In this document: positions 1-64,000 of the stretch, one piece after another | How positions within the stretch are numbered: the stretch's first letter is position 1 | Layout of the letters: each line of letters starts with the position of its first letter | From: Xanthocytophaga agilis | GTDB taxonomy: Bacteria; Bacteroidota; Bacteroidia; Cytophagales; 172606-1 | Length of the DNA: 64,000 bases | Direction of reading: 5' to 3' | Assembly: GCF_030068605.1 (NCBI RefSeq) | Contig: NZ_JASJOU010000019.1 | Coordinates: 1 to 64,000 of the forward strand | Position numbers and translations under genes: made by a program | Notes under the pieces: model-generated | Told to the model about the DNA's origin: nothing | Databases searched by the model: none | Seen by the model: only the letters and a program-made list of their open reading frames with translations

Positions 1-2734
1 CTGTATCTAGCACCTGATTCAAGGATACAGATTCGGTACGATCTTTCTGGTTTGATATTTTGGAAAATGACAACAGATCTTGGATTAAAACCGACATCCG
101 CTTGGATGCTGACTGCATGCGTTCAAGAATAGGTATTCCATTCCCAAGTGAAGTTGCATATTCCTTCTTTAACAAATCTCCGAAAGCTTGAATCTTGCGA
201 AGAGGTTCCTGCAAATCATGTGAGGCAATATAGGCAAACTTTTCAAGATTATCATTGGAGCGAGCCAGCAGTTGATTGGCTTCAAACAATTCATCATTGG
301 TAGTAGCCAGTTCTTCATTGGTAGCGGCTAATTCTTCATTGGTTGTTGCCAGTTCTTCCGTACGCTTCTGAACCTGTTGCTCCAATACCAGTTGTGCAGA
401 ACGCCGCTCAGTTACATCCTGAGCCGTTCCAAACATTTTTACAGGTTTTCCCTGCTCATCAAAAAAGGTGCGGGCTTGTGCATGAATAATATATTTCTGG
501 CCAGTGGTTCGGTTGGTTATTGCATATTCTTCATTGTAAATACCCCCCGATTCGGGATTGAGAGCCCAGGACATAGCCGTACGGATACGCTCCTGATCTG
601 CGTTGGATAATACTGGATACACATCGTCTAGATCCTCTTCTTCAGGCAAGATACCAAACCATTCTCTGAGCCGATCTGAATAGGTGGTGCGGTTGGTAGC
701 AGGGTCATAGGTCCAGGTTCCCAGTTGTGCCAGTTCAATGGCTCCCCGCATCATGGCTTCTGCTTCTTCTACTTTTTTGCGGGCAAGTACTAGATTGGTT
801 ACCTCAATGGCCGCTATGATCACTCCATAAATCTGGCCATTTGTGTTGGTAAGCGCCTTATACGTGTAATTGTAATAGCCTGTATAAGGGATTCCAAACC
901 GTAGCAGGTCAAACCGTTCTTCCGGCTCATGAAACGTTTGTCCTGTGGTATATACATGCTGGAACCGGTCAGGTAAAGAGGTAGATCTCAGTTCGGGGAT
1001 AGCTTCCAGAAGGGGTTTGCCTATAATGGATTCATCCCGTCCTATCATCTGAAGCATGTTCTCATTGATGGTATGGATCAACATCTGCTCAGTGGTCAAA
1101 ACCATTTTGGCAACAGGTGAATTGTAGAAAATGGTTCTGGCGAACAATTCACTTTCTTCCAGTTTCTGGCGGTATATTACTTCATCTGTTACCTCAACTG
1201 CCATATTCAATATGGCATAAACCTGCCCCTTTTCATCTCTCAGTGGCTTATAGATAAAATTGAAGTAGAAACTGTCCAATTTGCCTCTTACTACAAGATC
1301 TGCTCGCATCTCCCGGGCATGATACACCTGACCTGTCTTATAAATCTGAGCCAATATATCCAGAAAGGGTTGTGACTCCAGTTCGGGCAAGGCATCGGCA
1401 AGTCGCATTCCTCGTACACTTTCATCTTTCCCCCATAGTTCAATCATCGTCTGGTTAGCTGTATCTATAATCAACTCTTCTCCACGATAGAGAGCTGTAG
1501 CAAAAGGAGCCTCTTCTATAAGAGAACGAAACTTGGCCTCACTGGAAGCCAGAGACTTCTGTGATAAAGTCTGAGTGGTCACTTCGTTGGCTAGTACCAT
1601 TATCCCAGATACTTTGCCAGTAGCATTGCGTAAAGGGGTGTAGGCAAAATCAAAATAGGCATCTTCTAGTTTTCCATTGCGTTGCAGTTTAGCCAAGGTA
1701 CCCACTCCCACAAAAGGTTCTGCGGTATGATAGACATGTTGTAACAATTCCCAGAATCCCTGTCCTTCCAGCTCAGGCAATGCTTCCATTAATTTCATGC
1801 CTATGATAGAACTATCTTTGCCCCACAAGTCAAACATTCGCTGATTACCTACCTCGATAATCATATCGGTTCCTTTCAGCAACCCCAATCCCATAGGGGC
1901 TTGCTCTACAATATTGCGGAATCGCTCTTCACTCACTTGCAGTTCCAGGCGAGCCTGCACCTCCAGAGTGATGTCCTGAGCGATGCCGGCAAAGAAATAG
2001 GGAGTATGGTGCTCATCATACTGGTAGGTTCCCAGGACTCTGACCCAGTGTATAGATCCATCGTCCCAGATAAAACGAACTTCGTATCGAAGTTTTCCTG
2101 ATTGAGCAGCTTCCTGGTAAGCTTTGTCGCGAAGGGGAATATCATCCGGATGCAAGTGCTTTATCAGAAAATCCCGGTTTACCAGTTTTTCGGTTCCAGT
2201 CATAATCCTGGTCAGTGTCAGTGAATGTTCCATGTAATTATCTGCCATTCGAATGGTAAACCATCCTGCAGAAGCCCCTTCGAGGGCTAACTCTGACAAG
2301 TGCTCAAAAGCAGCCGCCTGTTTTTGTGACTCAATCAGTTCTGTTACATCCTGTGCAGTCCCTATAAACCGATAAGGATTACCTTCCGCAGTAAAACTGG
2401 TTTTGCCTTTACAGTGTATCCAGCGAACTTTTTTATCCTCAGCACTAATAGTACGAAAGCGAATATTATAAGGAACGTACTCAGCAAGTGTAAGACTCTG
2501 GCTGACTGCCAGTTTTACTTTTGCATGATCTTCCGGATAAATATAGTTAAACAGGTCATTATAAGAAGGAGCTTCTTCAGAGGGAAAGCCATATAGTTCT
2601 GTGCACCGATCATCCAAATAGACTTTATAATCAACCAGATCTAACTCCCATCTTCCTATCTCAGCTAATTGCAATGCCAATTCAGACCAATTTTCCTGTT
2701 CAGAGAGCCTTTGCTCAAAAAGATTTTTACTCAT
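1..2734 (-). CDS. Multi-PAS sensor histidine kinase, 3' end outside window
   Basis: The frame is open from the ATG at 2734 to the window edge, giving about 911 residues with no stop. Translation shows about six successive PAS/PAC modules, with repeated W-G-K-D-E/S-S-I-x-G-like and 'DVTE'/'EVT' ends of PAC segments. A coiled coil built of NEELATT/NEELAAT repeats follows (about 285-360), then a HisKA dimerisation box reading ASHDLQEPLRKI whose His is near 218-220. The HATPase domain must lie beyond base 1. There is no membrane segment or signal peptide, so it is probably a cytoplasmic sensor of small ligands or redox state. It stands alone here, with no receiver partner visible. This PAS-rich, 'QEPLRKI' kinase type is common in Cytophagales. 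The family call is certain; the stimulus is unknown. Confidence 0.93.
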   Translation of the reverse strand, partial: MSKNLFEQRLSEQENWSELALQLAEIGRWELDLVDYKVYLDDRCTELYGFPSEEAPSYNDLFNYIYPEDHAKVKLAVSQSLTLAEYVPYNIRFRTISAEDKKVRWIHCKGKTSFTAEGNPYRFIGTAQDVTELIESQKQAAAFEHLSELALEGASAGWFTIRMADNYMEHSLTLTRIMTGTEKLVNRDFLIKHLHPDDIPLRDKAYQEAAQSGKLRYEVRFIWDDGSIHWVRVLGTYQYDEHHTPYFFAGIAQDITLEVQARLELQVSEERFRNIVEQAPMGLGLLKGTDMIIEVGNQRMFDLWGKDSSIIGMKLMEALPELEGQGFWELLQHVYHTAEPFVGVGTLAKLQRNGKLEDAYFDFAYTPLRNATGKVSGIMVLANEVTTQTLSQKSLASSEAKFRSLIEEAPFATALYRGEELIIDTANQTMIELWGKDESVRGMRLADALPELESQPFLDILAQIYKTGQVYHAREMRADLVVRGKLDSFYFNFIYKPLRDEKGQVYAILNMAVEVTDEVIYRQKLEESELFARTIFYNSPVAKMVLTTEQMLIHTINENMLQMIGRDESIIGKPLLEAIPELRSTSLPDRFQHVYTTGQTFHEPEERFDLLRFGIPYTGYYNYTYKALTNTNGQIYGVIIAAIEVTNLVLARKKVEEAEAMMRGAIELAQLGTWTYDPATNRTTYSDRLREWFGILPEEEDLDDVYPVLSNADQERIRTAMSWALNPESGGIYNEEYAITNRTTGQKYIIHAQARTFFDEQGKPVKMFGTAQDVTERRSAQLVLEQQVQKRTEELATTNEELAATNEELATTNDELFEANQLLARSNDNLEKFAYIASHDLQEPLRKIQAFGDLLKKEYATSLGNGIPILERMQSASKRMSVLIQDLLSFSKISNQKDRTESVSLNQVLDT

Positions 2735-2884
2735 AGGTAGTAGTGATGTAACAAAGGTCAGCCAATTATGTCTTCGTGCAGGTAAGACATTGTGCAGGCC
2801 AAATATAAATATTTCCAGATAAATCACTCAAGATAAAATATACTCATGCACTAACATTTTCATATATTTTTTTCTACAATTTCC

Positions 2885-3028
2885 CCTGCTAAGGCTAACT
2901 GGAAATATGGTCAGAATAACCAGAATGGACTTGGTACAAACACTCGTTTTGAAAATCAGGTACTAGCCGCAGCAATTGTAACTGTGAAACAAGTTTACAT
3001 GGGTGCTTATTTTTCAGCTGGCTTCTGA
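2885..3028 (+). pseudogene. Relic of the C-terminus of an outer-membrane barrel (tentative)
   Basis: An open frame without a start codon ends at the TGA 3026-3028. It reads as a polar stretch (NWKYGQNNQNG) followed by alternating polar/hydrophobic residues and a terminal phenylalanine (YMGAYFSAGF), as in the last strands of beta-barrel outer-membrane proteins. No upstream barrel or signal peptide is present, so it looks like a leftover of a deleted gene. The reading rests on composition and the terminal F only. Confidence 0.3.
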
Positions 3029-4101
3029 TTTGGGTTTCACTCATCGTAAAAAAGTGCTTTTACTATTAACAACCATATAGGTAAAACTTTTTTACCCAGT
3101 GCTATGCTAACACATATACGTTCTACTGAAATGAGTATTTATATCATACTTCTGCTAGGTGCTTGGAAGTCTTACCAGGTATATTTCTATTTTGTGCCTG
3201 AAATGTCTAAAAACGGGCATGTTTTTTACCGCTATTATGCCAGACGTAAAGGTTTAGCATAGGAGTTATACAATGAAAATATTTGAAGCAAAAGTAATGA
3301 GGAGACCTTATTACTGGTCTACCTGCCGCCACAAATTTACTATCAGCAAGTTGCATTTGCAGAAACTGAAATATTATCCAACTCATCCTATTGATAGGTT
3401 TTCCCAAAGGCCACAAGCACAAATCCCTACTTTGATAAACTATCGTTTCATAGAAGATGAGTCTGGAATCTTTTCTAAACATGCCTGGCAGAAGAACAAT
3501 GCAGTCCCAATAGGAGAATCCCTGGCCCGTGAGATAGAAAAGCTGGCAAAAAGCCGTAGTGGTTTTGTCAGTACCTGCTCAGAAGAAAAGGTAAGTATCT
3601 TTTTTGCCTCTAAAACAGACTTATTTATAGTAACTGCCACTTTGCACATAAAAAAGTATTGGTTAAAAACGCCAGTCTAAAATGTAAGAGGAATAAGACT
3701 TTAGGCTCCGATACATTGTTATATACAGTCATCTCCACTGGCAGGATTCCTATAATATAAGCCGAAAGCTTTTTGCAGAAATAGTCTTCCTGTAGTCCGC
3801 ATCTCACATAGGTATTCCTACCTCTGGCAATAAACATGGCTGGATATTCATCCTTCCAGTTAGAGGATAAGTGATTGTGTAAACACCGAAAATGCATGGC
3901 GGAACAAGCTCGCTTCTGACTGAAATTGACATGCCATATCAGAAAGGTGCAGATGAGGGCTTTCAAAAAGTAACAACTTACAAATAAGGGTACACAAAAA
4001 ATTCTCTGGCGATAGGGATCTGTTTGGTTACAGAGAAAACACTCCATAAGTGATCATTGAAAAACTATTATCCATTTGTTTTATCTAAAATAACCTACTA
4101 T
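3029..4101. other. Long gap without a convincing gene
   Basis: Overlapping open frames occur on both strands (3273-3680 plus, 3625-4047 minus), but none has a recognisable domain, a signal peptide or Bacteroidota-like composition, and they overlap one another. I see no strong hairpin or tRNA. Together with the barrel relic just upstream, the stretch looks like decayed DNA. Confidence 0.4.
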
Positions 4102-4998
4102 ATGCAAGAAGTTCCTAAAGGAAAATTATTGATTATAGGAGGAGCCGAAGATATCGGAGATCCTCAAAAGTTGTCATGTGCTCAGGAAGAAAGTCGAAAC
4201 TTTCAAAGCTTTGAAGTATTACAAGAACTACTTCCTGATAATTCCAAAGCCGATTATCGGATCGAAGTAATTACCACAGCTTCGGAAGAGCCAAACGAAA
4301 TGGGCAAAAAGTACCAGAAGGCTTTTGAACGAGCCAACATTTCCAATGTAGGTATTATCCATATTAGCAACCGCGAGGAAGCCAATGCACCTGCTACAAT
4401 CAAACGTATCGAGAAGGCCAGTGCCGTGTTTTTCAGTGGTGGAGATCAGTTTCGTCTTTCTACTATACTGGGTTCCTCTCAACTAATGGAGGTTATCACC
4501 CGAAAGTATATCCGGGAACCTGGCTTTATTGTAGGAGGTACTAGTGCCGGAGCTATGGCGATCTCGTCAGTGATGATCTATGAAGGGGATAGCCACAAGG
4601 CACTACTGAAGGGAACTGTAAAGATTAGTTCTGGCCTTGGGTTGATAGATCATTGCATCATAGATACACATTTTATTAACCGTGGACGGTTTGGACGGCT
4701 GGCAGAATCCATTATCACGAACCCTGCCTGTATAGGGCTGGGCCTTGGTGAAGATACAGCATTGGTTATTTATGATGGCAATAAAGCCGAGTGTTGTGGT
4801 TCGGGAATGGTCGTAGTAATCGATAGCAAAGAACTGGGACATACCAACATTGCGTATGTAGAGAAAGGAACTCCTTTATCTGCTGAAAATCTGACGGTGC
4901 ATTTGTTGACGAAAGGAAACGGATTTTCGCTTAAAGAACGGAAATTTATTCCGGCAAAAAAGGATATGGAACTGGAGGAAAGCATCCGATCTCATTAG
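4102..4998 (+). CDS. cphB: Cyanophycinase-like serine peptidase (family S51)
   Basis: The product of about 298 residues starts KGKLLIIGGAEDIG, has the FSGGDQFRL segment and the nucleophile elbow GGTSAGAMA with the catalytic Ser, then an IDTHFINRGRFGRL segment. All are hallmarks of cyanophycinase, which cleaves beta-Asp-Arg dipeptides from the storage polymer cyanophycin. The length fits the family (about 270-300). I chose the ATG at 4102 because it begins just before the conserved first strand; a TTG at 4057 would add 15 unconserved residues. No signal peptide, so cytoplasmic. No cyanophycin synthetase or isoaspartyl dipeptidase lies in the window, so the substrate could be an imported polymer, a dipeptide or something else. 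The family is clear; the exact substrate is inferred. Confidence 0.88.
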   Translation: MQEVPKGKLLIIGGAEDIGDPQKLSCAQEESRNFQSFEVLQELLPDNSKADYRIEVITTASEEPNEMGKKYQKAFERANISNVGIIHISNREEANAPATIKRIEKASAVFFSGGDQFRLSTILGSSQLMEVITRKYIREPGFIVGGTSAGAMAISSVMIYEGDSHKALLKGTVKISSGLGLIDHCIIDTHFINRGRFGRLAESIITNPACIGLGLGEDTALVIYDGNKAECCGSGMVVVIDSKELGHTNIAYVEKGTPLSAENLTVHLLTKGNGFSLKERKFIPAKKDMELEESIRSH

Positions 4999-5055
4999 AT
5001 TATCACCTTATATCAGATCGCATCTCATTCGATGACGGGTATTTTTTCAGTTTGA

Positions 5056-5090
5056 CAGGTACTGCTCCATATATACATGAGCAGTACCTG
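5056..5090. repeat. Perfect 12-bp inverted repeat downstream of the cyanophycinase gene
   Basis: Arms CAGGTACTGCTC (5056-5067) and GAGCAGTACCTG (5079-5090) pair perfectly around an 11-nt loop. T-rich bases precede and A-rich bases follow on the plus strand, the reverse of a classical plus-strand terminator. It may still end the transcript or be a processing site. Confidence 0.55.
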
Positions 5091-5126
5091 AAAAAAGAAT
5101 TTCGGGATCACTAGAAAAAAGCGCCC

Positions 5127-5207
5127 AATGTACAGGTGTGTTCTCAATGCGGAAGTCCACAACCAGCAGGTCAACAAACTTGCCCGGTTTGTAATCACAA
5201 TACATAG
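5127..5207 (+). pseudogene. Zinc-ribbon fragment
   Basis: In the frame ending at TAG 5205-5207 the translation is CSQCGSP then about nine residues, then CPVCNHNT: two CxxC knuckles spaced as in a small zinc ribbon. A stop lies 15 bases or so upstream in frame and there is no ATG, so it appears to be the tail of a lost or frameshifted gene. It might alternatively be a tiny GTG-started protein. Confidence 0.35.
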
Positions 5208-5327
5208 AAGAGGCCATCATTTCTTAAGTGATAGGCAGGTAATGGAATACCTGACTGCATCCAATCTAAAAACAAATCCTCTGTATCAGTAACCGGATAG
5301 GAAGTTATCTACCATAAATAGATCCTT

Positions 5328-5375
5328 ATCAATACGTATTTATACGTTCATTAATGCGTATTTATACGTATTGAT
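5328..5375. promoter_or_regulatory. 48-bp palindrome, candidate operator
   Basis: ATCAATACGTATTTATACG on the left is mirrored by CGTATTTATACGTATTGAT on the right around a 10-nt centre. Within it the element CGTATTTATACG occurs twice as a direct repeat. It lies about 65 bp before the start of the gene at 5442, so it is well placed as a regulator binding site. The function is inferred from position and symmetry only. Confidence 0.45.
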
Positions 5376-5441
5376 GGGATTTATTTTTACTTCGTTATTG
5401 GCGGACAGTATTTTATAGACATACTCCTCTTTATTTAACAA

Positions 5442-5846
5442 ATGGACGACGCCATTACGAAACCGCAAACAGGTGATATTGTTGAAGGTATCTTGTCTAA
5501 TACTCGTATGACTATTATTCACATCACTTCCGACAATATATTTTCGCAAGAGATTCTTCATTGTGCCTATTTTGACAAAAAGCATTATATGAAAATAGAA
5601 CTCTATCAGCCAAATGAAGTCAGATTCCTGTTACATCCAAACGATGGGAGGCAATCTCAACGTGAAATAAACATACACGATAGAGTGCTCCTCAACCACC
5701 AGAACTGTTCAGAACGTCCAGTTATGAAAATTACAAACTTTACAGAAAGTGAGAATATCTCACATGCTATCTGCGAGTGGCTAACGTTGGAGGGAGATAT
5801 AGACCTTGAAATTCTCCCTCTGACAGCTTTAAAGAAAACAATGTAA
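5442..5846 (+). CDS. Small protein with two DUF2158-like (YodC-type) modules
   Basis: The 134-residue product has no signal or membrane segment. Residues about 8-60 (TGDIVEGILSNTRMTIIHI ... LHCAYFD) and about 78-132 (HDRVLLNHQ ... PVMKITNF ... AICEWLTLEG ... LPLTALKK) each follow the DUF2158 layout: a 'GD-V-L' opening, 'MTI/MKI', then a Cys-aromatic segment and a final hydrophobic 'F/L-P-L-AL'. Single-domain YodC-like proteins are about 60-80 residues, so this looks like a tandem version with a degenerate first copy. Function is unknown in this family. It stands alone, behind the palindrome at 5328-5375. The domain call is by eye and moderate; the gene itself is likely real because of its composition and good ATG. 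Confidence 0.6.
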   Translation: MDDAITKPQTGDIVEGILSNTRMTIIHITSDNIFSQEILHCAYFDKKHYMKIELYQPNEVRFLLHPNDGRQSQREINIHDRVLLNHQNCSERPVMKITNFTESENISHAICEWLTLEGDIDLEILPLTALKKTM

Positions 5847-6007
5847 GAAACACTTTCTGAGTGTAATTCACATACTACATTCAAAGAAACTATATAGTAA
5901 GAGCCTCATGTAGAATACGACAGAAAGAGGTCCTTAAAATGCGGATGCAGCTTTTTTGTAAAGTGAGTATAAATAAATGCGTTGAAACCTGGCTGATATG
6001 TTGTGTG

Positions 6008-6691
6008 TTAAAAACCGAATCCTACATAAATCTGGAAGACGCTGTTTTTAGAGTCTCTTAGCAACCGACTGGCATTGGTAGAACCATTCAGGCTGATCCC
6101 TCCATCTTTTCCTACCTCACGCAAACCATAGTTATAACGGAATCCCAGTGTAGCTCCCTTCAGATCAAAACCGAGACCACCAGCCAGACCATAATCAATG
6201 CTGTTGAATTTGTCTTTATTTAATTCGGTTACTCCATCTATCGATCCATCATCGTCTACATCTTTTATATTCACATTCGTCAGAAAGGCCGCATACGGAC
6301 CGGCGTGAATGTTGAGAGGGCCCAGATTTACCATCAACAGAATAGGTACCTGAATATATCCCAGGTTGAAGCGGTATTTACCACTGCCCTGTAAAAAATT
6401 GCTATACTCGGTTTCAGAGCCTACCAGTGTATATAAAACCTCAGGCTGTATGGATAAAACTTCTCCTGCAATGGGTGCCTTTAGAAATACGCCTGCATTG
6501 AATCCAGGTTTAATCTTTTCGTCTCCGACTTCTGTTTTATAAAAGTTGGAAAGGTTAAGTCCCCCCTTGATCCCAAATTTTACTCCATCTGCCTCTTGTG
6601 CATAGGAATAGGTACTCACACTTAACAAGGCGAGCAAACTGAAAGTTAGATGCTTAAACGCCTGTTGTTTGATTGCAAAAAGATTTTTCAT
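6008..6691 (-). CDS. Outer-membrane beta-barrel protein (porin family, OMP_b-brl_2 type)
   Basis: The 227-residue product begins with a cytoplasmic-positive, hydrophobic signal peptide ending around SYAQ, followed by KFGIKGGLNLSNFY, the classic opening strand of the Bacteroidota 'porin family / outer membrane beta-barrel' group. Alternating strands follow (GFNAGVFLKAP, IQPEVLYTL, GYIQVPILLMVN, GLAGGLGFDLKG, LGFRYNYGL) and the chain ends in FQIYVGFGF with terminal Phe, as required for Bam-mediated insertion. It is an eight-strand-type small barrel; its ligand is unknown. It is a single-gene unit, convergent with the gene at 5442, with no evident terminator between them. Confidence 0.85.
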   Translation of the reverse strand: MKNLFAIKQQAFKHLTFSLLALLSVSTYSYAQEADGVKFGIKGGLNLSNFYKTEVGDEKIKPGFNAGVFLKAPIAGEVLSIQPEVLYTLVGSETEYSNFLQGSGKYRFNLGYIQVPILLMVNLGPLNIHAGPYAAFLTNVNIKDVDDDGSIDGVTELNKDKFNSIDYGLAGGLGFDLKGATLGFRYNYGLREVGKDGGISLNGSTNASRLLRDSKNSVFQIYVGFGF

Positions 6692-8034
6692 GCTGGTTGT
6701 GATTAGTTAGTATAAGTAAACTTAGTTGTTGTAGCGATTGATTGTATATCAGTCAGATCCTACAGCATATAGGTATATTTCGTTTTGCATACCCAGGCAA
6801 TCTGTTTTCAATACCACTCTATACCAGTACCTGATACAATGAATCATTCTGATACAGTTTAGGTCCGTATCTATACTGTATCGCGCCTGTTCAAACACAT
6901 CTGCAAAAAGCAGAAACTTTAATCTCATACCCAGATCCCTAAAAGCCTATTGGATGAGTCAATGAGTATAAAATCTGTGAATTGTTATATACGAAAGAAA
7001 GTATAGTGTTGGAAATGAACTAATAGGTATGCCTTTCTGTGAAAGAAAGGGTAGTAGAAAAGAAAGTAGAAAAAGTTACCAGCATAGCAATAACTCTTTC
7101 TTTCAATTTTCTATAGACATCACTTTATATTTTATCTCAATATTCTATCTCAATTTAAGGAGTACAGTCAGTGAATCTCTGTTAGTGGAAGCATTGGTAA
7201 GACACAATACCCAACAAAGAGGATCAATTACAGTCTGTCAGTTAGATTCCTGAAAGACAATACACCATACTTCTGCTAATAATATGATAAAACAATGCCA
7301 CTAGACCAGTAAATAATTTAGATCAACCGTTTATGTGGCAAATACTTAAAATGCAAAACAGGTATTTTGTGCAGATAAAATCTTCCTTATAGGCTTATTC
7401 TGAACGTTCACACATTGCATTTCATACACAGATTACTGCAATCAACAGAAACGTATACTGATGCAGGATGTGGTAAATACTTATCACAAGCTTCTTTGTG
7501 ATGAATACTTGTTGTTTATACCTGTTGAGGTATAGATTTTATGAAGAACAGGCAAAAGAAGTGTTGATTTTTAGTACGGAATTAATTTCTCATCAGAGAC
7601 TTTATGCTACAGGTTTTTTGATTGAGAAAATTTTTGGAGTTATACTATAGCCTTGTCTGCTTACTGTCTAACTGCAACAGCCAGACATTCACATTGAGTG
7701 GACTGATCCGTTTGGGTATGAGAAGTAGTTGAAACAAACCTGGAAAAGGTAATAAAAAAAGAGTCAACCCTTCTACAGTCGGGTTGCGTATTTTGAGTGA
7801 GTACCCAATTCAGATCCACTCTGTTTCATTTTTGTGATTAAAGTAATGGTAACAGACATTCTTAGTAAAGATAAGATGGTATACCATTAGAGCAATTCAT
7901 CTACACAGGAAATAACAGATATAACTGATCTGGTATATGTAAGCCTGTAATTACTCATGGTGAGATGTATTGTTGAATAGATATATCTGATAAAGATCAG
8001 ACCCATATCTACAAAAAGAAAGATAAAAAGGAGA
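6692..8034. other. 1.3-kb gap without a convincing gene
   Basis: The stretch is very AT-rich and has stops in all frames. A plus-strand open frame at 7029-7253 has low-complexity, unrecognisable translation and is not credited. A weak hairpin CAACCC/GGGTTG sits at 7765-7786. Bases 7889-7985 are a diverged copy of 18095-18190. Confidence 0.5.
7889..7985. repeat. Diverged dispersed repeat, copy 1
   Basis: Aligned by eye with 18095-18190 this block shows roughly three quarters identity, with shared runs such as AGAGCAAT, ATCTACACA, AGATATAAC, GTATATGTAA and TTGAATA. Both copies lie just past the 3' end of a minus-strand gene. Its nature is unknown. Confidence 0.5.
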
Positions 8035-8844
8035 TCAACGAGTAGTTATACTATTCATAGCTTCAGAAAAGGTAATTACCCGGTAATGTTCTTTATTCGC
8101 ATTCAGATATTGTAGAAAACGCTTGTGTGTCTCTTTGCTTACCTGAAAAAACTCTCCGCCAATGCCATGAAACTGATAAATACCCATTCCGCCTGCTTGT
8201 TTTACCTTTTCGGCAAAGGCAATTAGTTCGTTCAGTGTGGTTCCGTCTTCCACCAGCCAGCTCGGTACCTGCATTGGATTAAGGGTTTTGTAATCAGTAA
8301 CTATATTGGTACGGTCACCGCCACCTCTGGCATAACTGATCAGACCTGTCTTTTGTAGTTCGGTAGAGTAGTCTTTTCCTTGCACTATCACATTATTGCA
8401 GGGATAGGCAAATGTTCGTTTGGCTTTCTTCTGATCCAGTAGTGTGAGTAATGCATTGGAGAGAGTCACTTCTTCCAAAATGCGTGTAAGGGTATATTGC
8501 TCAATAGCCACCTGCTTTTCCCAACCTAGTTTTTCAGGGCAAGGATGAAACAGTGTATGATTACCCAACTCATGTCCTTTCTGTGCAGCCTGTTGCCAGC
8601 CTACTACTGCTGGAGAAGCTTTTCCAAGAACATCCGATGAGCCCGCAATGGAATTCAGAAAAAATGTAGCTTTCAAGCCAGCCGAGTCCAGTTGTGGTAC
8701 AGCTACCGACAAGTGAGAGGCCAGGCCGTCATCATAGGTAAGACAGATGATTGCTTTTGCAGCAGGCTTTTTGCCAGAGCTATTCGTCTGTGAAAAAGCA
8801 CTCACAGAAAGTACCACACAATAAAGAAAGATAACCTGTTTCAT
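8035..8844 (-). CDS. Secreted polysaccharide deacetylase (NodB/CE4 family)
   Basis: The 269-residue product has a signal peptide (MKQVIFLYCVVLSVSAFSQ). The CE4 fold is shown by motif 1, LTYDDG with the catalytic-base and metal-binding Asp pair, and motif 2, GNHTLFHP, giving the HxxxH metal ligands. Further on, FAYPCN and QFHGIGG match the later motifs. Such enzymes remove N- or O-acetyl groups from chitin-like sugars, peptidoglycan or acylated xylan; which one cannot be told. Exported to the periplasm or outside. The following minus-strand cupin gene at 8957-9499 reads in the same direction with a 112-bp gap, so co-transcription is possible. Confidence 0.87.
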   Translation of the reverse strand: MKQVIFLYCVVLSVSAFSQTNSSGKKPAAKAIICLTYDDGLASHLSVAVPQLDSAGLKATFFLNSIAGSSDVLGKASPAVVGWQQAAQKGHELGNHTLFHPCPEKLGWEKQVAIEQYTLTRILEEVTLSNALLTLLDQKKAKRTFAYPCNNVIVQGKDYSTELQKTGLISYARGGGDRTNIVTDYKTLNPMQVPSWLVEDGTTLNELIAFAEKVKQAGGMGIYQFHGIGGEFFQVSKETHKRFLQYLNANKEHYRVITFSEAMNSITTR

Positions 8845-8956
8845 TTGGACGCTGCCTGGTGATGCTGTATGGTGAGGATTACTTTTGTTGATTTAGCCTG
8901 TATTGTTTACCACTCTCTGAGAGGAGCTTATTGTAATTTCACTATCTGGTAATCAC

Positions 8957-9499
8957 TTAATCCGGAGACAAAGCCGGGCCTACAGCTTCCATGTGATGTT
9001 TTATCAGCAACGCTTTCTTTTGCTCCGGTGTTGGGCTTTTCAGCTGGATAATCTGTTCAAAATATTCTTCCATAGTTCCGGCTGGCTGATGAATCAGAAG
9101 CAAGCGACCAACAGTATCGCTGGTTTTGACAAAGGTGTGGGCCACTCCACGAGGACCAAACACACTATCGCCAGCTTTGAGCCGAAAGATGTCCTGTCCG
9201 ATCTGTACTTTAAACTCTCCTTCCATGACAAAAAACCATTCGTCCAGGTTGGTATGTTTGTGTAAAGGTGGTCCTATCTTCTCGAACCGGGTAGTATCAT
9301 AGATACTCATTGCCCCGTCGGTATCCTTTCCGGAAACTTTCAAATCAAAGCGGGCTCCCAGATACATAAAACTCTTGTTAAACCGGTCCTTTCCGGCATC
9401 TACCCGGATGCCTTTGTCAGGACGGTCGTTGGCAAACGAAAGGGGAATAAACGAAAACGGTGCCAGTGCAGGCAGTGAAAGAAAAGATCGGCGGTGCAT
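8957..9499 (-). CDS. Exported cupin-domain protein
   Basis: The 180-residue product begins MHRRSFLSLPALAPF, an RR-bearing signal that may be Tat-type. One cupin domain follows: motif 1 PLHKHTNLDEWFFVMEGEF carries the HxH and Glu metal ligands, motif 2 is GDSVFGPRGVAHTFV with the last His. The tail is helical (MEEYFEQI...KKALLIKHH). Members bind a metal and act as dioxygenases, isomerases or sugar binders; no specific substrate can be assigned. It lies upstream of the deacetylase gene on the same strand. The family is clear, the role unknown. Confidence 0.82.
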   Translation of the reverse strand: MHRRSFLSLPALAPFSFIPLSFANDRPDKGIRVDAGKDRFNKSFMYLGARFDLKVSGKDTDGAMSIYDTTRFEKIGPPLHKHTNLDEWFFVMEGEFKVQIGQDIFRLKAGDSVFGPRGVAHTFVKTSDTVGRLLLIHQPAGTMEEYFEQIIQLKSPTPEQKKALLIKHHMEAVGPALSPD

Positions 9500-9662
9500 A
9501 GACGGTGCAGGCTAAGGAAAAGAAATACATGTTAAGGAATAGATAAAGCCCAGGAAAGATAAATAATCAGAAAAGGATTGTCTATAACCCTTTTTACAAC
9601 TAGATACCAAATCTTTCCTGTTTGCTTGTTTCTATTCGGTGATCTCAGGGACAGTAATACAT

Positions 9663-10031
9663 CTATTTCTTATAGAAATTCCAAATGATGACACTACTTA
9701 TAATGCCTCCTACATTTATAAGAATTATGATACTAAAATGAGGTTTTATAATGACCTGAGCAACAATTAGTGATATCCACAACTGCGAAATCACAAACCA
9801 TATAGCGCCTTTTGACGCATTACCACTACTATACTTTTTCAATATGGCGCCAATATATTTCCGGTCTGAAAGCCATTGGTAAAGTTTAGGCGATCCTTGG
9901 AGGAAACAATATCCTGCTAAAAGTATAAACGGAATTGCTGGTACGCCTGGTAATAAAACACCTATGTAAGCCAACACAAGGGAAACAATCCCCAAAAAAA
10001 GGAACAAGCATTTATACAAACGGCTATTCAT
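9663..10031 (-). CDS. DUF454 (YbaN-like) inner-membrane protein
   Basis: The 122-residue product has about three to four membrane segments. The conserved DUF454 signature is present: GVLLPGVPAIPFILLAGYCF then SPKLYQWL and a short 'KYIG' loop. The family is of unknown function and is often found near haem or metabolite genes. Its ATG overlaps the last 8 bases of the HMG-CoA reductase fusion gene, so it is the final member of the minus-strand operon at 9663-17572. That tight coupling suggests it works with the operon, perhaps as a membrane anchor or transporter accessory; this is inference. Confidence 0.85.
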   Translation of the reverse strand: MNSRLYKCLFLFLGIVSLVLAYIGVLLPGVPAIPFILLAGYCFLQGSPKLYQWLSDRKYIGAILKKYSSGNASKGAIWFVISQLWISLIVAQVIIKPHFSIIILINVGGIISSVIIWNFYKK

Positions 10032-12351
10032 ACCTCTTGTTAGCCTCTATCATTGCTTCTATATGCGAGAGCATGGCAAAGCAGTTATCCATTACCCTAT
10101 CAGGAAACTTAAGTTTCATTAAAATCTCAGACACCTTATAAAAAGACATTCGACATATCATAAACTCTTTCAGGCCATACACATATCCTTGCAGCCATTC
10201 GTTATCCTCAAGGTTCTTTCCCCAAATATCAGCATGTAAACCAAGATTTTCTTTCAGTACACTTATATCATTACGATCAACCAGGACAAAAGCCAGGAAC
10301 TCTACGATATCACGATGAGGTATGTTCTTTACTGCTAGTTCCCAATCATAAATACACACCTCTGCATTGCTCCGGATACCGACATTTCTAGGATTAAAAT
10401 CATTGTGGATCACACAAACAGGCCATGAATTTTCTATACTTTGTGTGATATCCTTCAAAAAACCAGGGAGTTTTTTAAACTGACCGCTACGTTCAGAAGA
10501 CGCTTCCTCTTTTAGAATGATAGCAATCAGTTTTTCATAAAGGGGGACCAATTGTGAAGGATCAAAGCGACGAATAAGATGATCAGGGACCTGATTTTCT
10601 CCAGAATAGTAATGTTGGTGTATCTTTGTAATAGCTTCAATTACCTTCTTCACATCTTCAAGTCTCCACATTTCTGGCTTGTTTTCGGTATTAAACAGGT
10701 GCATAGCATCAGACTGAAGGTATTCCATAGCCAACAGGTATATTTCACGCTGCACATTTTCTTTTTTTCCAAAATATTTTGGTGTTATGCAAAAGCCGCT
10801 GTTGTGCAGGTCCTCATAAATAAAAAGTTCTTTCAGATGGCAGTTATAATACTCGGTATGATTGCGGTAGGCATAGATAAGGTCAGATAGTGCCGGTTCT
10901 ATAGCAGCAGCCAAACTATGCAGCCCCTTTATTATATCCTGGTCGGATGCTTTTGATTTGATAAGCAGCGAAAGATTGTGCTGGGGGCCTGTAGCTGTAA
11001 AAGGGAAAAAGCCAATAAGCTTATTACTGGTCTTGCTGGTAAGGTTTGTAATGATGCCATTTTCCATTTCTTTCTCCACAAAAGAAACATTCAGACTAGC
11101 ATATTCTGCGTGCACACTGCCCATTATGCCCCTGACCAGGCTTTGATTAAGTTCGGTCCGGGTAAGCCAATTTACCGGTTTATTGCGTCCAAGTTTTTCG
11201 TGGGCTTTGGCAAATGCCCCACTTACAATGGCGGCGTAGGTAGAAATTTCGAGCGACAGAGCAAATGCGGCTATCAGTTGGGCAAAGCGTTGCAACTTGC
11301 CTTGTCCATAGCACTTCATTAATTCCAGCATTTCTTTTTGTTTGGGGACTGATGTGCCCCCTCCTACCGTACCTACAACCAGCGTAGGGAGCACAAGAGA
11401 TATATAGAGTCCGTCATCGGTTTTTTCCAGGTGCAGCATACCCACAGACGACTCATGAACACAGCCCAGGTCCTGCCCTGTAGCGGCAAATATGGCCGCT
11501 ATTGTGTTAGCCACATTGATATTGTAACTAAACATATTATCATTGTTTGCAAGTGCTACAGATGGTGTAAAACAGTTTACAATGTCCTGCGACGTAGTGC
11601 GCAGGACATTTTCTATAACGGCCTCTTTCAGGTAGCATTCTGCCATTACCCGCACACCCCGGCCATTTTCAACCGAATAGGATGAGACTTTTTTATCGGA
11701 CGAGCCATTGCCTTCAATAACATAGTTTTTAATGGCTATACCTGTTTCTGTGGTAAAATGGCTAACAATAAACAGCAATGCATGCCAGGTACAAGTGGTG
11801 GTCATGTTTTGGCCGGAAGCATCGCCAGTACGGTAAAAAAAACGGGCATGCACTACAGTATCAGCCAGTACAGGTTCTATAGATAAAAGCCGCGCATGGT
11901 TAGAATGCTTTTGGGCTTCTTTTTTAATGTATTCAAACTTATCCGGCAGCCAGTTGTAAAACGTTCCTGCATCGGCAGTACTATTAAAAATAAACATGGG
12001 GCAACGGCTCATTTTCTGGTGCACAAAGGTGGTAGCAATACCACCGCTCATGCTGGCTGCTTTTGCTCCCCGGTTCATACTTGCCACAAGGGCACCTTCT
12101 AAGGTTGCTGCCCCGGCATATACCCATTCTTTGCCGTCTTCTTCTATATGCAAAAGCGGCCCTACTAGCCCTATGGGTATTTCAACAGAGCCTATATAGG
12201 ATTCTATTTTATTCTGTATATCAGAATGCAATAGCCCAGAAGCTGCGATATGTGTTGTAGAATAACCCTGTTCATCCAAATAATCCTGACGCAGCTTGGT
12301 AGAGTAAGGCGTTACCAGGCCCCTGCCGGGAACTATGGGATAGTTTTCCAT
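10024..12351 (-). CDS. HMG-CoA reductase fused to an APH-like kinase
   Basis: A 775-residue two-domain protein. Residues about 1-420 are a class I-type HMG-CoA reductase making mevalonate with NADPH. All four catalytic residues are visible by comparison with the human enzyme: Glu85 in ATLEGALVAS, Lys220/221 in GSSDKKVSS, Asp294 in GQDLG, His384 in AKAHEKLGR. TGDASGQNM and GTVGGGTS are present too. Residues about 425-775 form an aminoglycoside-phosphotransferase-like kinase: an N-lobe with NLSLLIKSK, a hinge near REIYLLAMEYL, the Brenner motif VIHNDFNPRN (His649, Asp651, Asn656) and the metal-binding IYDWEL (Asp669). I know of no described enzyme with this fusion. The kinase might phosphorylate mevalonate or a mevalonate-derived product (inference). 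It follows the upstream kinase gene by 3 bases. Confidence 0.92.
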   Translation of the reverse strand: MENYPIVPGRGLVTPYSTKLRQDYLDEQGYSTTHIAASGLLHSDIQNKIESYIGSVEIPIGLVGPLLHIEEDGKEWVYAGAATLEGALVASMNRGAKAASMSGGIATTFVHQKMSRCPMFIFNSTADAGTFYNWLPDKFEYIKKEAQKHSNHARLLSIEPVLADTVVHARFFYRTGDASGQNMTTTCTWHALLFIVSHFTTETGIAIKNYVIEGNGSSDKKVSSYSVENGRGVRVMAECYLKEAVIENVLRTTSQDIVNCFTPSVALANNDNMFSYNINVANTIAAIFAATGQDLGCVHESSVGMLHLEKTDDGLYISLVLPTLVVGTVGGGTSVPKQKEMLELMKCYGQGKLQRFAQLIAAFALSLEISTYAAIVSGAFAKAHEKLGRNKPVNWLTRTELNQSLVRGIMGSVHAEYASLNVSFVEKEMENGIITNLTSKTSNKLIGFFPFTATGPQHNLSLLIKSKASDQDIIKGLHSLAAAIEPALSDLIYAYRNHTEYYNCHLKELFIYEDLHNSGFCITPKYFGKKENVQREIYLLAMEYLQSDAMHLFNTENKPEMWRLEDVKKVIEAITKIHQHYYSGENQVPDHLIRRFDPSQLVPLYEKLIAIILKEEASSERSGQFKKLPGFLKDITQSIENSWPVCVIHNDFNPRNVGIRSNAEVCIYDWELAVKNIPHRDIVEFLAFVLVDRNDISVLKENLGLHADIWGKNLEDNEWLQGYVYGLKEFMICRMSFYKVSEILMKLKFPDRVMDNCFAMLSHIEAMIEANKRYE

Positions 12352-12354
12352 AAC

Positions 12355-13152
12355 TTATTGGTTAAGTATTTCATTAACAAGCCTTCCATAAAATCGGTCA
12401 AGGCTTTCGAACTGTGAAGCATGAATGTATTCAACAACTGTTTTATGGCGTATGGCAACAGCGTCAAACAGACTATCGTAAATTTTATCAAACAGTGCCA
12501 GAATCTGAAGCTGTTCATGGGGTTCAGACACTTTTCTTGAGGCAATACGGTTTAAAAGTACACCAGGTTCAGCCTTTAAAAAGTAAATCTCATCAGGCAA
12601 ACTGGTTTTAAATAATGCTCTGAGTTTCTCATCTGGCACAGTAGCATCTTTAAAACAATCATGTATAAAAGTAAATAGTGTACCTGCAGGGTCAGCAAGC
12701 CCTTTTACAGGAAGTAACGACAGTATAAAGCCCAATAGCTGACCATAGGCCTCATTGTAATAATCCAGACGTTCCCTTTTCAGACTACCCGGACTTATAC
12801 GACCTGTATAAAATCTTGCATAAACAAGCGGGTCTACTAAAGGATGTCGCTCACATACCAGCACACGAGTAAGAGGGGTTACCATTTCATCTGCCAGCTT
12901 TTGGTAAAGCATCATGGCACCAAAGAGTGACAGGGCTTTCAGGTCGCTCCGGTTGTTCTTATCAGCATCTGCACCCATCTCATTTAAGAGTTTTGTGTGC
13001 TTTTTAAGTGCTGAGTCCTCTGGTAATACATCTTCGTCTATATGCGGCAGGGTCAACAACGTTACATGCTCAAGCTTTTGTGATTTTAATTTTGAGAATA
13101 TCACGCTTTTGCCGCTTCCGTCTAAACCTGTTATAAGTATGGTTTTTATCAT
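12355..13152 (-). CDS. Thymidylate-kinase-like P-loop protein
   Basis: The 265-residue product begins with a Walker A loop, ITGLDGSGKS (Lys15), followed by a long insertion and LVCERHPLVDP, the position of the thymidylate-kinase 'DRY/DR' substrate motif. A lid-like segment RIASRKVSEPHEQLQ near residue 205 carries basic residues. Length and sequence differ from true Tmk (about 205-215 residues), so it is probably a kinase for another nucleotide or small phosphate. The start overlaps the stop of the preceding gene by 4 bases (ATGA), so the pair is translationally coupled. Its paralogue is the next gene upstream (13149-13751). The substrate is unknown. Confidence 0.8.
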   Translation of the reverse strand: MIKTILITGLDGSGKSVIFSKLKSQKLEHVTLLTLPHIDEDVLPEDSALKKHTKLLNEMGADADKNNRSDLKALSLFGAMMLYQKLADEMVTPLTRVLVCERHPLVDPLVYARFYTGRISPGSLKRERLDYYNEAYGQLLGFILSLLPVKGLADPAGTLFTFIHDCFKDATVPDEKLRALFKTSLPDEIYFLKAEPGVLLNRIASRKVSEPHEQLQILALFDKIYDSLFDAVAIRHKTVVEYIHASQFESLDRFYGRLVNEILNQ

Positions 13153-13751
13153 TCGGAGATATATTTAACAGCTAGCGCACACAGCTCCTCCGGTAGGAAT
13201 GACGAATCAAGTATACACCAGTCTGATTTAGTATACGTTTCGAACTCAGCAATCAATCGGGTTTGAAACCCGATAAAATTTTCAGGGGTTGCGTCACGGC
13301 AGCCACACTCATATCGGGAGAATCGTTTTTTACGCACAGCGCTCAGTTCAGGCCTGTATGAAAGTAAAATGGTCTTATCGGGCACCGGCATGCGCGAAGC
13401 AAGGTACTGCACTAGTTCCCTGTCTGCACCCATTACTGTTTCGGAAGCAAAATATTTATAATAGTAAGCGTTTATAATGATTATCCTGGTGTCGGACTGC
13501 AACGCCTTATCTATTGCAGCCTGCATGGCATGCGCTAAAAACAACAGCCGTGCATTGGTGTCAAGCAGGCATAAATAGTCATCTACTGCCTTTTTACCGC
13601 TGAAGATCTGTCCGGCGGAGTTTTCCAGCATATCCCAAATGCTTACCTCCCAGGCATATGACCATTCTTTTTTAAGGCCGTTTATGAGTGTGGATTTCCC
13701 AGAGCCGTCGGCACCTGTTATGCAGATAAGGGTTCTTTTTTTATTGTACAT
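13149..13751 (-). CDS. Second thymidylate-kinase-like P-loop protein
   Basis: The 200-residue product has a Walker A loop ICITGADGSGKST (Lys19) and a Walker-B-like strand IIIINAYYYKYF. A basic segment VRKKRFSRYECGCRD around residues 145-160 may be the lid. It resembles its neighbour at 12355-13152 only in the P-loop region, so the two may phosphorylate different compounds or form a heterodimer. It overlaps the upstream nucleotidyltransferase gene by 11 bases. True thymidylate kinase is not excluded, but the missing DR(Y/F) motif and the operon context argue against it. Confidence 0.75.
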   Translation of the reverse strand: MYNKKRTLICITGADGSGKSTLINGLKKEWSYAWEVSIWDMLENSAGQIFSGKKAVDDYLCLLDTNARLLFLAHAMQAAIDKALQSDTRIIIINAYYYKYFASETVMGADRELVQYLASRMPVPDKTILLSYRPELSAVRKKRFSRYECGCRDATPENFIGFQTRLIAEFETYTKSDWCILDSSFLPEELCALAVKYISE

Positions 13752-15114
13752 TGCTTACAACTTTCTTTATTTCGGCGGGGTCAATGTTCTTTTTACGCAG
13801 GTAATCAAAGTATGAATCCTTAGCCAAGACATAGTTTACAGGAGACAGCATTACGTCAAAAAACAGCTTTACAAACAACAGACTGGTAACTTTCCACCCT
13901 ACCTCTTCTGCAATTATGGCAAAGGAAAACCATGGCCCCTGTATCCTGCCTTTAATTTTGTTAGCAATAGTAGGGCTGTGAAACTTGTCTATAAACTTGA
14001 GACTGTGCCCGATGTCGGGAAAATACAACATCCTGAGTATTTTGCCATACAATGGCAGACGATGATGGAACTTAGGGAAAAGATTTATATAAATAACATT
14101 CTTTTCAATATCCTGAAAATAATCATTGTAGGAATTATGAATGTCTCCTGTTTCGGCAAACATCTCTTTTCTTTTCTTTAGCCTGGTGCTTATGAACGAA
14201 GAATCCTTTACTGGCATCCTTTCCAGCCAGGCCTTTGGTATGGTGTTGGTACACAAATTGCACATTTCGAGTGTAAAGCGAGCTTTTTCTGTCGCACCTG
14301 TTTTCTCTATCAAATCAAACAAGGCTTGTGTGTCAGCCACATTCCATGATGTGGCAGCAAGAAGGTTGTATACATCCATGCAATCACGTATACCGCATTT
14401 ATATATTCCCATGTGCAGTATAAGGTGTAGCAGGTTATAAGCTGGCGATAGCTGCTTGCATAGTACAGTCTCAAAAGAAAAAGGCAATGCCGTGTCCCAC
14501 GCATCCTGCATGTTTATAGTAAAGCTTGTTGTAGGTGATTTTAAACCCCATTGTGTGCCAATGATGCATGTAAAATCAGGACTGATAAACGGTATTGCGG
14601 TGTGACTGAATTTTGTTTCCTTTTCTTTTTCACCACTCCAGCCAAACCCCAATGGAATGAACCCAAGATCCAGGTAAATCTTATGTACCTTAGACCAGTC
14701 TTCTCTTTTTATAAGGATATCAAAATCATTCATTTTTTTGTATCCTGTATTACCATAAATGGTATTGGCAAATAAATTACCCTTCAGGATAATAAAATCG
14801 ATACCGTTATCATTAAATGCTTTAAGGAATTGCAGTGCCTTAGCATTCCGTTTTTCATTCTCCAACTTAACCTTCTGATATACTGCCTCAAATTTGCCTT
14901 GCACATCTTCAGTAAATAATGTAGAAAGACTATATTTTTTAAGCTGAATATTCATCCACGGAGCCATCTTCCATTTAAGGCAATACTCAAAAAAAACATC
15001 CTGCTGTCTGGCGTCACCACACAAACAGGTTAATTGTTCCCTACAGAAATCAAGCTCAGCAGGCTTTATATCTACCTGGCTTACTAATGCTATAATTTTA
15101 AATGTACTATTCAT
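13741..15114 (-). CDS. Nucleotidyltransferase-fold protein (NTP_transf_5, PF14907-like)
   Basis: The product of about 457 residues carries the family signature IDFIILKGNLFANTIYG followed by KKMNDFDILI, with the DxD-type acidic pair of the nucleotidyltransferase fold. A helical C-terminal half follows, with HLILHMG. Members of this poorly understood group occur next to kinases in capsule and natural-product gene clusters. I chose the ATG at 15114, which overlaps the end of the dikinase gene by 8 bases (ATGAATAG); an upstream start at 15150 would add 12 residues inside that gene. The transferred nucleotide and acceptor are unknown. Confidence 0.78.
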   Translation of the reverse strand: MNSTFKIIALVSQVDIKPAELDFCREQLTCLCGDARQQDVFFEYCLKWKMAPWMNIQLKKYSLSTLFTEDVQGKFEAVYQKVKLENEKRNAKALQFLKAFNDNGIDFIILKGNLFANTIYGNTGYKKMNDFDILIKREDWSKVHKIYLDLGFIPLGFGWSGEKEKETKFSHTAIPFISPDFTCIIGTQWGLKSPTTSFTINMQDAWDTALPFSFETVLCKQLSPAYNLLHLILHMGIYKCGIRDCMDVYNLLAATSWNVADTQALFDLIEKTGATEKARFTLEMCNLCTNTIPKAWLERMPVKDSSFISTRLKKRKEMFAETGDIHNSYNDYFQDIEKNVIYINLFPKFHHRLPLYGKILRMLYFPDIGHSLKFIDKFHSPTIANKIKGRIQGPWFSFAIIAEEVGWKVTSLLFVKLFFDVMLSPVNYVLAKDSYFDYLRKKNIDPAEIKKVVSNVQ

Positions 15115-17572
15115 GAGTAATAACTTTTTCAATAGAACCTGTGGCCCCATTTATTTTAATTTTTTCTCCGTGAATAATGGCTGTCGTTGCTTTTTTAACG
15201 CCCACGATAAGCGGTATTCCCATTTCCCTACACAAAATAGCCGTATGAGAAAGCAAACTGCCCCGTTCGGCAACAAGACCGCGGGCCCTGGCAAATACAC
15301 CTATCCAGCCGGGCTCAAAAAAAGGTGCTACGAGTATTTTATCATTTACATCAAGGTCCTGAATATTCTGCACAGTTACCTGAACGGCCTCCCCTATAAC
15401 AATCCCACTACTACATCCTGTACCTGATAGCTCGCCTTTTGGTAATGATTCTCGTTTTTCTATTGGATACAGAACACCTTCTATTTCATGGTAACGCACA
15501 TAGCGATATTCATTCTGATAAAGCTCGTATTCCTCTTTCCGCTTACTGATAGTTTCTTTATAGCTTGTAATACCGGGATCTGTTAGTTCTTCAAAAGTGA
15601 GATAAAGCGAATCACCTGCCGAATGTATAAGCCCCTGATTGAGTAAGCACTTATCCATTTTCCTGAAAATCTGCCTTGCCATAGCAAATGACTTTGTTCG
15701 TATAAATCGGAAGTTTTCGCGGTCGCGCACCCGATTTATAGTAAACTTCAACCCCCAACTTAACAGCAAGTGCTTTAAAGGGTTATACCTGTATTGTTCT
15801 TTTAGAACCTTTTTATAATCAAACGGCTCTTTCTGCTCCCTTTTATGATAGGGAAGAGACAGATTTGCTTTTAGCAAGGCAATAAATTTTGATGGGCCTT
15901 CACGATAATTTACAGTTTCCATCTTCATTTCACCTTCATCACAACGTTCTCCATATTTTTTAAGGTAATTGGTAATCAACGCATACGATTCCGAATGGTG
16001 TACCTCTATGGCCTGCAAGGCCTTGGAACTATCTTCTTCGAGTAGTATCTTTTTCACCATTTCGTTATGGTGCAGCCTGTAAATAAGGTCTTGTAATGCC
16101 TTTACAATGTCAACCGATACCACATCGCCAATGCCTGCAATAGTATCATTAAGAAAGTTAGGGAACGTATCATTTAGGCGTGAACGTGACAATACTTTTT
16201 TAAACCCGTTATAGGATAGCATGGCAAAAAAGCCGTTTATCATAGGCGGATACCAGTAACGACCCAGGTTATACTCCATTTCTTTGTAAATAGCAATAAG
16301 CCCCTGATGGGTTTCGGCATCGAGGTTTCTTTCTTCAAACTGCCGACGTGTGGCCTCATATTGGGCCAGGTACTTCGCTTTATACTTGCCGAAGAATAAA
16401 ATACTCTTTAGTAAATTTAAAAATAAGCGAGCATATACGATTGGTGAAGCCTTGGTAATAGGCTTACTAAATTTAGCCGGGTCAGCACCCAACATTTTTG
16501 TTATCATCTGGCTTGTATTACTGCCAAATGGCAACTGGTACAAAAGCTGCTGCCAAGCTGTAATATTATAATACATCCCCCCTTTTATACTGCCCACCAT
16601 GCTATTAAATAAGCTTTTATTGCGCTCTATAAACACATTGCCAGACCCTAAAAACCTGCACATTTGCTTATAAGCCATACTGTATGAATGCAGCATGTAA
16701 GAACTTGTAAGTGGCAATGTTATACCTGGATAGTTTATGGACAGGTTCGAATTATCCCAAACAGTATAAGCACCTTTGGGCACTAATGACGTTATAGGGC
16801 GTACCTGCAACCAGTATATCCGACCATTATATAGGGTAAACTCTGTATCTACCGGAAAGCCTTTTAATTCTTCAAGTTTTTTTAGCTGTTGCCCAATTTC
16901 TTGCAGGTAGGGTGTTATACCCAAAAAAAGGGCATCGCCGGTAAGGGTTATGGGCTTATAACCACCATTAAAGACTTCCCCTTTATATGTTTCTTCTTTC
17001 GAAATTGCTTTTGGTCCAGTAGAAGACAATGTTATTTCCATGCCGTTTTCTTCACCCGAAACCAGTTTAAACCCCAAACCAGGTAGTATGTTTATCAAAG
17101 GGTGATCACCATCATGATCAAGCGGGTCAGTAGAAAAACCTACTCCTGAAATTTCTCCCTGAACCATCTTTTGCAATACAACATGAAAGCTAAAGCCATC
17201 ACCCATATGATAGCCGGAAGTATTCACCTGTTTAAAACCTTCAATTACGTTTACCAAAGCAGCAGGCAGGCTTTTAGTGCTACAATTAAGCACAGTGGTA
17301 AATATACCTGCATAAGATTGGTGAGTTCCATCTTCTACTCCGGCACTGGATCGCAGCGCCCAAAGCGAGTTTTCATCGGGGTTGGTATTTTTTTTCCATG
17401 CCTCAAAAAAGGATTCTGCTGACAAACTACCTGCAAGGATATTCCGCACTGTATCATCAGGTATGATATAATACTGGGGAACAGTAAATCTGTTCCTTAG
17501 CAAGAAAGTAAGTCCGTCTGCCTTTCCTCCAAAAAACCGGTCTGGAATATTTTTGTATGAATAATAGTTCAT
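15107..17572 (-). CDS. PEP-synthase/rifampin-phosphotransferase-like dikinase
   Basis: The 821-residue product has an N-terminal ATP-grasp domain of the PPDK_N type (about 1-265): GGKADGLTFL, SLWALRSSAGVEDG, VVLQKMVQGEISGVGFSTDP and the closing LQVRPIT. A large helical middle region (about 280-700) follows. The C-terminal swivelling phosphohistidine domain (about 725-815) contains ERGSLLSHTAILCREMGIP, whose His is the phosphoryl carrier. The PEP/pyruvate-binding barrel of true PEP synthase is absent. This is the layout of rifampin phosphotransferase, which splits ATP and passes the beta-phosphate to a small molecule. It is the first gene of the six-gene operon, so it is likely to act on the same compound as the later kinases (inference). 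No clear promoter box was found upstream. Confidence 0.88.
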   Translation of the reverse strand: MNYYSYKNIPDRFFGGKADGLTFLLRNRFTVPQYYIIPDDTVRNILAGSLSAESFFEAWKKNTNPDENSLWALRSSAGVEDGTHQSYAGIFTTVLNCSTKSLPAALVNVIEGFKQVNTSGYHMGDGFSFHVVLQKMVQGEISGVGFSTDPLDHDGDHPLINILPGLGFKLVSGEENGMEITLSSTGPKAISKEETYKGEVFNGGYKPITLTGDALFLGITPYLQEIGQQLKKLEELKGFPVDTEFTLYNGRIYWLQVRPITSLVPKGAYTVWDNSNLSINYPGITLPLTSSYMLHSYSMAYKQMCRFLGSGNVFIERNKSLFNSMVGSIKGGMYYNITAWQQLLYQLPFGSNTSQMITKMLGADPAKFSKPITKASPIVYARLFLNLLKSILFFGKYKAKYLAQYEATRRQFEERNLDAETHQGLIAIYKEMEYNLGRYWYPPMINGFFAMLSYNGFKKVLSRSRLNDTFPNFLNDTIAGIGDVVSVDIVKALQDLIYRLHHNEMVKKILLEEDSSKALQAIEVHHSESYALITNYLKKYGERCDEGEMKMETVNYREGPSKFIALLKANLSLPYHKREQKEPFDYKKVLKEQYRYNPLKHLLLSWGLKFTINRVRDRENFRFIRTKSFAMARQIFRKMDKCLLNQGLIHSAGDSLYLTFEELTDPGITSYKETISKRKEEYELYQNEYRYVRYHEIEGVLYPIEKRESLPKGELSGTGCSSGIVIGEAVQVTVQNIQDLDVNDKILVAPFFEPGWIGVFARARGLVAERGSLLSHTAILCREMGIPLIVGVKKATTAIIHGEKIKINGATGSIEKVITHE

Positions 17573-18191
17573 TAACTGCGGGAACCAAACCTGGCCTTGT
17601 TAACTAAGATTATATATACTTGTTTTTGTAAACCCTACTTGCTAAAGATAAAGAAAACAAATCTTACAGAACAGCATACACAGTAAATTTTTCTGTATAT
17701 TTTTTTCGGATTCTTCTCTCAGGTAACCAAAACAAGAATTATAAATAAAAAATGTTCCATTTAAGAGTGTTTTCCGGAAAAGAAATAGTATAAACCAGTG
17801 AGTAAACTTGTGGTGGCCATCATAAGTTTAGATACAGAAAATTCTGCGATCTCAGCAATTGACTATCTTCGCCCCAATAATGGAAAATTTTTACACAGCG
17901 GTATATACAGTATCAATCTGTATTAACTGCCCCATTTGTGAAGAGGAATACAAATATTATCTCTTTACTTCATTCAAACCAACTGGAAACAGGATTTAAC
18001 TATTTGTATTGAGATAGATATAAGTGAATATTCAACTAGCGGTTATTATCTCCAATTAGGATACTCTATTATAGACATGCATCTGGATGATGAAAGAGCA
18101 ATCTATCTACACATGTACTAATAGATATAACCAGTCCAGTATATGTAATCCTGGAATAATTTATGATGAGGGTTATTATTGAATAAATAGA
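17573..18191. other. Gap upstream of the six-gene operon
   Basis: No complete gene is seen. The end nearest 17572 must hold the operon promoter, but no clean TAnnTTTG box was found on the minus strand. Bases 18095-18190 are the second copy of the dispersed repeat at 7889-7985. Confidence 0.45.
18095..18190. repeat. Diverged dispersed repeat, copy 2
   Basis: Partner of 7889-7985, starting AGAGCAATCTATCTACACA and containing AGATATAACC and GTATATGTAA. It ends directly at the stop of the CheB-like gene, as copy 1 ends about 50 bp from the stop of the deacetylase gene. Confidence 0.5.
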
Positions 18192-18761
18192 CTACAACAT
18201 ACGGGTCAATATCTCTGCCAGCTCTTCGGGAGTAGCTACCATATCCGGATGATTCTCCGCAATTATTGATGCGGGCATACTCTGAAACAGGGCTGTTTCG
18301 GGATGTTGTACGAATACAATGCCTCCTTGCTTCTCGATGGCTTTGACACCTGAAAGCCCATCCTTACCTGTACCTGATAACACAATGCCAATCACACGTC
18401 GCTGAAAAGCATAGGCAAGAGCTGTAAACCCTCTGTCGATCATCTGGTTGGTTTTATGTTGGGACAGGTAGGGTCTAAGTAAAAAAGCCTGGTTCTTAAA
18501 ATCAAGCTGATGCCCTGGAGGTAACAGATAGGCACGCTCAGGCTTAGGAATAACCCCATTGTTTATCCAGCTAATGTGTAAATGTGTGCAACGTTTCAGC
18601 ATCTTATCCAGCAGGCTCTCGTCATCAATAGACAATTGTGGAATAATCACAAACGATGCCCCTGCAGGCTTGGGTAAATGTGTCAAAAATGTTAGTAGTG
18701 CCTCAATCCCTCCTGCCGAAAAACCAATTCCAACAATTGGGTAGAATGTACTTTTATCCAT
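18192..18761 (-). CDS. Stand-alone CheB-like methylesterase domain, probably inactive
   Basis: The 189-residue product is a single CheB catalytic domain with no receiver. The nucleophile motif GIGFSAGGIEAL (Ser15) and the acidic motif LSGTGKDGLSG are present. At the position of the catalytic His, where CheB has 'xQHxxP' (ITQHMPP in E. coli), this protein reads IIPQLSIDD: the His is replaced by Gln42. With two of three triad residues it is likely to bind but not cleave glutamyl methyl esters. Other chemotaxis genes are absent; such CheB modules in Bacteroidota are usually fused to PAS kinases, as an input domain. A signalling role is inferred. Confidence 0.85.
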   Translation of the reverse strand: MDKSTFYPIVGIGFSAGGIEALLTFLTHLPKPAGASFVIIPQLSIDDESLLDKMLKRCTHLHISWINNGVIPKPERAYLLPPGHQLDFKNQAFLLRPYLSQHKTNQMIDRGFTALAYAFQRRVIGIVLSGTGKDGLSGVKAIEKQGGIVFVQHPETALFQSMPASIIAENHPDMVATPEELAEILTRML

Positions 18762-19102
18762 GTGTTGTGCTCAGATTTTATGGTATACATACTATCCGTA
18801 TAAATCCCAATAAAATTGTGCCTGTAAAATTATAAAGAAGAGGTTAACCATCTGGCTATAAGATTGTCAAGCATAATCACCTGAACACTAGGTGAGCTAT
18901 ATCACAAGTTATCTGTGAGGTACCTCACAGATAACTTGTGAGCTACTTCCTATGCCATGTTGGGTGAGTGAGTGAACTTTGCGGCATAAATCTGAAATAC
19001 TCGAAGGCAGACGGAGTGAAATCCACCAACTGCCTAAGGGTGAGCCAGACAAGGGTAGTGTGGCTTACCCCAACTAAACGTAAAACAATTAATTAAAAAG
19101 AA
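18762..19102. other. Intergenic region with a perfect palindrome and SDR leader
   Basis: It separates the divergent CheB-like and SDR genes. It holds the 40-bp palindrome at 18902-18941. The last 40-70 bases before the SDR start are also found, slightly diverged, before the second SDR copy at 37673, so the duplication includes the leader. Confidence 0.6.
18902..18941. repeat. Perfect 40-bp palindrome without a loop
   Basis: TCACAAGTTATCTGTGAGGT is followed immediately by its exact reverse complement, centred on a GGTACC. The short direct repeat GTGAGCTA flanks it (18892-18899 and 18938-18945). There is no T-run on either side. It lies between divergent genes, so it may be an operator, a cruciform site or an insertion scar. 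Confidence 0.75.
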
Positions 19103-19897
19103 ATGGACTTACAACTGACAAACAAAACCGCATTTATCAGTGGTTCAACCGCAGGCATCGGCTATGCGATTGCAAAAAGACTGGCAACCGAAGGGGCAAC
19201 AGTACTTATTAACGGTAGAACCCAGATTGCCATCGACAAAGCAGTAAACGAACTAAAAACAACAACTGGAAACCCGAATATATCTGGCATCATGGCAGAT
19301 TTCCTGGATGTTGATCAAATAAATCAACTACTCAATCAGCTACCTCCTATCGATATTCTGATCAATAATGCAGGAATATTTGAACCTAAATCGTTTGTCG
19401 ATATCACTGATCAGGAATGGTTACGTTTTTTTGACATGAATGTAATGAGTGGCATCCGGTTATCACGGCATTTATTCCCCAAGATGTTAGAAAAAAACTG
19501 GGGACGAATTATTTTTATTTCAAGCGAAACGGCTGTGTCCACAGCAAGTGAAATGGTACATTACAGCATGACCAAAACAGCTCAGATCGCTATCGGTCGG
19601 GGGATGGCCGAACTTACAAAAGGAACCGGTGTCACAGTTAACTCCATCCTGCCAGGCCCAACCAAATCCAGGGGGATCTCTGGGTTTATTTCCGATATGG
19701 CAGCGGTAAATACGATTACTGTACAGGAGGCTGAACAAAATTTCTTTAAAGATATTCGTCCTACTTCTTTACTCCAACGTTTCGCGTCTGTAGAGGAAAT
19801 AGCAGATACTGTAGCCTATTATGCGAGTCCGTTAGCGTCTGCCACCAATGGCGCTGCTATTCGTGTGGAAGGTGGAACAATAAACACCATTATCTGA
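19103..19897 (+). CDS. Short-chain dehydrogenase/reductase, copy 1
   Basis: The 264-residue product is a classical SDR. The nucleotide loop SGSTAGIGYAIAKRL (TGxxxGIG type) is near residue 14, ILINNAGIF gives the NNAG motif, and the catalytic pair is in YSMTK, with Ser in FISSET upstream. NGR after the second strand suggests NADP(H). It reduces or oxidises a hydroxyl/keto group of an unknown small molecule. It is 255/264 identical, by my count, to the protein at 37673-38467. It precedes an NmrA-type reductase and an AraC regulator on the same strand, the gap being 278 bp. Confidence 0.9.
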   Translation: MDLQLTNKTAFISGSTAGIGYAIAKRLATEGATVLINGRTQIAIDKAVNELKTTTGNPNISGIMADFLDVDQINQLLNQLPPIDILINNAGIFEPKSFVDITDQEWLRFFDMNVMSGIRLSRHLFPKMLEKNWGRIIFISSETAVSTASEMVHYSMTKTAQIAIGRGMAELTKGTGVTVNSILPGPTKSRGISGFISDMAAVNTITVQEAEQNFFKDIRPTSLLQRFASVEEIADTVAYYASPLASATNGAAIRVEGGTINTII

Positions 19898-20175
19898 TTA
19901 TTTACCCCACTTTGACTTTTGTTTTTAACTTCTCTGTTTTCCTGAAAGAAACACCATCCTTCTTGCCCTTTCAGGAGGACAGAGAGGAAGTGGTGTCCTT
20001 TCCTTCTGGAAGAATATATTCCGGTTATCTTCTATTTACTCACATACCTCTTCTTTTATAAAAGGGAATACAGAATTCAAGAAACGGCTACAATAACGAG
20101 AGATTTGGCTACGTACTTTTCTTAGTCTCAGGCCAACTTTGCAGTATCATTTACTCATAAACCAACTAGGACAAA

Positions 20176-21066
20176 ATGAATGTGATACTGACAGGCTCAT
20201 TAGGGCATATTGGAAAACCACTTACAGAAGAACTGGTCCGAAAGGGCTATACTGTTACTGTTATAAGTAGTAAACCTGAAAAGCAAAAAGACATTGAGGC
20301 TCTGGGTGCTACTGCTGCCATTGGTTCGATAGAGGATGTTCCGTTTCTCACTACTACCTTTACGGGTGCAGATGTTGTATACTGCATGATCCCTCCTAAC
20401 TATTTTCACGAAGCAGACCAGACCACCTATTTTAGCAGAATCGGAACTAAGTATGCGAAAGCCATCCAGCAGGCAGGCGTAAAGCGTCTGATTCACCTGA
20501 GTAGTTTTGGGGCTCATCTGGACAAAGGTACCGGAATGATTCTGGGAGCCTACCAGGTAGAGACCATTCTGAATACCCTCTCAGATGTAGCCATCACCCA
20601 TATGCGGCCTACCTACTTTTATTACAATTTATATGGATTTCTGGATAGGATCAAAACAACCGGTATGATAGCAGCAAATTATGGCGGAGACGATACCATT
20701 GTATTGGTTTCACCAACAGATATCGCTATGGCAATTTCGGAAGAGATCCAGACACAAGCCACCCACCGAAAGATTCGTTATGTTGCCAGCGACCACTGTA
20801 CAGGAAATGAAATTGCTTCCGTCCTTGGCAGTGCAATTGGAAAACCTGACTTACAATGGCACATTATTACAGATCAGCAAATGCAAGAGGGATTGGAAAC
20901 GGCTGGTATTCCTAAAGAAACCGCAGCTACATTAGTTGAAATGTATGCCTGCCTTCGTAGCGGAGCTCTGGCTGAGGATTACTATCTGAAACAACCTGCC
21001 ACATTGGGAAAAGTGAAGCTGACTGACTTTGCCAAAGAATTTGCAGCTGTCTTTAACCAGAAATAG
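20176..21066 (+). CDS. NmrA-type NAD(P)-binding reductase (atypical SDR)
   Basis: The 296-residue product opens with MNVILTGSLGHIGKPLTEEL, a Rossmann glycine motif of the atypical SDR / NmrA group. It then has GSIEDVPFLTTTFTGADVVY, typical of the NmrA 'D-x-x-S-L' strand, and VKRLIHLSSFGAH. The YxxxK of classical SDRs is missing, as expected in NmrA-like proteins, which are redox sensors or quinone/isoflavone-type reductases. It is 12 bp upstream of the AraC regulator and so likely co-transcribed with it. A possible box CAACTTTG is at 20134-20141, one base off consensus. Confidence 0.85.
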   Translation: MNVILTGSLGHIGKPLTEELVRKGYTVTVISSKPEKQKDIEALGATAAIGSIEDVPFLTTTFTGADVVYCMIPPNYFHEADQTTYFSRIGTKYAKAIQQAGVKRLIHLSSFGAHLDKGTGMILGAYQVETILNTLSDVAITHMRPTYFYYNLYGFLDRIKTTGMIAANYGGDDTIVLVSPTDIAMAISEEIQTQATHRKIRYVASDHCTGNEIASVLGSAIGKPDLQWHIITDQQMQEGLETAGIPKETAATLVEMYACLRSGALAEDYYLKQPATLGKVKLTDFAKEFAAVFNQK

Positions 21067-21078
21067 CTATATTGAATT

Positions 21079-21996
21079 ATGACTGACGGACATTTTCATC
21101 AAATCAGGACTACCAGTGACTATCATACGTTTCGGCAACTTGCCAAGCCACAACATCCCCTTATCAGTGTGATTAATGTGGAGGATATTCGCAATTTGCC
21201 TGTTGGAGAGGCTGCTACGCTGGTTATGGACTTATATTGCATTGCCCTGAAACGCAACTTTAAAGGCAAGATAAAATATGGCCAGCAGAAGTATGATTTT
21301 GATGAGGGAGTTCTGTTTTTTATGAGTCCTGGTCAGGTATTATCTATCGAAGCCACCGAAGAAGTATTCCATTCAGGGTGGATGTTACTTGTCCATCCTG
21401 ACTTTTTGTGGAACACACCTCTAGCCAATACCATTAGACAATATGAGTACTTTTCCTATTTAGTACATGAAGCCTTATTTCTTTCTGAAAAAGAAGAGAC
21501 AGTCATCACAGAGATTATCCAGCAGATTGAACAGGTATACCAGGCTCCAATAGATAAATTCAGCCAACCGATTATGATAGCTCACCTGGAAGTGTTGCTT
21601 TCGTATGCGGATCGGTTTTATCATCGTCAGTTTATTACCCGTAAAATCACTAATCACCAGATTCTGAACCGCCTGGATACACTTTTGACGAATTACTTCA
21701 ATAGTGATGATTTGATTATCAAAGGATTACCAACTGTTCAGTTTGTTGCCGAATCGTTGAATGTATCACCTAACTACCTAAGCGTGTTGCTAAATTTATT
21801 GACAGGGCAAAGTACCCAACACCACATTCATGATAAATTAATCGAAAAGGCGAAAGAGAAACTATCCACTACGGATCTTTCTGTCAGCGAAATTGCCTAT
21901 GCCTTAGGCTTTGAACACCCCCAATCGTTTAGTAAGTTGTTTAAGAATAAAACCAACTGTTCTCCTCTCGAATTCAGGCATTCCTTTCCCAACTAA
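21079..21996 (+). CDS. AraC-family transcriptional regulator
   Basis: The 305-residue product has an N-terminal cupin-like sensing region (QQKYDFDEGVLFFMSPGQ, about 70-110) and a C-terminal double helix-turn-helix (about 200-300). The first HTH is in QFVAESLNVSPNYLSVLL, the second in SVSEIAYALGFEHPQSFSKLFK followed by KTNCSPLEFR, the AraC signature. It is only 12 bp after the NmrA-type gene and so likely controls that gene and perhaps the SDR, activated by their substrate. This arrangement (reductase plus AraC activator) is common in Bacteroidota. The effector is unknown. Confidence 0.93.
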   Translation: MTDGHFHQIRTTSDYHTFRQLAKPQHPLISVINVEDIRNLPVGEAATLVMDLYCIALKRNFKGKIKYGQQKYDFDEGVLFFMSPGQVLSIEATEEVFHSGWMLLVHPDFLWNTPLANTIRQYEYFSYLVHEALFLSEKEETVITEIIQQIEQVYQAPIDKFSQPIMIAHLEVLLSYADRFYHRQFITRKITNHQILNRLDTLLTNYFNSDDLIIKGLPTVQFVAESLNVSPNYLSVLLNLLTGQSTQHHIHDKLIEKAKEKLSTTDLSVSEIAYALGFEHPQSFSKLFKNKTNCSPLEFRHSFPN

Positions 21997-22446
21997 ATTT
22001 TCTTATAGTATCTCTTTCGATCTGGGTTAGAAGTCTTATTCGATCACGACGACTTCCTCTATGCCTTATTTCTTTCCTGATCCAATCATAAAATGGTATC
22101 AAACACTCTATTGATGATATAGCTATCATTGCCATGATACCATGCTTGTTCCAAAGCTTTTAATGGAATCCAACCTCACGGGCCTGAGCCATAAGTAAAC
22201 TATATCATACCTTATTTCTATCCAGTTACTACACATTCCTACATAACGAGAAATCTGTTATGACACTGTACCTTTCATCATTTGTTATATTTTATGACCA
22301 AATAGTTATATACTTAAGAGTCCGTAATGAAGAGCTTTGTCGTAAATGGTGGCACTTTTCCATTGGGTCTCTCTATCCCAATGGCCACCATACAGTCAAC
22401 TTTTATTTATTTTTTATTCACTTAGTTAAACCTTCCCTTACTACGT
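21997..22446. other. Gap before the GH30 gene
   Basis: No gene is seen; the plus frame at 22260-22568 overlaps the GH30 start and has no recognisable domain. An inverted repeat ATGGTATC (22093-22100) / GATACCAT (22136-22143) encloses further AT-rich partial palindromes and may be a regulatory or mRNA-folding element. Confidence 0.4.
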
Positions 22447-23664
22447 ATGAAAAAAAAGCTATTGAGCGCATGGGTGCTCGTTCTTTTGCTCTCCGGTTGT
22501 GCAAAAGAAAAAGATGGTGCAGTTCAACCTATGGAAAAGGTTACTGCACAGGCTACAGCTACTATTGATGCAGCAACACCACAACAAACCATTAGAGGAT
22601 TTGGGGGTGCCAGTATTCGTGGCTGGATTGCGGATCTGACAACGGATCAGCGAACAAAAGCTTTTTCACCAACCAATGGAATCGGAATGAGTATTCTTCG
22701 GGTCCGGATACCGCATAACAGTGCTGATTTTGCCGCCGAAAAACCAACTATTGATGCAGCCAAATCATTTGGAGCCACGGTAATCGCATCGGCCTGGACT
22801 GCTCCCGCGTCCATGAAAGACAATAATAATTTGGTGGGAGGTAAACTCAAAACAGATTCCTATGCATCGTATGCATCACATTTGCGGGCATTTAATACAG
22901 CTGTTGGTGGAGTGTATGCCATTAGCCCTATTAATGAACCCAATATTACCGTTAGCTATGAATCAATGAAAATGACTGCAACGGAGGTTGCCAGCTTCGT
23001 GGCTGCCCAGGGGGAGAATTGTGGGGCACCGATTATGGCACCAGAACCTTTCAATATGGACCAGACGTATATCAATACCTATTTGAGCAATGCGACAGCA
23101 AAAGCCAAAACAGCTTTTGTGTGTGGACATATTTACGGCCGCACACCGTATAACTTAGGTAACATCGGCAAGTCGGTTTGGATGACTGAACATTACACTA
23201 ATTCATCCATCAGTGGAAATGACTGGAATAACGCCATGAATGCGGCCAAAGAAATCCACGATTGTATGAATGCCGGCTGGGCAGCCTATGTATGGTGGTA
23301 TATTCGCAGATCATACGGACCCATCGATGAGAATAGCAATGTTACTAAACTAGGCTATATAATGGCACACTGGGCCAAATGGGTGCGGCCTGGATTCAGT
23401 AAAATTTCGTGTACGTCCAATCCTACTTCCGGAATCTTTGTAACTGCCTATAAGAGCGGTTCACGGATTGTCATTGTGGCTATTAATCAGAATTCATCTG
23501 CTACCAATCAGGCATTCAGTCTCAGTGGGGCAACAGTAAGCAGTTTCAGCCGTTACCAAACAACAAGTTCTGCCAATCTGGTTTCCAGCAGCCTTTCTGT
23601 TTCAGGCAACAGTTTCAATCTTACTCTGCCAGCCTCCAGTATTACTACCCTGATAGCCAATTAA
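22447..23664 (+). CDS. GH30-family glycosidase lipoprotein (glucuronoxylanase type)
   Basis: The 405-residue product has a lipoprotein signal with lipobox LLLSGC, so it is anchored to a membrane. The mature part has GFGGASIRGW near the start, the catalytic acid/base Glu in ISPINEPN and the nucleophile Glu in VWMTEHY, spaced as in GH30 enzymes, followed by AYVWWYIRRSYG. A C-terminal beta side domain ends the chain (AINQNSSATNQAFSL...). The 'INEPN' plus 'MTEH' pattern and the length match GH30 subfamily 8, endo-xylanases that recognise glucuronoxylan. The gene is isolated, with no SusCD pair near. Family sure, exact substrate inferred. Confidence 0.87.
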   Translation: MKKKLLSAWVLVLLLSGCAKEKDGAVQPMEKVTAQATATIDAATPQQTIRGFGGASIRGWIADLTTDQRTKAFSPTNGIGMSILRVRIPHNSADFAAEKPTIDAAKSFGATVIASAWTAPASMKDNNNLVGGKLKTDSYASYASHLRAFNTAVGGVYAISPINEPNITVSYESMKMTATEVASFVAAQGENCGAPIMAPEPFNMDQTYINTYLSNATAKAKTAFVCGHIYGRTPYNLGNIGKSVWMTEHYTNSSISGNDWNNAMNAAKEIHDCMNAGWAAYVWWYIRRSYGPIDENSNVTKLGYIMAHWAKWVRPGFSKISCTSNPTSGIFVTAYKSGSRIVIVAINQNSSATNQAFSLSGATVSSFSRYQTTSSANLVSSSLSVSGNSFNLTLPASSITTLIAN

Positions 23665-23950
23665 AAGCTTCTGATTGGGTTGAAGACTCTAACCAGTTAG
23701 GTTGAGAATAGTAGCTTGAGAGTAGGAATGACCAGAACATTGAGTAGTATCTTCTTTGCCACCTATTTTCAAACTACTATTCTTATATGATTTTGTTGAG
23801 TAATACCAGAAAGTGTAGTGAATAGGAAGTATAACGATAGAAGAATTTATAAAAAACCTTTGTGTTTTCTCAAATAAGTACGATAAATTAAGGTTTTTCA
23901 CAAGCTCTCACTTCGTAAAGCGGTAAACTTATACACCTACTTTCAAGATA

Positions 23951-24994
23951 ATGAAATCTTTCTGTTTGATTTTGACTTTACAGATTTTCTGTCTGTTCGT
24001 AAAAGCTCAGCCACCTAAAGACAGTACTTACTATGCCAAAATTTCCTCACCAGATGTTAACATGATTTCTGTGTACAAAGGGAAATACAAAGTATTTACC
24101 CAGAAAGTCGGAACAGGAAGTATCAAACTGCTTTTACTACATGGCGGTCCGGGACAATCTCATGAGTACTTTGAGAACTTTCCTGAAAACCTGAAAAATC
24201 AGAACGTTACGATCTATTATTATGACCAGTTAGGATCGTATTATTCAGACAATCCAGATGATTCGACAGTATGGAATGTGAACCGGTTTGTGGAGGAAAT
24301 AGAAGAAGTACGAAAAGGATTGAAACTGGATAAGTTTTACTTGCTGGGCCATTCCTGGGGAGGAATGCTTGCAGAATTGTATGCTGCAAAATATGGACAA
24401 CATTTAAAAGGAGTTATTTTATCTAATGTACCAGGATTTTTTTCAAAAGATCTCTCTACATTAAACTCGATAATCGACAGTGTTGACCAGACTGTTCGAT
24501 ACCGAACTACATTACTACCCAAATTTTCTGCAAACAAACCTCAGATAGACTCCATCAGTAAAGGACTTGCACTGTCTGACCAAACAATGTCTCTCAAACT
24601 CACTGAGCAATTCAACAAAGCCAATGATAGTATTTTTGGAAGAACAATGTATTACCATAAAGCAGGCAAAATGCCAGAGCCTTTGCGAAGAAGTATGAGA
24701 CATGCTGAAAATAAGGGTATGGACACCTATCATTTTAATCCCTTTGGTGCAAATTATAAGCAAGCCCTTGAAAAAAATAAAGTACCAACTTTTCTTCTGG
24801 GAGGCCAAAATGACTTTTTACATCCTGAATATTATGATAGCCTGAAAAAGGTAATGAAAAATACGAAGGTAAAAGTATATATATGTCCAAATGGAGCACA
24901 CTTTCCGATGTGGGATGATACAGACAACTATTTCAGGGAGTTAAACCATTTCCTGAAGGATGTAGAGACAGGTTCGTTTATTCCAAAGAGTTGA
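23951..24994 (+). CDS. Secreted proline-iminopeptidase-like alpha/beta hydrolase (S33)
   Basis: The 347-residue product has a signal peptide (ends near FVKAQ). Oxyanion-loop motif LLLHGGPGQSHEYF and nucleophile elbow LLGHSWGGMLAELYA define peptidase family S33; the late His is in NGAHFPMWDD and the Asp probably in GGQNDFLHPE. Such enzymes release N-terminal proline or hydrolyse related amides and esters. Periplasmic location is expected. No partner gene adjoins it. The family is clear; substrate is not. Confidence 0.87.
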   Translation: MKSFCLILTLQIFCLFVKAQPPKDSTYYAKISSPDVNMISVYKGKYKVFTQKVGTGSIKLLLLHGGPGQSHEYFENFPENLKNQNVTIYYYDQLGSYYSDNPDDSTVWNVNRFVEEIEEVRKGLKLDKFYLLGHSWGGMLAELYAAKYGQHLKGVILSNVPGFFSKDLSTLNSIIDSVDQTVRYRTTLLPKFSANKPQIDSISKGLALSDQTMSLKLTEQFNKANDSIFGRTMYYHKAGKMPEPLRRSMRHAENKGMDTYHFNPFGANYKQALEKNKVPTFLLGGQNDFLHPEYYDSLKKVMKNTKVKVYICPNGAHFPMWDDTDNYFRELNHFLKDVETGSFIPKS

Positions 24995-25094
24995 TTTTTT
25001 TTAACAGTTTTTTCCTATCCAATAACAAAACCACTATAAAACTTCCCTGTAGTTACGCGTTGTGGTATATAGTACAACCCCAATAAATTTATCA

Positions 25095-25445
25095 ATGCAA
25101 AGAGTGTTAATTTTAACTTTATATAAGTCTTTTGGGGTAAATTTTTTCAGAAAATTATTGCGTTGGGTTGGCTGGGAAAAACTAAATAAAAAATCTAATC
25201 CAATAGAAAAAAATACTAAAACTTTGATGCAACTGCATTACCGAACCAAACAATCTGAATTAGGACATAGCATTATTTTTGGTATAGTTCTGGGGTTCAC
25301 TATTTTCGTAGCAGTCAAATTTGGAGTTTTCAAACCTGTATGGTTGTTCATACTCAATATCTTACTAAATCTATATCCTATTTTGCTCCAACGATACAAT
25401 CGACCACGAATAGAAAGAGCTATCGTTTTAAGTAAACGTAATTAA
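25095..25445 (+). CDS. CrtO-like small membrane protein (glycosyl-carotenoid acyltransferase family, tentative)
   Basis: The product of about 116 residues has one polar N-terminal half and two hydrophobic segments. The pattern TKQSELGHSIIFG ... WLFILNILLNLYPILLQRYNRPR resembles the CrtO family of glycosyl-4,4'-diaponeurosporenoate acyltransferases and their many uncharacterised Bacteroidota relatives, which share the E-x-x-H and YNRxR motifs. I chose the ATG at 25095; a GTG at 25062 would add 11 residues. No carotenoid genes are in the window, so an acyl-transfer role on another lipid or sugar is possible. Moderate confidence. Confidence 0.55.
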   Translation: MQRVLILTLYKSFGVNFFRKLLRWVGWEKLNKKSNPIEKNTKTLMQLHYRTKQSELGHSIIFGIVLGFTIFVAVKFGVFKPVWLFILNILLNLYPILLQRYNRPRIERAIVLSKRN

Positions 25446-25860
25446 AGATGCTTACTCTACATCTGTCTGACAGTATGACTTCAGTTTTAAAGTTCACTTC
25501 TCCAGGTAAAATTTAATATATCCAACTAAATCAGAGGGACTTGTTTAGGTATGAATGCTAGTTCAAATAAGCATGGAAACGATGGAAAAAGAGCCAATGT
25601 CAGACACACCATCCTTATACCGTCAATGGGTGTGCTTTGCCTCAGGATTTATCTGGGCACTCACTGTGCAGGAGGATTTTATATATTAGATAGCATTAGA
25701 ACTTTGGAAAAATAGAATTAGATATTGATCATATGAAAGCTATATTGAAGAAGCCAAATACCACTAATCCTTCTATAATAGGAGGACTAACAGAAAAGGA
25801 ATCCGAAGGATTCAATGTGGAATTTAGTCACTTCGCGAGCTACAAGCATGCAAGATGAAT
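25446..25860. other. Gap with short coding-like fragments
   Basis: Two short open frames (25573-25689, 38 residues; 25733-25858, 41 residues) have ATG starts and balanced composition but no known domain. They read as adjoining pieces of decayed coding DNA or as small peptides. No hairpin stands out. Confidence 0.35.
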
Positions 25861-27810
25861 CTATTTATAATCAACGTATTCTTTTTTAATACTCAGTTTT
25901 TTCATTTTGGACTGCAGCGTGGTAGGTGGAATATTCAGCAATTCCGCAGCACCACCAGATCCCCATATACGGCCATTGCATTTTTTTAACACTGTTATAA
26001 TATGATCTCTTTCATTTTCATCGATAGTCTTTATACGAAGTTCTTCATTGGGTAAAGCCTTTTCTGTTTGTTGGGGTGAATGAAATTCTACTTCCTCAAT
26101 CAGGGGGCCTTTTGTTAGAAGCACACTTCGTTCGATCAGGTGCTCCAACTCCCGCACATTACCTGGCCAATGGTAAGTCATCAGAGTAGCCAAAACTTTA
26201 TCGGTTACGCCACTAATCTTTCTTCCCGTTTTTCGGTTATAGTGTTTGATAAAATACGTAGTAAGTACTGGAATGTCTTCTTTACGCTCCCGTAAAGGCG
26301 GAAGGATAATCGGAAAGACATGAAGGCGATAATACAAATCCAATCGGAAACGACCCTGTGCGACTTCCTTTTCCAGATTGCGGTTAGTTGCTGCAATAAT
26401 GCGGACATTGATTTTTATGGGTGAACGGCCTCCAATGCGTTCTATTTCTTTTTCCTGTAATACCCGCAATAGTTTCACCTGTAGTTCTAATGGCATCTCA
26501 CCGATTTCATCCAAAAAGATAGTTCCTCCAGATGCTTGCTCAAATTTGCCAATTCGTTTTTCAATAGCTCCTGTAAAAGCTCCTTTTTCATGACCAAACA
26601 ATTCGGATTCAATCAGGGTAGCAGGTAAGGCCGCACAATTTACCTTAACAAGCGGCTTGTCCTTTCTGGGAGAAAGTGTATGGATACAATCGGCAATTCT
26701 CTCTTTGCCAGTACCACTCTCTCCCAATATCAGGACTGATGTATCTGCAGGGGCGACAAGTGTAATATGATCAAATACTTTTAACAACAGATGACTCCTG
26801 CCTGCAATTCCTTCAAATATATCTGTATCAGTCTGTGTTTCCCCAGGTAATGGAGTGTGTACGGATTCTGGTAATACCTTTATTTCAGTTTTTAGTCTGC
26901 TTTCGATTACAGAAGAAAGTAGTGGTTGCAAACAGTTAAAAAGTACGATATGTTCAGCCTTATATGCATCCGGACGTCGGCTATAAAAGAAGAAGTAAAA
27001 TTGATCTCCATTGGATAAAGACACCGGAAGCACACAATGAGAACGCATCTGGAATGTATCCATAATAAGTGTTCGGATTGAAGGCACTTCGCATAGGTTT
27101 GTAAATTGTTCTTCTGTATAGCAGTGTGCGACTGGTTCCAGATGGGTTTTAGCCTGCAATGCATCCAGTTCATGCTTTTTCAGATTGGTTATAATCATTA
27201 GTTCCCTGACTCCCACAATCTGGTATTCATCAAATCCAATTCGCAGAAATCCAGTATCCTGATAAGAAAGGGAGTTGTGAGCCAGAGGTATGCTTTGTGT
27301 TGCCATGTATTCAAAAGGAATAAAGGGTTGCAACACCTGACCTGCTTTCATTAAGGCTTCCTCCCAGCTATTTTTTTCATCAAATAATGGAATAAGCTGT
27401 TTCTGTAACTGAATTTCCCGACGCAGGCTAGCTTCATGGCTGAATTGATGACGGTAAAGGGCGATCTCCAATGTAATCAATACATCTTTTTCCCGAAAGG
27501 GTTTAACTAAAAAGCCATCAGGCTGAGTGGTTTTTGCTTCAGAGAGTATATTCTGATTAAAGTTAGCAGACAGGTAAACAAACGCAATATTTAGTTCTCT
27601 TAATTGTTTTGCCAAGTCAATTCCTGTCAGAGTACCTTTCAGAAAAATATCCAGCAGCACTACATCTGGTTTTTCTTCTGCAATGAGTTCAAGTGCTCTG
27701 GCTACCGAACGGGCTATACCTGTAACCCGATAATTCGCTTTTTCGAGCATTAAACGGATGTCATTGGCTTCAACAAACTGATCTTCAACTATAAGTATGG
27801 TTTCGTTCAT
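25861..27810 (-). CDS. NtrC-type response regulator (receiver, middle domain, sigma-54 AAA+, Fis HTH)
   Basis: The 649-residue product starts with a receiver domain (about 1-122): acidic pocket in IVEDQ, phospho-acceptor Asp54 in VVLLDIF, Lys in LVKPF. Residues about 140-320 form an extra region, perhaps GAF-like. The AAA+ domain (about 340-570) has Walker A GESGTGKE, the sigma-54-contacting GAFTGA and Walker B GGTIFLDEIGE. A Fis-type HTH (GRIWGSGGAAELLNIPPTTLQSKM broken over about 605-640) binds DNA. It activates sigma-54 promoters when phosphorylated. Its start overlaps the stop of the kinase gene at 27807-30140 by 4 bases, marking them as a two-component pair. Confidence 0.95.
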   Translation of the reverse strand: MNETILIVEDQFVEANDIRLMLEKANYRVTGIARSVARALELIAEEKPDVVLLDIFLKGTLTGIDLAKQLRELNIAFVYLSANFNQNILSEAKTTQPDGFLVKPFREKDVLITLEIALYRHQFSHEASLRREIQLQKQLIPLFDEKNSWEEALMKAGQVLQPFIPFEYMATQSIPLAHNSLSYQDTGFLRIGFDEYQIVGVRELMIITNLKKHELDALQAKTHLEPVAHCYTEEQFTNLCEVPSIRTLIMDTFQMRSHCVLPVSLSNGDQFYFFFYSRRPDAYKAEHIVLFNCLQPLLSSVIESRLKTEIKVLPESVHTPLPGETQTDTDIFEGIAGRSHLLLKVFDHITLVAPADTSVLILGESGTGKERIADCIHTLSPRKDKPLVKVNCAALPATLIESELFGHEKGAFTGAIEKRIGKFEQASGGTIFLDEIGEMPLELQVKLLRVLQEKEIERIGGRSPIKINVRIIAATNRNLEKEVAQGRFRLDLYYRLHVFPIILPPLRERKEDIPVLTTYFIKHYNRKTGRKISGVTDKVLATLMTYHWPGNVRELEHLIERSVLLTKGPLIEEVEFHSPQQTEKALPNEELRIKTIDENERDHIITVLKKCNGRIWGSGGAAELLNIPPTTLQSKMKKLSIKKEYVDYK

Positions 27811-30140
27811 ATAATGGTTTCTGAAGGAAGGTCTGTGTTAATAAGAATATCACTGGCAAGGATAGGATTGAGTCTATTGATCTTTTGGTAGACAAAGTCA
27901 ACGAGAACAGTGGTACCATGATTACTTTCTATACAAACTTTGCCATCTATATCTTCACTTAGTCCACGGATCAGGCTTACTCCAAGAGAATCTGTTGTAT
28001 TGCTGTCAAAGTTGGCAGGTAATCCAACGCCATTATCCATCACAGCCAAAATATACTGATTGCCATGGGTTTGTTTGAATGAAATGGTAATCAATCCTTC
28101 TCTAGTTCCAGGAAATGCATACTTAATCGAATTGGTAATAACCTCGTTTAAAATTAATCCCAGTGGTACAGCATAGGAAACATCCAGTCTAATGGGGTCA
28201 ATCTGTATGTCAAACCGGATTCGTTGCCCTGTAGAGAAGATGTCTCGTAAATATTCAACCAGTTCCTGAATGTAAACGGGCATATCAATTGCCGCCACAC
28301 TTTCAGACTGATAGAGTTTTTGATGGATCAGAGAGATTGCCTGTACCCGATGCTGGCTACTGCGGATAGCCAGCATCGCGGCCTCATTGTTAATATAGGC
28401 AGACTGAGAATTTAACAGGCTCATCACAATCTGAAGGTTATTTTTTACCCGGTGATGAATCTCTTTCAGCAGCCATTCTTTTTCTGTGACCAGACGCTGA
28501 AGTGACAGATTTTTGTCATTAATCTCTTTCTGCTGGGCTTCCAGCTTTTTACTATTTCGCTGTTTGGTCAGATAACGATTATACAACAAACCGATAATAA
28601 TGAGCAGCAGAATCACTCCTCCCAAAGTGATATTTCGTAATAGTTTAGCTTGTTTTAGCTGGTTTTCCTTCAGAAGGCTTTGTTTGGTCAATAATAGAAT
28701 GTTTTGTTGTTGCAATTTAATATTCTGATCTTTTTTTTCAGTTTCATACTGAATTTGCAACTGAGCAATCTGTTTGGTCTTTGCTTCAGTTAAAAGAGAA
28801 TCCGTAAATGCTTTGTATTGCTGATAGTCTAAAATCGCAGCTGCATAGTTTCCCTGTGCGGAGTCAATCTTAAAGTGTAATAAATAGTTTTTGGATAAAG
28901 CAGGGAGTGATGCAAGCCTTTTAGCCAATGCTTTATGTGCCAGCCGGTATTTTTCAGCTAGCTGATACTGCTGGGTAGCTAAATAAAAAATAGTCAGCAT
29001 GTGATACGCATACTGTTCTGTTTCGACACTTATCTGATTGAATTTACCAGATAGGCTATGTAACTCATGGCAATAATAGCGCGCTTGCTTATAGTGTTTT
29101 AACCGTAGGTAAATATCTATAAAATTACCAAGGGCAATGATTCGTCTGGTAATATCGTCAATAGGATATTTTTTGATAATGTCCTGTTGGTAAGCAAGGG
29201 CTTCTTCAAGCCTATTAAGGTATATCAGTGTGCGAACAATGTTGGCCGCTAGCATGTGAATTGTAACAAAATCATGGTATTGCCGGGCAATCGCAATTGA
29301 TTTTTTATAGTATTGGTTGGCCTGTTCAAATTCTCTTAGTTCATAGTAAGTTAATCCGAGTCGGTTATAAATAGTGGCCAGTTGCATAGAGGAACCATCC
29401 AGTCGTTCCGATGTTTCAACAGCAAGCAAGCCATACCGGATGGCTTCCTTGTAATCTCCCAGTGAAGCACAAACATTTCCTAACAGGTCATAAATACCCT
29501 GGAGTACCGGATAGCCAATAGATTGATAAAGTTTCAGTGATTGTCTGAGGGTAAGCAATGCTTTTGAATTCTCTCCTTTAATCTGGTATAAGTCCCCAAG
29601 CTCTTTTAGTCCATTGGCTTGTTTAAGTTTATTGCCTGCCTGAGTAAAAGCCTCTAGCCCTAGTTGGCTCAATCGTATTCTTTCTGCTATATCTATTTCT
29701 GAAACTGTGTAATAGCCACCTAGTTCAAAGTAGGCCTCACCCAGATCTGCCAGGTTATTATTATCCTTCAGAATTTGAATGGCTTTGTAGACTAGTGGTT
29801 TTCCCTTTTCAGGTTTTCCCTGTTTGCAATAGATCATCGCCAACATCCGATACGTATTTCCCTGTCCTTTGGGATATTTCAGTGCAATACTCAGCGCCTC
29901 TGCCTGTTGAAGCATTGAGATCACACTATCCAGTCGGGATGAGGCGACATTCGGATTGAAGAAATAGTAGGCGCCTATATCGTATAGCAGCTGGACACGA
30001 TTGGTATCTGCTTTACTTTTTTTGAAGGCAGATACTAGTTCTGGGTACGATCTGCTGTGTTCTATCTGAGCATCAGTAGGTAAGACCACGCAAAGCAAAA
30101 GGCCACATAACAAAAGGCCAATTCTAATCAGCAGTTTCAT
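27807..30140 (-). CDS. TPR-containing histidine kinase (HisKA_2 type)
   Basis: The 777-residue product has a signal peptide ending near TDAQ, then about eight TPR-like repeats (about 40-430) lying in the periplasm, a coiled coil, one membrane segment (LLRNITLGGVILLLIIIGLL split, about 498-520), a second coiled coil, and the kinase. The HisKA_2 box LLKEIHHRVKNNLQIV contains the phospho-acceptor His. The ATPase follows with LGLILNEVITNSIKYAF (N box) and VMDNGVGLP (G1). It phosphorylates the NtrC-type regulator encoded next. The TPR array suggests that a periplasmic protein or peptide is sensed. The architecture is common in Bacteroidota. Confidence 0.94.
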   Translation of the reverse strand: MKLLIRIGLLLCGLLLCVVLPTDAQIEHSRSYPELVSAFKKSKADTNRVQLLYDIGAYYFFNPNVASSRLDSVISMLQQAEALSIALKYPKGQGNTYRMLAMIYCKQGKPEKGKPLVYKAIQILKDNNNLADLGEAYFELGGYYTVSEIDIAERIRLSQLGLEAFTQAGNKLKQANGLKELGDLYQIKGENSKALLTLRQSLKLYQSIGYPVLQGIYDLLGNVCASLGDYKEAIRYGLLAVETSERLDGSSMQLATIYNRLGLTYYELREFEQANQYYKKSIAIARQYHDFVTIHMLAANIVRTLIYLNRLEEALAYQQDIIKKYPIDDITRRIIALGNFIDIYLRLKHYKQARYYCHELHSLSGKFNQISVETEQYAYHMLTIFYLATQQYQLAEKYRLAHKALAKRLASLPALSKNYLLHFKIDSAQGNYAAAILDYQQYKAFTDSLLTEAKTKQIAQLQIQYETEKKDQNIKLQQQNILLLTKQSLLKENQLKQAKLLRNITLGGVILLLIIIGLLYNRYLTKQRNSKKLEAQQKEINDKNLSLQRLVTEKEWLLKEIHHRVKNNLQIVMSLLNSQSAYINNEAAMLAIRSSQHRVQAISLIHQKLYQSESVAAIDMPVYIQELVEYLRDIFSTGQRIRFDIQIDPIRLDVSYAVPLGLILNEVITNSIKYAFPGTREGLITISFKQTHGNQYILAVMDNGVGLPANFDSNTTDSLGVSLIRGLSEDIDGKVCIESNHGTTVLVDFVYQKINRLNPILASDILINTDLPSETII

Positions 30141-30639
30141 GGGTTTTCATTTTTTATTTTTAGTTCATAAAACAGGCCATTTCATTGCAGGAGGTCCCCT
30201 GAAAACACAATTATGCTAGCTGAACAGATATAAGTTCCTGTATATGAGAACTTATATAGTTTGAATTGGGCCTTAAAAGTTTACATACACCCACAATCCA
30301 TCAGTTCTCCCATCGAATATACAACTTATCCACCACTATATTTCGTTGTGCGGCTCGTTGTACAACGAAATATAGTGGTAGTAACAATCTACAATCACTT
30401 ACAAATATCTGATATACAGATATTTACCTACATGGCATCCTTTTTGGCATCTGCAGCCTACAAAGTAACTAACATAATCTGATAGGATCCCTTGTTTTTC
30501 TAGCCGGTTATTGCCAGGAGAGACAAAAGACTATTTCTGACTGCACGGCTGAAAACTGTATTGCGTGTAGCAGACCTATCCGGTTAGATTTTTTTGAGCC
30601 TACTAGTACACAAAACCCACAATCCTAAACAGTAACAAT
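30141..30639. promoter_or_regulatory. Divergent intergenic region with three inverted repeats
   Basis: Region between the minus-strand kinase operon and the plus-strand hydrolase cluster. Three perfect inverted repeats follow one another: 10-bp arms at 30228-30237 and 30248-30257; 17-bp arms at 30333-30349 and 30362-30378; 9-bp arms at 30403-30411 and 30417-30425. None has a T-run, so an operator or RNA structure is more likely than a terminator. A plus frame at 30261-30482 is a shadow across the repeats. Confidence 0.55.
30333..30378. repeat. 17-bp perfect inverted repeat
   Basis: CCACTATATTTCGTTGT (30333-30349) and ACAACGAAATATAGTGG (30362-30378) are exact reverse complements around a 12-nt loop. 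It is the strongest of the three inverted repeats in this intergenic region. Confidence 0.8.
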
Positions 30640-31413
30640 ATGAAAACTATCGTCTTTATCACAGGTGCATTTGTCAGTAATAGTAGTTGGGATACGTGGA
30701 AGAAATATTTTGAAAGCAATGGATTTGCCACTATGGCCCCTGCCTGGCCTCATAAAGATGCTCCGGCAGAAGTGCTGCGAAACCGGCATCCGGATGCAGA
30801 AATAGCTTCTAACCGCCTGGCAGAGCTGACCAATTATTATGCTGACCTGGTCAGTCAATTGCCAGAAAAACCTATCCTGATTGGCCACTCTATCGGAGGT
30901 CTGTTGGTTCAACTCCTGCTGCAACGTGGCTTGGGATCTATGGGCATTGCCATTCATTCGGTTCCTCCTCAGGGCGTATTTACCTTTAAGTTTTCCTTTT
31001 TAAAGGCAGGTTGGGGAGCACTGGGTTTCTTTACACCAACGAAGGAAACGTATATGATGTCATTCAGTGAATGGCAGTATGGGTTTACCAATGGCATGTC
31101 AATAGAAGAACAAAAAGAATCCTATTATGCATTTGCCATTCCTGAGTCAAAACTAATTGTACGCGATACCATTACAGCAGCAGCTAAAGTAGATTTCGAT
31201 CGACCCCACGCACCTCTGCTGCTCATTTCTGGCAGTACAGACCATACCATTCCGGCATCTCTCAACTATTCAAATTATCGGAAATACAAAAACAGTCCAT
31301 CTATCACCGATTACAAAGAATTTGAAGGACGTAACCATTTTGTATTAGGCCAGCCTACCTGGCAGGAAAATGCCAACTATATACTGAACTGGATCAACAA
31401 GATCAGTCAATAA
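30640..31413 (+). CDS. Alpha/beta hydrolase
   Basis: The 257-residue product has no signal peptide. It opens with FITGAFVSNSSWDTW, a loop of the oxyanion type, and has the nucleophile elbow LIGHSIGGLLVQLLL with Ser. The charge relay is completed by Asp in SGSTDHTIP and His in EGRNHFVLG. Such enzymes cleave esters, lactones or C-C bonds. It is the first gene of a plus-strand run reaching 38467, whose other members include another alpha/beta hydrolase, an amidohydrolase, a porin and an SDR. The substrate is unknown. Confidence 0.87.
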   Translation: MKTIVFITGAFVSNSSWDTWKKYFESNGFATMAPAWPHKDAPAEVLRNRHPDAEIASNRLAELTNYYADLVSQLPEKPILIGHSIGGLLVQLLLQRGLGSMGIAIHSVPPQGVFTFKFSFLKAGWGALGFFTPTKETYMMSFSEWQYGFTNGMSIEEQKESYYAFAIPESKLIVRDTITAAAKVDFDRPHAPLLLISGSTDHTIPASLNYSNYRKYKNSPSITDYKEFEGRNHFVLGQPTWQENANYILNWINKISQ

Positions 31414-31505
31414 GCAGGTCTTGCACATAGACAAGGTCGATTCCATGATTCTGCTCTTAAAACCATACCTATTACCCATTTATTAACTTCCTAACCAACG
31501 TAACA

Positions 31506-32525
31506 ATGAATACTATTCACCCCCTTTATGCCTTTACCAGAACAACTAGACTGGTTATACGCACTATGTTTGTTTTACTAATAGCTGCTATGACTTCCTG
31601 TACGAGTCCACAGGAAAAGAAAGAAACAGATTCAGATACAACTTCAGTTATAGTTCAGACTACTGAAGCTATTGAGCCTGCGTCTCCTCCGGCTAATTTT
31701 AAACACCAGACAGCTCATGTAAACGGAGTAAATATTCACTATGTAATCGGAGGTCAGGGCGAACCTCTAGTATTAGTACATGGATTTGGGCAAAACTGGT
31801 ATATGTGGAACCGTCTATTGCCAGAGCTTTCCAAGCATTTTACCGTGATTGTTCCTGACCTGAGAGGAGTTGGAGAATCTGATAAGCCGGCTGAAGGATA
31901 CGATAAAAAGACTATGGCAACAGATATTCATGAGTTAGTAAAAACGCTGGGTTACAAAAGCATAAACCTTGCCGGTCATGATATTGGGTTGATGGTAGCC
32001 TATGCGTATGCCGTACAGTATGGCCCGGAAGTGAAAAAAGTAGCTTTAATGGATGCCTTGCTTCCTGGTATTGAACCTGTATGGAAGCAGATTTCTACAA
32101 CGGTATGGCACTTCGGCTTTTTTGCAAGACCTATTGCCGGTGATCTGGTTGCCGGACACGAAAGAGAATTCCTGGTCGATTTCTGGCCTCAGGTTGGATA
32201 TGTAAAGAATCCATTCACCAAGGAAGAAGTCGATGAGTTTGTCCGGGCTTATGCCACAAAGGGATCTACTACAGGAAGTTTTCACTGGTTTGGGTCTTTC
32301 CCACAGGATGTAGAGGATAACCATGCATTTATGAAGAAGAAACTGCAAATGCCTTTACTTGCTATGGGTGGTGAACATTTTAGTGCGCCCTTCCTTGCAG
32401 ATCATTCCCGACTAGTAGCCACAAACGTAACAGAAACAAAGATCATGGGTGCAGGGCACTGGCTTGTACAAGAACAAACTGAACAGGTACAAAAAGGATT
32501 ACTGGATTTTTTCCTGAATAAATAA
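31506..32525 (+). CDS. Epoxide-hydrolase-like alpha/beta hydrolase lipoprotein
   Basis: The 339-residue product has a lipobox-type signal (LLIAAMTSC). Motif VHGFGQNWYMW supplies the oxyanion hole. The nucleophile elbow reads LAGHDIGLMVAYAYA, with Asp rather than Ser, as in epoxide hydrolases and haloalkane dehalogenases. The catalytic His is in GAGHWLVQEQ. It therefore probably opens an epoxide or removes a halide rather than cleaving an ester. A lipoprotein location is unusual and points to the periplasmic side of a membrane. The next gene starts 24 bp on, so the two are probably co-transcribed. Confidence 0.88.
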   Translation: MNTIHPLYAFTRTTRLVIRTMFVLLIAAMTSCTSPQEKKETDSDTTSVIVQTTEAIEPASPPANFKHQTAHVNGVNIHYVIGGQGEPLVLVHGFGQNWYMWNRLLPELSKHFTVIVPDLRGVGESDKPAEGYDKKTMATDIHELVKTLGYKSINLAGHDIGLMVAYAYAVQYGPEVKKVALMDALLPGIEPVWKQISTTVWHFGFFARPIAGDLVAGHEREFLVDFWPQVGYVKNPFTKEEVDEFVRAYATKGSTTGSFHWFGSFPQDVEDNHAFMKKKLQMPLLAMGGEHFSAPFLADHSRLVATNVTETKIMGAGHWLVQEQTEQVQKGLLDFFLNK

Positions 32526-32549
32526 ACGGGTCTTAAACAGAATCTGATT

Positions 32550-34313
32550 ATGTATCGATTATTCCTTTTACCGTTTCTGTTTGCTACGCTCTTAGGTGTT
32601 GCTCAGAACAAGGCAGATCTGATTATCTACAATGGCAAAATAGCGACAATGGTCAAGCCTGATGAATTCCATCAGGCAGTTGCCATCAAAGATGGTATTA
32701 TCCAGGATGTAGGTAGCTCTCAGAAAATGCTTTCCCTTTATAAAAGTGCTAAGACCGTTTTGATTGATGCCAAAGGCAAAACAGTAGTTCCGGGCTTAAA
32801 TGATAGCCATATCCATATTATTCGGGAAGGATTGCACTTTAACAGTGAGCTCCGGTGGGATGGTGTAAAAACATTAAAGAGAGCCATGGAAATGCTGAAA
32901 GAACAGGCCGCCCGAACTCCTCCGGGTGTATGGATCAAAGTGATTGGTGGCTGGAATGAATTTCAGTTTGCAGAGAAGCGTCAGCCTACTATTGAGGAAA
33001 TTAATGAAGCCGTTCCTGACAAACCCGTTTTTATTACCTATTTATATGGCAAAGCGTTTCTAAACAAAAAAGGCATCCAGGCATTGGGTTACACCAAAGA
33101 TACCCATTATGAGGGTAGTCTCATCGAACTGGATAGTCATGGAGAGCCAACCGGCATCATGTATGCCAAAGAGACTCCTAAAGCTATTTATACTACACTG
33201 GCCTTGACAACCCGGCTTTCGGAAGATGAACGCCTAAACAGCACACTACAGTTTTATCGGGAATTGAATCGTTTTGGGTTAACCAGCGCCGTTGATGCCG
33301 CAGGAGGAGGACAAAACTTTCCGGATGACTATGGGGTAGCACTCACACTAGCCAGACAGGGAAAACTTACCTTACGAACATCGTACTACTTATTTGCTCA
33401 GCAAAAAGGCAAAGAGTTACAAGACTATGAAAAATGGGTAGTATCTACTCATCCCCGAAAAAATGACCATATGCTTCTTGCTCATGGATTTTCTCCTGAA
33501 GGAGCAGGAGAAAATATGGTAGCTACAGCAGCCGATTTTGAAAATTTCCTTGAGCCCCGAATTGTACTGTCTGATGAGATGGAAGGCGATTTAGAGCCTA
33601 TAATCCGGTTGCTTGTAAAAAATCGCTGGCCGTTTCGCCTGCATGCTACCTATGCCGAATCCATTGAACGAATGCTGGCTGTATTTGAAAAGGTCGATAG
33701 GGAAATTCCTTTTAATGGATTACGCTGGTGTTTTGATCATGCCGAAACCATTACAGAACCACAGCTGGCACGCGTAAAAAAGCTGGGAGGAGGTGTTGCT
33801 GTTCAGTTCCGCATGTATTTTCAGGGAGAACTCTATGAAAAGATGTATGGAAAGCCAGCAACTCAGATTCCCCCAATTAAGAAGATGCTTGCTATGGGAA
33901 TTCCTGTAGGAATGGGCACAGACGCCCCAAGAATCTCTACCTATAATCCATGGATGGCCTTGCACTGGCTCATTAGTGGCAAAACAATTGGGGATATGCA
34001 GTTCTGGCCTAAAGAACAGGTGCTGGATCGTTTCACAGCCTTATCACTCTATACATCAGGTAGTGCATGGTTTTCTGGAGAGGAAAAGGATAAAGGAAAA
34101 ATTGTCAAAGGTATGTATGGAGATGTTGCCATTTTATCTGATGACTATTTCTCTATTAGTGTAGAAACCGTCAGGCAAATCGAATCGATACTAACCATCG
34201 TCAATGGCAATATTGTGTATGCATCAGGTGAATACAAACAATATTGCCCTGTATTACCTGCAGTAATCCCGGAATGGTCTCCTGTCAGGCACTTTGGAGG
34301 CTACCAGAAGTAG
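32550..34313 (+). CDS. Secreted YtcJ-like amidohydrolase (Amidohydro_3)
   Basis: The 587-residue product has a signal peptide (ends near VAQ) and the metal-dependent amidohydrolase layout: NGKIATM ... TVVPGLNDSHIHI (HxH metal ligands), later WCFDHAETITEPQLARVKKLG, and GMGTDAPRISTYNPWMAL (last Asp ligand). YtcJ-type members hydrolyse C-N bonds in N-acylated or formamide-like substrates. It lies in the hydrolase cluster directly after the epoxide-hydrolase-like gene. A terminator hairpin overlaps its stop codon, so transcription may be reduced before the downstream genes. Confidence 0.9.
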   Translation: MYRLFLLPFLFATLLGVAQNKADLIIYNGKIATMVKPDEFHQAVAIKDGIIQDVGSSQKMLSLYKSAKTVLIDAKGKTVVPGLNDSHIHIIREGLHFNSELRWDGVKTLKRAMEMLKEQAARTPPGVWIKVIGGWNEFQFAEKRQPTIEEINEAVPDKPVFITYLYGKAFLNKKGIQALGYTKDTHYEGSLIELDSHGEPTGIMYAKETPKAIYTTLALTTRLSEDERLNSTLQFYRELNRFGLTSAVDAAGGGQNFPDDYGVALTLARQGKLTLRTSYYLFAQQKGKELQDYEKWVVSTHPRKNDHMLLAHGFSPEGAGENMVATAADFENFLEPRIVLSDEMEGDLEPIIRLLVKNRWPFRLHATYAESIERMLAVFEKVDREIPFNGLRWCFDHAETITEPQLARVKKLGGGVAVQFRMYFQGELYEKMYGKPATQIPPIKKMLAMGIPVGMGTDAPRISTYNPWMALHWLISGKTIGDMQFWPKEQVLDRFTALSLYTSGSAWFSGEEKDKGKIVKGMYGDVAILSDDYFSISVETVRQIESILTIVNGNIVYASGEYKQYCPVLPAVIPEWSPVRHFGGYQK

Positions 34314-34329
34314 CCTTGAGGCTACTTCT
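34306..34329 (+). terminator. Intrinsic terminator overlapping the amidohydrolase stop
   Basis: Arms AGAAGTAGCC (34306-34315) and GGCTACTTCT (34320-34329) with a TTGA loop are followed by TTTTC. The stop codon TAG (34311-34313) lies inside the left arm. Confidence 0.8.
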
Positions 34330-34419
34330 TTTTCAGTACATGTTGCAATACGATAGAAATCTGATTAGGTCAGGCTGCATCTGCAATTCATAAAACAACT
34401 ACCTCTACCCCTTTATGCC

Positions 34420-35430
34420 ATGAAACAGTTATATCATTTTTTTATAATAATAGCCTTTCTCCTATTCTTTCTGTCTGATCTGGCAGTGGCTCAGTTTCCC
34501 TTACCCCCTCAGGTTCCCATCTGGGATGCGAATACAGTAGAATTAACGCTCCACAAAATTACAATCGATGTATATGCTATTCTACCCAAAACAGCAGAAG
34601 CCGAAACCACCAAAGGTATCCCCCAAGCCACAACAGGCGGATTTGTGATTGGTGAAAAAGGTGTTTTACTGATTGAAACCATGCTTACCAAACGCTTATT
34701 TGATCAGCAGATGAAACTTGTGCGATCTGTAACAAATAAGCCTATTCTATATGCAGTAAACACGAGTGATCATGGAGATCATTGTTTTACCAATTACTTA
34801 TTGCCTGCTTCAGCTACAATTATCCAGAATGAGTTTGCAAAAGAAAACCTGGCCAAAAACTATGAGAATATAAAACAGTTTATGGTCAGGTTATTTGGCA
34901 AAAATCGAGGTATCGAAGAATCTGTATACAGGCCTGCTGACCTTACCATTGCTAAAAACACTACACTTACTCTGGATCTGGGTGGTGGAAAAATAGTGAA
35001 ATTTATCAATGGTGGTACCGCGCAATCTCCGGCGGATCTATTTGTCTGGATGCCATCGTCTAAGGTTTTTTGGGCAGGTAACCCTTTTATTGGAGAAAGT
35101 CCAACTATTCCGTGGTTGTTTGACGGATACTTTCTTGAACCCGCTGATAATCTAAAAAAGATCTATGACTTTCTACCGGAAGACGCTATTGTAGTACCCG
35201 GACATGGACGAATTACCAATAAGACTGGAATAAAATATACCCTGGACTATGTCACATCGCTAAAAACTACTATTGAGGATGCCGTTAGTAAAGGATTGAC
35301 ACTGGAACAGACCGGGCAGTCGGTAAAGATGAGTGAATACAATAAAGGATATGTCCTTTTTGACTGGCTGCATTTCAATTTTAACCTTCCGAATGCTTAC
35401 AAAGATATTCAAAGGGTTAAAAGTAAATAG
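34420..35430 (+). CDS. Metallo-beta-lactamase-fold protein with altered metal ligands
   Basis: The 336-residue product has a signal peptide (ends near LAVAQ). The fold is shown by GGFVIGEKGVLLIETM, VNTSDHGDHCFTN, AQSPADLFVWMPSSKVFWAGN and VVPGHGRI. Compared with the usual ligand set THxHxDH / H / D / H, the first His is Ser116, the His after the SPAD turn is Gln202 and the Asp of 'AGD' is Asn221; His118, Asp120, His121 and His262 remain. It may bind one metal or have lost catalysis. It lies in the catabolic cluster between the amidohydrolase and the porin genes, so it may act on the same compound or bind it. Confidence 0.83.
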   Translation: MKQLYHFFIIIAFLLFFLSDLAVAQFPLPPQVPIWDANTVELTLHKITIDVYAILPKTAEAETTKGIPQATTGGFVIGEKGVLLIETMLTKRLFDQQMKLVRSVTNKPILYAVNTSDHGDHCFTNYLLPASATIIQNEFAKENLAKNYENIKQFMVRLFGKNRGIEESVYRPADLTIAKNTTLTLDLGGGKIVKFINGGTAQSPADLFVWMPSSKVFWAGNPFIGESPTIPWLFDGYFLEPADNLKKIYDFLPEDAIVVPGHGRITNKTGIKYTLDYVTSLKTTIEDAVSKGLTLEQTGQSVKMSEYNKGYVLFDWLHFNFNLPNAYKDIQRVKSK

Positions 35431-35504
35431 ACCTTCTTTTAAAAAGATCGGATCAGGTTTTAGTAGTCTTTCTCCCATTATCCCCTATCCAAACGCCTCA
35501 GTCA

Positions 35505-36905
35505 ATGATACATATTACAACACTATTACTAAAGGGTATACTCCTTTTAGGATTGGCAACTCTGTTGATAATCCCTTGCTTTTCGCAAATTACACCATCA
35601 TTTAAGTCGCTTCGGTATGAAGAAGACTATGCCTACTTAAAGATGGATAGTAGTCGGAACTGGTACAAAAAAACGAAATACCTTTCTCTATCACCCACTG
35701 GAAATACCTATCTTTCCTTTGGAGGAGATATACGCTATCAGTACTTCTGGTTTAAAAATGAAGATTGGGGAGACACCCCACAGGACAAAGATGGCTATAT
35801 TCTCACTCGGTATCTTGCACATGCGGACTTCCGGGCTGGCAAAAATTTCAGGGCTTTTGTACAATTGCAAAGTAGCCTGGCTAACGGTAAGGAAGCCGAG
35901 CCCTCGCCGGTAGAGAACAGTCCGCTAAACCTTCATCAGGCCTTTATTGATATCACACTGCCATTGAATAATACAGACCACCTTACCACCAGAATTGGTC
36001 GTCAGGAGTTGCTATACGGATCTCAACGGCTGGTATCAGTCAGAGAAGGTCCTAATAACCGCCAATCCTTTGATGCGGCCAGACTACTGTATAAAGGGAC
36101 TGACTGGAAAGCAGATTTCTTTTATTCTCATTCTGTTCGTGCCCAGCAACAGATATTTGCAGACGGATTTACAAAACATACCCGATTTTGGGGTGCATAT
36201 GCTGTTGTTAATCATATTCCGTTTTTACAAAACGCAGACATATATTATTTCGGTCTTCATAAACAACAAGCTGCTTTTGATGATGGCGAGGGACGGGAAC
36301 TTCGTCATTCTATTGGTACACGGCTATGGAATAGTACGAATAACTTTCGATATGATCTGGAAGGCGTATATCAGTTTGGTAGCTTTGGTACCAAAGATAT
36401 TCATGCCTGGACGCTTTCTGCTAATACCGGATACAAATTTTCTCAGACAAAACTTCAACCTGAGATAGGGCTGAAAGCAGAATTGATCAGTGGGAATGCC
36501 AGCTATACAGATAATACCCTGCAAACGTTTAATCCGTTGTTTCCAAGAGGTGCTTATTTTGGGCTGGCAGCTTTAATCGGACCTGCCAATCTGATAGATA
36601 TCCATCCATCTTTAGATCTCGATCTGACCCCCAAACTTATTTTTGGCGTTGATTATGATGTCTTCTGGCGATATAGTCAACATGATGGAATTTATGCACC
36701 CAATGTATCTCTTATCTATTCCGGAAAGGATATCAGTGACAAATTTATTGGGCAACAGTTTATTACAGATCTGGTCTATACACCTAACAACTTTCTGTAT
36801 TTCAGGGGTGAGCTTACCTGGTTTGCAGCAGGTGATTTTTTAAAAGCAGCAGGCACAGGAAAAGATATTTTGTTTAGTGCTGCTACCATTCAGCTAAAAT
36901 TCTAA
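35505..36905 (+). CDS. Alginate-export-type outer-membrane porin
   Basis: The 466-residue product has a signal peptide (ends near CFSQ) and the alginate_exp domain signature: YLSFGGDIRYQYFWF, TRIGRQELLYGSQRLVS, EGPNNRQSFDAARL, HDGIYAPN and the closing ATIQLKF with terminal Phe. Its length (about 450 residues) fits a 16-18-strand channel of the AlgE group, which in Bacteroidota also carries small organic compounds. It lies 74 bp after the MBL-fold gene; the next gene's upstream ATG overlaps its stop by one base. It probably takes up the cluster's substrate across the outer membrane. Confidence 0.87.
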   Translation: MIHITTLLLKGILLLGLATLLIIPCFSQITPSFKSLRYEEDYAYLKMDSSRNWYKKTKYLSLSPTGNTYLSFGGDIRYQYFWFKNEDWGDTPQDKDGYILTRYLAHADFRAGKNFRAFVQLQSSLANGKEAEPSPVENSPLNLHQAFIDITLPLNNTDHLTTRIGRQELLYGSQRLVSVREGPNNRQSFDAARLLYKGTDWKADFFYSHSVRAQQQIFADGFTKHTRFWGAYAVVNHIPFLQNADIYYFGLHKQQAAFDDGEGRELRHSIGTRLWNSTNNFRYDLEGVYQFGSFGTKDIHAWTLSANTGYKFSQTKLQPEIGLKAELISGNASYTDNTLQTFNPLFPRGAYFGLAALIGPANLIDIHPSLDLDLTPKLIFGVDYDVFWRYSQHDGIYAPNVSLIYSGKDISDKFIGQQFITDLVYTPNNFLYFRGELTWFAAGDFLKAAGTGKDILFSAATIQLKF

Positions 36906-36973
36906 TGGTAGCAGATGAAAGCTTCCTGAAGAAAAATACAGCCTATTTGTTTCTGCTTTTACACAACCCAACT

Positions 36974-37525
36974 ATGGCTACAAAAAACACAACTATTCAT
37001 AATAAGATAACCGGAGAGAAAATTACCTGGCTTGAAACTTCACAGGGTTCCAATGGGAAGAGACTTGTGTTCCTATTTGAAGTAGCACCTAAAGGAAAGT
37101 TACCTGTTACTCACTATCATCCCAATCAAACGGAAACATTTGAAGTGTGCAAAGGTACTTTTACTGTTCGACTGGCTGGACAGGTACATATCTTAAAGGC
37201 AGGTGAAAAACTGCTTATTCCGAAAGGAGTTCCACATCAGTGGTGGAATGATTCTGTAAATGAACCTACAAAAATGAAAGTAATTTTTGAGCCAGCCTTG
37301 CATACGGAAACGTTTCTGGAACAGTTTTACGGCCTTAGCAATGATAATAAGACTGCAAAGGATGGTACTCCTGCTTTTTTGCAGTTGATGGCCATGGTAA
37401 ATGAATATGAAATTTATATCACTGGACCACCTTTGTTTATTCAGAAGGCATTGGGGTTTGTGCTTGGAGGATTGGCTAAATTAATTGGGATAAAAAAATA
37501 TTACCCCCAATATAGTAAGAAGTAG
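36974..37525 (+). CDS. Cupin-domain protein
   Basis: The product of about 183 residues has one cupin: PVTHYHPNQTETFEV gives the HxH and Glu ligands, GEKLLIPKGVPHQWW the last His. A hydrophobic C-terminal segment (IQKALGFVLGGLAKLIG) may touch a membrane. I chose the ATG at 36974; an ATG at 36905 overlapping the porin stop would add 23 unconserved residues and is possible because it would couple translation to the porin gene. Role: a metal-dependent isomerase or oxygenase of the cluster, or a stress protein. The substrate is unknown. Confidence 0.77.
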   Translation: MATKNTTIHNKITGEKITWLETSQGSNGKRLVFLFEVAPKGKLPVTHYHPNQTETFEVCKGTFTVRLAGQVHILKAGEKLLIPKGVPHQWWNDSVNEPTKMKVIFEPALHTETFLEQFYGLSNDNKTAKDGTPAFLQLMAMVNEYEIYITGPPLFIQKALGFVLGGLAKLIGIKKYYPQYSKK

Positions 37526-37672
37526 TTGCCTATGGATAGTTGCTCTCCTCAGCAGATTTCAACTATGTTGGAAGGTGTAATATAGACCAACATCCACCCA
37601 CTGCCCGGCGTTCACCAGATAAGAGTAGCTTCGCTTACACAACTAAATGTAAAACAATTAATTCAAAAGAAA

Positions 37673-38467
37673 ATGGACTTACAACTGACAAACAAAACTG
37701 CATTTATCAGCGGCTCAACCGCAGGTATCGGCTATGCGATTGCAAAAAGACTGGCAACTGAAGGGGCAACAGTACTTATTAACGGTAGAACCCAGATTGC
37801 CATCGACAAAGCAGTAAACGAACTAAAAACAACAACTGGAAACCCGAATATATCTGGCATCATGGCAGATTTCCTGGATGTTGACCAAATAAATCAACTA
37901 TTCAATCAGCTACCTCCTATCGATATTCTGATCAATAATGCAGGAATATTTGAACCCAAATCGTTTGTCGATATCACTGATCAGGAATGGTTACGTTTTT
38001 TTGACATGAATGTACTGAGTGGCATCCGGTTATCACGTCATTTATTTCCCAGCATGTTAGAGAAAAACTGGGGACGAATTATTTTTATTTCAAGCGAAAA
38101 CGCTGTGTCCACAGCAAGCGAAATGGTACATTACAGTATGACCAAAACAGCTCAGATCGCTATTAGTCGGGGTATGGCCGAACTTACAAAAGGAACCGGT
38201 GTTACAGTTAACTCCATTCTGCCAGGTCCAACCAAATCAAGAGGAATGGCTGGGTTTATTTCCGATATGGCAGCAGTAAATACGATTACTGTACAGGAGG
38301 CGGAACAAAATTTCTTTAAAGATATCCGCCCTACTTCTTTGATACAACGTTTCGCTTCTGTAGAAGAAATAGCAGATACGGTAGCCTATTATGTAAGTCC
38401 GTTAGCATCTGCCACCAATGGAGCTGCTATTCGTGTGGAAGGAGGAACCATCAACACCATTATCTGA
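37673..38467 (+). CDS. Short-chain dehydrogenase/reductase, copy 2
   Basis: The 264-residue product differs from the one at 19103-19897 at nine positions by my count (for example F for L in INQLFNQL, L for M in MNVLSG, S for K in FPSMLEKN, M-A for I-S in RGMAGF). The catalytic SYK set and the cofactor loop are identical in both. The leader of about 40-70 bp before the ATG is also shared, so the duplication unit includes the control region. It closes the hydrolase cluster, 147 bp after the cupin gene, and has its own promoter-like leader. The substrate is unknown. Confidence 0.9.
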   Translation: MDLQLTNKTAFISGSTAGIGYAIAKRLATEGATVLINGRTQIAIDKAVNELKTTTGNPNISGIMADFLDVDQINQLFNQLPPIDILINNAGIFEPKSFVDITDQEWLRFFDMNVLSGIRLSRHLFPSMLEKNWGRIIFISSENAVSTASEMVHYSMTKTAQIAISRGMAELTKGTGVTVNSILPGPTKSRGMAGFISDMAAVNTITVQEAEQNFFKDIRPTSLIQRFASVEEIADTVAYYVSPLASATNGAAIRVEGGTINTII

Positions 38468-38557
38468 TTATTTAACCGAGATGCCCCGCATCCCAAAGCA
38501 TTGATTTTTAATAGTTTTCTCGAAGCTTAGGTTCTATACTATCTCTGTTTGTTCTGG

Positions 38558-38581
38558 CTTGGGTATATTGAAGTACCCAAG
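38558..38581. terminator. Hairpin between convergent genes
   Basis: Arms CTTGGGTA (38558-38565) and TACCCAAG (38574-38581) with an 8-nt loop lie between the SDR and the minus-strand peroxiredoxin-like gene. There is no T-run, so its strength as a terminator is doubtful. Confidence 0.35.
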
Positions 38582-38582
38582 T

Positions 38583-39164
38583 CTATTGATAAGCCAGTTG
38601 TTCTGCTTCAACAAACTCCTTTATTTTTCGCACATCCAGACGATCCGTCAGCCTTTCAGAATAATAGACTTCTTTGATAGTCAAATCTTCTGCGATCAGA
38701 AATTCAGCAGGCATGGTAGAAAAAGACTCTCCACTGGCCATCATGTGTGTAGGTAATCCTTTAGATACAGCTTCGAAGGCTGTTTGGGCAAAAGTGGCAA
38801 TATGACTCATGGTTGACTTATACAGTGACTCTTCCAGTCCATAAGAAGCATACCATTTCTTTTCCGGATCAGCTATCAGAGGAATAGGAGATACCTCCTG
38901 ATGAAAACTGCTTTGCAACAACACTTTTTCTGTAGACTCAAAGAAAAAGATCATTTCAAGTCCCTTGGGATGTAGCTCATTATATACTTTTAGCAGTTTG
39001 TGTACACGAATATTACAAAACGGACAACCCGCATGGCGGAAAAATCCTATCAGAATCTTTTTATCACGATAGGTTTCTAAATTAATCTGACGATCAAAAA
39101 TATCTTTTACGCTAAAAACAGGAGCTTTTAGTTCACGTTGTAACTTACTATTGACGAATTGCAT
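38583..39164 (-). CDS. Peroxiredoxin-like protein (AhpC/TSA family)
   Basis: The 193-residue product has a thioredoxin-like fold with ILIGFFRHAGCPFCNIR: a CxxC at the position of the peroxidatic Cys, as in the AhpC/TSA-2 group. The strand after it, GLEMIFFFES, and the later PLIADPEKKWYASYGL match peroxiredoxin-like proteins of Bacteroidota. It has no signal peptide, so it acts in the cytoplasm as a peroxide or disulfide reductase. It is a single-gene unit, convergent with the SDR. Start: the ATG at 39164 begins shortly before the conserved core. Confidence 0.82.
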   Translation of the reverse strand: MQFVNSKLQRELKAPVFSVKDIFDRQINLETYRDKKILIGFFRHAGCPFCNIRVHKLLKVYNELHPKGLEMIFFFESTEKVLLQSSFHQEVSPIPLIADPEKKWYASYGLEESLYKSTMSHIATFAQTAFEAVSKGLPTHMMASGESFSTMPAEFLIAEDLTIKEVYYSERLTDRLDVRKIKEFVEAEQLAYQ

Positions 39165-39636
39165 AGTTTGGGTGGGCTTTGAAGTATTCTATCTTGCTTT
39201 TCTAAAACATACGATTACAACTATCAAATGGATTTACTAAAGATTGTACGTAATCTTTGTTAGTATGTGTTATTTCCTTTTATAGTAAATACGATAAGCA
39301 ATCTATAAGTACTCCTGGTTTTCGTTTTCGTCTTCATCTAAAGTATCTATCAGGCAATTCCAGAGCATACCATTGAGTTGTTTGGTCTGTTTGAATATGG
39401 ATACTATTTCCTGTTAAAGAAAAGATGGTAGGCATTTGACAGCCCACATACTGAAAATTTTACCTTTCTATAAAGCAAATTCAGTTCTATCTACCTATTG
39501 AATAAGCCCTTTTATTGAAAATAATTAACACAAAAAGGTAAAAATGATTCTAAACGTAAATTCTGTTCTATACTGCCCGATAAATACTTCTTAGCATTGT
39601 AGTAATTAGTCAATTACATAAAATTATCCTCTTACT
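39165..39636. other. Gap with a short minus-strand coding relic
   Basis: Bases 39413 to 39303 (minus) read QEIVSIFKQTKQ, then NGMLWNCLIDTLDEDENENQ and EYL with a stop at 39303-39305. An in-frame stop lies directly upstream and there is no start before residue 16, so it looks like the tail of a lost gene or a very short peptide. Nothing else is seen. Confidence 0.3.
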
Positions 39637-40209
39637 ATGCTTCTTTTTACTGGAAAATCGTCTCTAAGTATCTTTTGTTTTTATCTCAACAAAGCGATAT
39701 TTACCCGCTTGATTTTTCTATTAACGGGCCTCTTCTTTACCTGTTCCTCTGTATGGGCGCAGAGTGAGCCTGTTGCACCCACCTATCCCAAAGTAATGAT
39801 GTATATGGGTGTTCTACATCCTCTTGTTACATTCAGTGATCAGGAAACAGTTATCAACTTTGACACCTATTATGCAGTTGGATTTCCAACTGGTGTTAAT
39901 CTTTGGAAAAGCAGTAAGATAGGCTTCTCAATAGAGGTAGTTCCATTGATCCGTGCAGACAAAGAAGGTAGCAAAATGAACAACCTGCTTTTTCATCCTG
40001 GTGTGCTGGTAGGTCTGGGAAAAGGATTTATGTTTGCCGGACGTGCTGCTTTTGAAACATCCGGACGCTATGGTTTTACGCCTGTACTCAACAAGGTATT
40101 TAAAACTCGTAGCGGAAGCTATTTTATAGCGATGCCTCTGCCTGTTCGGTTTGGAAATAACCATTCTGCCACGTTTACCATCGGATTGCAGTTTGGAGTG
40201 GTTATCTGA
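39637..40209 (+). CDS. Exported hypothetical protein, probable small beta-barrel
   Basis: The 190-residue product has a long N-terminus with a signal-like segment ending near SVWAQ. The mature part has alternating strands (YPKVMMYMGVLHPLVTF, YYAVGFPTGVNLW, GKGFMFAGRAAFE, YFIAMPLPVRFG) and ends in FTIGLQFGVVI, which suggests an outer-membrane barrel. I do not recognise the family. It lies 52 bp upstream of the ChrB-like gene on the same strand and may be part of the chromate locus, but this rests on position only. Confidence 0.6.
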   Translation: MLLFTGKSSLSIFCFYLNKAIFTRLIFLLTGLFFTCSSVWAQSEPVAPTYPKVMMYMGVLHPLVTFSDQETVINFDTYYAVGFPTGVNLWKSSKIGFSIEVVPLIRADKEGSKMNNLLFHPGVLVGLGKGFMFAGRAAFETSGRYGFTPVLNKVFKTRSGSYFIAMPLPVRFGNNHSATFTIGLQFGVVI

Positions 40210-40261
40210 CAAAACCGGATAGTAGTACTATGATTGAACCTAACTGCTAACTATCATATCG

Positions 40262-40714
40262 ATGAAATGGATCACCCGTGAACGTCCAAAAATAGATCGA
40301 ATCGCCTGTCCCTGGCTGATTAAAAACTTTATTGATCCCCATGCAGAATTTATTTATGTACCCAAAGAGCAGGTATTTGCTTCCGCGAAGCAGCTGGATG
40401 CTATTCCGTATGATATACCAGGTGCAGAATATTCACATTATGGAGATCAGTGCAGTTTCGATTATTTTATCGAGAAACATCAACTCACCGATCCGGCTTT
40501 ACTCCACCTAGCTCCCATTGTTCGGGCTGCGGATACTGACCATTTTGATCTTGTACCACAGGCAGCAGGCTTATGGGCCATTTCTGCTGGCCTGTCTGTT
40601 TTATATACAGATGATTATGAGCAGTTGTCTATTGGAATGAAAATCTACGATGCCTTATATGCCTGGTCTACACATGCTTTACACGAAACACACACATGGA
40701 ATCCCAAACTATAA
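40262..40714 (+). CDS. chrB: ChrB C-terminal-domain protein (chromate resistance)
   Basis: The 150-residue product matches the C-terminal half of ChrB: DRIACPWLIKNFIDPHAEF near the start, then a HYGDQCSFDYFIE segment and a conserved AADTDHFDLVPQA. Full ChrB has about 300 residues; the N-terminal half is absent and the ATG is clean, so this is a stand-alone C domain, as seen in other bacteria. ChrB regulates or supports the chromate transporter. The next gene, chrA, overlaps it by 19 bases, so the two are translationally coupled. Confidence 0.85.
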   Translation: MKWITRERPKIDRIACPWLIKNFIDPHAEFIYVPKEQVFASAKQLDAIPYDIPGAEYSHYGDQCSFDYFIEKHQLTDPALLHLAPIVRAADTDHFDLVPQAAGLWAISAGLSVLYTDDYEQLSIGMKIYDALYAWSTHALHETHTWNPKL

Positions 40715-41892
40715 CTCCCTCCGTTCATGTACCATCTTATAGTCTGAAAGATATTGTATGGTACTTTCTTAAACTCGGAACACTCGGCTTTGGTGGCCCT
40801 GTGGCACTGGTAGGATACATGCACCGCGACCTGGTAGAAAAACGTCAGTGGATCTCAGAAGAAGAATATCGGGAAGGTCTGGCTCTGGCGCAACTGGCTC
40901 CAGGCCCTTTGGCAGCCCAGTTAGGTATTTATATGGGGTTTGTTCATTATGGGGTGCTGGGTGCTACCCTATCCGGATTGGCCTTTGTACTTCCTTCATT
41001 TGTCATGGTAGTACTACTTGGAATGGCTTACCGGATGTATGAAGGGTTAAGCTGGATGCAGGCGGTTTTCTATGGGGTAGGGTCTGCTGTAATTGGAATT
41101 ATTTCCTTCAGTGCCTATAAGCTTACCATAAAGTCGGTGGGAAAACTTACGAAAGAGTCTATTCAGACCAACTGGCTATTGTGGCTGTTTTTCGTTTCTA
41201 TGGCAGTGGTCACAGTAATTACAGAACGGGAAGAGGTTTGGCTGTTTGTAGGATTGGGCATTGTTTATATGCTGGTAAAGGCTCCTCCAGCCTGGATCAA
41301 ACGCAAGAAAGGAAGTTTGTCTTTTATGTTGCTGACCAGCATTGGCTTCTGGGAATACAAACCTGATACTCTCTGGCAGATTGGTCTTTTCTTTACCAAA
41401 GCGGGAGCCTTTGTTTTTGGTAGTGGCCTGGCTATTATTCCATTTCTGCAAACAGGCGTAGTGAATGAATATCATTGGCTAAATGAAAAACAGTTTTTGG
41501 ATGCTGTAGCAGTTGCTATGATTACACCAGGTCCTGTAGTCATCACGGTAGGTTTTATTGGGTATCTTGTTGCAGGATTTCCGGGTGCCTGTGTAGCTGC
41601 TCTTGGAGTTTTTCTACCTTGTTATGTATTTACTGTTTTGCCAGCACCGTATTTCAAAAAGATCGCTAAAAATGTAAGTATCAAGGCTTTTGTGGACGGT
41701 ATCACAGCTGCTGTAGTAGGAGCATTATTCGGTGCTGTTATCGTTATTGCCATGCGGTCTGTTACCGATATTCCGTCTGCTTTGATTGCGGTTGCAACCG
41801 TTCTGTCATTGATCTATGTAAAGAAACTTTCCGACCCCTATCTTATTCTGATTGCAGCTGTTGTAGGATTGATTTTAAAATTATTGATGTAA
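40696..41892 (+). CDS. chrA: Chromate transporter ChrA
   Basis: The 398-residue product is a full-length two-domain ChrA (CHR family), each half with the signature: KLGTLGFGGPVALVGYMH ... LAQLAPGPLAAQL in the first and FFTKAGAFVFGSGLAIIPFL ... VAVAMITPGPVVITVGFIGY in the second. It has about ten membrane segments and expels chromate using the membrane potential. The first 19 bases overlap the ChrB-like gene. The LpqO-like gene follows after 60 bp, so a three-gene chromate/metal unit is likely. Confidence 0.94.
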   Translation: MESQTITPSVHVPSYSLKDIVWYFLKLGTLGFGGPVALVGYMHRDLVEKRQWISEEEYREGLALAQLAPGPLAAQLGIYMGFVHYGVLGATLSGLAFVLPSFVMVVLLGMAYRMYEGLSWMQAVFYGVGSAVIGIISFSAYKLTIKSVGKLTKESIQTNWLLWLFFVSMAVVTVITEREEVWLFVGLGIVYMLVKAPPAWIKRKKGSLSFMLLTSIGFWEYKPDTLWQIGLFFTKAGAFVFGSGLAIIPFLQTGVVNEYHWLNEKQFLDAVAVAMITPGPVVITVGFIGYLVAGFPGACVAALGVFLPCYVFTVLPAPYFKKIAKNVSIKAFVDGITAAVVGALFGAVIVIAMRSVTDIPSALIAVATVLSLIYVKKLSDPYLILIAAVVGLILKLLM

Positions 41893-41952
41893 GCTTAGCC
41901 TGTTTTCTGTTATCAGACGTAAAATGTTCATACATCCCTTACTCCTTTCTAG

Positions 41953-42924
41953 ATGAAACGAAGAAACTTTTTGCAAACTGCCCTGCTTAGCAGTACTACA
42001 CCCCTTCTGGCAATATCTAGCCAACAAACCAATGAAAATATCGTTTTTGCTACTACTCCTATTTCAGAAGCAGAAATGGCGGCTATTGATAAAGCATTAG
42101 GCAAAAAAGGAACCTACAATCAGACCCAGGCTGTATATACAGTGGCTTTACCCAGAAACGATCTGAAAGTTACCATAAAGGGACAACCTGTTCCTATTTC
42201 CTTTGGATTTGGAGGCTGGGTCTCATTTAAGAAAACCGTTGATGGCAAACAGACTGTCATGATGAGCGACACGGTATTGTTACAGGAAGAAGTGAATCCG
42301 CTTATTTCTGCCACACATGCCAGTGGATTGGAAATCAGTGCTATTCACAATCATTTCTTTTATGAAGAGCCTCGTGTTTTTTATATGCATTTGCATGGTA
42401 TGGGAACAGCAGAAGAACTGGCAACCAAATTTGCAGCAGCTATTGGACAGACCAAACTCTTTCCTGCTAATCAACCTGTTCCTTCTGCAGGTGGAGGCAC
42501 TACAGCCAAAGAAATTTTTGACTTGCCCGCTTTAGATGCCATTGTAAAATATACCGGAGTTGTAAACGGACCAACCTATAAGTACACTGTAGGAAGAGAG
42601 GATGTAAAGATTACTGCCATGGGAGCTGAAATGACGGCAGCTATCGGACTCAATTCCTGGGCATCCTTTACTGGAACCAAAGAACAGGCACACATTGCAG
42701 GCGATATTGCCATGCTGGAAAGCGAAGTCAATACTGTAGTAAAAACGTTGCGCGAACACAATCTGGAAGTAGTAGCCTTACATCATCATATGTTGGGAGA
42801 AAGTCCCCGAACGATTTTCCTGCATTATTATGGCCAAGGACCCGCAACGACACTGGCTCAGGGCTTTCGGGCAGCATTAGATGTATTGGGCAAAGGTAAA
42901 AAGTCAGGACATAGTATGCATTAG
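41953..42924 (+). CDS. LppY/LpqO-type protein with two DUF1259 domains
   Basis: The 323-residue product has an N-terminal RR signal (MKRRNFLQTALLSS), possibly Tat. Two DUF1259 copies can be seen, each ending in a histidine-rich motif: ISAIHNHFFYEEPRVFYMHL with TAEELATKFAAAI, and VVALHHHMLGESPRTIFLHY with TTLAQGFRAAL. The family is of unknown function, known from LpqO and LppY of mycobacteria; the paired His motifs suggest metal binding. It directly follows chrA, as is often seen, so a link to chromate or metal stress is inferred. Confidence 0.83.
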   Translation: MKRRNFLQTALLSSTTPLLAISSQQTNENIVFATTPISEAEMAAIDKALGKKGTYNQTQAVYTVALPRNDLKVTIKGQPVPISFGFGGWVSFKKTVDGKQTVMMSDTVLLQEEVNPLISATHASGLEISAIHNHFFYEEPRVFYMHLHGMGTAEELATKFAAAIGQTKLFPANQPVPSAGGGTTAKEIFDLPALDAIVKYTGVVNGPTYKYTVGREDVKITAMGAEMTAAIGLNSWASFTGTKEQAHIAGDIAMLESEVNTVVKTLREHNLEVVALHHHMLGESPRTIFLHYYGQGPATTLAQGFRAALDVLGKGKKSGHSMH

Positions 42925-43081
42925 TGTGTTTCTTCCGGAATAATTAGAGTGTTGAAGTTGCAGTTCAATCCAGTCATAGACATGTATTGCCACTTCTTCC
43001 CAGGCTAATTCGCCACAAATATAGTATGAACGATTAGCAAACTGACGATACTCTATATCTGCGGAACCTGAGATAATTTTT
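42905..43081 (-). pseudogene. Coding-like relic overlapping the end of the LpqO-like gene
   Basis: Read on the minus strand the stretch is open and reads SGSADIEYRQFANRSYYICG, then ELAWEEVAIHVYDWIELQLQ, and ends at TGA (42905-42907). The composition is protein-like, but no start codon is seen and the frame runs into a hairpin at 43097-43129. The last 20 bases overlap the plus-strand gene. I do not recognise the family. Confidence 0.35.
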
Positions 43082-43096
43082 CGTCCTAGTAGAAAT

Positions 43097-43129
43097 AAAA
43101 GGCAGCCATTTAGTTAGTGGCTGCCTTTT
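43097..43129. terminator. Bidirectional intrinsic terminator
   Basis: Arms AAAAGGCAGCCA (43097-43108) and TGGCTGCCTTTT (43118-43129) pair perfectly around a 9-nt loop, with T-runs on both strands. It separates the chrA unit from the two-component genes. Confidence 0.88.
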
Positions 43130-43302
43130 ATTTTATCCTATAAGCTTGTTCTTAACTCAGTGGTACCTACCTAGCTGTAGCTATTTCATTTCTATCTACA
43201 CCAGCATATATTTCACTACAGTCGATTCTTTGATATCAATGCTGTACACAGGTCTACCATTTTTAACATCCTACTACTTAATTATGGCATTCGGTTCTAC
43301 AC

Positions 43303-44016
43303 CTATTGTTCTATCTGCTTTGGAGGGACGTTAAAAATAAAACCCACTTTAAAAACATTTTCAATGCTTATATCAGGGTCTTCTTTGAGGTATTTCCTAA
43401 TTTTGGTAATAAAAACATCCAGGCTCCTGCCCAAAAAATAATCATTTTCTCCCCAGAGATCTTTGAGCATTTCTTCTCTCTTTATGACCCTATTCCTACG
43501 GATGGCAATATAGTTGAGAATGTCACTTTCCTTTTCTGTGATTCGTTTTGTGCTGGCACCTATTGTTAAGGATTGGTTTGAGACATTGAATGTATATTTT
43601 CCTATTGAAATAACTTCTGATTTGTCCTCACCCGCGCTCTCAGGAATCCTTCGGATAACCGCTTTGATTTTCCACAATAACTCTTCTTCATCAAAGGGTT
43701 TTGTGATATAATCATCAGCCCCTAAATCATAGCCCTTTAATTTATCTTCTTTTAACGACCTGGCTGTGATAAAAATGACAGGAATCTTTTTATCCTTGGT
43801 TCTGATCTCTTTTGCCAGCGAAAATCCATCACGGTAAGGCATCATTACATCCAGTAAACACAGATCAAAGGAATGGGAATGGAAGGCCTTTAAAGCCAAC
43901 TCTCCATCTTTACAAAGCTTTACATCAAAACCTTCTGTCTCCAGGTAATCCATCAAAAGGACGCCCAGGTTAAGATCATCTTCTGCCAGTAATATTCTAA
44001 GCTTATCTTTAGACAT
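43303..44016 (-). CDS. OmpR-type response regulator
   Basis: The product of about 237 residues has a receiver (about 1-120: LLAEDD acidic pocket, phospho-acceptor Asp in LCLLDVMMPYRDG, Thr in FITAR, Lys in ITKPF) and a winged-helix DNA-binding domain (about 140-232, with RNRVIKREEMLKDLWG and SLDVFITKIRKYLKEDP). I chose the ATG at 44016, which overlaps the last 8 bases of the kinase gene; an upstream start at 44091 would add 25 residues inside that gene. It is the partner of the kinase at 44009-45280. Target genes may include the divergent TonB-domain gene (inference). Confidence 0.93.
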   Translation of the reverse strand: MSKDKLRILLAEDDLNLGVLLMDYLETEGFDVKLCKDGELALKAFHSHSFDLCLLDVMMPYRDGFSLAKEIRTKDKKIPVIFITARSLKEDKLKGYDLGADDYITKPFDEEELLWKIKAVIRRIPESAGEDKSEVISIGKYTFNVSNQSLTIGASTKRITEKESDILNYIAIRRNRVIKREEMLKDLWGENDYFLGRSLDVFITKIRKYLKEDPDISIENVFKVGFIFNVPPKQIEQ

Positions 44017-45280
44017 AGGGTAATCTGATGATAAATGTAGTTCCTTTCCCCTTTTCGCTCTCCAGTGCAATAATACCTTTATGTAACTCAACTATCTTTT
44101 TTATGTAAGCCAATCCAAGGCCAAACCCTTTTACAGTGTGAACATCTCCGGTTGGCACTCTGAAAAACTTATCAAATATTTTCTTGTGGTATTTCTTTTC
44201 TATGCCTATGCCCTTATCAGAAACGGCAATGAATATATACTGACCTATGTTTGAGGTCTGAACAGATAGTTCAGGTTTCTCTCCGGAATATTTGATCGCA
44301 TTGTCAATCAGGTTGCACAATGCATTGGTAAGATGTGTTTTGTCTCCCATGACCACATATCTGGCTGCAACCAGATCTGCTTTCAAGTAGCCGCTCTGGT
44401 TATCAACCTGTATGTTTATGTATTTCAACGTCCCTGTAATGAGTTGATGAACATCCAGCTCGGTCTTTTGCAAAGGAATTTCCCCTCTTTCCAATGCAGT
44501 CATACTTAGCATCTGTTCTACCTGAAGCCGTAGTTTTTCATTCTCTTCAAGTATGATTTCCGAATGATGTTTCATTCGTTCTTCCTGCTTATGAGTAGAC
44601 GCCTTCAGAATCATCTTGCCCGCTAAGGCAATATTTGTCAAAGGGGTTTTAAATTCATGGGTCATATTATTTAAAAAGTCTGTTGTATGATCTGATATTT
44701 TCTTTTCGTTAATCAGTGACACAATGGTTCGCCATGACAAAAAGAGCACAACAAGAAGCAGTATAACAGACGTAATGAATACACTTCCCATCTCCTGCCG
44801 GATAAACTGCTCTTTTTTCGGAAAAATAAGTTTAAGCTCTAGCCCATTTTTATTGGCTACTGCTTCCAGATTCTTCTTATAACAACCTGGCTGATCAGGT
44901 TTAGCATAAATATCATTGGAATAGAGATTATCAGGATAGAGGTTATTTACAAAACCGATATTATCTGTGAATGGAACCGGACCAGGTTTAACCTCAAAAT
45001 AGTACTCAATATGAAAGTTATAAAATTTCATGTAATGGGTAAACAACGAATCTATTTTATGGATCTCACTCTTTCCTATACTGGTTTCCAGTTTCCTGCA
45101 TGCCTCTTTATCAGAAGCGAGAGCTTCAACAGTCCGGGCGAGAACCATATTTGCCTTTTCATTAAATAGCTCCTCCTTTATTTGTGCCGTTTGCACTATC
45201 CAGTTCACTTGGATAATCAGTACAATGACCAATGCCAGTGAAGAAATAGAGATAAAGAGGTATGTCCGATTCAGTTTCAT
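44009..45280 (-). CDS. Sensor histidine kinase
   Basis: The product of about 423 residues has a first membrane segment (YLFISISSLALVIVLIIQV), a periplasmic domain of about 150 residues with two Cys, a second membrane segment near SVFITSVILLLVVLFL, and the kinase core. The H box is DFLNNMTHEFKTPLTNI, the N box NALCNLIDNAIKYSG and the G1/G2 boxes VSDKGIGIE and GFGLGLAYIKKIV. I chose the ATG at 45280, just before the first membrane segment, since the earlier start at 45328 adds 16 unconserved residues. It is followed by its response regulator with an 8-base overlap. Confidence 0.93.
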   Translation of the reverse strand: MKLNRTYLFISISSLALVIVLIIQVNWIVQTAQIKEELFNEKANMVLARTVEALASDKEACRKLETSIGKSEIHKIDSLFTHYMKFYNFHIEYYFEVKPGPVPFTDNIGFVNNLYPDNLYSNDIYAKPDQPGCYKKNLEAVANKNGLELKLIFPKKEQFIRQEMGSVFITSVILLLVVLFLSWRTIVSLINEKKISDHTTDFLNNMTHEFKTPLTNIALAGKMILKASTHKQEERMKHHSEIILEENEKLRLQVEQMLSMTALERGEIPLQKTELDVHQLITGTLKYINIQVDNQSGYLKADLVAARYVVMGDKTHLTNALCNLIDNAIKYSGEKPELSVQTSNIGQYIFIAVSDKGIGIEKKYHKKIFDKFFRVPTGDVHTVKGFGLGLAYIKKIVELHKGIIALESEKGKGTTFIIRLPYV

Positions 45281-45398
45281 AGAGTAGTAGCAGAGAAGTA
45301 TTTCAAAATTAGCCATTTTCCAGCGCATATTCCCTACGTTAACAAGTCATTAACATGGCAATAACTACTCAGTAACACAAGCAGTCCTCAATCAAAAC

Positions 45399-45406
45399 TA
45401 CCTTTG
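45399..45406 (+). promoter_or_regulatory. Promoter -7 box for the TonB-domain gene
   Basis: TACCTTTG matches the Bacteroidota TAnnTTTG consensus exactly. It lies 107 bp before the ATG at 45513, in the divergent region next to the kinase gene. No clear -33 element is seen. Confidence 0.5.
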
Positions 45407-45512
45407 TTCTATCGATCGAAGCTTAACAAAGGCTATTCACAAGTACTACACAAAACGAAGAGAGAAAATAACACATCTGGAATATAACTATTCACCTTTA
45501 CGAAAACATATC

Positions 45513-46205
45513 ATGAAAAATAGTCTCATTACCCTGCTTTTACTCCTGCTCTCAGGCGTTGTATTTTCCAACGACCTAAGCGATACAGTTCATGGAAGAT
45601 ACATTCGTTCCATAAAAAAAGAAAGACTAAAGGATGCCCCTGATCTGGATTACCCTATAAGCTGGATAATCAGGAATGTTTCGGTACAGATCACAACCCC
45701 TGCTAATATAGAAACCAGGAAAGGTGTACATCCAAATGATAGTATACGTACAGAACAAAAATATATCCCAAACTGGATAGATCTGGGGACAAATATTGTG
45801 ATAGACATTGCTCATACCTATACTAACTCAATACACAATACCTCAGCAGGCAAAGCGATTGAAATGAATCTCATGCCTAGCTCATCTACGGAAGTACCAG
45901 AAAGTGAAGCGCAATACATAGGTGGATATCAGCAACTGACTGCCTATATAAACAGAAATATCATGTATAAGATTTCCGAAACCGTTTTTAAACAATTACA
46001 ATCTGTAGTAGTGGCATTTACCGTAAATGAAAAAGGAGATATAACCAATGCAAAGGTGTCCAAAACATGTGGTAAATCTGAAATAGATAAGTTGCTTCTT
46101 GATAGCATTACCCAGATGCCTAAGTGGAAACCTGCACAAAATGCAAAGGGTATCAAAGTGAAACAGGAGTTTACCTGCCGCATTGGAAAACCAACGGGAT
46201 GTTAA
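45513..46205 (+). CDS. TonB C-terminal-domain protein
   Basis: The 230-residue product has a signal peptide (ends near VVFSN). The last 100 residues form a TonB C-terminal domain: GGYQQLTAYINRNIMYK, VVVAFTVNEKGDITNAKV, IDKLLLDSITQMPKWKPA and KVKQEFTC. In Bacteroidota such proteins often lack the N-terminal anchor of true TonB and act as periplasmic or signalling variants. It is transcribed divergently from the two-component pair and is a candidate target of that regulator. The precise role is unknown. Confidence 0.82.
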   Translation: MKNSLITLLLLLLSGVVFSNDLSDTVHGRYIRSIKKERLKDAPDLDYPISWIIRNVSVQITTPANIETRKGVHPNDSIRTEQKYIPNWIDLGTNIVIDIAHTYTNSIHNTSAGKAIEMNLMPSSSTEVPESEAQYIGGYQQLTAYINRNIMYKISETVFKQLQSVVVAFTVNEKGDITNAKVSKTCGKSEIDKLLLDSITQMPKWKPAQNAKGIKVKQEFTCRIGKPTGC

Positions 46206-46884
46206 GCATTTAGCAATCTTAGCTGGAAACCCTACTTTATCTCCCCTATATCAGTAGGTAGTCTCTCTATACCAATGTGGTCAGAGAGATTAAAAAAGTG
46301 AAAGAAAAGTTTATACATAGTAGTAAATATGTGTTATCTCTAATTTTGGATGAAAATAAAGCCCAAGTCTATGTTTTTGAAAAGTATGGGCTTGGGTTAA
46401 TTTTTGAGAAATATCTCTTTCTGTGTTTGTTTATTGCCATTTACTTTTCTCTTCCACAGACCTCTTCGTTTTTTGCTTGCCCAAAAAACAGGGCACCAAA
46501 TGAGAATTTGGTGAGCCAGATTTGTGTGTGAGCAAAAAAGGGCAAAAAATTCCAAAGCTTCGCCGCTCAGGGCTAACGCTAGGCCCGCGGAATTTTTATC
46601 CCTACGCACCTACACTTCCGTTCGCGATTGAAGTCATCTTTGCTCTCTTTGTGACATTTGTTATTGCTTTTTCAATGACATCTTTTACTCAAAATCCGGG
46701 ATGATTCATGTTTACTAAAATGCAATAGTCGAGTATTTAGAAAAGGTTTAGTTAAAATTCGCCTCCTCTTACTTACAAAAACAAGGTTGTTTGAAATTAA
46801 ATTAGTGGCAGCAGCTGTATGAAAGCTATACATAGTTACAATTAGCCCATTTATAGTAGTAACTTGTGTGCAAACAGAGAAAAC
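46206..46884. other. Gap with a GC-rich repeat-like block
   Basis: Frames at 46277-46531 (plus) and 46397-46609 (minus) overlap each other and have no domain, so I do not credit them. Around 46535-46600 a GC-rich core is framed by AAAAAATTCC and GGAATTTTTA, giving a stem with an inner GGGC/GCCC pairing. It differs in composition from its surroundings and resembles a dispersed intergenic repeat. Confidence 0.45.
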
Positions 46885-49032
46885 ATGAAAGAAAGCAATC
46901 TATACATTCTGGTACTCTTATTTTTCATATGCATCAGTTGCACCCTTCCCAAAGCTCATACATCCATTTTCCAGCCAACAAACATTCAGTGGCCTGATAC
47001 CCTTCCGTGGTGGAAGGCGAACAATCTGCGTGTCATTCAGACCAATCTTCCGGACTACGAAGCAGGACTCAATACTGACTCCCTGCTGTCTGCTCTCACC
47101 TGCTTCTCAGCCAATACCCTTCTGATCAATGCAGGGGGTATAATGGCATTCTATCCCACCAAACTACCCTTCCATTATACTAATCCCTATATGAAGGAGA
47201 ATATGCTGGGGGATGTCATCACTAAATGTCATCGGGCAGGTATCCGGGTTATTGTTCGGTTTGATTTCAGCAGGGCGCATGAAAGTATATATAAAGCCCA
47301 TCCGGACTGGTTTTATATCTCCTCCAAAGGCGAACGAATGATAAACAACAACATGTATGTGATCTCTATCAATGCACCATATGAACAGGAATGTCTGTTT
47401 AAAATAGTTGAAGAAGTAATGACGCTCTATCCTATTGATGGCATCTTCATCAACATGCCAGGCTATCAGACACGCAATTCGTATATAAACAAGTATTACG
47501 GCATTGACCAGAATGACTATGACAAACAACGTTTTGCTAAATTTAGTGGTGGCATGACATTACCTGTTACAGAAGATAAAAATGACCCTGTATTTCAGAA
47601 ATACGAAGAATTCAAAAAGTTCACAGCCGATGAAATTATCCAACGCCTGCACACCCTGGTCAAATCAAAGAACAAGCAGATTGCCATTTGCACGTATTCT
47701 GATAAGTATGTAGACATCATCCGACACGAATCACAGGCAACTTCCTCTATCCCCTACTGGCCATATACCGCTTCTGACAATGTCAGCAATGCCCGTAATT
47801 CGTTTCCGGATCATATTATCAGCAATGCCAGTATACAGCAGATCTCCTTTCAGTCCAGATACAACGCCATAGAACCCGAAGAAGTTGCCATACGATTATA
47901 CGAAAATATAGCCAATGGCTCTGGCCTGGATATAAGTCTGATGGGCGATTTCCAGAACTATGAGGATGAACGTAACTACGACATTATCAAAGAAGTATAT
48001 GCATTTCATAAAAAACACGAACCGTATTTTGGCAACTATACCTCCCCTGCTCAAGTAGCCATTGTAGCTCCCGGAGCCTGGCCGTCTGGCGAACCAGCTC
48101 AGGAGTACAGAGGTATCCAGCTAATGCTTAAAGAAGCGCATATACAATATGACATCCTGGAAGATGCACAAGTGGGGGAACTGGAAGCAAGCTTACAAAA
48201 GTATCGGATTCTGATTCTTCCGGATATCATTCACCTCAATGAAAAATCATTGGCAGCCATCACTAAAGCCTGCCAGCAGGGAATGCATCTGATCGCCACC
48301 AACCGATCTCTAACCGATCACCCAAAAACCTTGGAAAGTGTATTTGGCGTAACACCTGTCACAAACTATCCCGATGGCAGTGGATATTACCTTGCTCCAG
48401 ATAACAAACAACTATTCAAACACTTTGACCAGCAAAAGATGTTATTCTGGAAATTTAATCTTGGACTATACACTATGGCAAAAGCCGACTCTGTATTTCT
48501 GCCTATTTTGACACCTGGACGCCCTGGCCCCCCGGAGATTATCGGAGGTCACCAACCTTCCGGCTATCATGCAATGGCAGTAAAAAAACACCCGGTCAGC
48601 AAAGCGGTTATTCTACCTATCAATCTGGGAAGATTGTATTATTTACATGGTTATGAACAACATAAAAATATCTTACTAGATGTGATCGACTATCTCTTTC
48701 CTGAAGTAAACCAACTCGTTCAAACCAATGCCCATCCACGTATCGAAACCATCTTACAAAAGTTCAGAAAGAATCTACCCGAAAACCTGACCAGACAGGC
48801 CGAAGACGGATACATTCTTCATCTGGTCAACCTCACAGGTTTTAGTGGAAACACTTATTTTACACCATTAACCGTTTATGGCCTTACGTTCAAGGTAAAA
48901 ACAGATTTTAAACCGAACTCCTTATTTCTTTTATCTTCCCGTAAAGCAATTCCCTTTACCTGGAACAATGGTTTTGTAACTTTTACGTTAGATAGGATGG
49001 AACAATTTTCCAGCGTTATACTAGAAAAGTAA
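46885..49032 (+). CDS. Putative glycosyl-hydrolase lipoprotein (GHL6-like, with GATase-type domain)
   Basis: The product of about 715 residues has a lipoprotein signal (ILVLLFFICISC). The N-terminal half resembles hypothetical glycosyl hydrolase 6: NTLLINAGGIMAFYPT, AGIRVIVRFDFSRAHESIY, HPDWFYISSKGERM, GIFINMPGYQTR, a TIM-barrel pattern. From about residue 395 (VAIVAPGAWPSGEPAQEYRG ... YRILILPDI) a beta-galactosidase-trimerisation-like GATase1 fold follows, then a C-terminal beta domain. I chose the ATG at 46885; the TTG at 46864 would add 7 residues before the signal. Sugar substrate unknown. It ends about 40 bp before a hairpin at 49073-49099. Confidence 0.75.
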   Translation: MKESNLYILVLLFFICISCTLPKAHTSIFQPTNIQWPDTLPWWKANNLRVIQTNLPDYEAGLNTDSLLSALTCFSANTLLINAGGIMAFYPTKLPFHYTNPYMKENMLGDVITKCHRAGIRVIVRFDFSRAHESIYKAHPDWFYISSKGERMINNNMYVISINAPYEQECLFKIVEEVMTLYPIDGIFINMPGYQTRNSYINKYYGIDQNDYDKQRFAKFSGGMTLPVTEDKNDPVFQKYEEFKKFTADEIIQRLHTLVKSKNKQIAICTYSDKYVDIIRHESQATSSIPYWPYTASDNVSNARNSFPDHIISNASIQQISFQSRYNAIEPEEVAIRLYENIANGSGLDISLMGDFQNYEDERNYDIIKEVYAFHKKHEPYFGNYTSPAQVAIVAPGAWPSGEPAQEYRGIQLMLKEAHIQYDILEDAQVGELEASLQKYRILILPDIIHLNEKSLAAITKACQQGMHLIATNRSLTDHPKTLESVFGVTPVTNYPDGSGYYLAPDNKQLFKHFDQQKMLFWKFNLGLYTMAKADSVFLPILTPGRPGPPEIIGGHQPSGYHAMAVKKHPVSKAVILPINLGRLYYLHGYEQHKNILLDVIDYLFPEVNQLVQTNAHPRIETILQKFRKNLPENLTRQAEDGYILHLVNLTGFSGNTYFTPLTVYGLTFKVKTDFKPNSLFLLSSRKAIPFTWNNGFVTFTLDRMEQFSSVILEK

Positions 49033-49072
49033 GCTTATGGTTACTAAGGCCTTACGGTAGGTATATAATTCC

Positions 49073-49099
49073 TTGTTTTAAATACGATGTTTAAAACAA
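49073..49099. repeat. 10-bp inverted repeat between two plus-strand genes
   Basis: TTGTTTTAAA (49073-49082) and TTTAAAACAA (49090-49099) around a 7-nt loop. It is too AT-rich to be a strong terminator and may be an operator for the gene at 49163. Confidence 0.5.
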
Positions 49100-49162
49100 T
49101 AAATGAGATAAAGATTGTGCTTTCCAGCACAGACAATATATTTGAGGCTCTATCACCCTTGC

Positions 49163-49534
49163 ATGTTACGTAAACTACTCATACCACTTTTGCTGTTTTC
49201 ACTATTGCTTCAGAGCTTTAGCCGGATGGGTATAGTAGCCAGTTTTTATATCAATCAGAAAGTTATTGCAAACACTGTCTGTATTAACAAAACAAAGCCT
49301 TACATGAAGTGTAATGGAAAATGTTATCTGGCCAAGAAGTTAAAAAAGGCAGAAGAACAACATCAACGCAATACATCAACCATTAAAAGACAATCGCTTA
49401 TTCTTTTTTATACTCCTCTTTTTATCTATTCTACCTATCATTTTGTCACACAGTATACAAGATCAGTAGTCATGTATTACCTGCTTACAGTTTGTGATTC
49501 CTACACCTTTGATGTATTTCAACCACCTCAATAA
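49163..49534 (+). CDS. Small exported protein with CNGKC motif, MbnP/MbnH-linked
   Basis: The product of about 123 residues has an N-terminal hydrophobic segment (LLIPLLLFSLLLQSF) and the motif CINKTKPYMKCNGKCYLAKKLKK over about residues 39-61, with three closely spaced Cys. Proteins with 'CVNK...C.GKC.L.K.L' are common in Bacteroidota next to copper or cytochrome genes and have no assigned function; Cys spacing suggests metal binding. I chose the ATG at 49163, just before the signal segment; an in-frame start at 49115 would add 16 residues. It is followed by the MbnP- and MbnH-like genes, so it probably serves the same metal pathway. Confidence 0.7.
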   Translation: MLRKLLIPLLLFSLLLQSFSRMGIVASFYINQKVIANTVCINKTKPYMKCNGKCYLAKKLKKAEEQHQRNTSTIKRQSLILFYTPLFIYSTYHFVTQYTRSVVMYYLLTVCDSYTFDVFQPPQ

Positions 49535-49659
49535 AATCAGGTAAAGATTATCTTTCAACCACACATACTTATACACAAAACTTCAATAAACAGTATAATC
49601 TACATTACAGATTGTCTGTTATTAGAAAAACAATTAGTATACCTCTTACAGTTATTTTT

Positions 49660-50436
49660 ATGAAAACCTGTTTCTTTTCCAGGTTCAGCAGAGGTTTGGT
49701 CCTTAGTATATCTATACTTTGCCTGATCAGCTGTAACCATACTGATGATGTCACCCCTACCGGACAAGTGCAATTTCAATTTACGCATGTTGTAGGTTCA
49801 TTACCTCTTGCTCTGAATGCTACACAATACACCAATGCAGCAGGAGAATCCTTTTATGTGAAAACTTTCAAATATTACGTTTCCAATATTAAATTTATTC
49901 GCGCAGACGGTTCTGAATATGCACAACCCGAAAGTTATTACCTGGTTAATGAAGGAGACTCTGCCAGCAAAACATTCACTATACCCAATGTTCCTATTGG
50001 TACATACACAGGTGTCAACTTTATGATTGGAGTAGATAGCACACGCAATGTATCAGGAGCCCAGACAGGGGCCTTGGATGCCTTAAATGATATGTTCTGG
50101 TCCTGGAAGACTGGCTATATCTTTGTCAAAATGGAAGGAACCTCTCCATCTTCTACAGCCAGTGGCAACCGAATCGAATACCATATCGGAGGATTTCAGA
50201 ATCCAAATAATATTCGCACGGCAGCATTCTCATTAGTTAGTAATAAATTATACATCAAAAGTGACAGTACCTCTTCCATTCATTTTCAAACAGATGTAGG
50301 ACAACTATTTCAAACCCCAAATCTGATTAAATTTGCAGAAACACCAGCACTTATGACAGAACCTAAAACAGCTGATATAGCAGACAACTATAGTGATATG
50401 TTTTCCATTGTTTCTATTCAGACCGGAACCCCTTAA
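49660..50436 (+). CDS. mbnP: MbnP-family copper-binding lipoprotein
   Basis: The product of about 258 residues has a lipoprotein signal (LSISILCLISC). The MbnP signature is present: VQFQFTHVVGSLPL at the start, then KTFKYYVSNIKFIRADGS, TYTGVNFMIGVDS, and MFWSWKTGYIFVKMEG. In characterised members a Trp of this protein is oxidised to kynurenine by MbnH and helps to bind copper. I chose the ATG at 49660; 16 residues more would come from the start at 49612. The MbnH-like gene starts 5 bp after its stop, the usual pairing. Copper binding is inferred from family. Confidence 0.87.
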   Translation: MKTCFFSRFSRGLVLSISILCLISCNHTDDVTPTGQVQFQFTHVVGSLPLALNATQYTNAAGESFYVKTFKYYVSNIKFIRADGSEYAQPESYYLVNEGDSASKTFTIPNVPIGTYTGVNFMIGVDSTRNVSGAQTGALDALNDMFWSWKTGYIFVKMEGTSPSSTASGNRIEYHIGGFQNPNNIRTAAFSLVSNKLYIKSDSTSSIHFQTDVGQLFQTPNLIKFAETPALMTEPKTADIADNYSDMFSIVSIQTGTP

Positions 50437-50441
50437 TCGCT

Positions 50442-51521
50442 ATGAAAGTTACCATACATACCCTACTCCGCCTGACTATATTTGTAGTGTCTGTATCTAT
50501 TCTGTCTTTCAGTGGATGCAATGGCAAATCATCTGTTGACCCATCCACGGAATTTAGCCTGGAGGTACCGTCTAACTTCCCTGCTCCAGTATTTACCTTT
50601 GCAGATAATCCTATTACGGAGGAAGGTTTCGAACTGGGTAGATTATTATTCTATGAACCACGTCTTTCCAGTACAGGTGCCATTGCGTGTGGCACCTGTC
50701 ACCGGCAAACATTTGCTTTTGCAGATCATGGACATGATGTGAGTCATGGTGTACATGACCGGCTGGGGAGCCGCAATGCACCAGCTATTCAGAATCTGGC
50801 CTTTCAACCTGAGTTTTTCTGGGATGGAGGAGTAAATCACATCGAACTGATTCCTCTCAATGCGATTCAGAATACGCAAGAAATGGACGAATCCTTGGCA
50901 AACATATTGACCAAGCTGAATAATAACCCAACCTACAAACAGAAGTTTAAGGAAGTTTTTAACACAGACTCTATCACTTCCCAGCTTGTGCTTCGGGCAA
51001 TAGCTCAGTTTACAGGTATGCTGATCTCTTCCAATTCGCGCTATGACCAGTATGTGAGGGGAGAAAATAACGTTCAGTTAACGAATACAGAGAAAGCAGG
51101 CTTACAGTTATTTCAACAGAAATGTGCTACCTGTCATGCCACCGATCTGTTTACAGACCACTCTTATCGGAACAATGGCCTGGATGAAACGCCTGCAGAT
51201 TACGGACGGGAACTGATTACCAACAATGTATCAGATAGAGGTAAATTTAAAGTTCCTTCTCTTCGCAATGTAGAACGAACATCTCCATATATGCATGATG
51301 GACGGTTTACAACACTGGAAGAAGTATTGATTCATTACACGTCTGGCGTAAAACGGTCAGCCACACTGGATGCAGCTCTGATTTCAGGAGATGCAGTAGG
51401 TATTCCATTAACAGCTACCGAACAAAGCAATCTAATTGCCTTTCTGAGAACCCTAACAGACAATACATTTGTTACAGACAAACGATTTATTGATCCACTG
51501 GGAACCTCTAATCAGAATTAA
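50442..51521 (+). CDS. mbnH: MbnH-family di-haem cytochrome c peroxidase
   Basis: The 359-residue product has a lipobox-type signal (ILSFSGC). Two haem c sites are seen, CGTCH (about residue 83) and CATCH (about residue 228). The segments around them (LGRLLFYEPRLSSTG, FAFADHG, KFKVPSLRNVERTSPYMHDG) match the MauG/cytochrome-c-peroxidase superfamily. Close association with the MbnP gene 5 bp upstream identifies it as MbnH, which makes the kynurenine in MbnP. It acts in the periplasm. A terminator follows at 51593-51610. Confidence 0.9.
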   Translation: MKVTIHTLLRLTIFVVSVSILSFSGCNGKSSVDPSTEFSLEVPSNFPAPVFTFADNPITEEGFELGRLLFYEPRLSSTGAIACGTCHRQTFAFADHGHDVSHGVHDRLGSRNAPAIQNLAFQPEFFWDGGVNHIELIPLNAIQNTQEMDESLANILTKLNNNPTYKQKFKEVFNTDSITSQLVLRAIAQFTGMLISSNSRYDQYVRGENNVQLTNTEKAGLQLFQQKCATCHATDLFTDHSYRNNGLDETPADYGRELITNNVSDRGKFKVPSLRNVERTSPYMHDGRFTTLEEVLIHYTSGVKRSATLDAALISGDAVGIPLTATEQSNLIAFLRTLTDNTFVTDKRFIDPLGTSNQN

Positions 51522-51592
51522 GAACGCATCTTGACTAAAGAATACAGGAAAATTTAGTTCTGAAAGCCAGCGATTACCAACCAATACCTATC

Positions 51593-51610
51593 TCTCACGG
51601 GGTAGGTATT
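51593..51610 (+). terminator. Terminator after the MbnH gene
   Basis: AATACCTA (51593-51600) pairs with TAGGTATT (51603-51610) in part, through a wider stem around TCTCTCACGG, followed by TTACTTTC. It is of moderate strength. Confidence 0.45.
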
Positions 51611-51751
51611 TTACTTTCCTAGCCATGCGTTAATACGTATTTCTGGCACAATAAATTCATATGAAAAGTTAAAATATGTAGAGATGGAAATTTTCTTTCA
51701 AATAATTTTAAAACTTCAATCATCCTCAAACCTTTTAACCCAACAAATCGT

Positions 51752-51759
51752 TACCTTTG
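51752..51759 (+). promoter_or_regulatory. Promoter -7 box for the polyprenyl synthase gene
   Basis: TACCTTTG is an exact TAnnTTTG match, 60 bp before the start at 51820, with a T-rich element about 20 bp upstream (near 51733). Confidence 0.55.
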
Positions 51760-51819
51760 CGAGAGAAATCAATAATTTGAAAACACCAGTCTTTCGTGTA
51801 GATTGCAGGCCGAATCCAA

Positions 51820-52791
51820 ATGGCAGACATTAAAACTATACAAGCCCCGATTACAGTCGAAATGGAGCTTTTTGAGCTCAAGTTTCGTTCGTTCATGAAA
51901 AGCAATGTGATGTTGCTTGATCAGATCATGAACTATATTGTTAAACGAAAAGGAAAGCAACTTCGCCCCATGTTCGTTTTTCTCACAGCCAAGACCTGTG
52001 GGGAGGTTACCGAATCCACCTACCGGGGAGCAGGTTTGATAGAGCTTCTTCATACAGCGTCGCTGGTTCATGATGATGTAGTAGACGACTCCAATTATCG
52101 TAGAGGGTTCTTTTCAGTGAATGCACTCTGGAAAAACAAGATAGCTGTTTTGGTAGGAGATGTATTACTTTCCCGTGGCATGTTACTGGCAGTAGACAAC
52201 AAGGAATATGAATTATTGCGCATTGTATCACAGGCAGTACGGGAAATGAGTGAGGGCGAGTTGTTACAACTGGAGAAAGCACGGCGTCTGGATATTAATG
52301 AAGAGATTTATTATGAAGTGATACGGCAGAAAACAGCTTCCCTAATTGCAGCCTGTTGTGCAGTAGGTGCCAGTTCGGTTGCAGCAGATGACTCTACAGT
52401 TGAGAAAGCCCGGATATTTGGAGAAAAGGTAGGTATTGCCTTTCAGATCAAGGATGATCTTTTTGATTATGGCAATCAGGAGGTTGGTAAGCCGCTGGGA
52501 ATAGATATCAAGGAAAAGAAAATGACCCTTCCTCTTATCTATGCACTGAGTAAAGCATCATGGCTGAAAAAGCGAGAGATTATTTATACTATTAAAAACC
52601 AAAGCCATAAACCCAAAAAAGTAGCAGAGGTTATTGCTTTTGTTAAAGAGAGTGGTGGTATTGAATATGCTACCCAGGTAATGCAAAGGTATCAAACTGA
52701 AGCACTGGATATCTTGCATACATTGCCAGATTCGGAGAATCGCCAGGCACTTGAACAATTAGTACGATATACCATTGAGCGAACCAAATAA
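51820..52791 (+). CDS. Polyprenyl diphosphate synthase
   Basis: The 323-residue product is a trans-isoprenyl diphosphate synthase. The first Asp-rich motif is in LVHDDVVDDS, the second in FQIKDDLFDYG; the substrate motif GKQLRPMFVFL and the segment VREMSEGELLQLEKARR also match. It lengthens allylic diphosphates, probably to the C35-C40 side chain of menaquinone. It is unlinked to the HMG-CoA reductase operon 40 kb away, though it uses the same building blocks. The gene is monocistronic with its own promoter box. Chain length cannot be told from sequence. Confidence 0.93.
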   Translation: MADIKTIQAPITVEMELFELKFRSFMKSNVMLLDQIMNYIVKRKGKQLRPMFVFLTAKTCGEVTESTYRGAGLIELLHTASLVHDDVVDDSNYRRGFFSVNALWKNKIAVLVGDVLLSRGMLLAVDNKEYELLRIVSQAVREMSEGELLQLEKARRLDINEEIYYEVIRQKTASLIAACCAVGASSVAADDSTVEKARIFGEKVGIAFQIKDDLFDYGNQEVGKPLGIDIKEKKMTLPLIYALSKASWLKKREIIYTIKNQSHKPKKVAEVIAFVKESGGIEYATQVMQRYQTEALDILHTLPDSENRQALEQLVRYTIERTK

Positions 52792-52971
52792 AACTAACCT
52801 GATGCATAGCTATAAAAGCCGGAAAAAGAGTGTTTGATTAATCTAGTCAAGCGTTTGTATATCCCTAATAAACGTAAGGTTTTTACCTATTTTTCATTCG
52901 CGTAACTTTATAAAAATGATATTTTGCCAAAGTTATGCATTATTCTTTACTCACTTATTGTCATACATTGC

Positions 52972-54315
52972 ATGAACTCATTTCAACTAAATGCTATATC
53001 CCCTATTGATGGACGTTACGCCAATCATACTGCCTCTTTAAAAACTTTTTTCTCAGAAGCAGCCTTGATGCGTTATCGGGTACGAATCGAAATTGAGTAT
53101 TTCATTGCATTGTGTGAACTACCTCTTCCCCAGCTAGCTGATTTTCCGAAAGATACCTATGCCTTATTGCGTAATGTATATCTCAACTTTAGTGAAGCAG
53201 ATGCAATACGCATCAAGGAAATAGAAAAAGAAACCAATCATGATGTCAAAGCTGTAGAATACTTTATCAAAAGTAAATTATCAGCATTAGACGTTTCCAA
53301 ATATGAAGAGTTTATTCATTTTGGCCTTACATCTCAGGATATCAATAACACAGCTATCCCCCTTCTGTTGAAGGAAGCAATCCAGCAGGAAGTAAAGAAA
53401 CAAATCTTTGAGGTGCTTCACACCTTGTATGCATTAGCAGAAGACTGGAATACCATCCCTATGCTGGCCCGTACCCATGGACAACCAGCCTCACCTACCC
53501 GGTTAGGTAAAGAAGTACTGGTCTTTTGTGAGCGGCTTGAAAAACAAATTATAGCACTGGATAATGTACCCTACGCAGCCAAGTTTGGAGGAGCAACAGG
53601 CAATTTCAATGCACATGCAATAGCTTATCCTGAAATTGACTGGCTGAAGTTTGCAGATAAATTTGTAAATCAGACGTTAGGATTACAACGTAGCCGATAT
53701 ACAACTCAGATAGAGCACTATGATTTTATGGCAGCCTTGTGTGATACGTTGAAACGTATTAATACGATTCTGATTGACCTGGCTCGTGATTTCTGGCAAT
53801 ATATTTCCATGGAATATTTTATTCAGGAAATCAAAGCCGGAGAAGTGGGTTCTTCTGCCATGCCACATAAGGTTAATCCGATTGATTTTGAGAATGCAGA
53901 AGGTAATCTGGGCTTTGCGAATGCTATTTATGAACATCTAGCAGCCAAACTACCTATTTCCCGTTTACAACGGGATCTTACAGATTCAACAGTACTTCGT
54001 AACATTGGAATGCCTATAGCACACTCAGTAGTGGCTTATTTATCACTGCGTCGGGGATTAGGCAAAATCGAGGTAAATGAGAAAGCCATACGCGATGATT
54101 TACAGGATAACTGGGCAGTGGTAGCAGAGGGTATTCAAACAATCTTACGTCGGGAAGGATATCCTAAACCATATGAAGCCCTAAAAGCATTAACTCGGAA
54201 TAACGAGAAAATTACTCAGGAGAGTATACATGCATTTATAGATCAGCTGACTGTTCAGGATACTATCAAAAAAGAACTAAAGACATTGACACCTTTTAAT
54301 TATGTAGGCATCTAA
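52972..54315 (+). CDS. purB: Adenylosuccinate lyase
   Basis: The product of about 447 residues is a fumarase/aspartase superfamily enzyme. NAISPIDGRYAN near the start, then ARTHGQPASPTRLGKE (catalytic His) and the signature GEVGSSAMPHKVNPIDFENA (catalytic Ser in the flexible loop) identify PurB. It makes AMP from adenylosuccinate and AICAR from SAICAR in purine synthesis. I chose the ATG at 52972, just before the family's conserved start; the frame's upstream start at 52924 would add 16 residues. A terminator follows at 54339. Confidence 0.96.
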   Translation: MNSFQLNAISPIDGRYANHTASLKTFFSEAALMRYRVRIEIEYFIALCELPLPQLADFPKDTYALLRNVYLNFSEADAIRIKEIEKETNHDVKAVEYFIKSKLSALDVSKYEEFIHFGLTSQDINNTAIPLLLKEAIQQEVKKQIFEVLHTLYALAEDWNTIPMLARTHGQPASPTRLGKEVLVFCERLEKQIIALDNVPYAAKFGGATGNFNAHAIAYPEIDWLKFADKFVNQTLGLQRSRYTTQIEHYDFMAALCDTLKRINTILIDLARDFWQYISMEYFIQEIKAGEVGSSAMPHKVNPIDFENAEGNLGFANAIYEHLAAKLPISRLQRDLTDSTVLRNIGMPIAHSVVAYLSLRRGLGKIEVNEKAIRDDLQDNWAVVAEGIQTILRREGYPKPYEALKALTRNNEKITQESIHAFIDQLTVQDTIKKELKTLTPFNYVGI

Positions 54316-54338
54316 TTTCTTGTAAAGTACACTTAAAA

Positions 54339-54370
54339 GAAAAAGCGCTGTCTTCCAACAGCGCTTTTTC
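54339..54370. terminator. Bidirectional intrinsic terminator
   Basis: Arms GAAAAAGCGCTGT (54339-54351) and ACAGCGCTTTTTC (54358-54370) with a CTTCCA loop and T-runs on both strands. It ends purB and the convergent two-component operon. Confidence 0.92.
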
Positions 54371-54371
54371 T

Positions 54372-55775
54372 TTATTTATCTATTTCCTTTTTCACAGGCT
54401 CTTTCCGAAATAAGGTTATGATAAAAGTAGTTCCTTCATTTACCACTGAAAACACCTGAATCCTTCCCTGATGTATTTCTATTATCTTGGCAGTAAGAGG
54501 AAGCCCTAATCCGTGTCCAGAGATATTATTGGCGTTTTTAGAGCGAAAGAAAGGCTCAAAAATATAAGGTATCTCTGCCTCCGGAATTCCAATCCCTTTA
54601 TCTGTAAATTGCAGTATGATTTTATCCTCCTGAAAGAATATTTTAATAGATACTGTATAATCAGGAGAAAACTTGCAGGCATTTTCCATAATGTTAATGA
54701 AGGCATTTTTCAATAGCCTTTCATTAACCACTAATTCAAAATACTCTTCTTCTTCTGGTGGTTCTGCAAAATCCAGTATTACATCATAGTCAGGCTTTTT
54801 TCGTAACAAATCTGCTTCTGCCTGCAATACTATCTCATCAATCCGTTTCTTTTCGAATGGTAAGGTAGTCAGATCAGAACTTGCATGTGCCAGATCCAGT
54901 AACTCATTCGTAAGATCTGTCATTCCGGTTACATCTTCATAGAGAGATTTCAGCAATTTCACATACTCCTGATTGGTTCTTTCATGCAGTAAAGTTACCT
55001 CTATCTGACCACGCATAACTGTTAAAGGTGTACGCAATTCATGGGATGCATTAGCAACAAAGCTTTTCTGAATATAAAACGATTCCTGTAGCCGGTCCAG
55101 CATTCGGTTAAATGTCTGTGCTAACTGTGCAATTTCGTCTTTGTCATTTTCAGTTTGCACCCGCCGTTTATCCAAGGTTGTAGAGTCAATCTGTTCAACC
55201 TGAAATATAACATCTGCAATGGGCTCCAGCGCATTTCCGGCAAAGACCCAACCCGCAAATACAATTACTAATACGCCAACAAACCAACCAACAGACAAAA
55301 TAGTAATCAGGAAGTTTTGCTTACTTAATCCATACTGATCTATTGCAGTGACAACCACAATGAGATTTTTTCCCTTTTCCGGATAATATTTATACAAAGA
55401 TTCTACCTCGCCTTTCCTCCGTTTAATTTCCTTATCCCTGGCATTGTATATCTGACTTAGAATATGAGGGTCTATAGGTTCCGGATACGGATGGTTATAA
55501 TAGATCAGAGTGTTTTTATCATCAAATACTGTTACCTTCTCTTCAAACAAGACAACCTTATCCTGTTCATCTATTAGCTTGAGTGTTTGGGGAGTAATTT
55601 TCTGATTGGACTCATATAACAACCTGGCTGTAGTGATTGCCTTCTCTCTCAAACGTTCATAAAACTCACGTTCTCTGTAATCAGCGGAAAAATAGTAAAT
55701 ACCCACAGAGAATACCAGCAATAAAGAAGCTACAATAACAGCAAAAAGGTAGGCTATTCGGGTCCGGATCTTCAT
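54372..55775 (-). CDS. Sensor histidine kinase (HAMP type)
   Basis: The 467-residue product has a first membrane segment (IAYLFAVIVASLLLVFSVGI), a periplasmic domain of about 130 residues, a second membrane segment (ILSVGWFVGVLVIVFAGWVF), a HAMP region with LEPIADVIFQVEQI, and the kinase core. The H box is FVANASHELRTPLTVM, the N box NAFINIMENACKFSP, the G1 box FTDKGIGIP and the G2 box GHGLGLPLTAKII. Partner of the response regulator 129 bp upstream (55905-56582). The signal is unknown. Confidence 0.95.
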   Translation of the reverse strand: MKIRTRIAYLFAVIVASLLLVFSVGIYYFSADYREREFYERLREKAITTARLLYESNQKITPQTLKLIDEQDKVVLFEEKVTVFDDKNTLIYYNHPYPEPIDPHILSQIYNARDKEIKRRKGEVESLYKYYPEKGKNLIVVVTAIDQYGLSKQNFLITILSVGWFVGVLVIVFAGWVFAGNALEPIADVIFQVEQIDSTTLDKRRVQTENDKDEIAQLAQTFNRMLDRLQESFYIQKSFVANASHELRTPLTVMRGQIEVTLLHERTNQEYVKLLKSLYEDVTGMTDLTNELLDLAHASSDLTTLPFEKKRIDEIVLQAEADLLRKKPDYDVILDFAEPPEEEEYFELVVNERLLKNAFINIMENACKFSPDYTVSIKIFFQEDKIILQFTDKGIGIPEAEIPYIFEPFFRSKNANNISGHGLGLPLTAKIIEIHQGRIQVFSVVNEGTTFIITLFRKEPVKKEIDK

Positions 55776-55904
55776 ACATCGTTAACAAACTGGTGTTATA
55801 CCACTCAAAATGTGAGAGGTAGTCTAAAATACTAGTCAAAGAGGCTCAACGGGTATATTTTGCAGCCTTTATAAAATACTGTAGACAACCTCTAAAAGCC
55901 AGCT

Positions 55905-56582
55905 TTACTCTTCTCTAAGAATATAACCCATACCCACTACAGTATGAATTAATTTGGGTTCAAAATCTTTATCAATTTTCTTTCTCAAAAAATTCACATA
56001 CACATCAATCACATTAGTACCCGTATCAAAGGTAATTTCCCATACCTTTTCAGCAATATCAACTCTGGAAACAACCTTACCTTTGTTTCGGATAAAGTAT
56101 TCCAGTAAACCAAATTCTTTTGCAGTCAGATCGATCTTTTTCCCTCCCCGTTTCACACTTTTATCATCTGTATTGAGTTCAAGATCTGCAACTCTGAGAA
56201 TATTACTAGAACTTCCAGCATCTGTGCTACGTTTGTATAAGGCTTTAATACGAGCTAGCAATTCTCTGAATTCAAATGGTTTAACCATATAATCATCTAC
56301 TCCGGCATCAAACCCTGTGAGCTTATCATCAGTAGTCCCAAAGGCGGTAAGCATGAGAATAGGAGTCCTTAAATGATTATTTCTAAGATTCTTACATAAC
56401 TCAAATCCATTGATCTGTGGTAGGTTCACATCCATAATGATTACATCATAGGAGGCGCTTAGAGCCATCTTTTGCCCAATAAACCCATCAAAAGCTATTT
56501 CTACATCATATGTTTGTTCTTCCAATCCTTTTTGGATAAAAGAGGCTACTTTGGGTTCATCTTCAATTACAAGTATCTTCAT
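55905..56582 (-). CDS. OmpR-type response regulator
   Basis: The 225-residue product has a receiver (about 1-118: acidic pocket in VIEDEP, Asp in VIIMDVNLPQINGF, Thr in LMLTAFG, Lys in MVKPF) and an OmpR winged helix (about 128-222: LTAKEFGLLEYFIRNKGKV, TNVIDVYVNFLRKKID, IHTVVGMGYIL). First gene of the pair with the kinase at 54372-55775. A terminator hairpin at 56615-56647 separates it from the sulP gene upstream. Confidence 0.96.
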   Translation of the reverse strand: MKILVIEDEPKVASFIQKGLEEQTYDVEIAFDGFIGQKMALSASYDVIIMDVNLPQINGFELCKNLRNNHLRTPILMLTAFGTTDDKLTGFDAGVDDYMVKPFEFRELLARIKALYKRSTDAGSSSNILRVADLELNTDDKSVKRGGKKIDLTAKEFGLLEYFIRNKGKVVSRVDIAEKVWEITFDTGTNVIDVYVNFLRKKIDKDFEPKLIHTVVGMGYILREE

Positions 56583-56614
56583 ATAGAGGTCTTAGGCTAA
56601 TTAGGGTCAAAATA

Positions 56615-56647
56615 AAAAAAACTTTCTTCAAAGAAGAAAGTTTTTTT
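56615..56647 (-). terminator. Intrinsic terminator of the SulP gene
   Basis: Arms AAAAAAACTTTCTTC (56615-56629) and GAAGAAAGTTTTTTT (56633-56647) with a 3-nt loop. On the minus strand the stem ends in a long T-run, as for an intrinsic terminator after the SulP stop at 56704. Confidence 0.82.
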
Positions 56648-56703
56648 GGGTCTTGCTTCAAAAGGGTACTGTACATTTAAATATTTTGGATAAAATATTT
56701 TAT

Positions 56704-58320
56704 TTAACCCATATGCATACGTGCTATATTTACTTTACGATGAGTAGAAGAATCTGTATGTCCTAACGATTGTAATTCTTCTAGGCCAATGATAGAAAAT
56801 TGACCGCCTCCAGCCTGAAAATCTCTCCCTAAAGCCTCCAGATTAGCAATCACTGTATGATCAGCCAGAGTCACTCCTGATAAATCAACAATCACATCGT
56901 TATTTGTAGGAATCTTGTCAATTTCCTTTTTAATACTCAGATAGTTGCTAAATGTAGCAGAACCAGACAATCTGATCTCATGACGAGTACCATGATTGGA
57001 GTGTAAAATCTGAGCTTTGAAAATATTTTTAGGTTGTGTTTTCCCTAGAAAAAGGTTTAGAAAAAGTTTGATTGCGATACCCGCCAATACACCTATTAGT
57101 AATCCTTCTACCAACGTAACTATAATTGTTGCCAGAAAAACAACCAATTGCTGCCAGCCAATTTCATACATATGACGAAATTCTTTTGGAGAGGCCAGCC
57201 GATAACCAATGAATATTAACATTGCAGCTAATGCCGCATTAGGGATCATTTCAATAACAGGAGTAGCCAACAAGACAAACACAAGCAATGACAAACCATG
57301 AAAAAAATTAGCCCAGCGGGTTCTGGCTCCATTATTCACATTGGCAGCACTACGGGTCACCTCCGATATTATCGGCAATCCTCCCAGCAAACCAGATACA
57401 ACATTTCCGATCCCGATTGCCAGAATATCTTTGTCAATATCAGACTTTCTATGATAGGGGTCCAAACCATCTATTGCCTTGACAGTCAAAACAGACTCTA
57501 TGGTACTAACAAAAGCAAAGAGAATCACATATTTCACAAATACTCCTGTCATCTGAATCCCTGAAAAATCTACATTCAGGCTCAAACTATCTACCAGATT
57601 TCCAACTTTTACAAGTGAAAAACCAGGTTGGGTATTTTTAAAATCCATACTGATTGCCATTGGAATACTTACCAATAAGACAATAAGAAAAGCAGGAATC
57701 TTTTTAATTATCTTATTCTGGATCAATGGCATTCCAAACATGATCAGTAAACTTATAATACCAATCATGGCAATAGAAGTATTCATTTCCAGTAAACTAG
57801 TAGGTATACGCTCCAATAAAGCAATCGAGCTTAATCCTTCCAGATCTTTGGGATCAGCACCTAGTAAGGTGTGAATCTGTTTGGCAAAAATCGTGATCCC
57901 TACAGCTGCCAGCATACCATGAATAGCTGATACTGGAATAAAATCAGAATACTTACCAAGTTTCAGAAAGCCTAAAACAACCTGTATTACTCCTGCCACA
58001 ACGATTGCACCTAAAGCCAAATGCCATCCATGTTCACCGCCTCCAAACTCAGTTACAGCTCCAGTACAGATTACAATCAACCCGGCAGCAGGTCCCTTGA
58101 TAGTCAGAGGAGACCCCGCAAACAGACTTACAACAATACCTCCTATTATAGCTGTAATCACACCATATATTGGAGGAAAATCACTTGCCTTTGCAATCCC
58201 AAGACTTAGAGGTAATGCCAATAGAAACACCAAAAATCCTGATAAAACATCAGAGTTGACGTTCTCTTGCAACCCACCCAAACCATCTTTGGGAATCACA
58301 ACAGGCTCTGATTTTTTCAT
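56704..58320 (-). CDS. SulP-family anion transporter with STAS domain
   Basis: The product of about 538 residues has about 12-14 membrane segments of the SulP family (LVFLLALPLSLGIAKASD at the start, GPAAGLIVICTGAVTEFG, FVSTIESVLTVKAIDGLDP, SGLLGGLPIISEVTRSAANV) and a C-terminal STAS domain (about 440-530, with VIVDLSGVTLADHTVIANLE). Substrate is probably sulfate, bicarbonate or another inorganic anion; marine and Bacteroidota members are often bicarbonate-type. I chose the ATG at 58320 (MKKSEPVV); the start at 58335 adds five residues. The gene is flanked by terminators, so single-gene. Confidence 0.92.
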   Translation of the reverse strand: MKKSEPVVIPKDGLGGLQENVNSDVLSGFLVFLLALPLSLGIAKASDFPPIYGVITAIIGGIVVSLFAGSPLTIKGPAAGLIVICTGAVTEFGGGEHGWHLALGAIVVAGVIQVVLGFLKLGKYSDFIPVSAIHGMLAAVGITIFAKQIHTLLGADPKDLEGLSSIALLERIPTSLLEMNTSIAMIGIISLLIMFGMPLIQNKIIKKIPAFLIVLLVSIPMAISMDFKNTQPGFSLVKVGNLVDSLSLNVDFSGIQMTGVFVKYVILFAFVSTIESVLTVKAIDGLDPYHRKSDIDKDILAIGIGNVVSGLLGGLPIISEVTRSAANVNNGARTRWANFFHGLSLLVFVLLATPVIEMIPNAALAAMLIFIGYRLASPKEFRHMYEIGWQQLVVFLATIIVTLVEGLLIGVLAGIAIKLFLNLFLGKTQPKNIFKAQILHSNHGTRHEIRLSGSATFSNYLSIKKEIDKIPTNNDVIVDLSGVTLADHTVIANLEALGRDFQAGGGQFSIIGLEELQSLGHTDSSTHRKVNIARMHMG

Positions 58321-58440
58321 TGTTTGTTGGCGCATTTCAACCTAAGATTATTTGTAAGGGTTTTTCTGCTATGACACTACAAATGTGCTTTTGTACTATT
58401 AAACTCGAATTAAATACAGATTAAAAATCAATTAAAAATA

Positions 58441-58473
58441 AATAGCTCCAGCCTGTTACAGGCTGGAGCTATT
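58441..58473 (-). terminator. Intrinsic terminator of the porin gene
   Basis: AATAGCTCCAGCCTG (58441-58455) and CAGGCTGGAGCTATT (58459-58473) form a 15-bp perfect stem with a TTA loop. It is 18 bp past the porin stop on the minus strand; T-rich sequence on both sides could make it bidirectional. Confidence 0.87.
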
Positions 58474-58491
58474 TATTTTTCTACTTCTATA

Positions 58492-59898
58492 CTAAATAAA
58501 TATCTGATATTGCATCAATACTGTTCCTTTACGATCACCTGTTTGTACATTTCCATTTGAATCAGTTTGATATGTGGGACGATTCTGATAGTCAAGACTA
58601 AGCTTGGAATTATGTCCTTTAATCAACCAATTCAATCCAATATCAATTACATCCATTGGCTTACCATTCAATCTGTCATAACTGGCATGCATCCACGTTG
58701 CATAAGGCATCAATTGCCCATGTTTCTCTCCAAGTAAACTGGTTGGCAACAGATATCCCAATTGGCTGTAAAATACTTTACCGGTTCCAAACATAGGAAA
58801 TGCATTACCATATGTTCCTCCTGCTCCTGAAATCGCATTTGTTGCATTACTGCTAGTAGCAGGATTCATGCTACCATTGAAACGTAAATAATTAGGGCCA
58901 TAATTGGTGCTAAAGAAACCTGCATAGGCAGATAAAGCAGTTCCTTTCGATTTATTCAGAGGCATATCCAGGAATGACTCTACACTCCACAGAAGCATTT
59001 TAGTATATGTTGTATCCCCATTACTTTCTGCATACCACATAGCATCAGGCTGTGTAATAATTCCTGCAGCTAAATTAAATATCTTTTTCTTACCTAGATA
59101 AGTGCCTGTCATATACCCTGGAGTGGTATGTGACTCATGCTCGAAGAATTGGTACATCAGATAAGACTGAAACTGATGAGAGTGCCCTTTTTGTGCAAAT
59201 GTAGCATTAGCAGTAGGTTTAGAAGCAGTAGATCCATTACTCAAAACAGGAAACGGATCACTAATAGCTACACGATAGTCAAATTTCCCAATCTGCCCAC
59301 GAGCATATATACTTAGTTTACGGGAAAACTGATCTGTCTGATCTACAGTAGCCTGCGCAAAGACAGGTACATCCAGTGTCATAATACTGCTTACGCTAGG
59401 CTGGGAAAAGCGGGAAAGACCATTCACAATTGTCAGCCCTCCCCCTAACTTCAACTGATTTCCTTTGGTAGCTTTATATTCCCCAACAGCATCATGAAAG
59501 AAAGGCGCATTCTTACGATTAAGTCCACCTGAGGAATTATAATTATACTGTGAGTTAAAGTTGTTTTGTCCAAACTGAAAATACACAAATACATTATCGG
59601 TTATCTGTCCAAACATCTGAATACGCGTACGACGCAAACCAATATCAAACGTATTTGACTTTGCCATGCCATCTACCATAGTACCAGGATTACTCTGATT
59701 CCATCTCACCCAAGTTTGATTTAAAAAAGTAACCTGAAAAAAATGAGAACCATTTTCATTCAGATTAAACTTTAAAGCGTCTTTTTCTTTAGATGCAACC
59801 GAAGGACTAGCTGAATGGGAAACCTGTGTAGTATCTTGAGCATTAACATATTGTTGAATAGTCAATACACAAGCTACAAATAGAAAAGCTTTTTTCAT
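58492..59898 (-). CDS. Outer-membrane porin
   Basis: The 468-residue product has a signal peptide (ends near YVNAQ). The mature part begins with a region FFQVTFLNQTWVRWNQSNPG and the segment TFDIGLRRTRIQMFGQITDN, followed by many alternating strands, and ends KGTVLMQYQIFI. This matches Bacteroidota porins of the phosphate/carbohydrate-selective (OprP-like) type, with 16 strands expected. It lies upstream of sulP on the same strand but separated by a terminator. Substrate unknown; a link to anion uptake is possible from position. Confidence 0.8.
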   Translation of the reverse strand: MKKAFLFVACVLTIQQYVNAQDTTQVSHSASPSVASKEKDALKFNLNENGSHFFQVTFLNQTWVRWNQSNPGTMVDGMAKSNTFDIGLRRTRIQMFGQITDNVFVYFQFGQNNFNSQYNYNSSGGLNRKNAPFFHDAVGEYKATKGNQLKLGGGLTIVNGLSRFSQPSVSSIMTLDVPVFAQATVDQTDQFSRKLSIYARGQIGKFDYRVAISDPFPVLSNGSTASKPTANATFAQKGHSHQFQSYLMYQFFEHESHTTPGYMTGTYLGKKKIFNLAAGIITQPDAMWYAESNGDTTYTKMLLWSVESFLDMPLNKSKGTALSAYAGFFSTNYGPNYLRFNGSMNPATSSNATNAISGAGGTYGNAFPMFGTGKVFYSQLGYLLPTSLLGEKHGQLMPYATWMHASYDRLNGKPMDVIDIGLNWLIKGHNSKLSLDYQNRPTYQTDSNGNVQTGDRKGTVLMQYQIFI

Positions 59899-60037
59899 CT
59901 GATAGCTGATTAATATCTAATAATCTGTTAATGACAGATTAAAATTAGTTTTAAGAATCTAGTAAAGTTTAGGAAAGCACCAATGAATGCAATGGTAAAA
60001 TTACATTCATCAGGTAAAGGTATAAGTAGCCGGGGAA

Positions 60038-60982
60038 TTAAATCCAGCGTTTTCGGCGAAAAAAGTACAGGATAAAGGCAGAGGATAAAATCATTAGTAA
60101 TAAGGCAAAATAAAATCCCCATTCTTTTCCAGATGTAGGTAATGCCTGATAGTTCATCCCAAAAATGCCTGCAATTAATGTTGGAGGAAGAAAAACTATT
60201 GTAAATACTGTGAATATTTTGATAATCTGGTTTTGCTCCAGATTAATAAGTCCTGTGATAGTATCTTGCAGATACTCTAGTCGTTCAAAATTAAAAGTAG
60301 CATACTCCAGAAGAGAAGAAATATCTTTCAGAATAATGCGTAATCTTTCTTTATGATAGTCTGAAAATAACGCACTACGCAGCACAGCAGACATTACCCG
60401 TTGTTTATCAATGGTACTTTCTCTGACCATCATGGCATATTCCAGCAATTCACTGATTTTCAAAACGTAACTCTCGTTAGGCTTCTTCTCCAGATTCAAT
60501 TTTTTACTCATCACTGTAATCTCCCGGGAAATACCTTCCAGCAAATCAGCATCTGATTCGATTCGAGTTTCCAGTAAGGTCAGAAACACATCATCTCCTG
60601 TAGAAAACATTTCTGCATTCACCTTCATTTTTCGAACCGTATCAGCAAAAGTTTTGGAGTCTCCTGTACGATACGTAAACAAAATATTGTTTCGCAGCAT
60701 AAAGGAAACCGGATACAGATGATAGCCATTGTGATCTGGCTGTAAAAAGTTAGAGTTGGCATTGATGGTGCTGTTTTGTTCAAAATAACGGGCACTACTC
60801 TCGATTTCAACAATCTCCTGAGGTGTCTGAAAGCTAACATTACACTTCGTTTCAATCCATTCTTCATCATCACGAGTTGCCCCCTGCAGATCAATCCAAA
60901 GAATATTTTCCAAGTGACTCAACTCCCGCAGATCCGTTTCTTTCTGAATAAACCTTCCCTGTTTATAAAAAATACGCACCAT
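60038..60982 (-). CDS. corA: CorA-family magnesium/cobalt transporter
   Basis: The 314-residue product has a cytoplasmic N-terminal domain (about 1-240) and two C-terminal membrane segments. The conserved pore motif GMN is in LIAGIFGMNYQALP, followed by the last membrane segment and a basic tail FRRKRWI. It is a pentameric channel for Mg2+ (and Co2+/Ni2+). It is a single gene, 139 bp upstream of the porin gene on the same strand. The call is firm at family level; the usual ion preference is from known members. Confidence 0.94.
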   Translation of the reverse strand: MVRIFYKQGRFIQKETDLRELSHLENILWIDLQGATRDDEEWIETKCNVSFQTPQEIVEIESSARYFEQNSTINANSNFLQPDHNGYHLYPVSFMLRNNILFTYRTGDSKTFADTVRKMKVNAEMFSTGDDVFLTLLETRIESDADLLEGISREITVMSKKLNLEKKPNESYVLKISELLEYAMMVRESTIDKQRVMSAVLRSALFSDYHKERLRIILKDISSLLEYATFNFERLEYLQDTITGLINLEQNQIIKIFTVFTIVFLPPTLIAGIFGMNYQALPTSGKEWGFYFALLLMILSSAFILYFFRRKRWI

Positions 60983-61090
60983 AACAATTTCTGTTTAAGG
61001 CAATAAAGTACAATGCCCTCTGAAAAATACGACCTTTCAAAGAAAAAAAATATTCGTCCTAATTTTTTAGGATAACATATAGATAAAGAA

Positions 61091-61117
61091 GCCCTTTCTT
61101 TGTCAAAGAGAAAGGGC
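61091..61117 (-). terminator. Terminator after thiL
   Basis: GCCCTTTCT (61091-61099) and AGAAAGGGC (61109-61117), with further CTTTG/CAAAG pairing in the loop, form a hairpin on the minus strand followed by TTCTTTATCT. It lies 85 bp past the thiL stop. Confidence 0.7.
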
Positions 61118-61201
61118 CATTAATATTTTAAAATAACTCTTATTCAAGTCACAAGTTCAGTTGTGATTATGAATCAATAAAACTCGAAAGATCTAGTTAT
61201 A

Positions 61202-62233
61202 TTAAAAATGAACCCATCCCTGAGCTTGAAGAGCGATTCGATTACCGGATTTTGTTACCAGTTCATTGCCTTTTGCTGCTTCCTGTATATATCCAATAAG
61301 TGAAATATCTGCATGATTTTTTATTTTTTCATAGTCAGACTGCTGTATGGTAAACAACAGTTCATAATCTTCACCCCCATTCAAAGCACATGTAATCGGA
61401 TCTAACTTTAATTCTAAGGCTGTATCGTAGGCTGTAGCATCAATGGGGATTTTATCCTCAAACAAGGCAACTCCAACATTCGATTGTTTGCAAATATGCA
61501 GAATATCTGAAGCAACACCATCAGATACGTCGATCATAGCAGTCGGAACAACACTCATTTCACGGAGTTCATGAATAATATCCATACGAGCAGAAGGGCG
61601 TAACTGGCGTTGTAAAATGTATTCCCGACCCGTTAACTCTGGCTGCATAGACGGATCCTGCATATACACTTGTTTCTCTCGTTCCAAAACTTGCAATCCA
61701 AGATAGGCAGCCCCCAGATCGCCTGTCACACAAACAATATCAGTAGGTTTGGCAGTATTGCGATAGACTACCTTATCATGTTCTGTCACACCCACAACAG
61801 ATATTGAAATAACCAATCCTGAACGGGAAGAGGTAGTATCTCCTCCAATCAAATCTACTTTAAAGGTATCGCAGGCTGCTTTTACACCTTCATAAAAGGC
61901 ATCTATAGCTTCTACAGAAAACCTGTTACTTACAGCTAATCCTATAACAATCTGTTTAGGGATTCCATACATTGCTGCAATATCCGAGACATTTACGGCT
62001 ACAGCTTTGAAACCCAAATGAGGTAATGGCGTATAACTAAGGTCAAAATGTACGCCTTCTACCAACATGTCTGTAGAAAGAAGTGTGTAATGTGTTGCAT
62101 CCTGTGCAATTACAGCAGCATCATCGCCTATACCTTTAATTGACTCAGGATTTTGCAATGAGAAACGTGAGTTTATGTGATTTATGAGTCCAAACTCTCC
62201 TAATGAAGCAAGTTCTGTACGTGTTATATCCAT
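61202..62233 (-). CDS. thiL: Thiamine-monophosphate kinase
   Basis: The 343-residue product is a PurM-fold kinase. GIGDDAAVI and STDMLVEGVHFDL at the start carry the metal- and ATP-binding Asp residues; VNVSDIAAMYG, LIGGDTTSSRSGLVIS, ALNGGEDYELLFT and MIDVSDGVASDI also match ThiL. It phosphorylates thiamine monophosphate to the active cofactor thiamine diphosphate. Single gene on the minus strand, divergent from the polysaccharide export genes. No riboswitch (TPP) pattern was seen upstream. Confidence 0.95.
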   Translation of the reverse strand: MDITRTELASLGEFGLINHINSRFSLQNPESIKGIGDDAAVIAQDATHYTLLSTDMLVEGVHFDLSYTPLPHLGFKAVAVNVSDIAAMYGIPKQIVIGLAVSNRFSVEAIDAFYEGVKAACDTFKVDLIGGDTTSSRSGLVISISVVGVTEHDKVVYRNTAKPTDIVCVTGDLGAAYLGLQVLEREKQVYMQDPSMQPELTGREYILQRQLRPSARMDIIHELREMSVVPTAMIDVSDGVASDILHICKQSNVGVALFEDKIPIDATAYDTALELKLDPITCALNGGEDYELLFTIQQSDYEKIKNHADISLIGYIQEAAKGNELVTKSGNRIALQAQGWVHF

Positions 62234-62369
62234 AAAAAGGTAAAATCGGTAAGATGTAAATTTTCACAAACAATTAACAAAGCAACAAAAATAATGCTCA
62301 TTTAAGAATCAAAATACAGGGATTTATTCAGATTAGTAATACAATTACCTGAGAATCGTTTTTTTGTCA

Positions 62370-62377
62370 TACATTTG
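62370..62377 (+). promoter_or_regulatory. Promoter -7 box of the polysaccharide export locus
   Basis: TACATTTG matches TAnnTTTG exactly, 47 bp before the ATG at 62424. The -33 element is not clear. Confidence 0.5.
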
Positions 62378-62423
62378 TCTATCACATTCTATTGATTGAG
62401 AGTTTGAAGCATATAGCTTATTT

Positions 62424-63233
62424 ATGAAATATTACATCTGGTTTCTATTTATAGTTCTACTTATATCATCTTTTGGTTGCATTCCATATAAAAGAGTTGT
62501 CTACTTTCAGAAAACAGCAGCAGATGCACCGGACTCTACCTATCTGAACCAAGATTATGAGTTCACAATAGCTCCATTTGACATTTTGGCACTAAAGATG
62601 ACAGGCTTTATCAATGAAGAAGGTCAAAATGTATTAAGCCCTTTTAATACTCCTGTAAATGCAAGTGGTGCTTCAGCAGGGGCAGCTTATGGGGCTGGAA
62701 TTCTAGTAGATAAAAATGGAGAAATTGAATTACATTATGTTGGAAAAGTAAAAGTTGCAGGTTTAACACTTGATCAAGCTGCAGATACTTTGAAATCAGC
62801 GTTGGCAAAGTATATTATTACTGCAGATAATGGAATTAGTGTAGATATTAAAATACTTAACTATTCTATAACTGTTTTGGGAGAAGTAGGATCACAAGGA
62901 ATTTTAAAGGTAGAAAATGAATATATAACTCTTACAGATGCAATAGCAAAATCTGGAGGGGTAACACAATTTGGCAATATGAAAACTGTCAGAATTATCA
63001 GATCAGATAGATTGACAAAGAAAACTACAACCTATCGTGTTGACTTAACGACCCAGACACCAGTATCTCCTATATTATCCAGATTGCAACCAAATGATGT
63101 TATTGTAGTAGATCCTCTTCGTCGAAAACAATTTAGTACAGCAAGTCAGGTAATTGCCCTGCTATCTACTGTTATTACAGTACCGCTACTAATTATAAGT
63201 ACCGTCAATACTATTAACAATTTTACCAAATAA
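62424..63233 (+). CDS. Wza-like polysaccharide export lipoprotein
   Basis: The 269-residue product has a lipoprotein signal (LISSFGC). The Poly_export domain follows: YEFTIAPFDILALKMTGF and GILVDKNGEIELHYVGKVKVAGLTLDQA, then an SLBB-type segment with ITVLGEVGSQGILKVENEYITLTDAIAKSGGVT. A C-terminal membrane segment (VIALLSTVITVPLLIIST) may cross the outer membrane. It forms the outer channel for capsule or exopolysaccharide. Its partner, the Wzc-like gene, begins 18 bp after its stop. Confidence 0.93.
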   Translation: MKYYIWFLFIVLLISSFGCIPYKRVVYFQKTAADAPDSTYLNQDYEFTIAPFDILALKMTGFINEEGQNVLSPFNTPVNASGASAGAAYGAGILVDKNGEIELHYVGKVKVAGLTLDQAADTLKSALAKYIITADNGISVDIKILNYSITVLGEVGSQGILKVENEYITLTDAIAKSGGVTQFGNMKTVRIIRSDRLTKKTTTYRVDLTTQTPVSPILSRLQPNDVIVVDPLRRKQFSTASQVIALLSTVITVPLLIISTVNTINNFTK

Positions 63234-63251
63234 CCAGCTTGGCCATTTAAT

Positions 63252-64000
63252 ATGAATCAGGAGTTTTCCTCCCCCTTGGAGAATAAGGATATTGATTTTG
63301 GACAAATATTTAAACTAATTCTAAGCCATTGGTGGGTGATTGTATTGTGTTTAATTATAGGTATAATAAGTGCCAATCTGTACAATCGATATACTGTTCC
63401 TATATATAGTTCTACAGGAACTATCATTGTCAAAGATGAATCCTCTACAACATTGGGAGCAGATGCGGCTCAACTACAAGAATGGGACATTCTTCATTTG
63501 AAAAAGAATCTGACTACAGAGATTGAGATAATAAAATCTCAGAGTGTTATAGAACGCGCTGTAAGTCATATGACTTTTGTTGATGTATCTTATTTTGCAA
63601 TGGGTCGATTTAAAACCACCGAACTATATAAAAACACTCCATTTATTGTTGCTATTGACACATTTTATGCCAGAGAACAGAAATTTAATATTCAGTTTCT
63701 TGATACTGCTAGGTTTAAATTCAGCTATCAAAGGGGGGAAGAAGAGATTAGTTCCGTGCATAGAATCAATGAAAAAATTAATAATCAATTTGGTATATTC
63801 TCTATAACTAAAAACATCCAAAGACCGAGCAATCCTACTCTTAATGAACCTTACTCTTTTATTGTACATTATCCCTGGACACCTATAGGTAAATTCAGAG
63901 GAAGTGTAGGCATATCTCGAGGAAATGAAGAAACATCTATGCTCTATATTTCCTGCCAAGACAATGTTCCTGAAAGAGCTATGGATTTTGTCAATGCATT
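63252..64000 (+). CDS. Wzc/Wzz-like polysaccharide chain-length/export protein, 3' end outside window
   Basis: About 249 residues are visible from the ATG at 63252. MNQEFSSPLENKDIDFGQIF is followed by a membrane segment (HWWVIVLCLIIGIISANL) and the Wzz-type periplasmic part with YSSTGTIIVKDESS and LTTEIEIIKSQSVIERAV. If complete it may carry a C-terminal tyrosine-kinase domain. It works with the Wza-like channel 18 bp upstream, marking the beginning of a capsule or exopolysaccharide gene cluster beyond the window. Confidence 0.88.
   Translation, partial: MNQEFSSPLENKDIDFGQIFKLILSHWWVIVLCLIIGIISANLYNRYTVPIYSSTGTIIVKDESSTTLGADAAQLQEWDILHLKKNLTTEIEIIKSQSVIERAVSHMTFVDVSYFAMGRFKTTELYKNTPFIVAIDTFYAREQKFNIQFLDTARFKFSYQRGEEEISSVHRINEKINNQFGIFSITKNIQRPSNPTLNEPYSFIVHYPWTPIGKFRGSVGISRGNEETSMLYISCQDNVPERAMDFVNA

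Follow-up and report, generated by a model that had tools for sequence, protein, structure and literature searches.

To our knowledge, mevalonate serves almost only as a precursor of isoprenoids. The window analysed here, a stretch of 64,000 nucleotides from Xanthocytophaga agilis, carries an operon in which an HMG-CoA reductase is fused to a kinase and accompanied by further predicted kinases and a nucleotidyltransferase. This raises the question of what the product of such a fusion would be used for.

The operon consists of six open reading frames on the minus strand, whose positions and Pfam domains agree with the gene families named in a preliminary description of this DNA; neighbouring genes overlap by 4-11 nt or sit 3 nt apart. 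The first gene (15107..17572) encodes an Rph-like dikinase with an ATP-grasp domain, a central domain and a C-terminal phosphohistidine domain (Pfam PPDK_N and PEP-utilizers). It is followed by an NTP_transf_5 nucleotidyltransferase (NTP5; 13741..15114; PF14907, 9e-28), the thymidylate-kinase-like P-loop kinase 1 (13149..13751; PF02223 above cut-off), the divergent thymidylate-kinase-like P-loop kinase 2 (12355..13152; PF02223 with 23.7 bits, under the 27-bit cut-off), the HMG-CoA reductase-APH-fold kinase fusion (10024..12351; HMG-CoA_red 6e-96 and APH 9e-8) and, as the last gene, a small DUF454 membrane protein (9663..10031; PF04304, 1.4e-22). The dikinase stop and the likely NTP5 start have the 8 nt ATGAATAG in common, and the same 8 nt form the junction between the fusion and DUF454. 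NTP5 and kinase 1 overlap by 11 nt, kinase 1 and kinase 2 by 4 nt, and a gap of 3 nt separates kinase 2 from the fusion. The NTP5 reading frame opens at 15150; the start at 15114 was preferred because it agrees with the starts of four homologues. Promoter and terminator scans of the operon yielded nothing exceeding shuffled sequence, and its base composition is ordinary relative to the window. The operon is flanked by a cupin gene on its downstream side and, some 620 nt upstream, by a CheB-like gene; neither shows any sign of belonging to it. That the neighbours are conserved together, on which the preliminary description depended, was borne out: the first five genes are also found, in unchanged order, in a Dokdonia metagenome-assembled genome (L026) and in Aquimarina (L033). 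Kept in these two further genera at 48-68% identity, the arrangement goes beyond chance.

The fusion protein has 775 amino acids, with the reductase at approximately residues 1-395 and the kinase at approximately 410-775; no other PF00368 match occurs in the host. Its HMG-CoA_red domain scores 322 bits against a cut-off of 27, and the catalytic residues E85, K220, D294 and H384 are invariant in ten aligned fusions. The NCBIfam equivalog domain model for NADPH-dependent HMG-CoA reductase (TIGR00533) gives 262 bits, under its cut-off of 442, and the nearest solved structure is 6hr7. The substrate pocket was compared with human HMG-CoA reductase, using the residue roles given in the accessible parts of PMC9500038 and PMC3875450, and with 10 of 17 standalone Bacteroidota reductase loci (seven mistranslated ones were left out here and in the tree below). 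The equivalents of human Arg590, Asp690, Lys691, Lys692 and Asn755 are kept. The Ser684 equivalent is acidic in all 11 fusions and acidic or Ala in the 10 readable standalone reductases (acidic in eight). Human Lys735, which according to the same sources forms a salt bridge with the HMG carboxylate of a statin, has a Lys equivalent in 1/11 fusions, where the alignment register is uncertain, and in 0/10 standalone reductases. The His752 equivalent is Asn in every one of the 11 fusions versus His in all 10 standalone reductases. HMG-CoA is the likely substrate judging from the sequence, and the rarely kept Lys735 together with the change of His752 to Asn indicates that the thioester used by the fusion may differ.

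The kinase half carries the HxD...N and following Asp motifs of the APH family, and its Pfam APH match is above cut-off. The motifs H649-N650-D651, R655-N656 and D669 are invariant in ten fusions. Modelled alone (pLDDT 90), this half matched APH-fold kinases in a Foldseek comparison at TM-scores of about 0.5, among them YtaA, homoserine kinase, N-acetylhexosamine kinase, spectinomycin kinase, LicA and human choline kinase. The fusion is predicted to be a bifunctional enzyme that makes and phosphorylates mevalonate. It shares with the classical mevalonate pathway an HMG-CoA reductase domain whose four catalytic residues are all present, but its kinase has the APH fold instead of the GHMP fold.

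Among the other operon proteins, the dikinase has the domain order of rifampin phosphotransferase (RPH), and its residues H776, R618 and E619, invariant in 11/11 related dikinases, align with the catalytic His, Arg and Glu of RPH as given in the accessible part of PMC4844700. By the NCBIfam rifampin phosphotransferase model (NF041857), which yields 159.6 bits against a cut-off of 999, the protein is not an RPH. The dikinases of the fusion loci fall into three families that are about 23% alike. The NDFDIL motif of NTP5 is kept by its homologues in L026, L033, L027 and L056; the structure model of NTP5 is poor (pLDDT 63.5), with no structural match at E 0.001 or better, and a plasmid search for NTP5 gave no match. 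The P-loop of kinase 1 is conserved in five proteins, and the P-loop and the CERHPL motif of kinase 2 in seven; solved relatives of kinase 2 were not found at E 0.01.

To see how far the fusion is distributed, we searched genomes at several taxonomic levels. It was found in 2/390 genomes sampled from the host's order, in 10/395 from the class, in 3/299 from the family of the Aquimarina genome and in 3/294 from the family of the Niastella genome, as well as at 10 loci of a named genome collection scanned with two short patterns. Four further matches of the class search (near 1e-101 to 1e-103) comprise the reductase part only and were not counted. After removal of overlaps (L027 and L034 are also class matches, and L028 is G055), 22 distinct fusion loci remained, all in Bacteroidota, two of which (L030 and L032) are nearly identical. 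Beyond the class the search consisted of the pattern scan alone, so the fusion may be spread more widely. Two other genomes of the host's genus, one of them 72% complete, lack the gene, and a first contig scan with a single protein revealed no relative. In a tree of the reductase domains, from which the broken L061 fusion was left out and in which L059 and L032 (cut by a contig end) were kept, all 21 fusions lie on one side of a branch with 100/100 support and the 10 standalone reductases on the other. The window fusion groups with two Niastella-family genomes and next with Dokdonia and Aquimarina; in this tree the bootstrap is unsettled and long branches are flagged. The scattered distribution suggests horizontal transfer of the fusion, for which no signal was seen in the base composition of the operon against the window.

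The gene neighbourhoods divide the fusion loci into two main types. Kinase 2 accompanies the fusion in 7/22 loci, and in the window, L026 (where the contig stops within the fusion) and L033 the order is dikinase-NTP5-kinase1-kinase2-fusion, without a DUF454 gene behind the fusion in L033. The first four of these genes converge on the fusion in L056. By Pfam, the surroundings of the L027 fusion hold an acyl carrier protein, an epimerase-family SDR, a desaturase and DUF454 in addition to NTP5 and the two kinases, with no dikinase in the visible neighbourhood. Two Niastella-family loci (L025/L072 and L070) contain only kinase 2 and the fusion, and a window-type NTP5 was not found elsewhere in these two genomes. 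The L033 operon is headed by an alpha-oxoamine-synthase-family gene that lies under every NCBIfam cut-off matched, and an Aminotran_1_2 gene with a similar start precedes the L026 operon.

In 12/22 loci the fusion is followed by a gene for a CarS-like (CDP-archaeol-synthase-like) CTP transferase. Eleven of the 12 proteins were scanned, and each matches PF01864 with an E-value no higher than 0.01 (best 5.5e-10); bit scores, inspected for three of them, lie under the 22-bit cut-off of this family. Their profile finds the solved CDP-archaeol synthase 5guf with E 0.002. A dikinase and a UbiA or UbiA-like gene are present in 7/12 CarS-type loci, in L058 about 1-5 kb away and on the opposite strand. 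UbiA is called by Pfam above cut-off in L061 and slightly below it in L058, and the other five proteins were recognised by profile comparison around the aspartate motif alone (E 1e-4); the type-B membrane protein is not called UbiA by Pfam or NCBIfam. Half of the CarS-type loci (six, or 6/22 overall) encode a CDP-alcohol phosphatidyltransferase. All seven of these proteins carry the complete DxxDGxxAR...GxxxDxxxD motif, and none of the four scanned reaches an NCBIfam cut-off. The order in L065 and L066 is fusion-CarS-phosphatidyltransferase-GtrA, while in L061 the phosphatidyltransferase lies about 0.7 kb past CarS with one intervening reading frame. Genes for a methyltransferase, PlsC and FA_desaturase follow in L031, with similar genes in L054 and L057. 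Counting both kinds of evidence, FA_desaturase genes occur in 8/22 loci (by Pfam in L027, L031, L032, L034 and L071; by similarity in L054, L057 and L060). The remaining three loci lack both CarS and kinase 2 (L030), are cut by the contig end (L032) or are masked (L059; a reading frame of 1523 amino acids there proved to be an artefact of masked bases). The two types never co-occur among the 22 loci, and a window-type NTP5 was found in 0/12 CarS-type genomes; this exclusivity counts once, since it is essentially a single split on the tree. The Dokdonia genome has one weak second NTP5 match (34 bits). GGGP synthase (PcrB) is present in 13/18 genomes tested, with matches on other contigs or distant from the fusion and none beside it; one of these genomes has no fusion, and GGGP synthase was thus dismissed as a fusion-specific partner.

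In the relatives, the genes beside the fusion (CarS-like, UbiA-like, for CDP-alcohol phosphatidyltransferase, for acyltransferase and for desaturase) favour lipids over a soluble polyol. Such lipid-type neighbours had not been noticed in the preliminary description, which proposed a specialised route for the synthesis and phosphorylation of a mevalonate-derived or polyol-type small molecule. The first part of this proposal is retained as a prediction, with a product that is probably mevalonate-derived, and the soluble polyol is disfavoured. For the fusion family, use in lipids is the reading with the best support; for the window operon it is plausible. Our tentatively preferred explanation is that the fusion makes phosphomevalonate outside isoprenoid synthesis, to be built as a polar unit into a phospholipid or lipid conjugate; substrates, step order and lipid product are deduced from the gene content.

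According to this explanation, the reductase would form mevalonate from HMG-CoA or from a closely related glutaryl-CoA, the fused kinase domain would convert this to phosphomevalonate, and phosphomevalonate would then enter the phospholipid or conjugate. In many relatives the phosphodiester would be made by the CarS-like membrane CTP transferase, in half of these together with a CDP-alcohol phosphatidyltransferase. The compact operon of fusion, CarS and phosphatidyltransferase follows the logic of phospholipid synthesis, in which a phosphorylated alcohol is activated by CTP and transferred to or from a lipid. For the window type, nucleotide activation would more likely be carried out by NTP_transf_5; the P-loop kinases may add or supply phosphate, and the Rph-like dikinase may phosphorylate (or ligate) a hydrophobic partner. 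Phosphomevalonate could either be the head group or be a backbone that is lipidated first and activated afterwards. A broader version, a Bacteroidota lipid class in which phosphomevalonate replaces the usual head group or the glycerol-phosphate backbone, made by the fusion and then by CarS and CDP-alcohol phosphatidyltransferase or by the variant with NTP_transf_5, P-loop kinases and Rph-like dikinase, is conceivable, and we regard it as doubtful. Several observations speak against lipid use: the six genes of the window operon include neither CarS nor CDP-alcohol phosphatidyltransferase, the two Niastella-family loci retain kinase 2 and the fusion without a window-type NTP5 elsewhere in the genome, and the exclusivity of the two types reflects that single split. 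The same holds for the pocket changes, the CarS-like scores below cut-off, the low similarity of the dikinases and the lack of an HMG-CoA synthase match in the host, which comes from an insensitive test.

The preliminary description had also offered a replacement of the mevalonate and phosphomevalonate kinases, which was considered here in terms of a mevalonate pathway leading to isoprenoids. A reductase-fused kinase with further kinases adjoining would fit this, and one animal phosphomevalonate kinase is a P-loop enzyme. Whether the host has MEP-pathway genes, a question raised in that description, was answered by DXR, which is present; in contrast to a classical mevalonate pathway, the best match to mevalonate-diphosphate decarboxylase in the host reached 20.4 bits against a cut-off of 171. 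DXR was likewise found in 8/10 fusion genomes tested, seven of which have it without a convincing decarboxylase. Substantial decarboxylase matches were obtained in 3/10 (G391, G394 and G396), all under the curated cut-off. As several of these are draft metagenome genomes, single absences are weak evidence. HMG-CoA synthase was matched in 1/11 genomes and not in the host, a test we distrust because G396 gave no match although, lacking DXR and having a decarboxylase match, it should need the synthase. With DXR and no convincing decarboxylase, the operon is unlikely to be the host's isoprenoid route, and the replacement of the two kinases, rejected on the DXR and decarboxylase tests in host and fusion genomes, is very improbable.

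Two other explanations keep the fusion outside isoprenoid synthesis. The reductase half might use another, perhaps lipid-like, acyl thioester, the kinase phosphorylating the resulting alcohol and CarS or NTP5 activating the lipid phosphate. CarS enzymes use lipid phosphates as substrates, which is in line with this idea, as are the altered Lys735 and His752 positions and the missing synthase match in the host; nevertheless, all four catalytic residues are kept, as are the equivalents of Arg590, Lys692 and Asn755, and the 10 standalone reductases likewise lack Lys735 and have an acidic residue or Ala at Ser684. We consider it improbable. Somewhat unlikely is that the fusion and its neighbours turn mevalonate into a natural product or signalling compound that is soluble and not a lipid, with CarS, UbiA and phosphatidyltransferase belonging to other branches only, where the same first product would be put to a different use. 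It would account for a window operon of soluble enzymes with one small membrane protein, for the patchy presence (2/390 in the order) and for the two loci with kinase 2 and the fusion alone; PigC- and RPH-like dikinases, whose models the window dikinase matches, also serve natural products. However, dikinase, desaturase or acyl-carrier genes tie the window type to the lipid-like types, and the family of the gene heading the Dokdonia and Aquimarina operons includes serine palmitoyltransferases.

Use of phosphomevalonate in lipids would have partial parallels. As far as the accessible part of PMC9246714 describes them, the Bacteroides inositol-lipid clusters (BT_1522-1526 and the B. vulgatus alternative) also combine a CDP-alcohol phosphatidyltransferase gene with one for an enzyme that makes the phosphorylated head group; the characterised version has a CDP-lipid acceptor step and a GtrA-like gene whose deletion left inositol lipids unchanged, and a Kennedy-type alternative with an NTP transferase is proposed. 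There the inositol phosphate head group comes from MIPS, unlike the fused HMG-CoA reductase-kinase found here; the fusion relatives have a CarS-like gene in addition, and the window type has no phosphatidyltransferase. The archaeal-type ether-lipid genes of FCB bacteria likewise include a UbiA-superfamily synthase in bacteria with the MEP pathway, but the part of PMC7852524 available describes these genomes as lacking CarS, whereas the fusion relatives have CarS-like genes and no adjoining GGGP synthase. The accessible part of PMC12419801 mentions a lipocone protein with an HMG-CoA reductase and a GHMP kinase close by. This arrangement shares with the fusion loci the proximity of both enzymes to a membrane protein from a lipid-related superfamily; there, the two are separate genes and the kinase is of another family. 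In the literature searched, which covered few subscription papers, phosphatidylmevalonate, CDP-mevalonate and four terms like them were not in use, and no title or abstract describes the fusion or a reductase with these neighbours. The operon is a real conserved gene set around the predicted bifunctional enzyme, described nowhere in that literature.

If lipid use is correct, mevalonate has a biosynthetic role unrelated to isoprenoids, and the fusion is a new reductase-kinase enzyme in the synthesis of a new class of lipids or conjugates. With mevalonate as head group, the lipid would be expected 130.06 Da above phosphatidic acid. NTP_transf_5, DUF454 and those Rph-like dikinases that lack an assigned role would also gain a context from the operon; a second DUF454 gene occurs in the L027 locus.

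The window-type operon, in which the dikinase gene precedes the gene for the HMG-CoA reductase-kinase fusion, is headed in Aquimarina (L033) by a gene for an alpha-oxoamine-synthase-family enzyme (3537-4775). This enzyme fits no named subfamily, the best match being bioF (273 vs 426 bits). A similar gene, Aminotran_1_2 (1595-2803), heads the operon in Dokdonia (L026).

At L060, another fusion locus, two proteins are encoded at 6226-9154, directly upstream of the fusion gene and flanked by a desaturase gene and a CDP-alcohol phosphatidyltransferase gene: one is a radical SAM protein, the other is 571 aa long and has no match in Pfam. At L070 an R2K-clade ATP-grasp protein (10718-11431) is encoded immediately upstream of the thymidylate-kinase-like kinase 2.

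At the fusion locus L061 the fusion gene is split into three reading-frame pieces (7063-9835) and the CDP-archaeol-synthase-like (CarS-like) ORF is short, reflecting either decay or assembly errors.

The window itself contains two near-identical SDR genes of 264 aa each (19103-19897 and 37673-38467), located on one strand about 18 kb apart and probably the result of a recent duplication.
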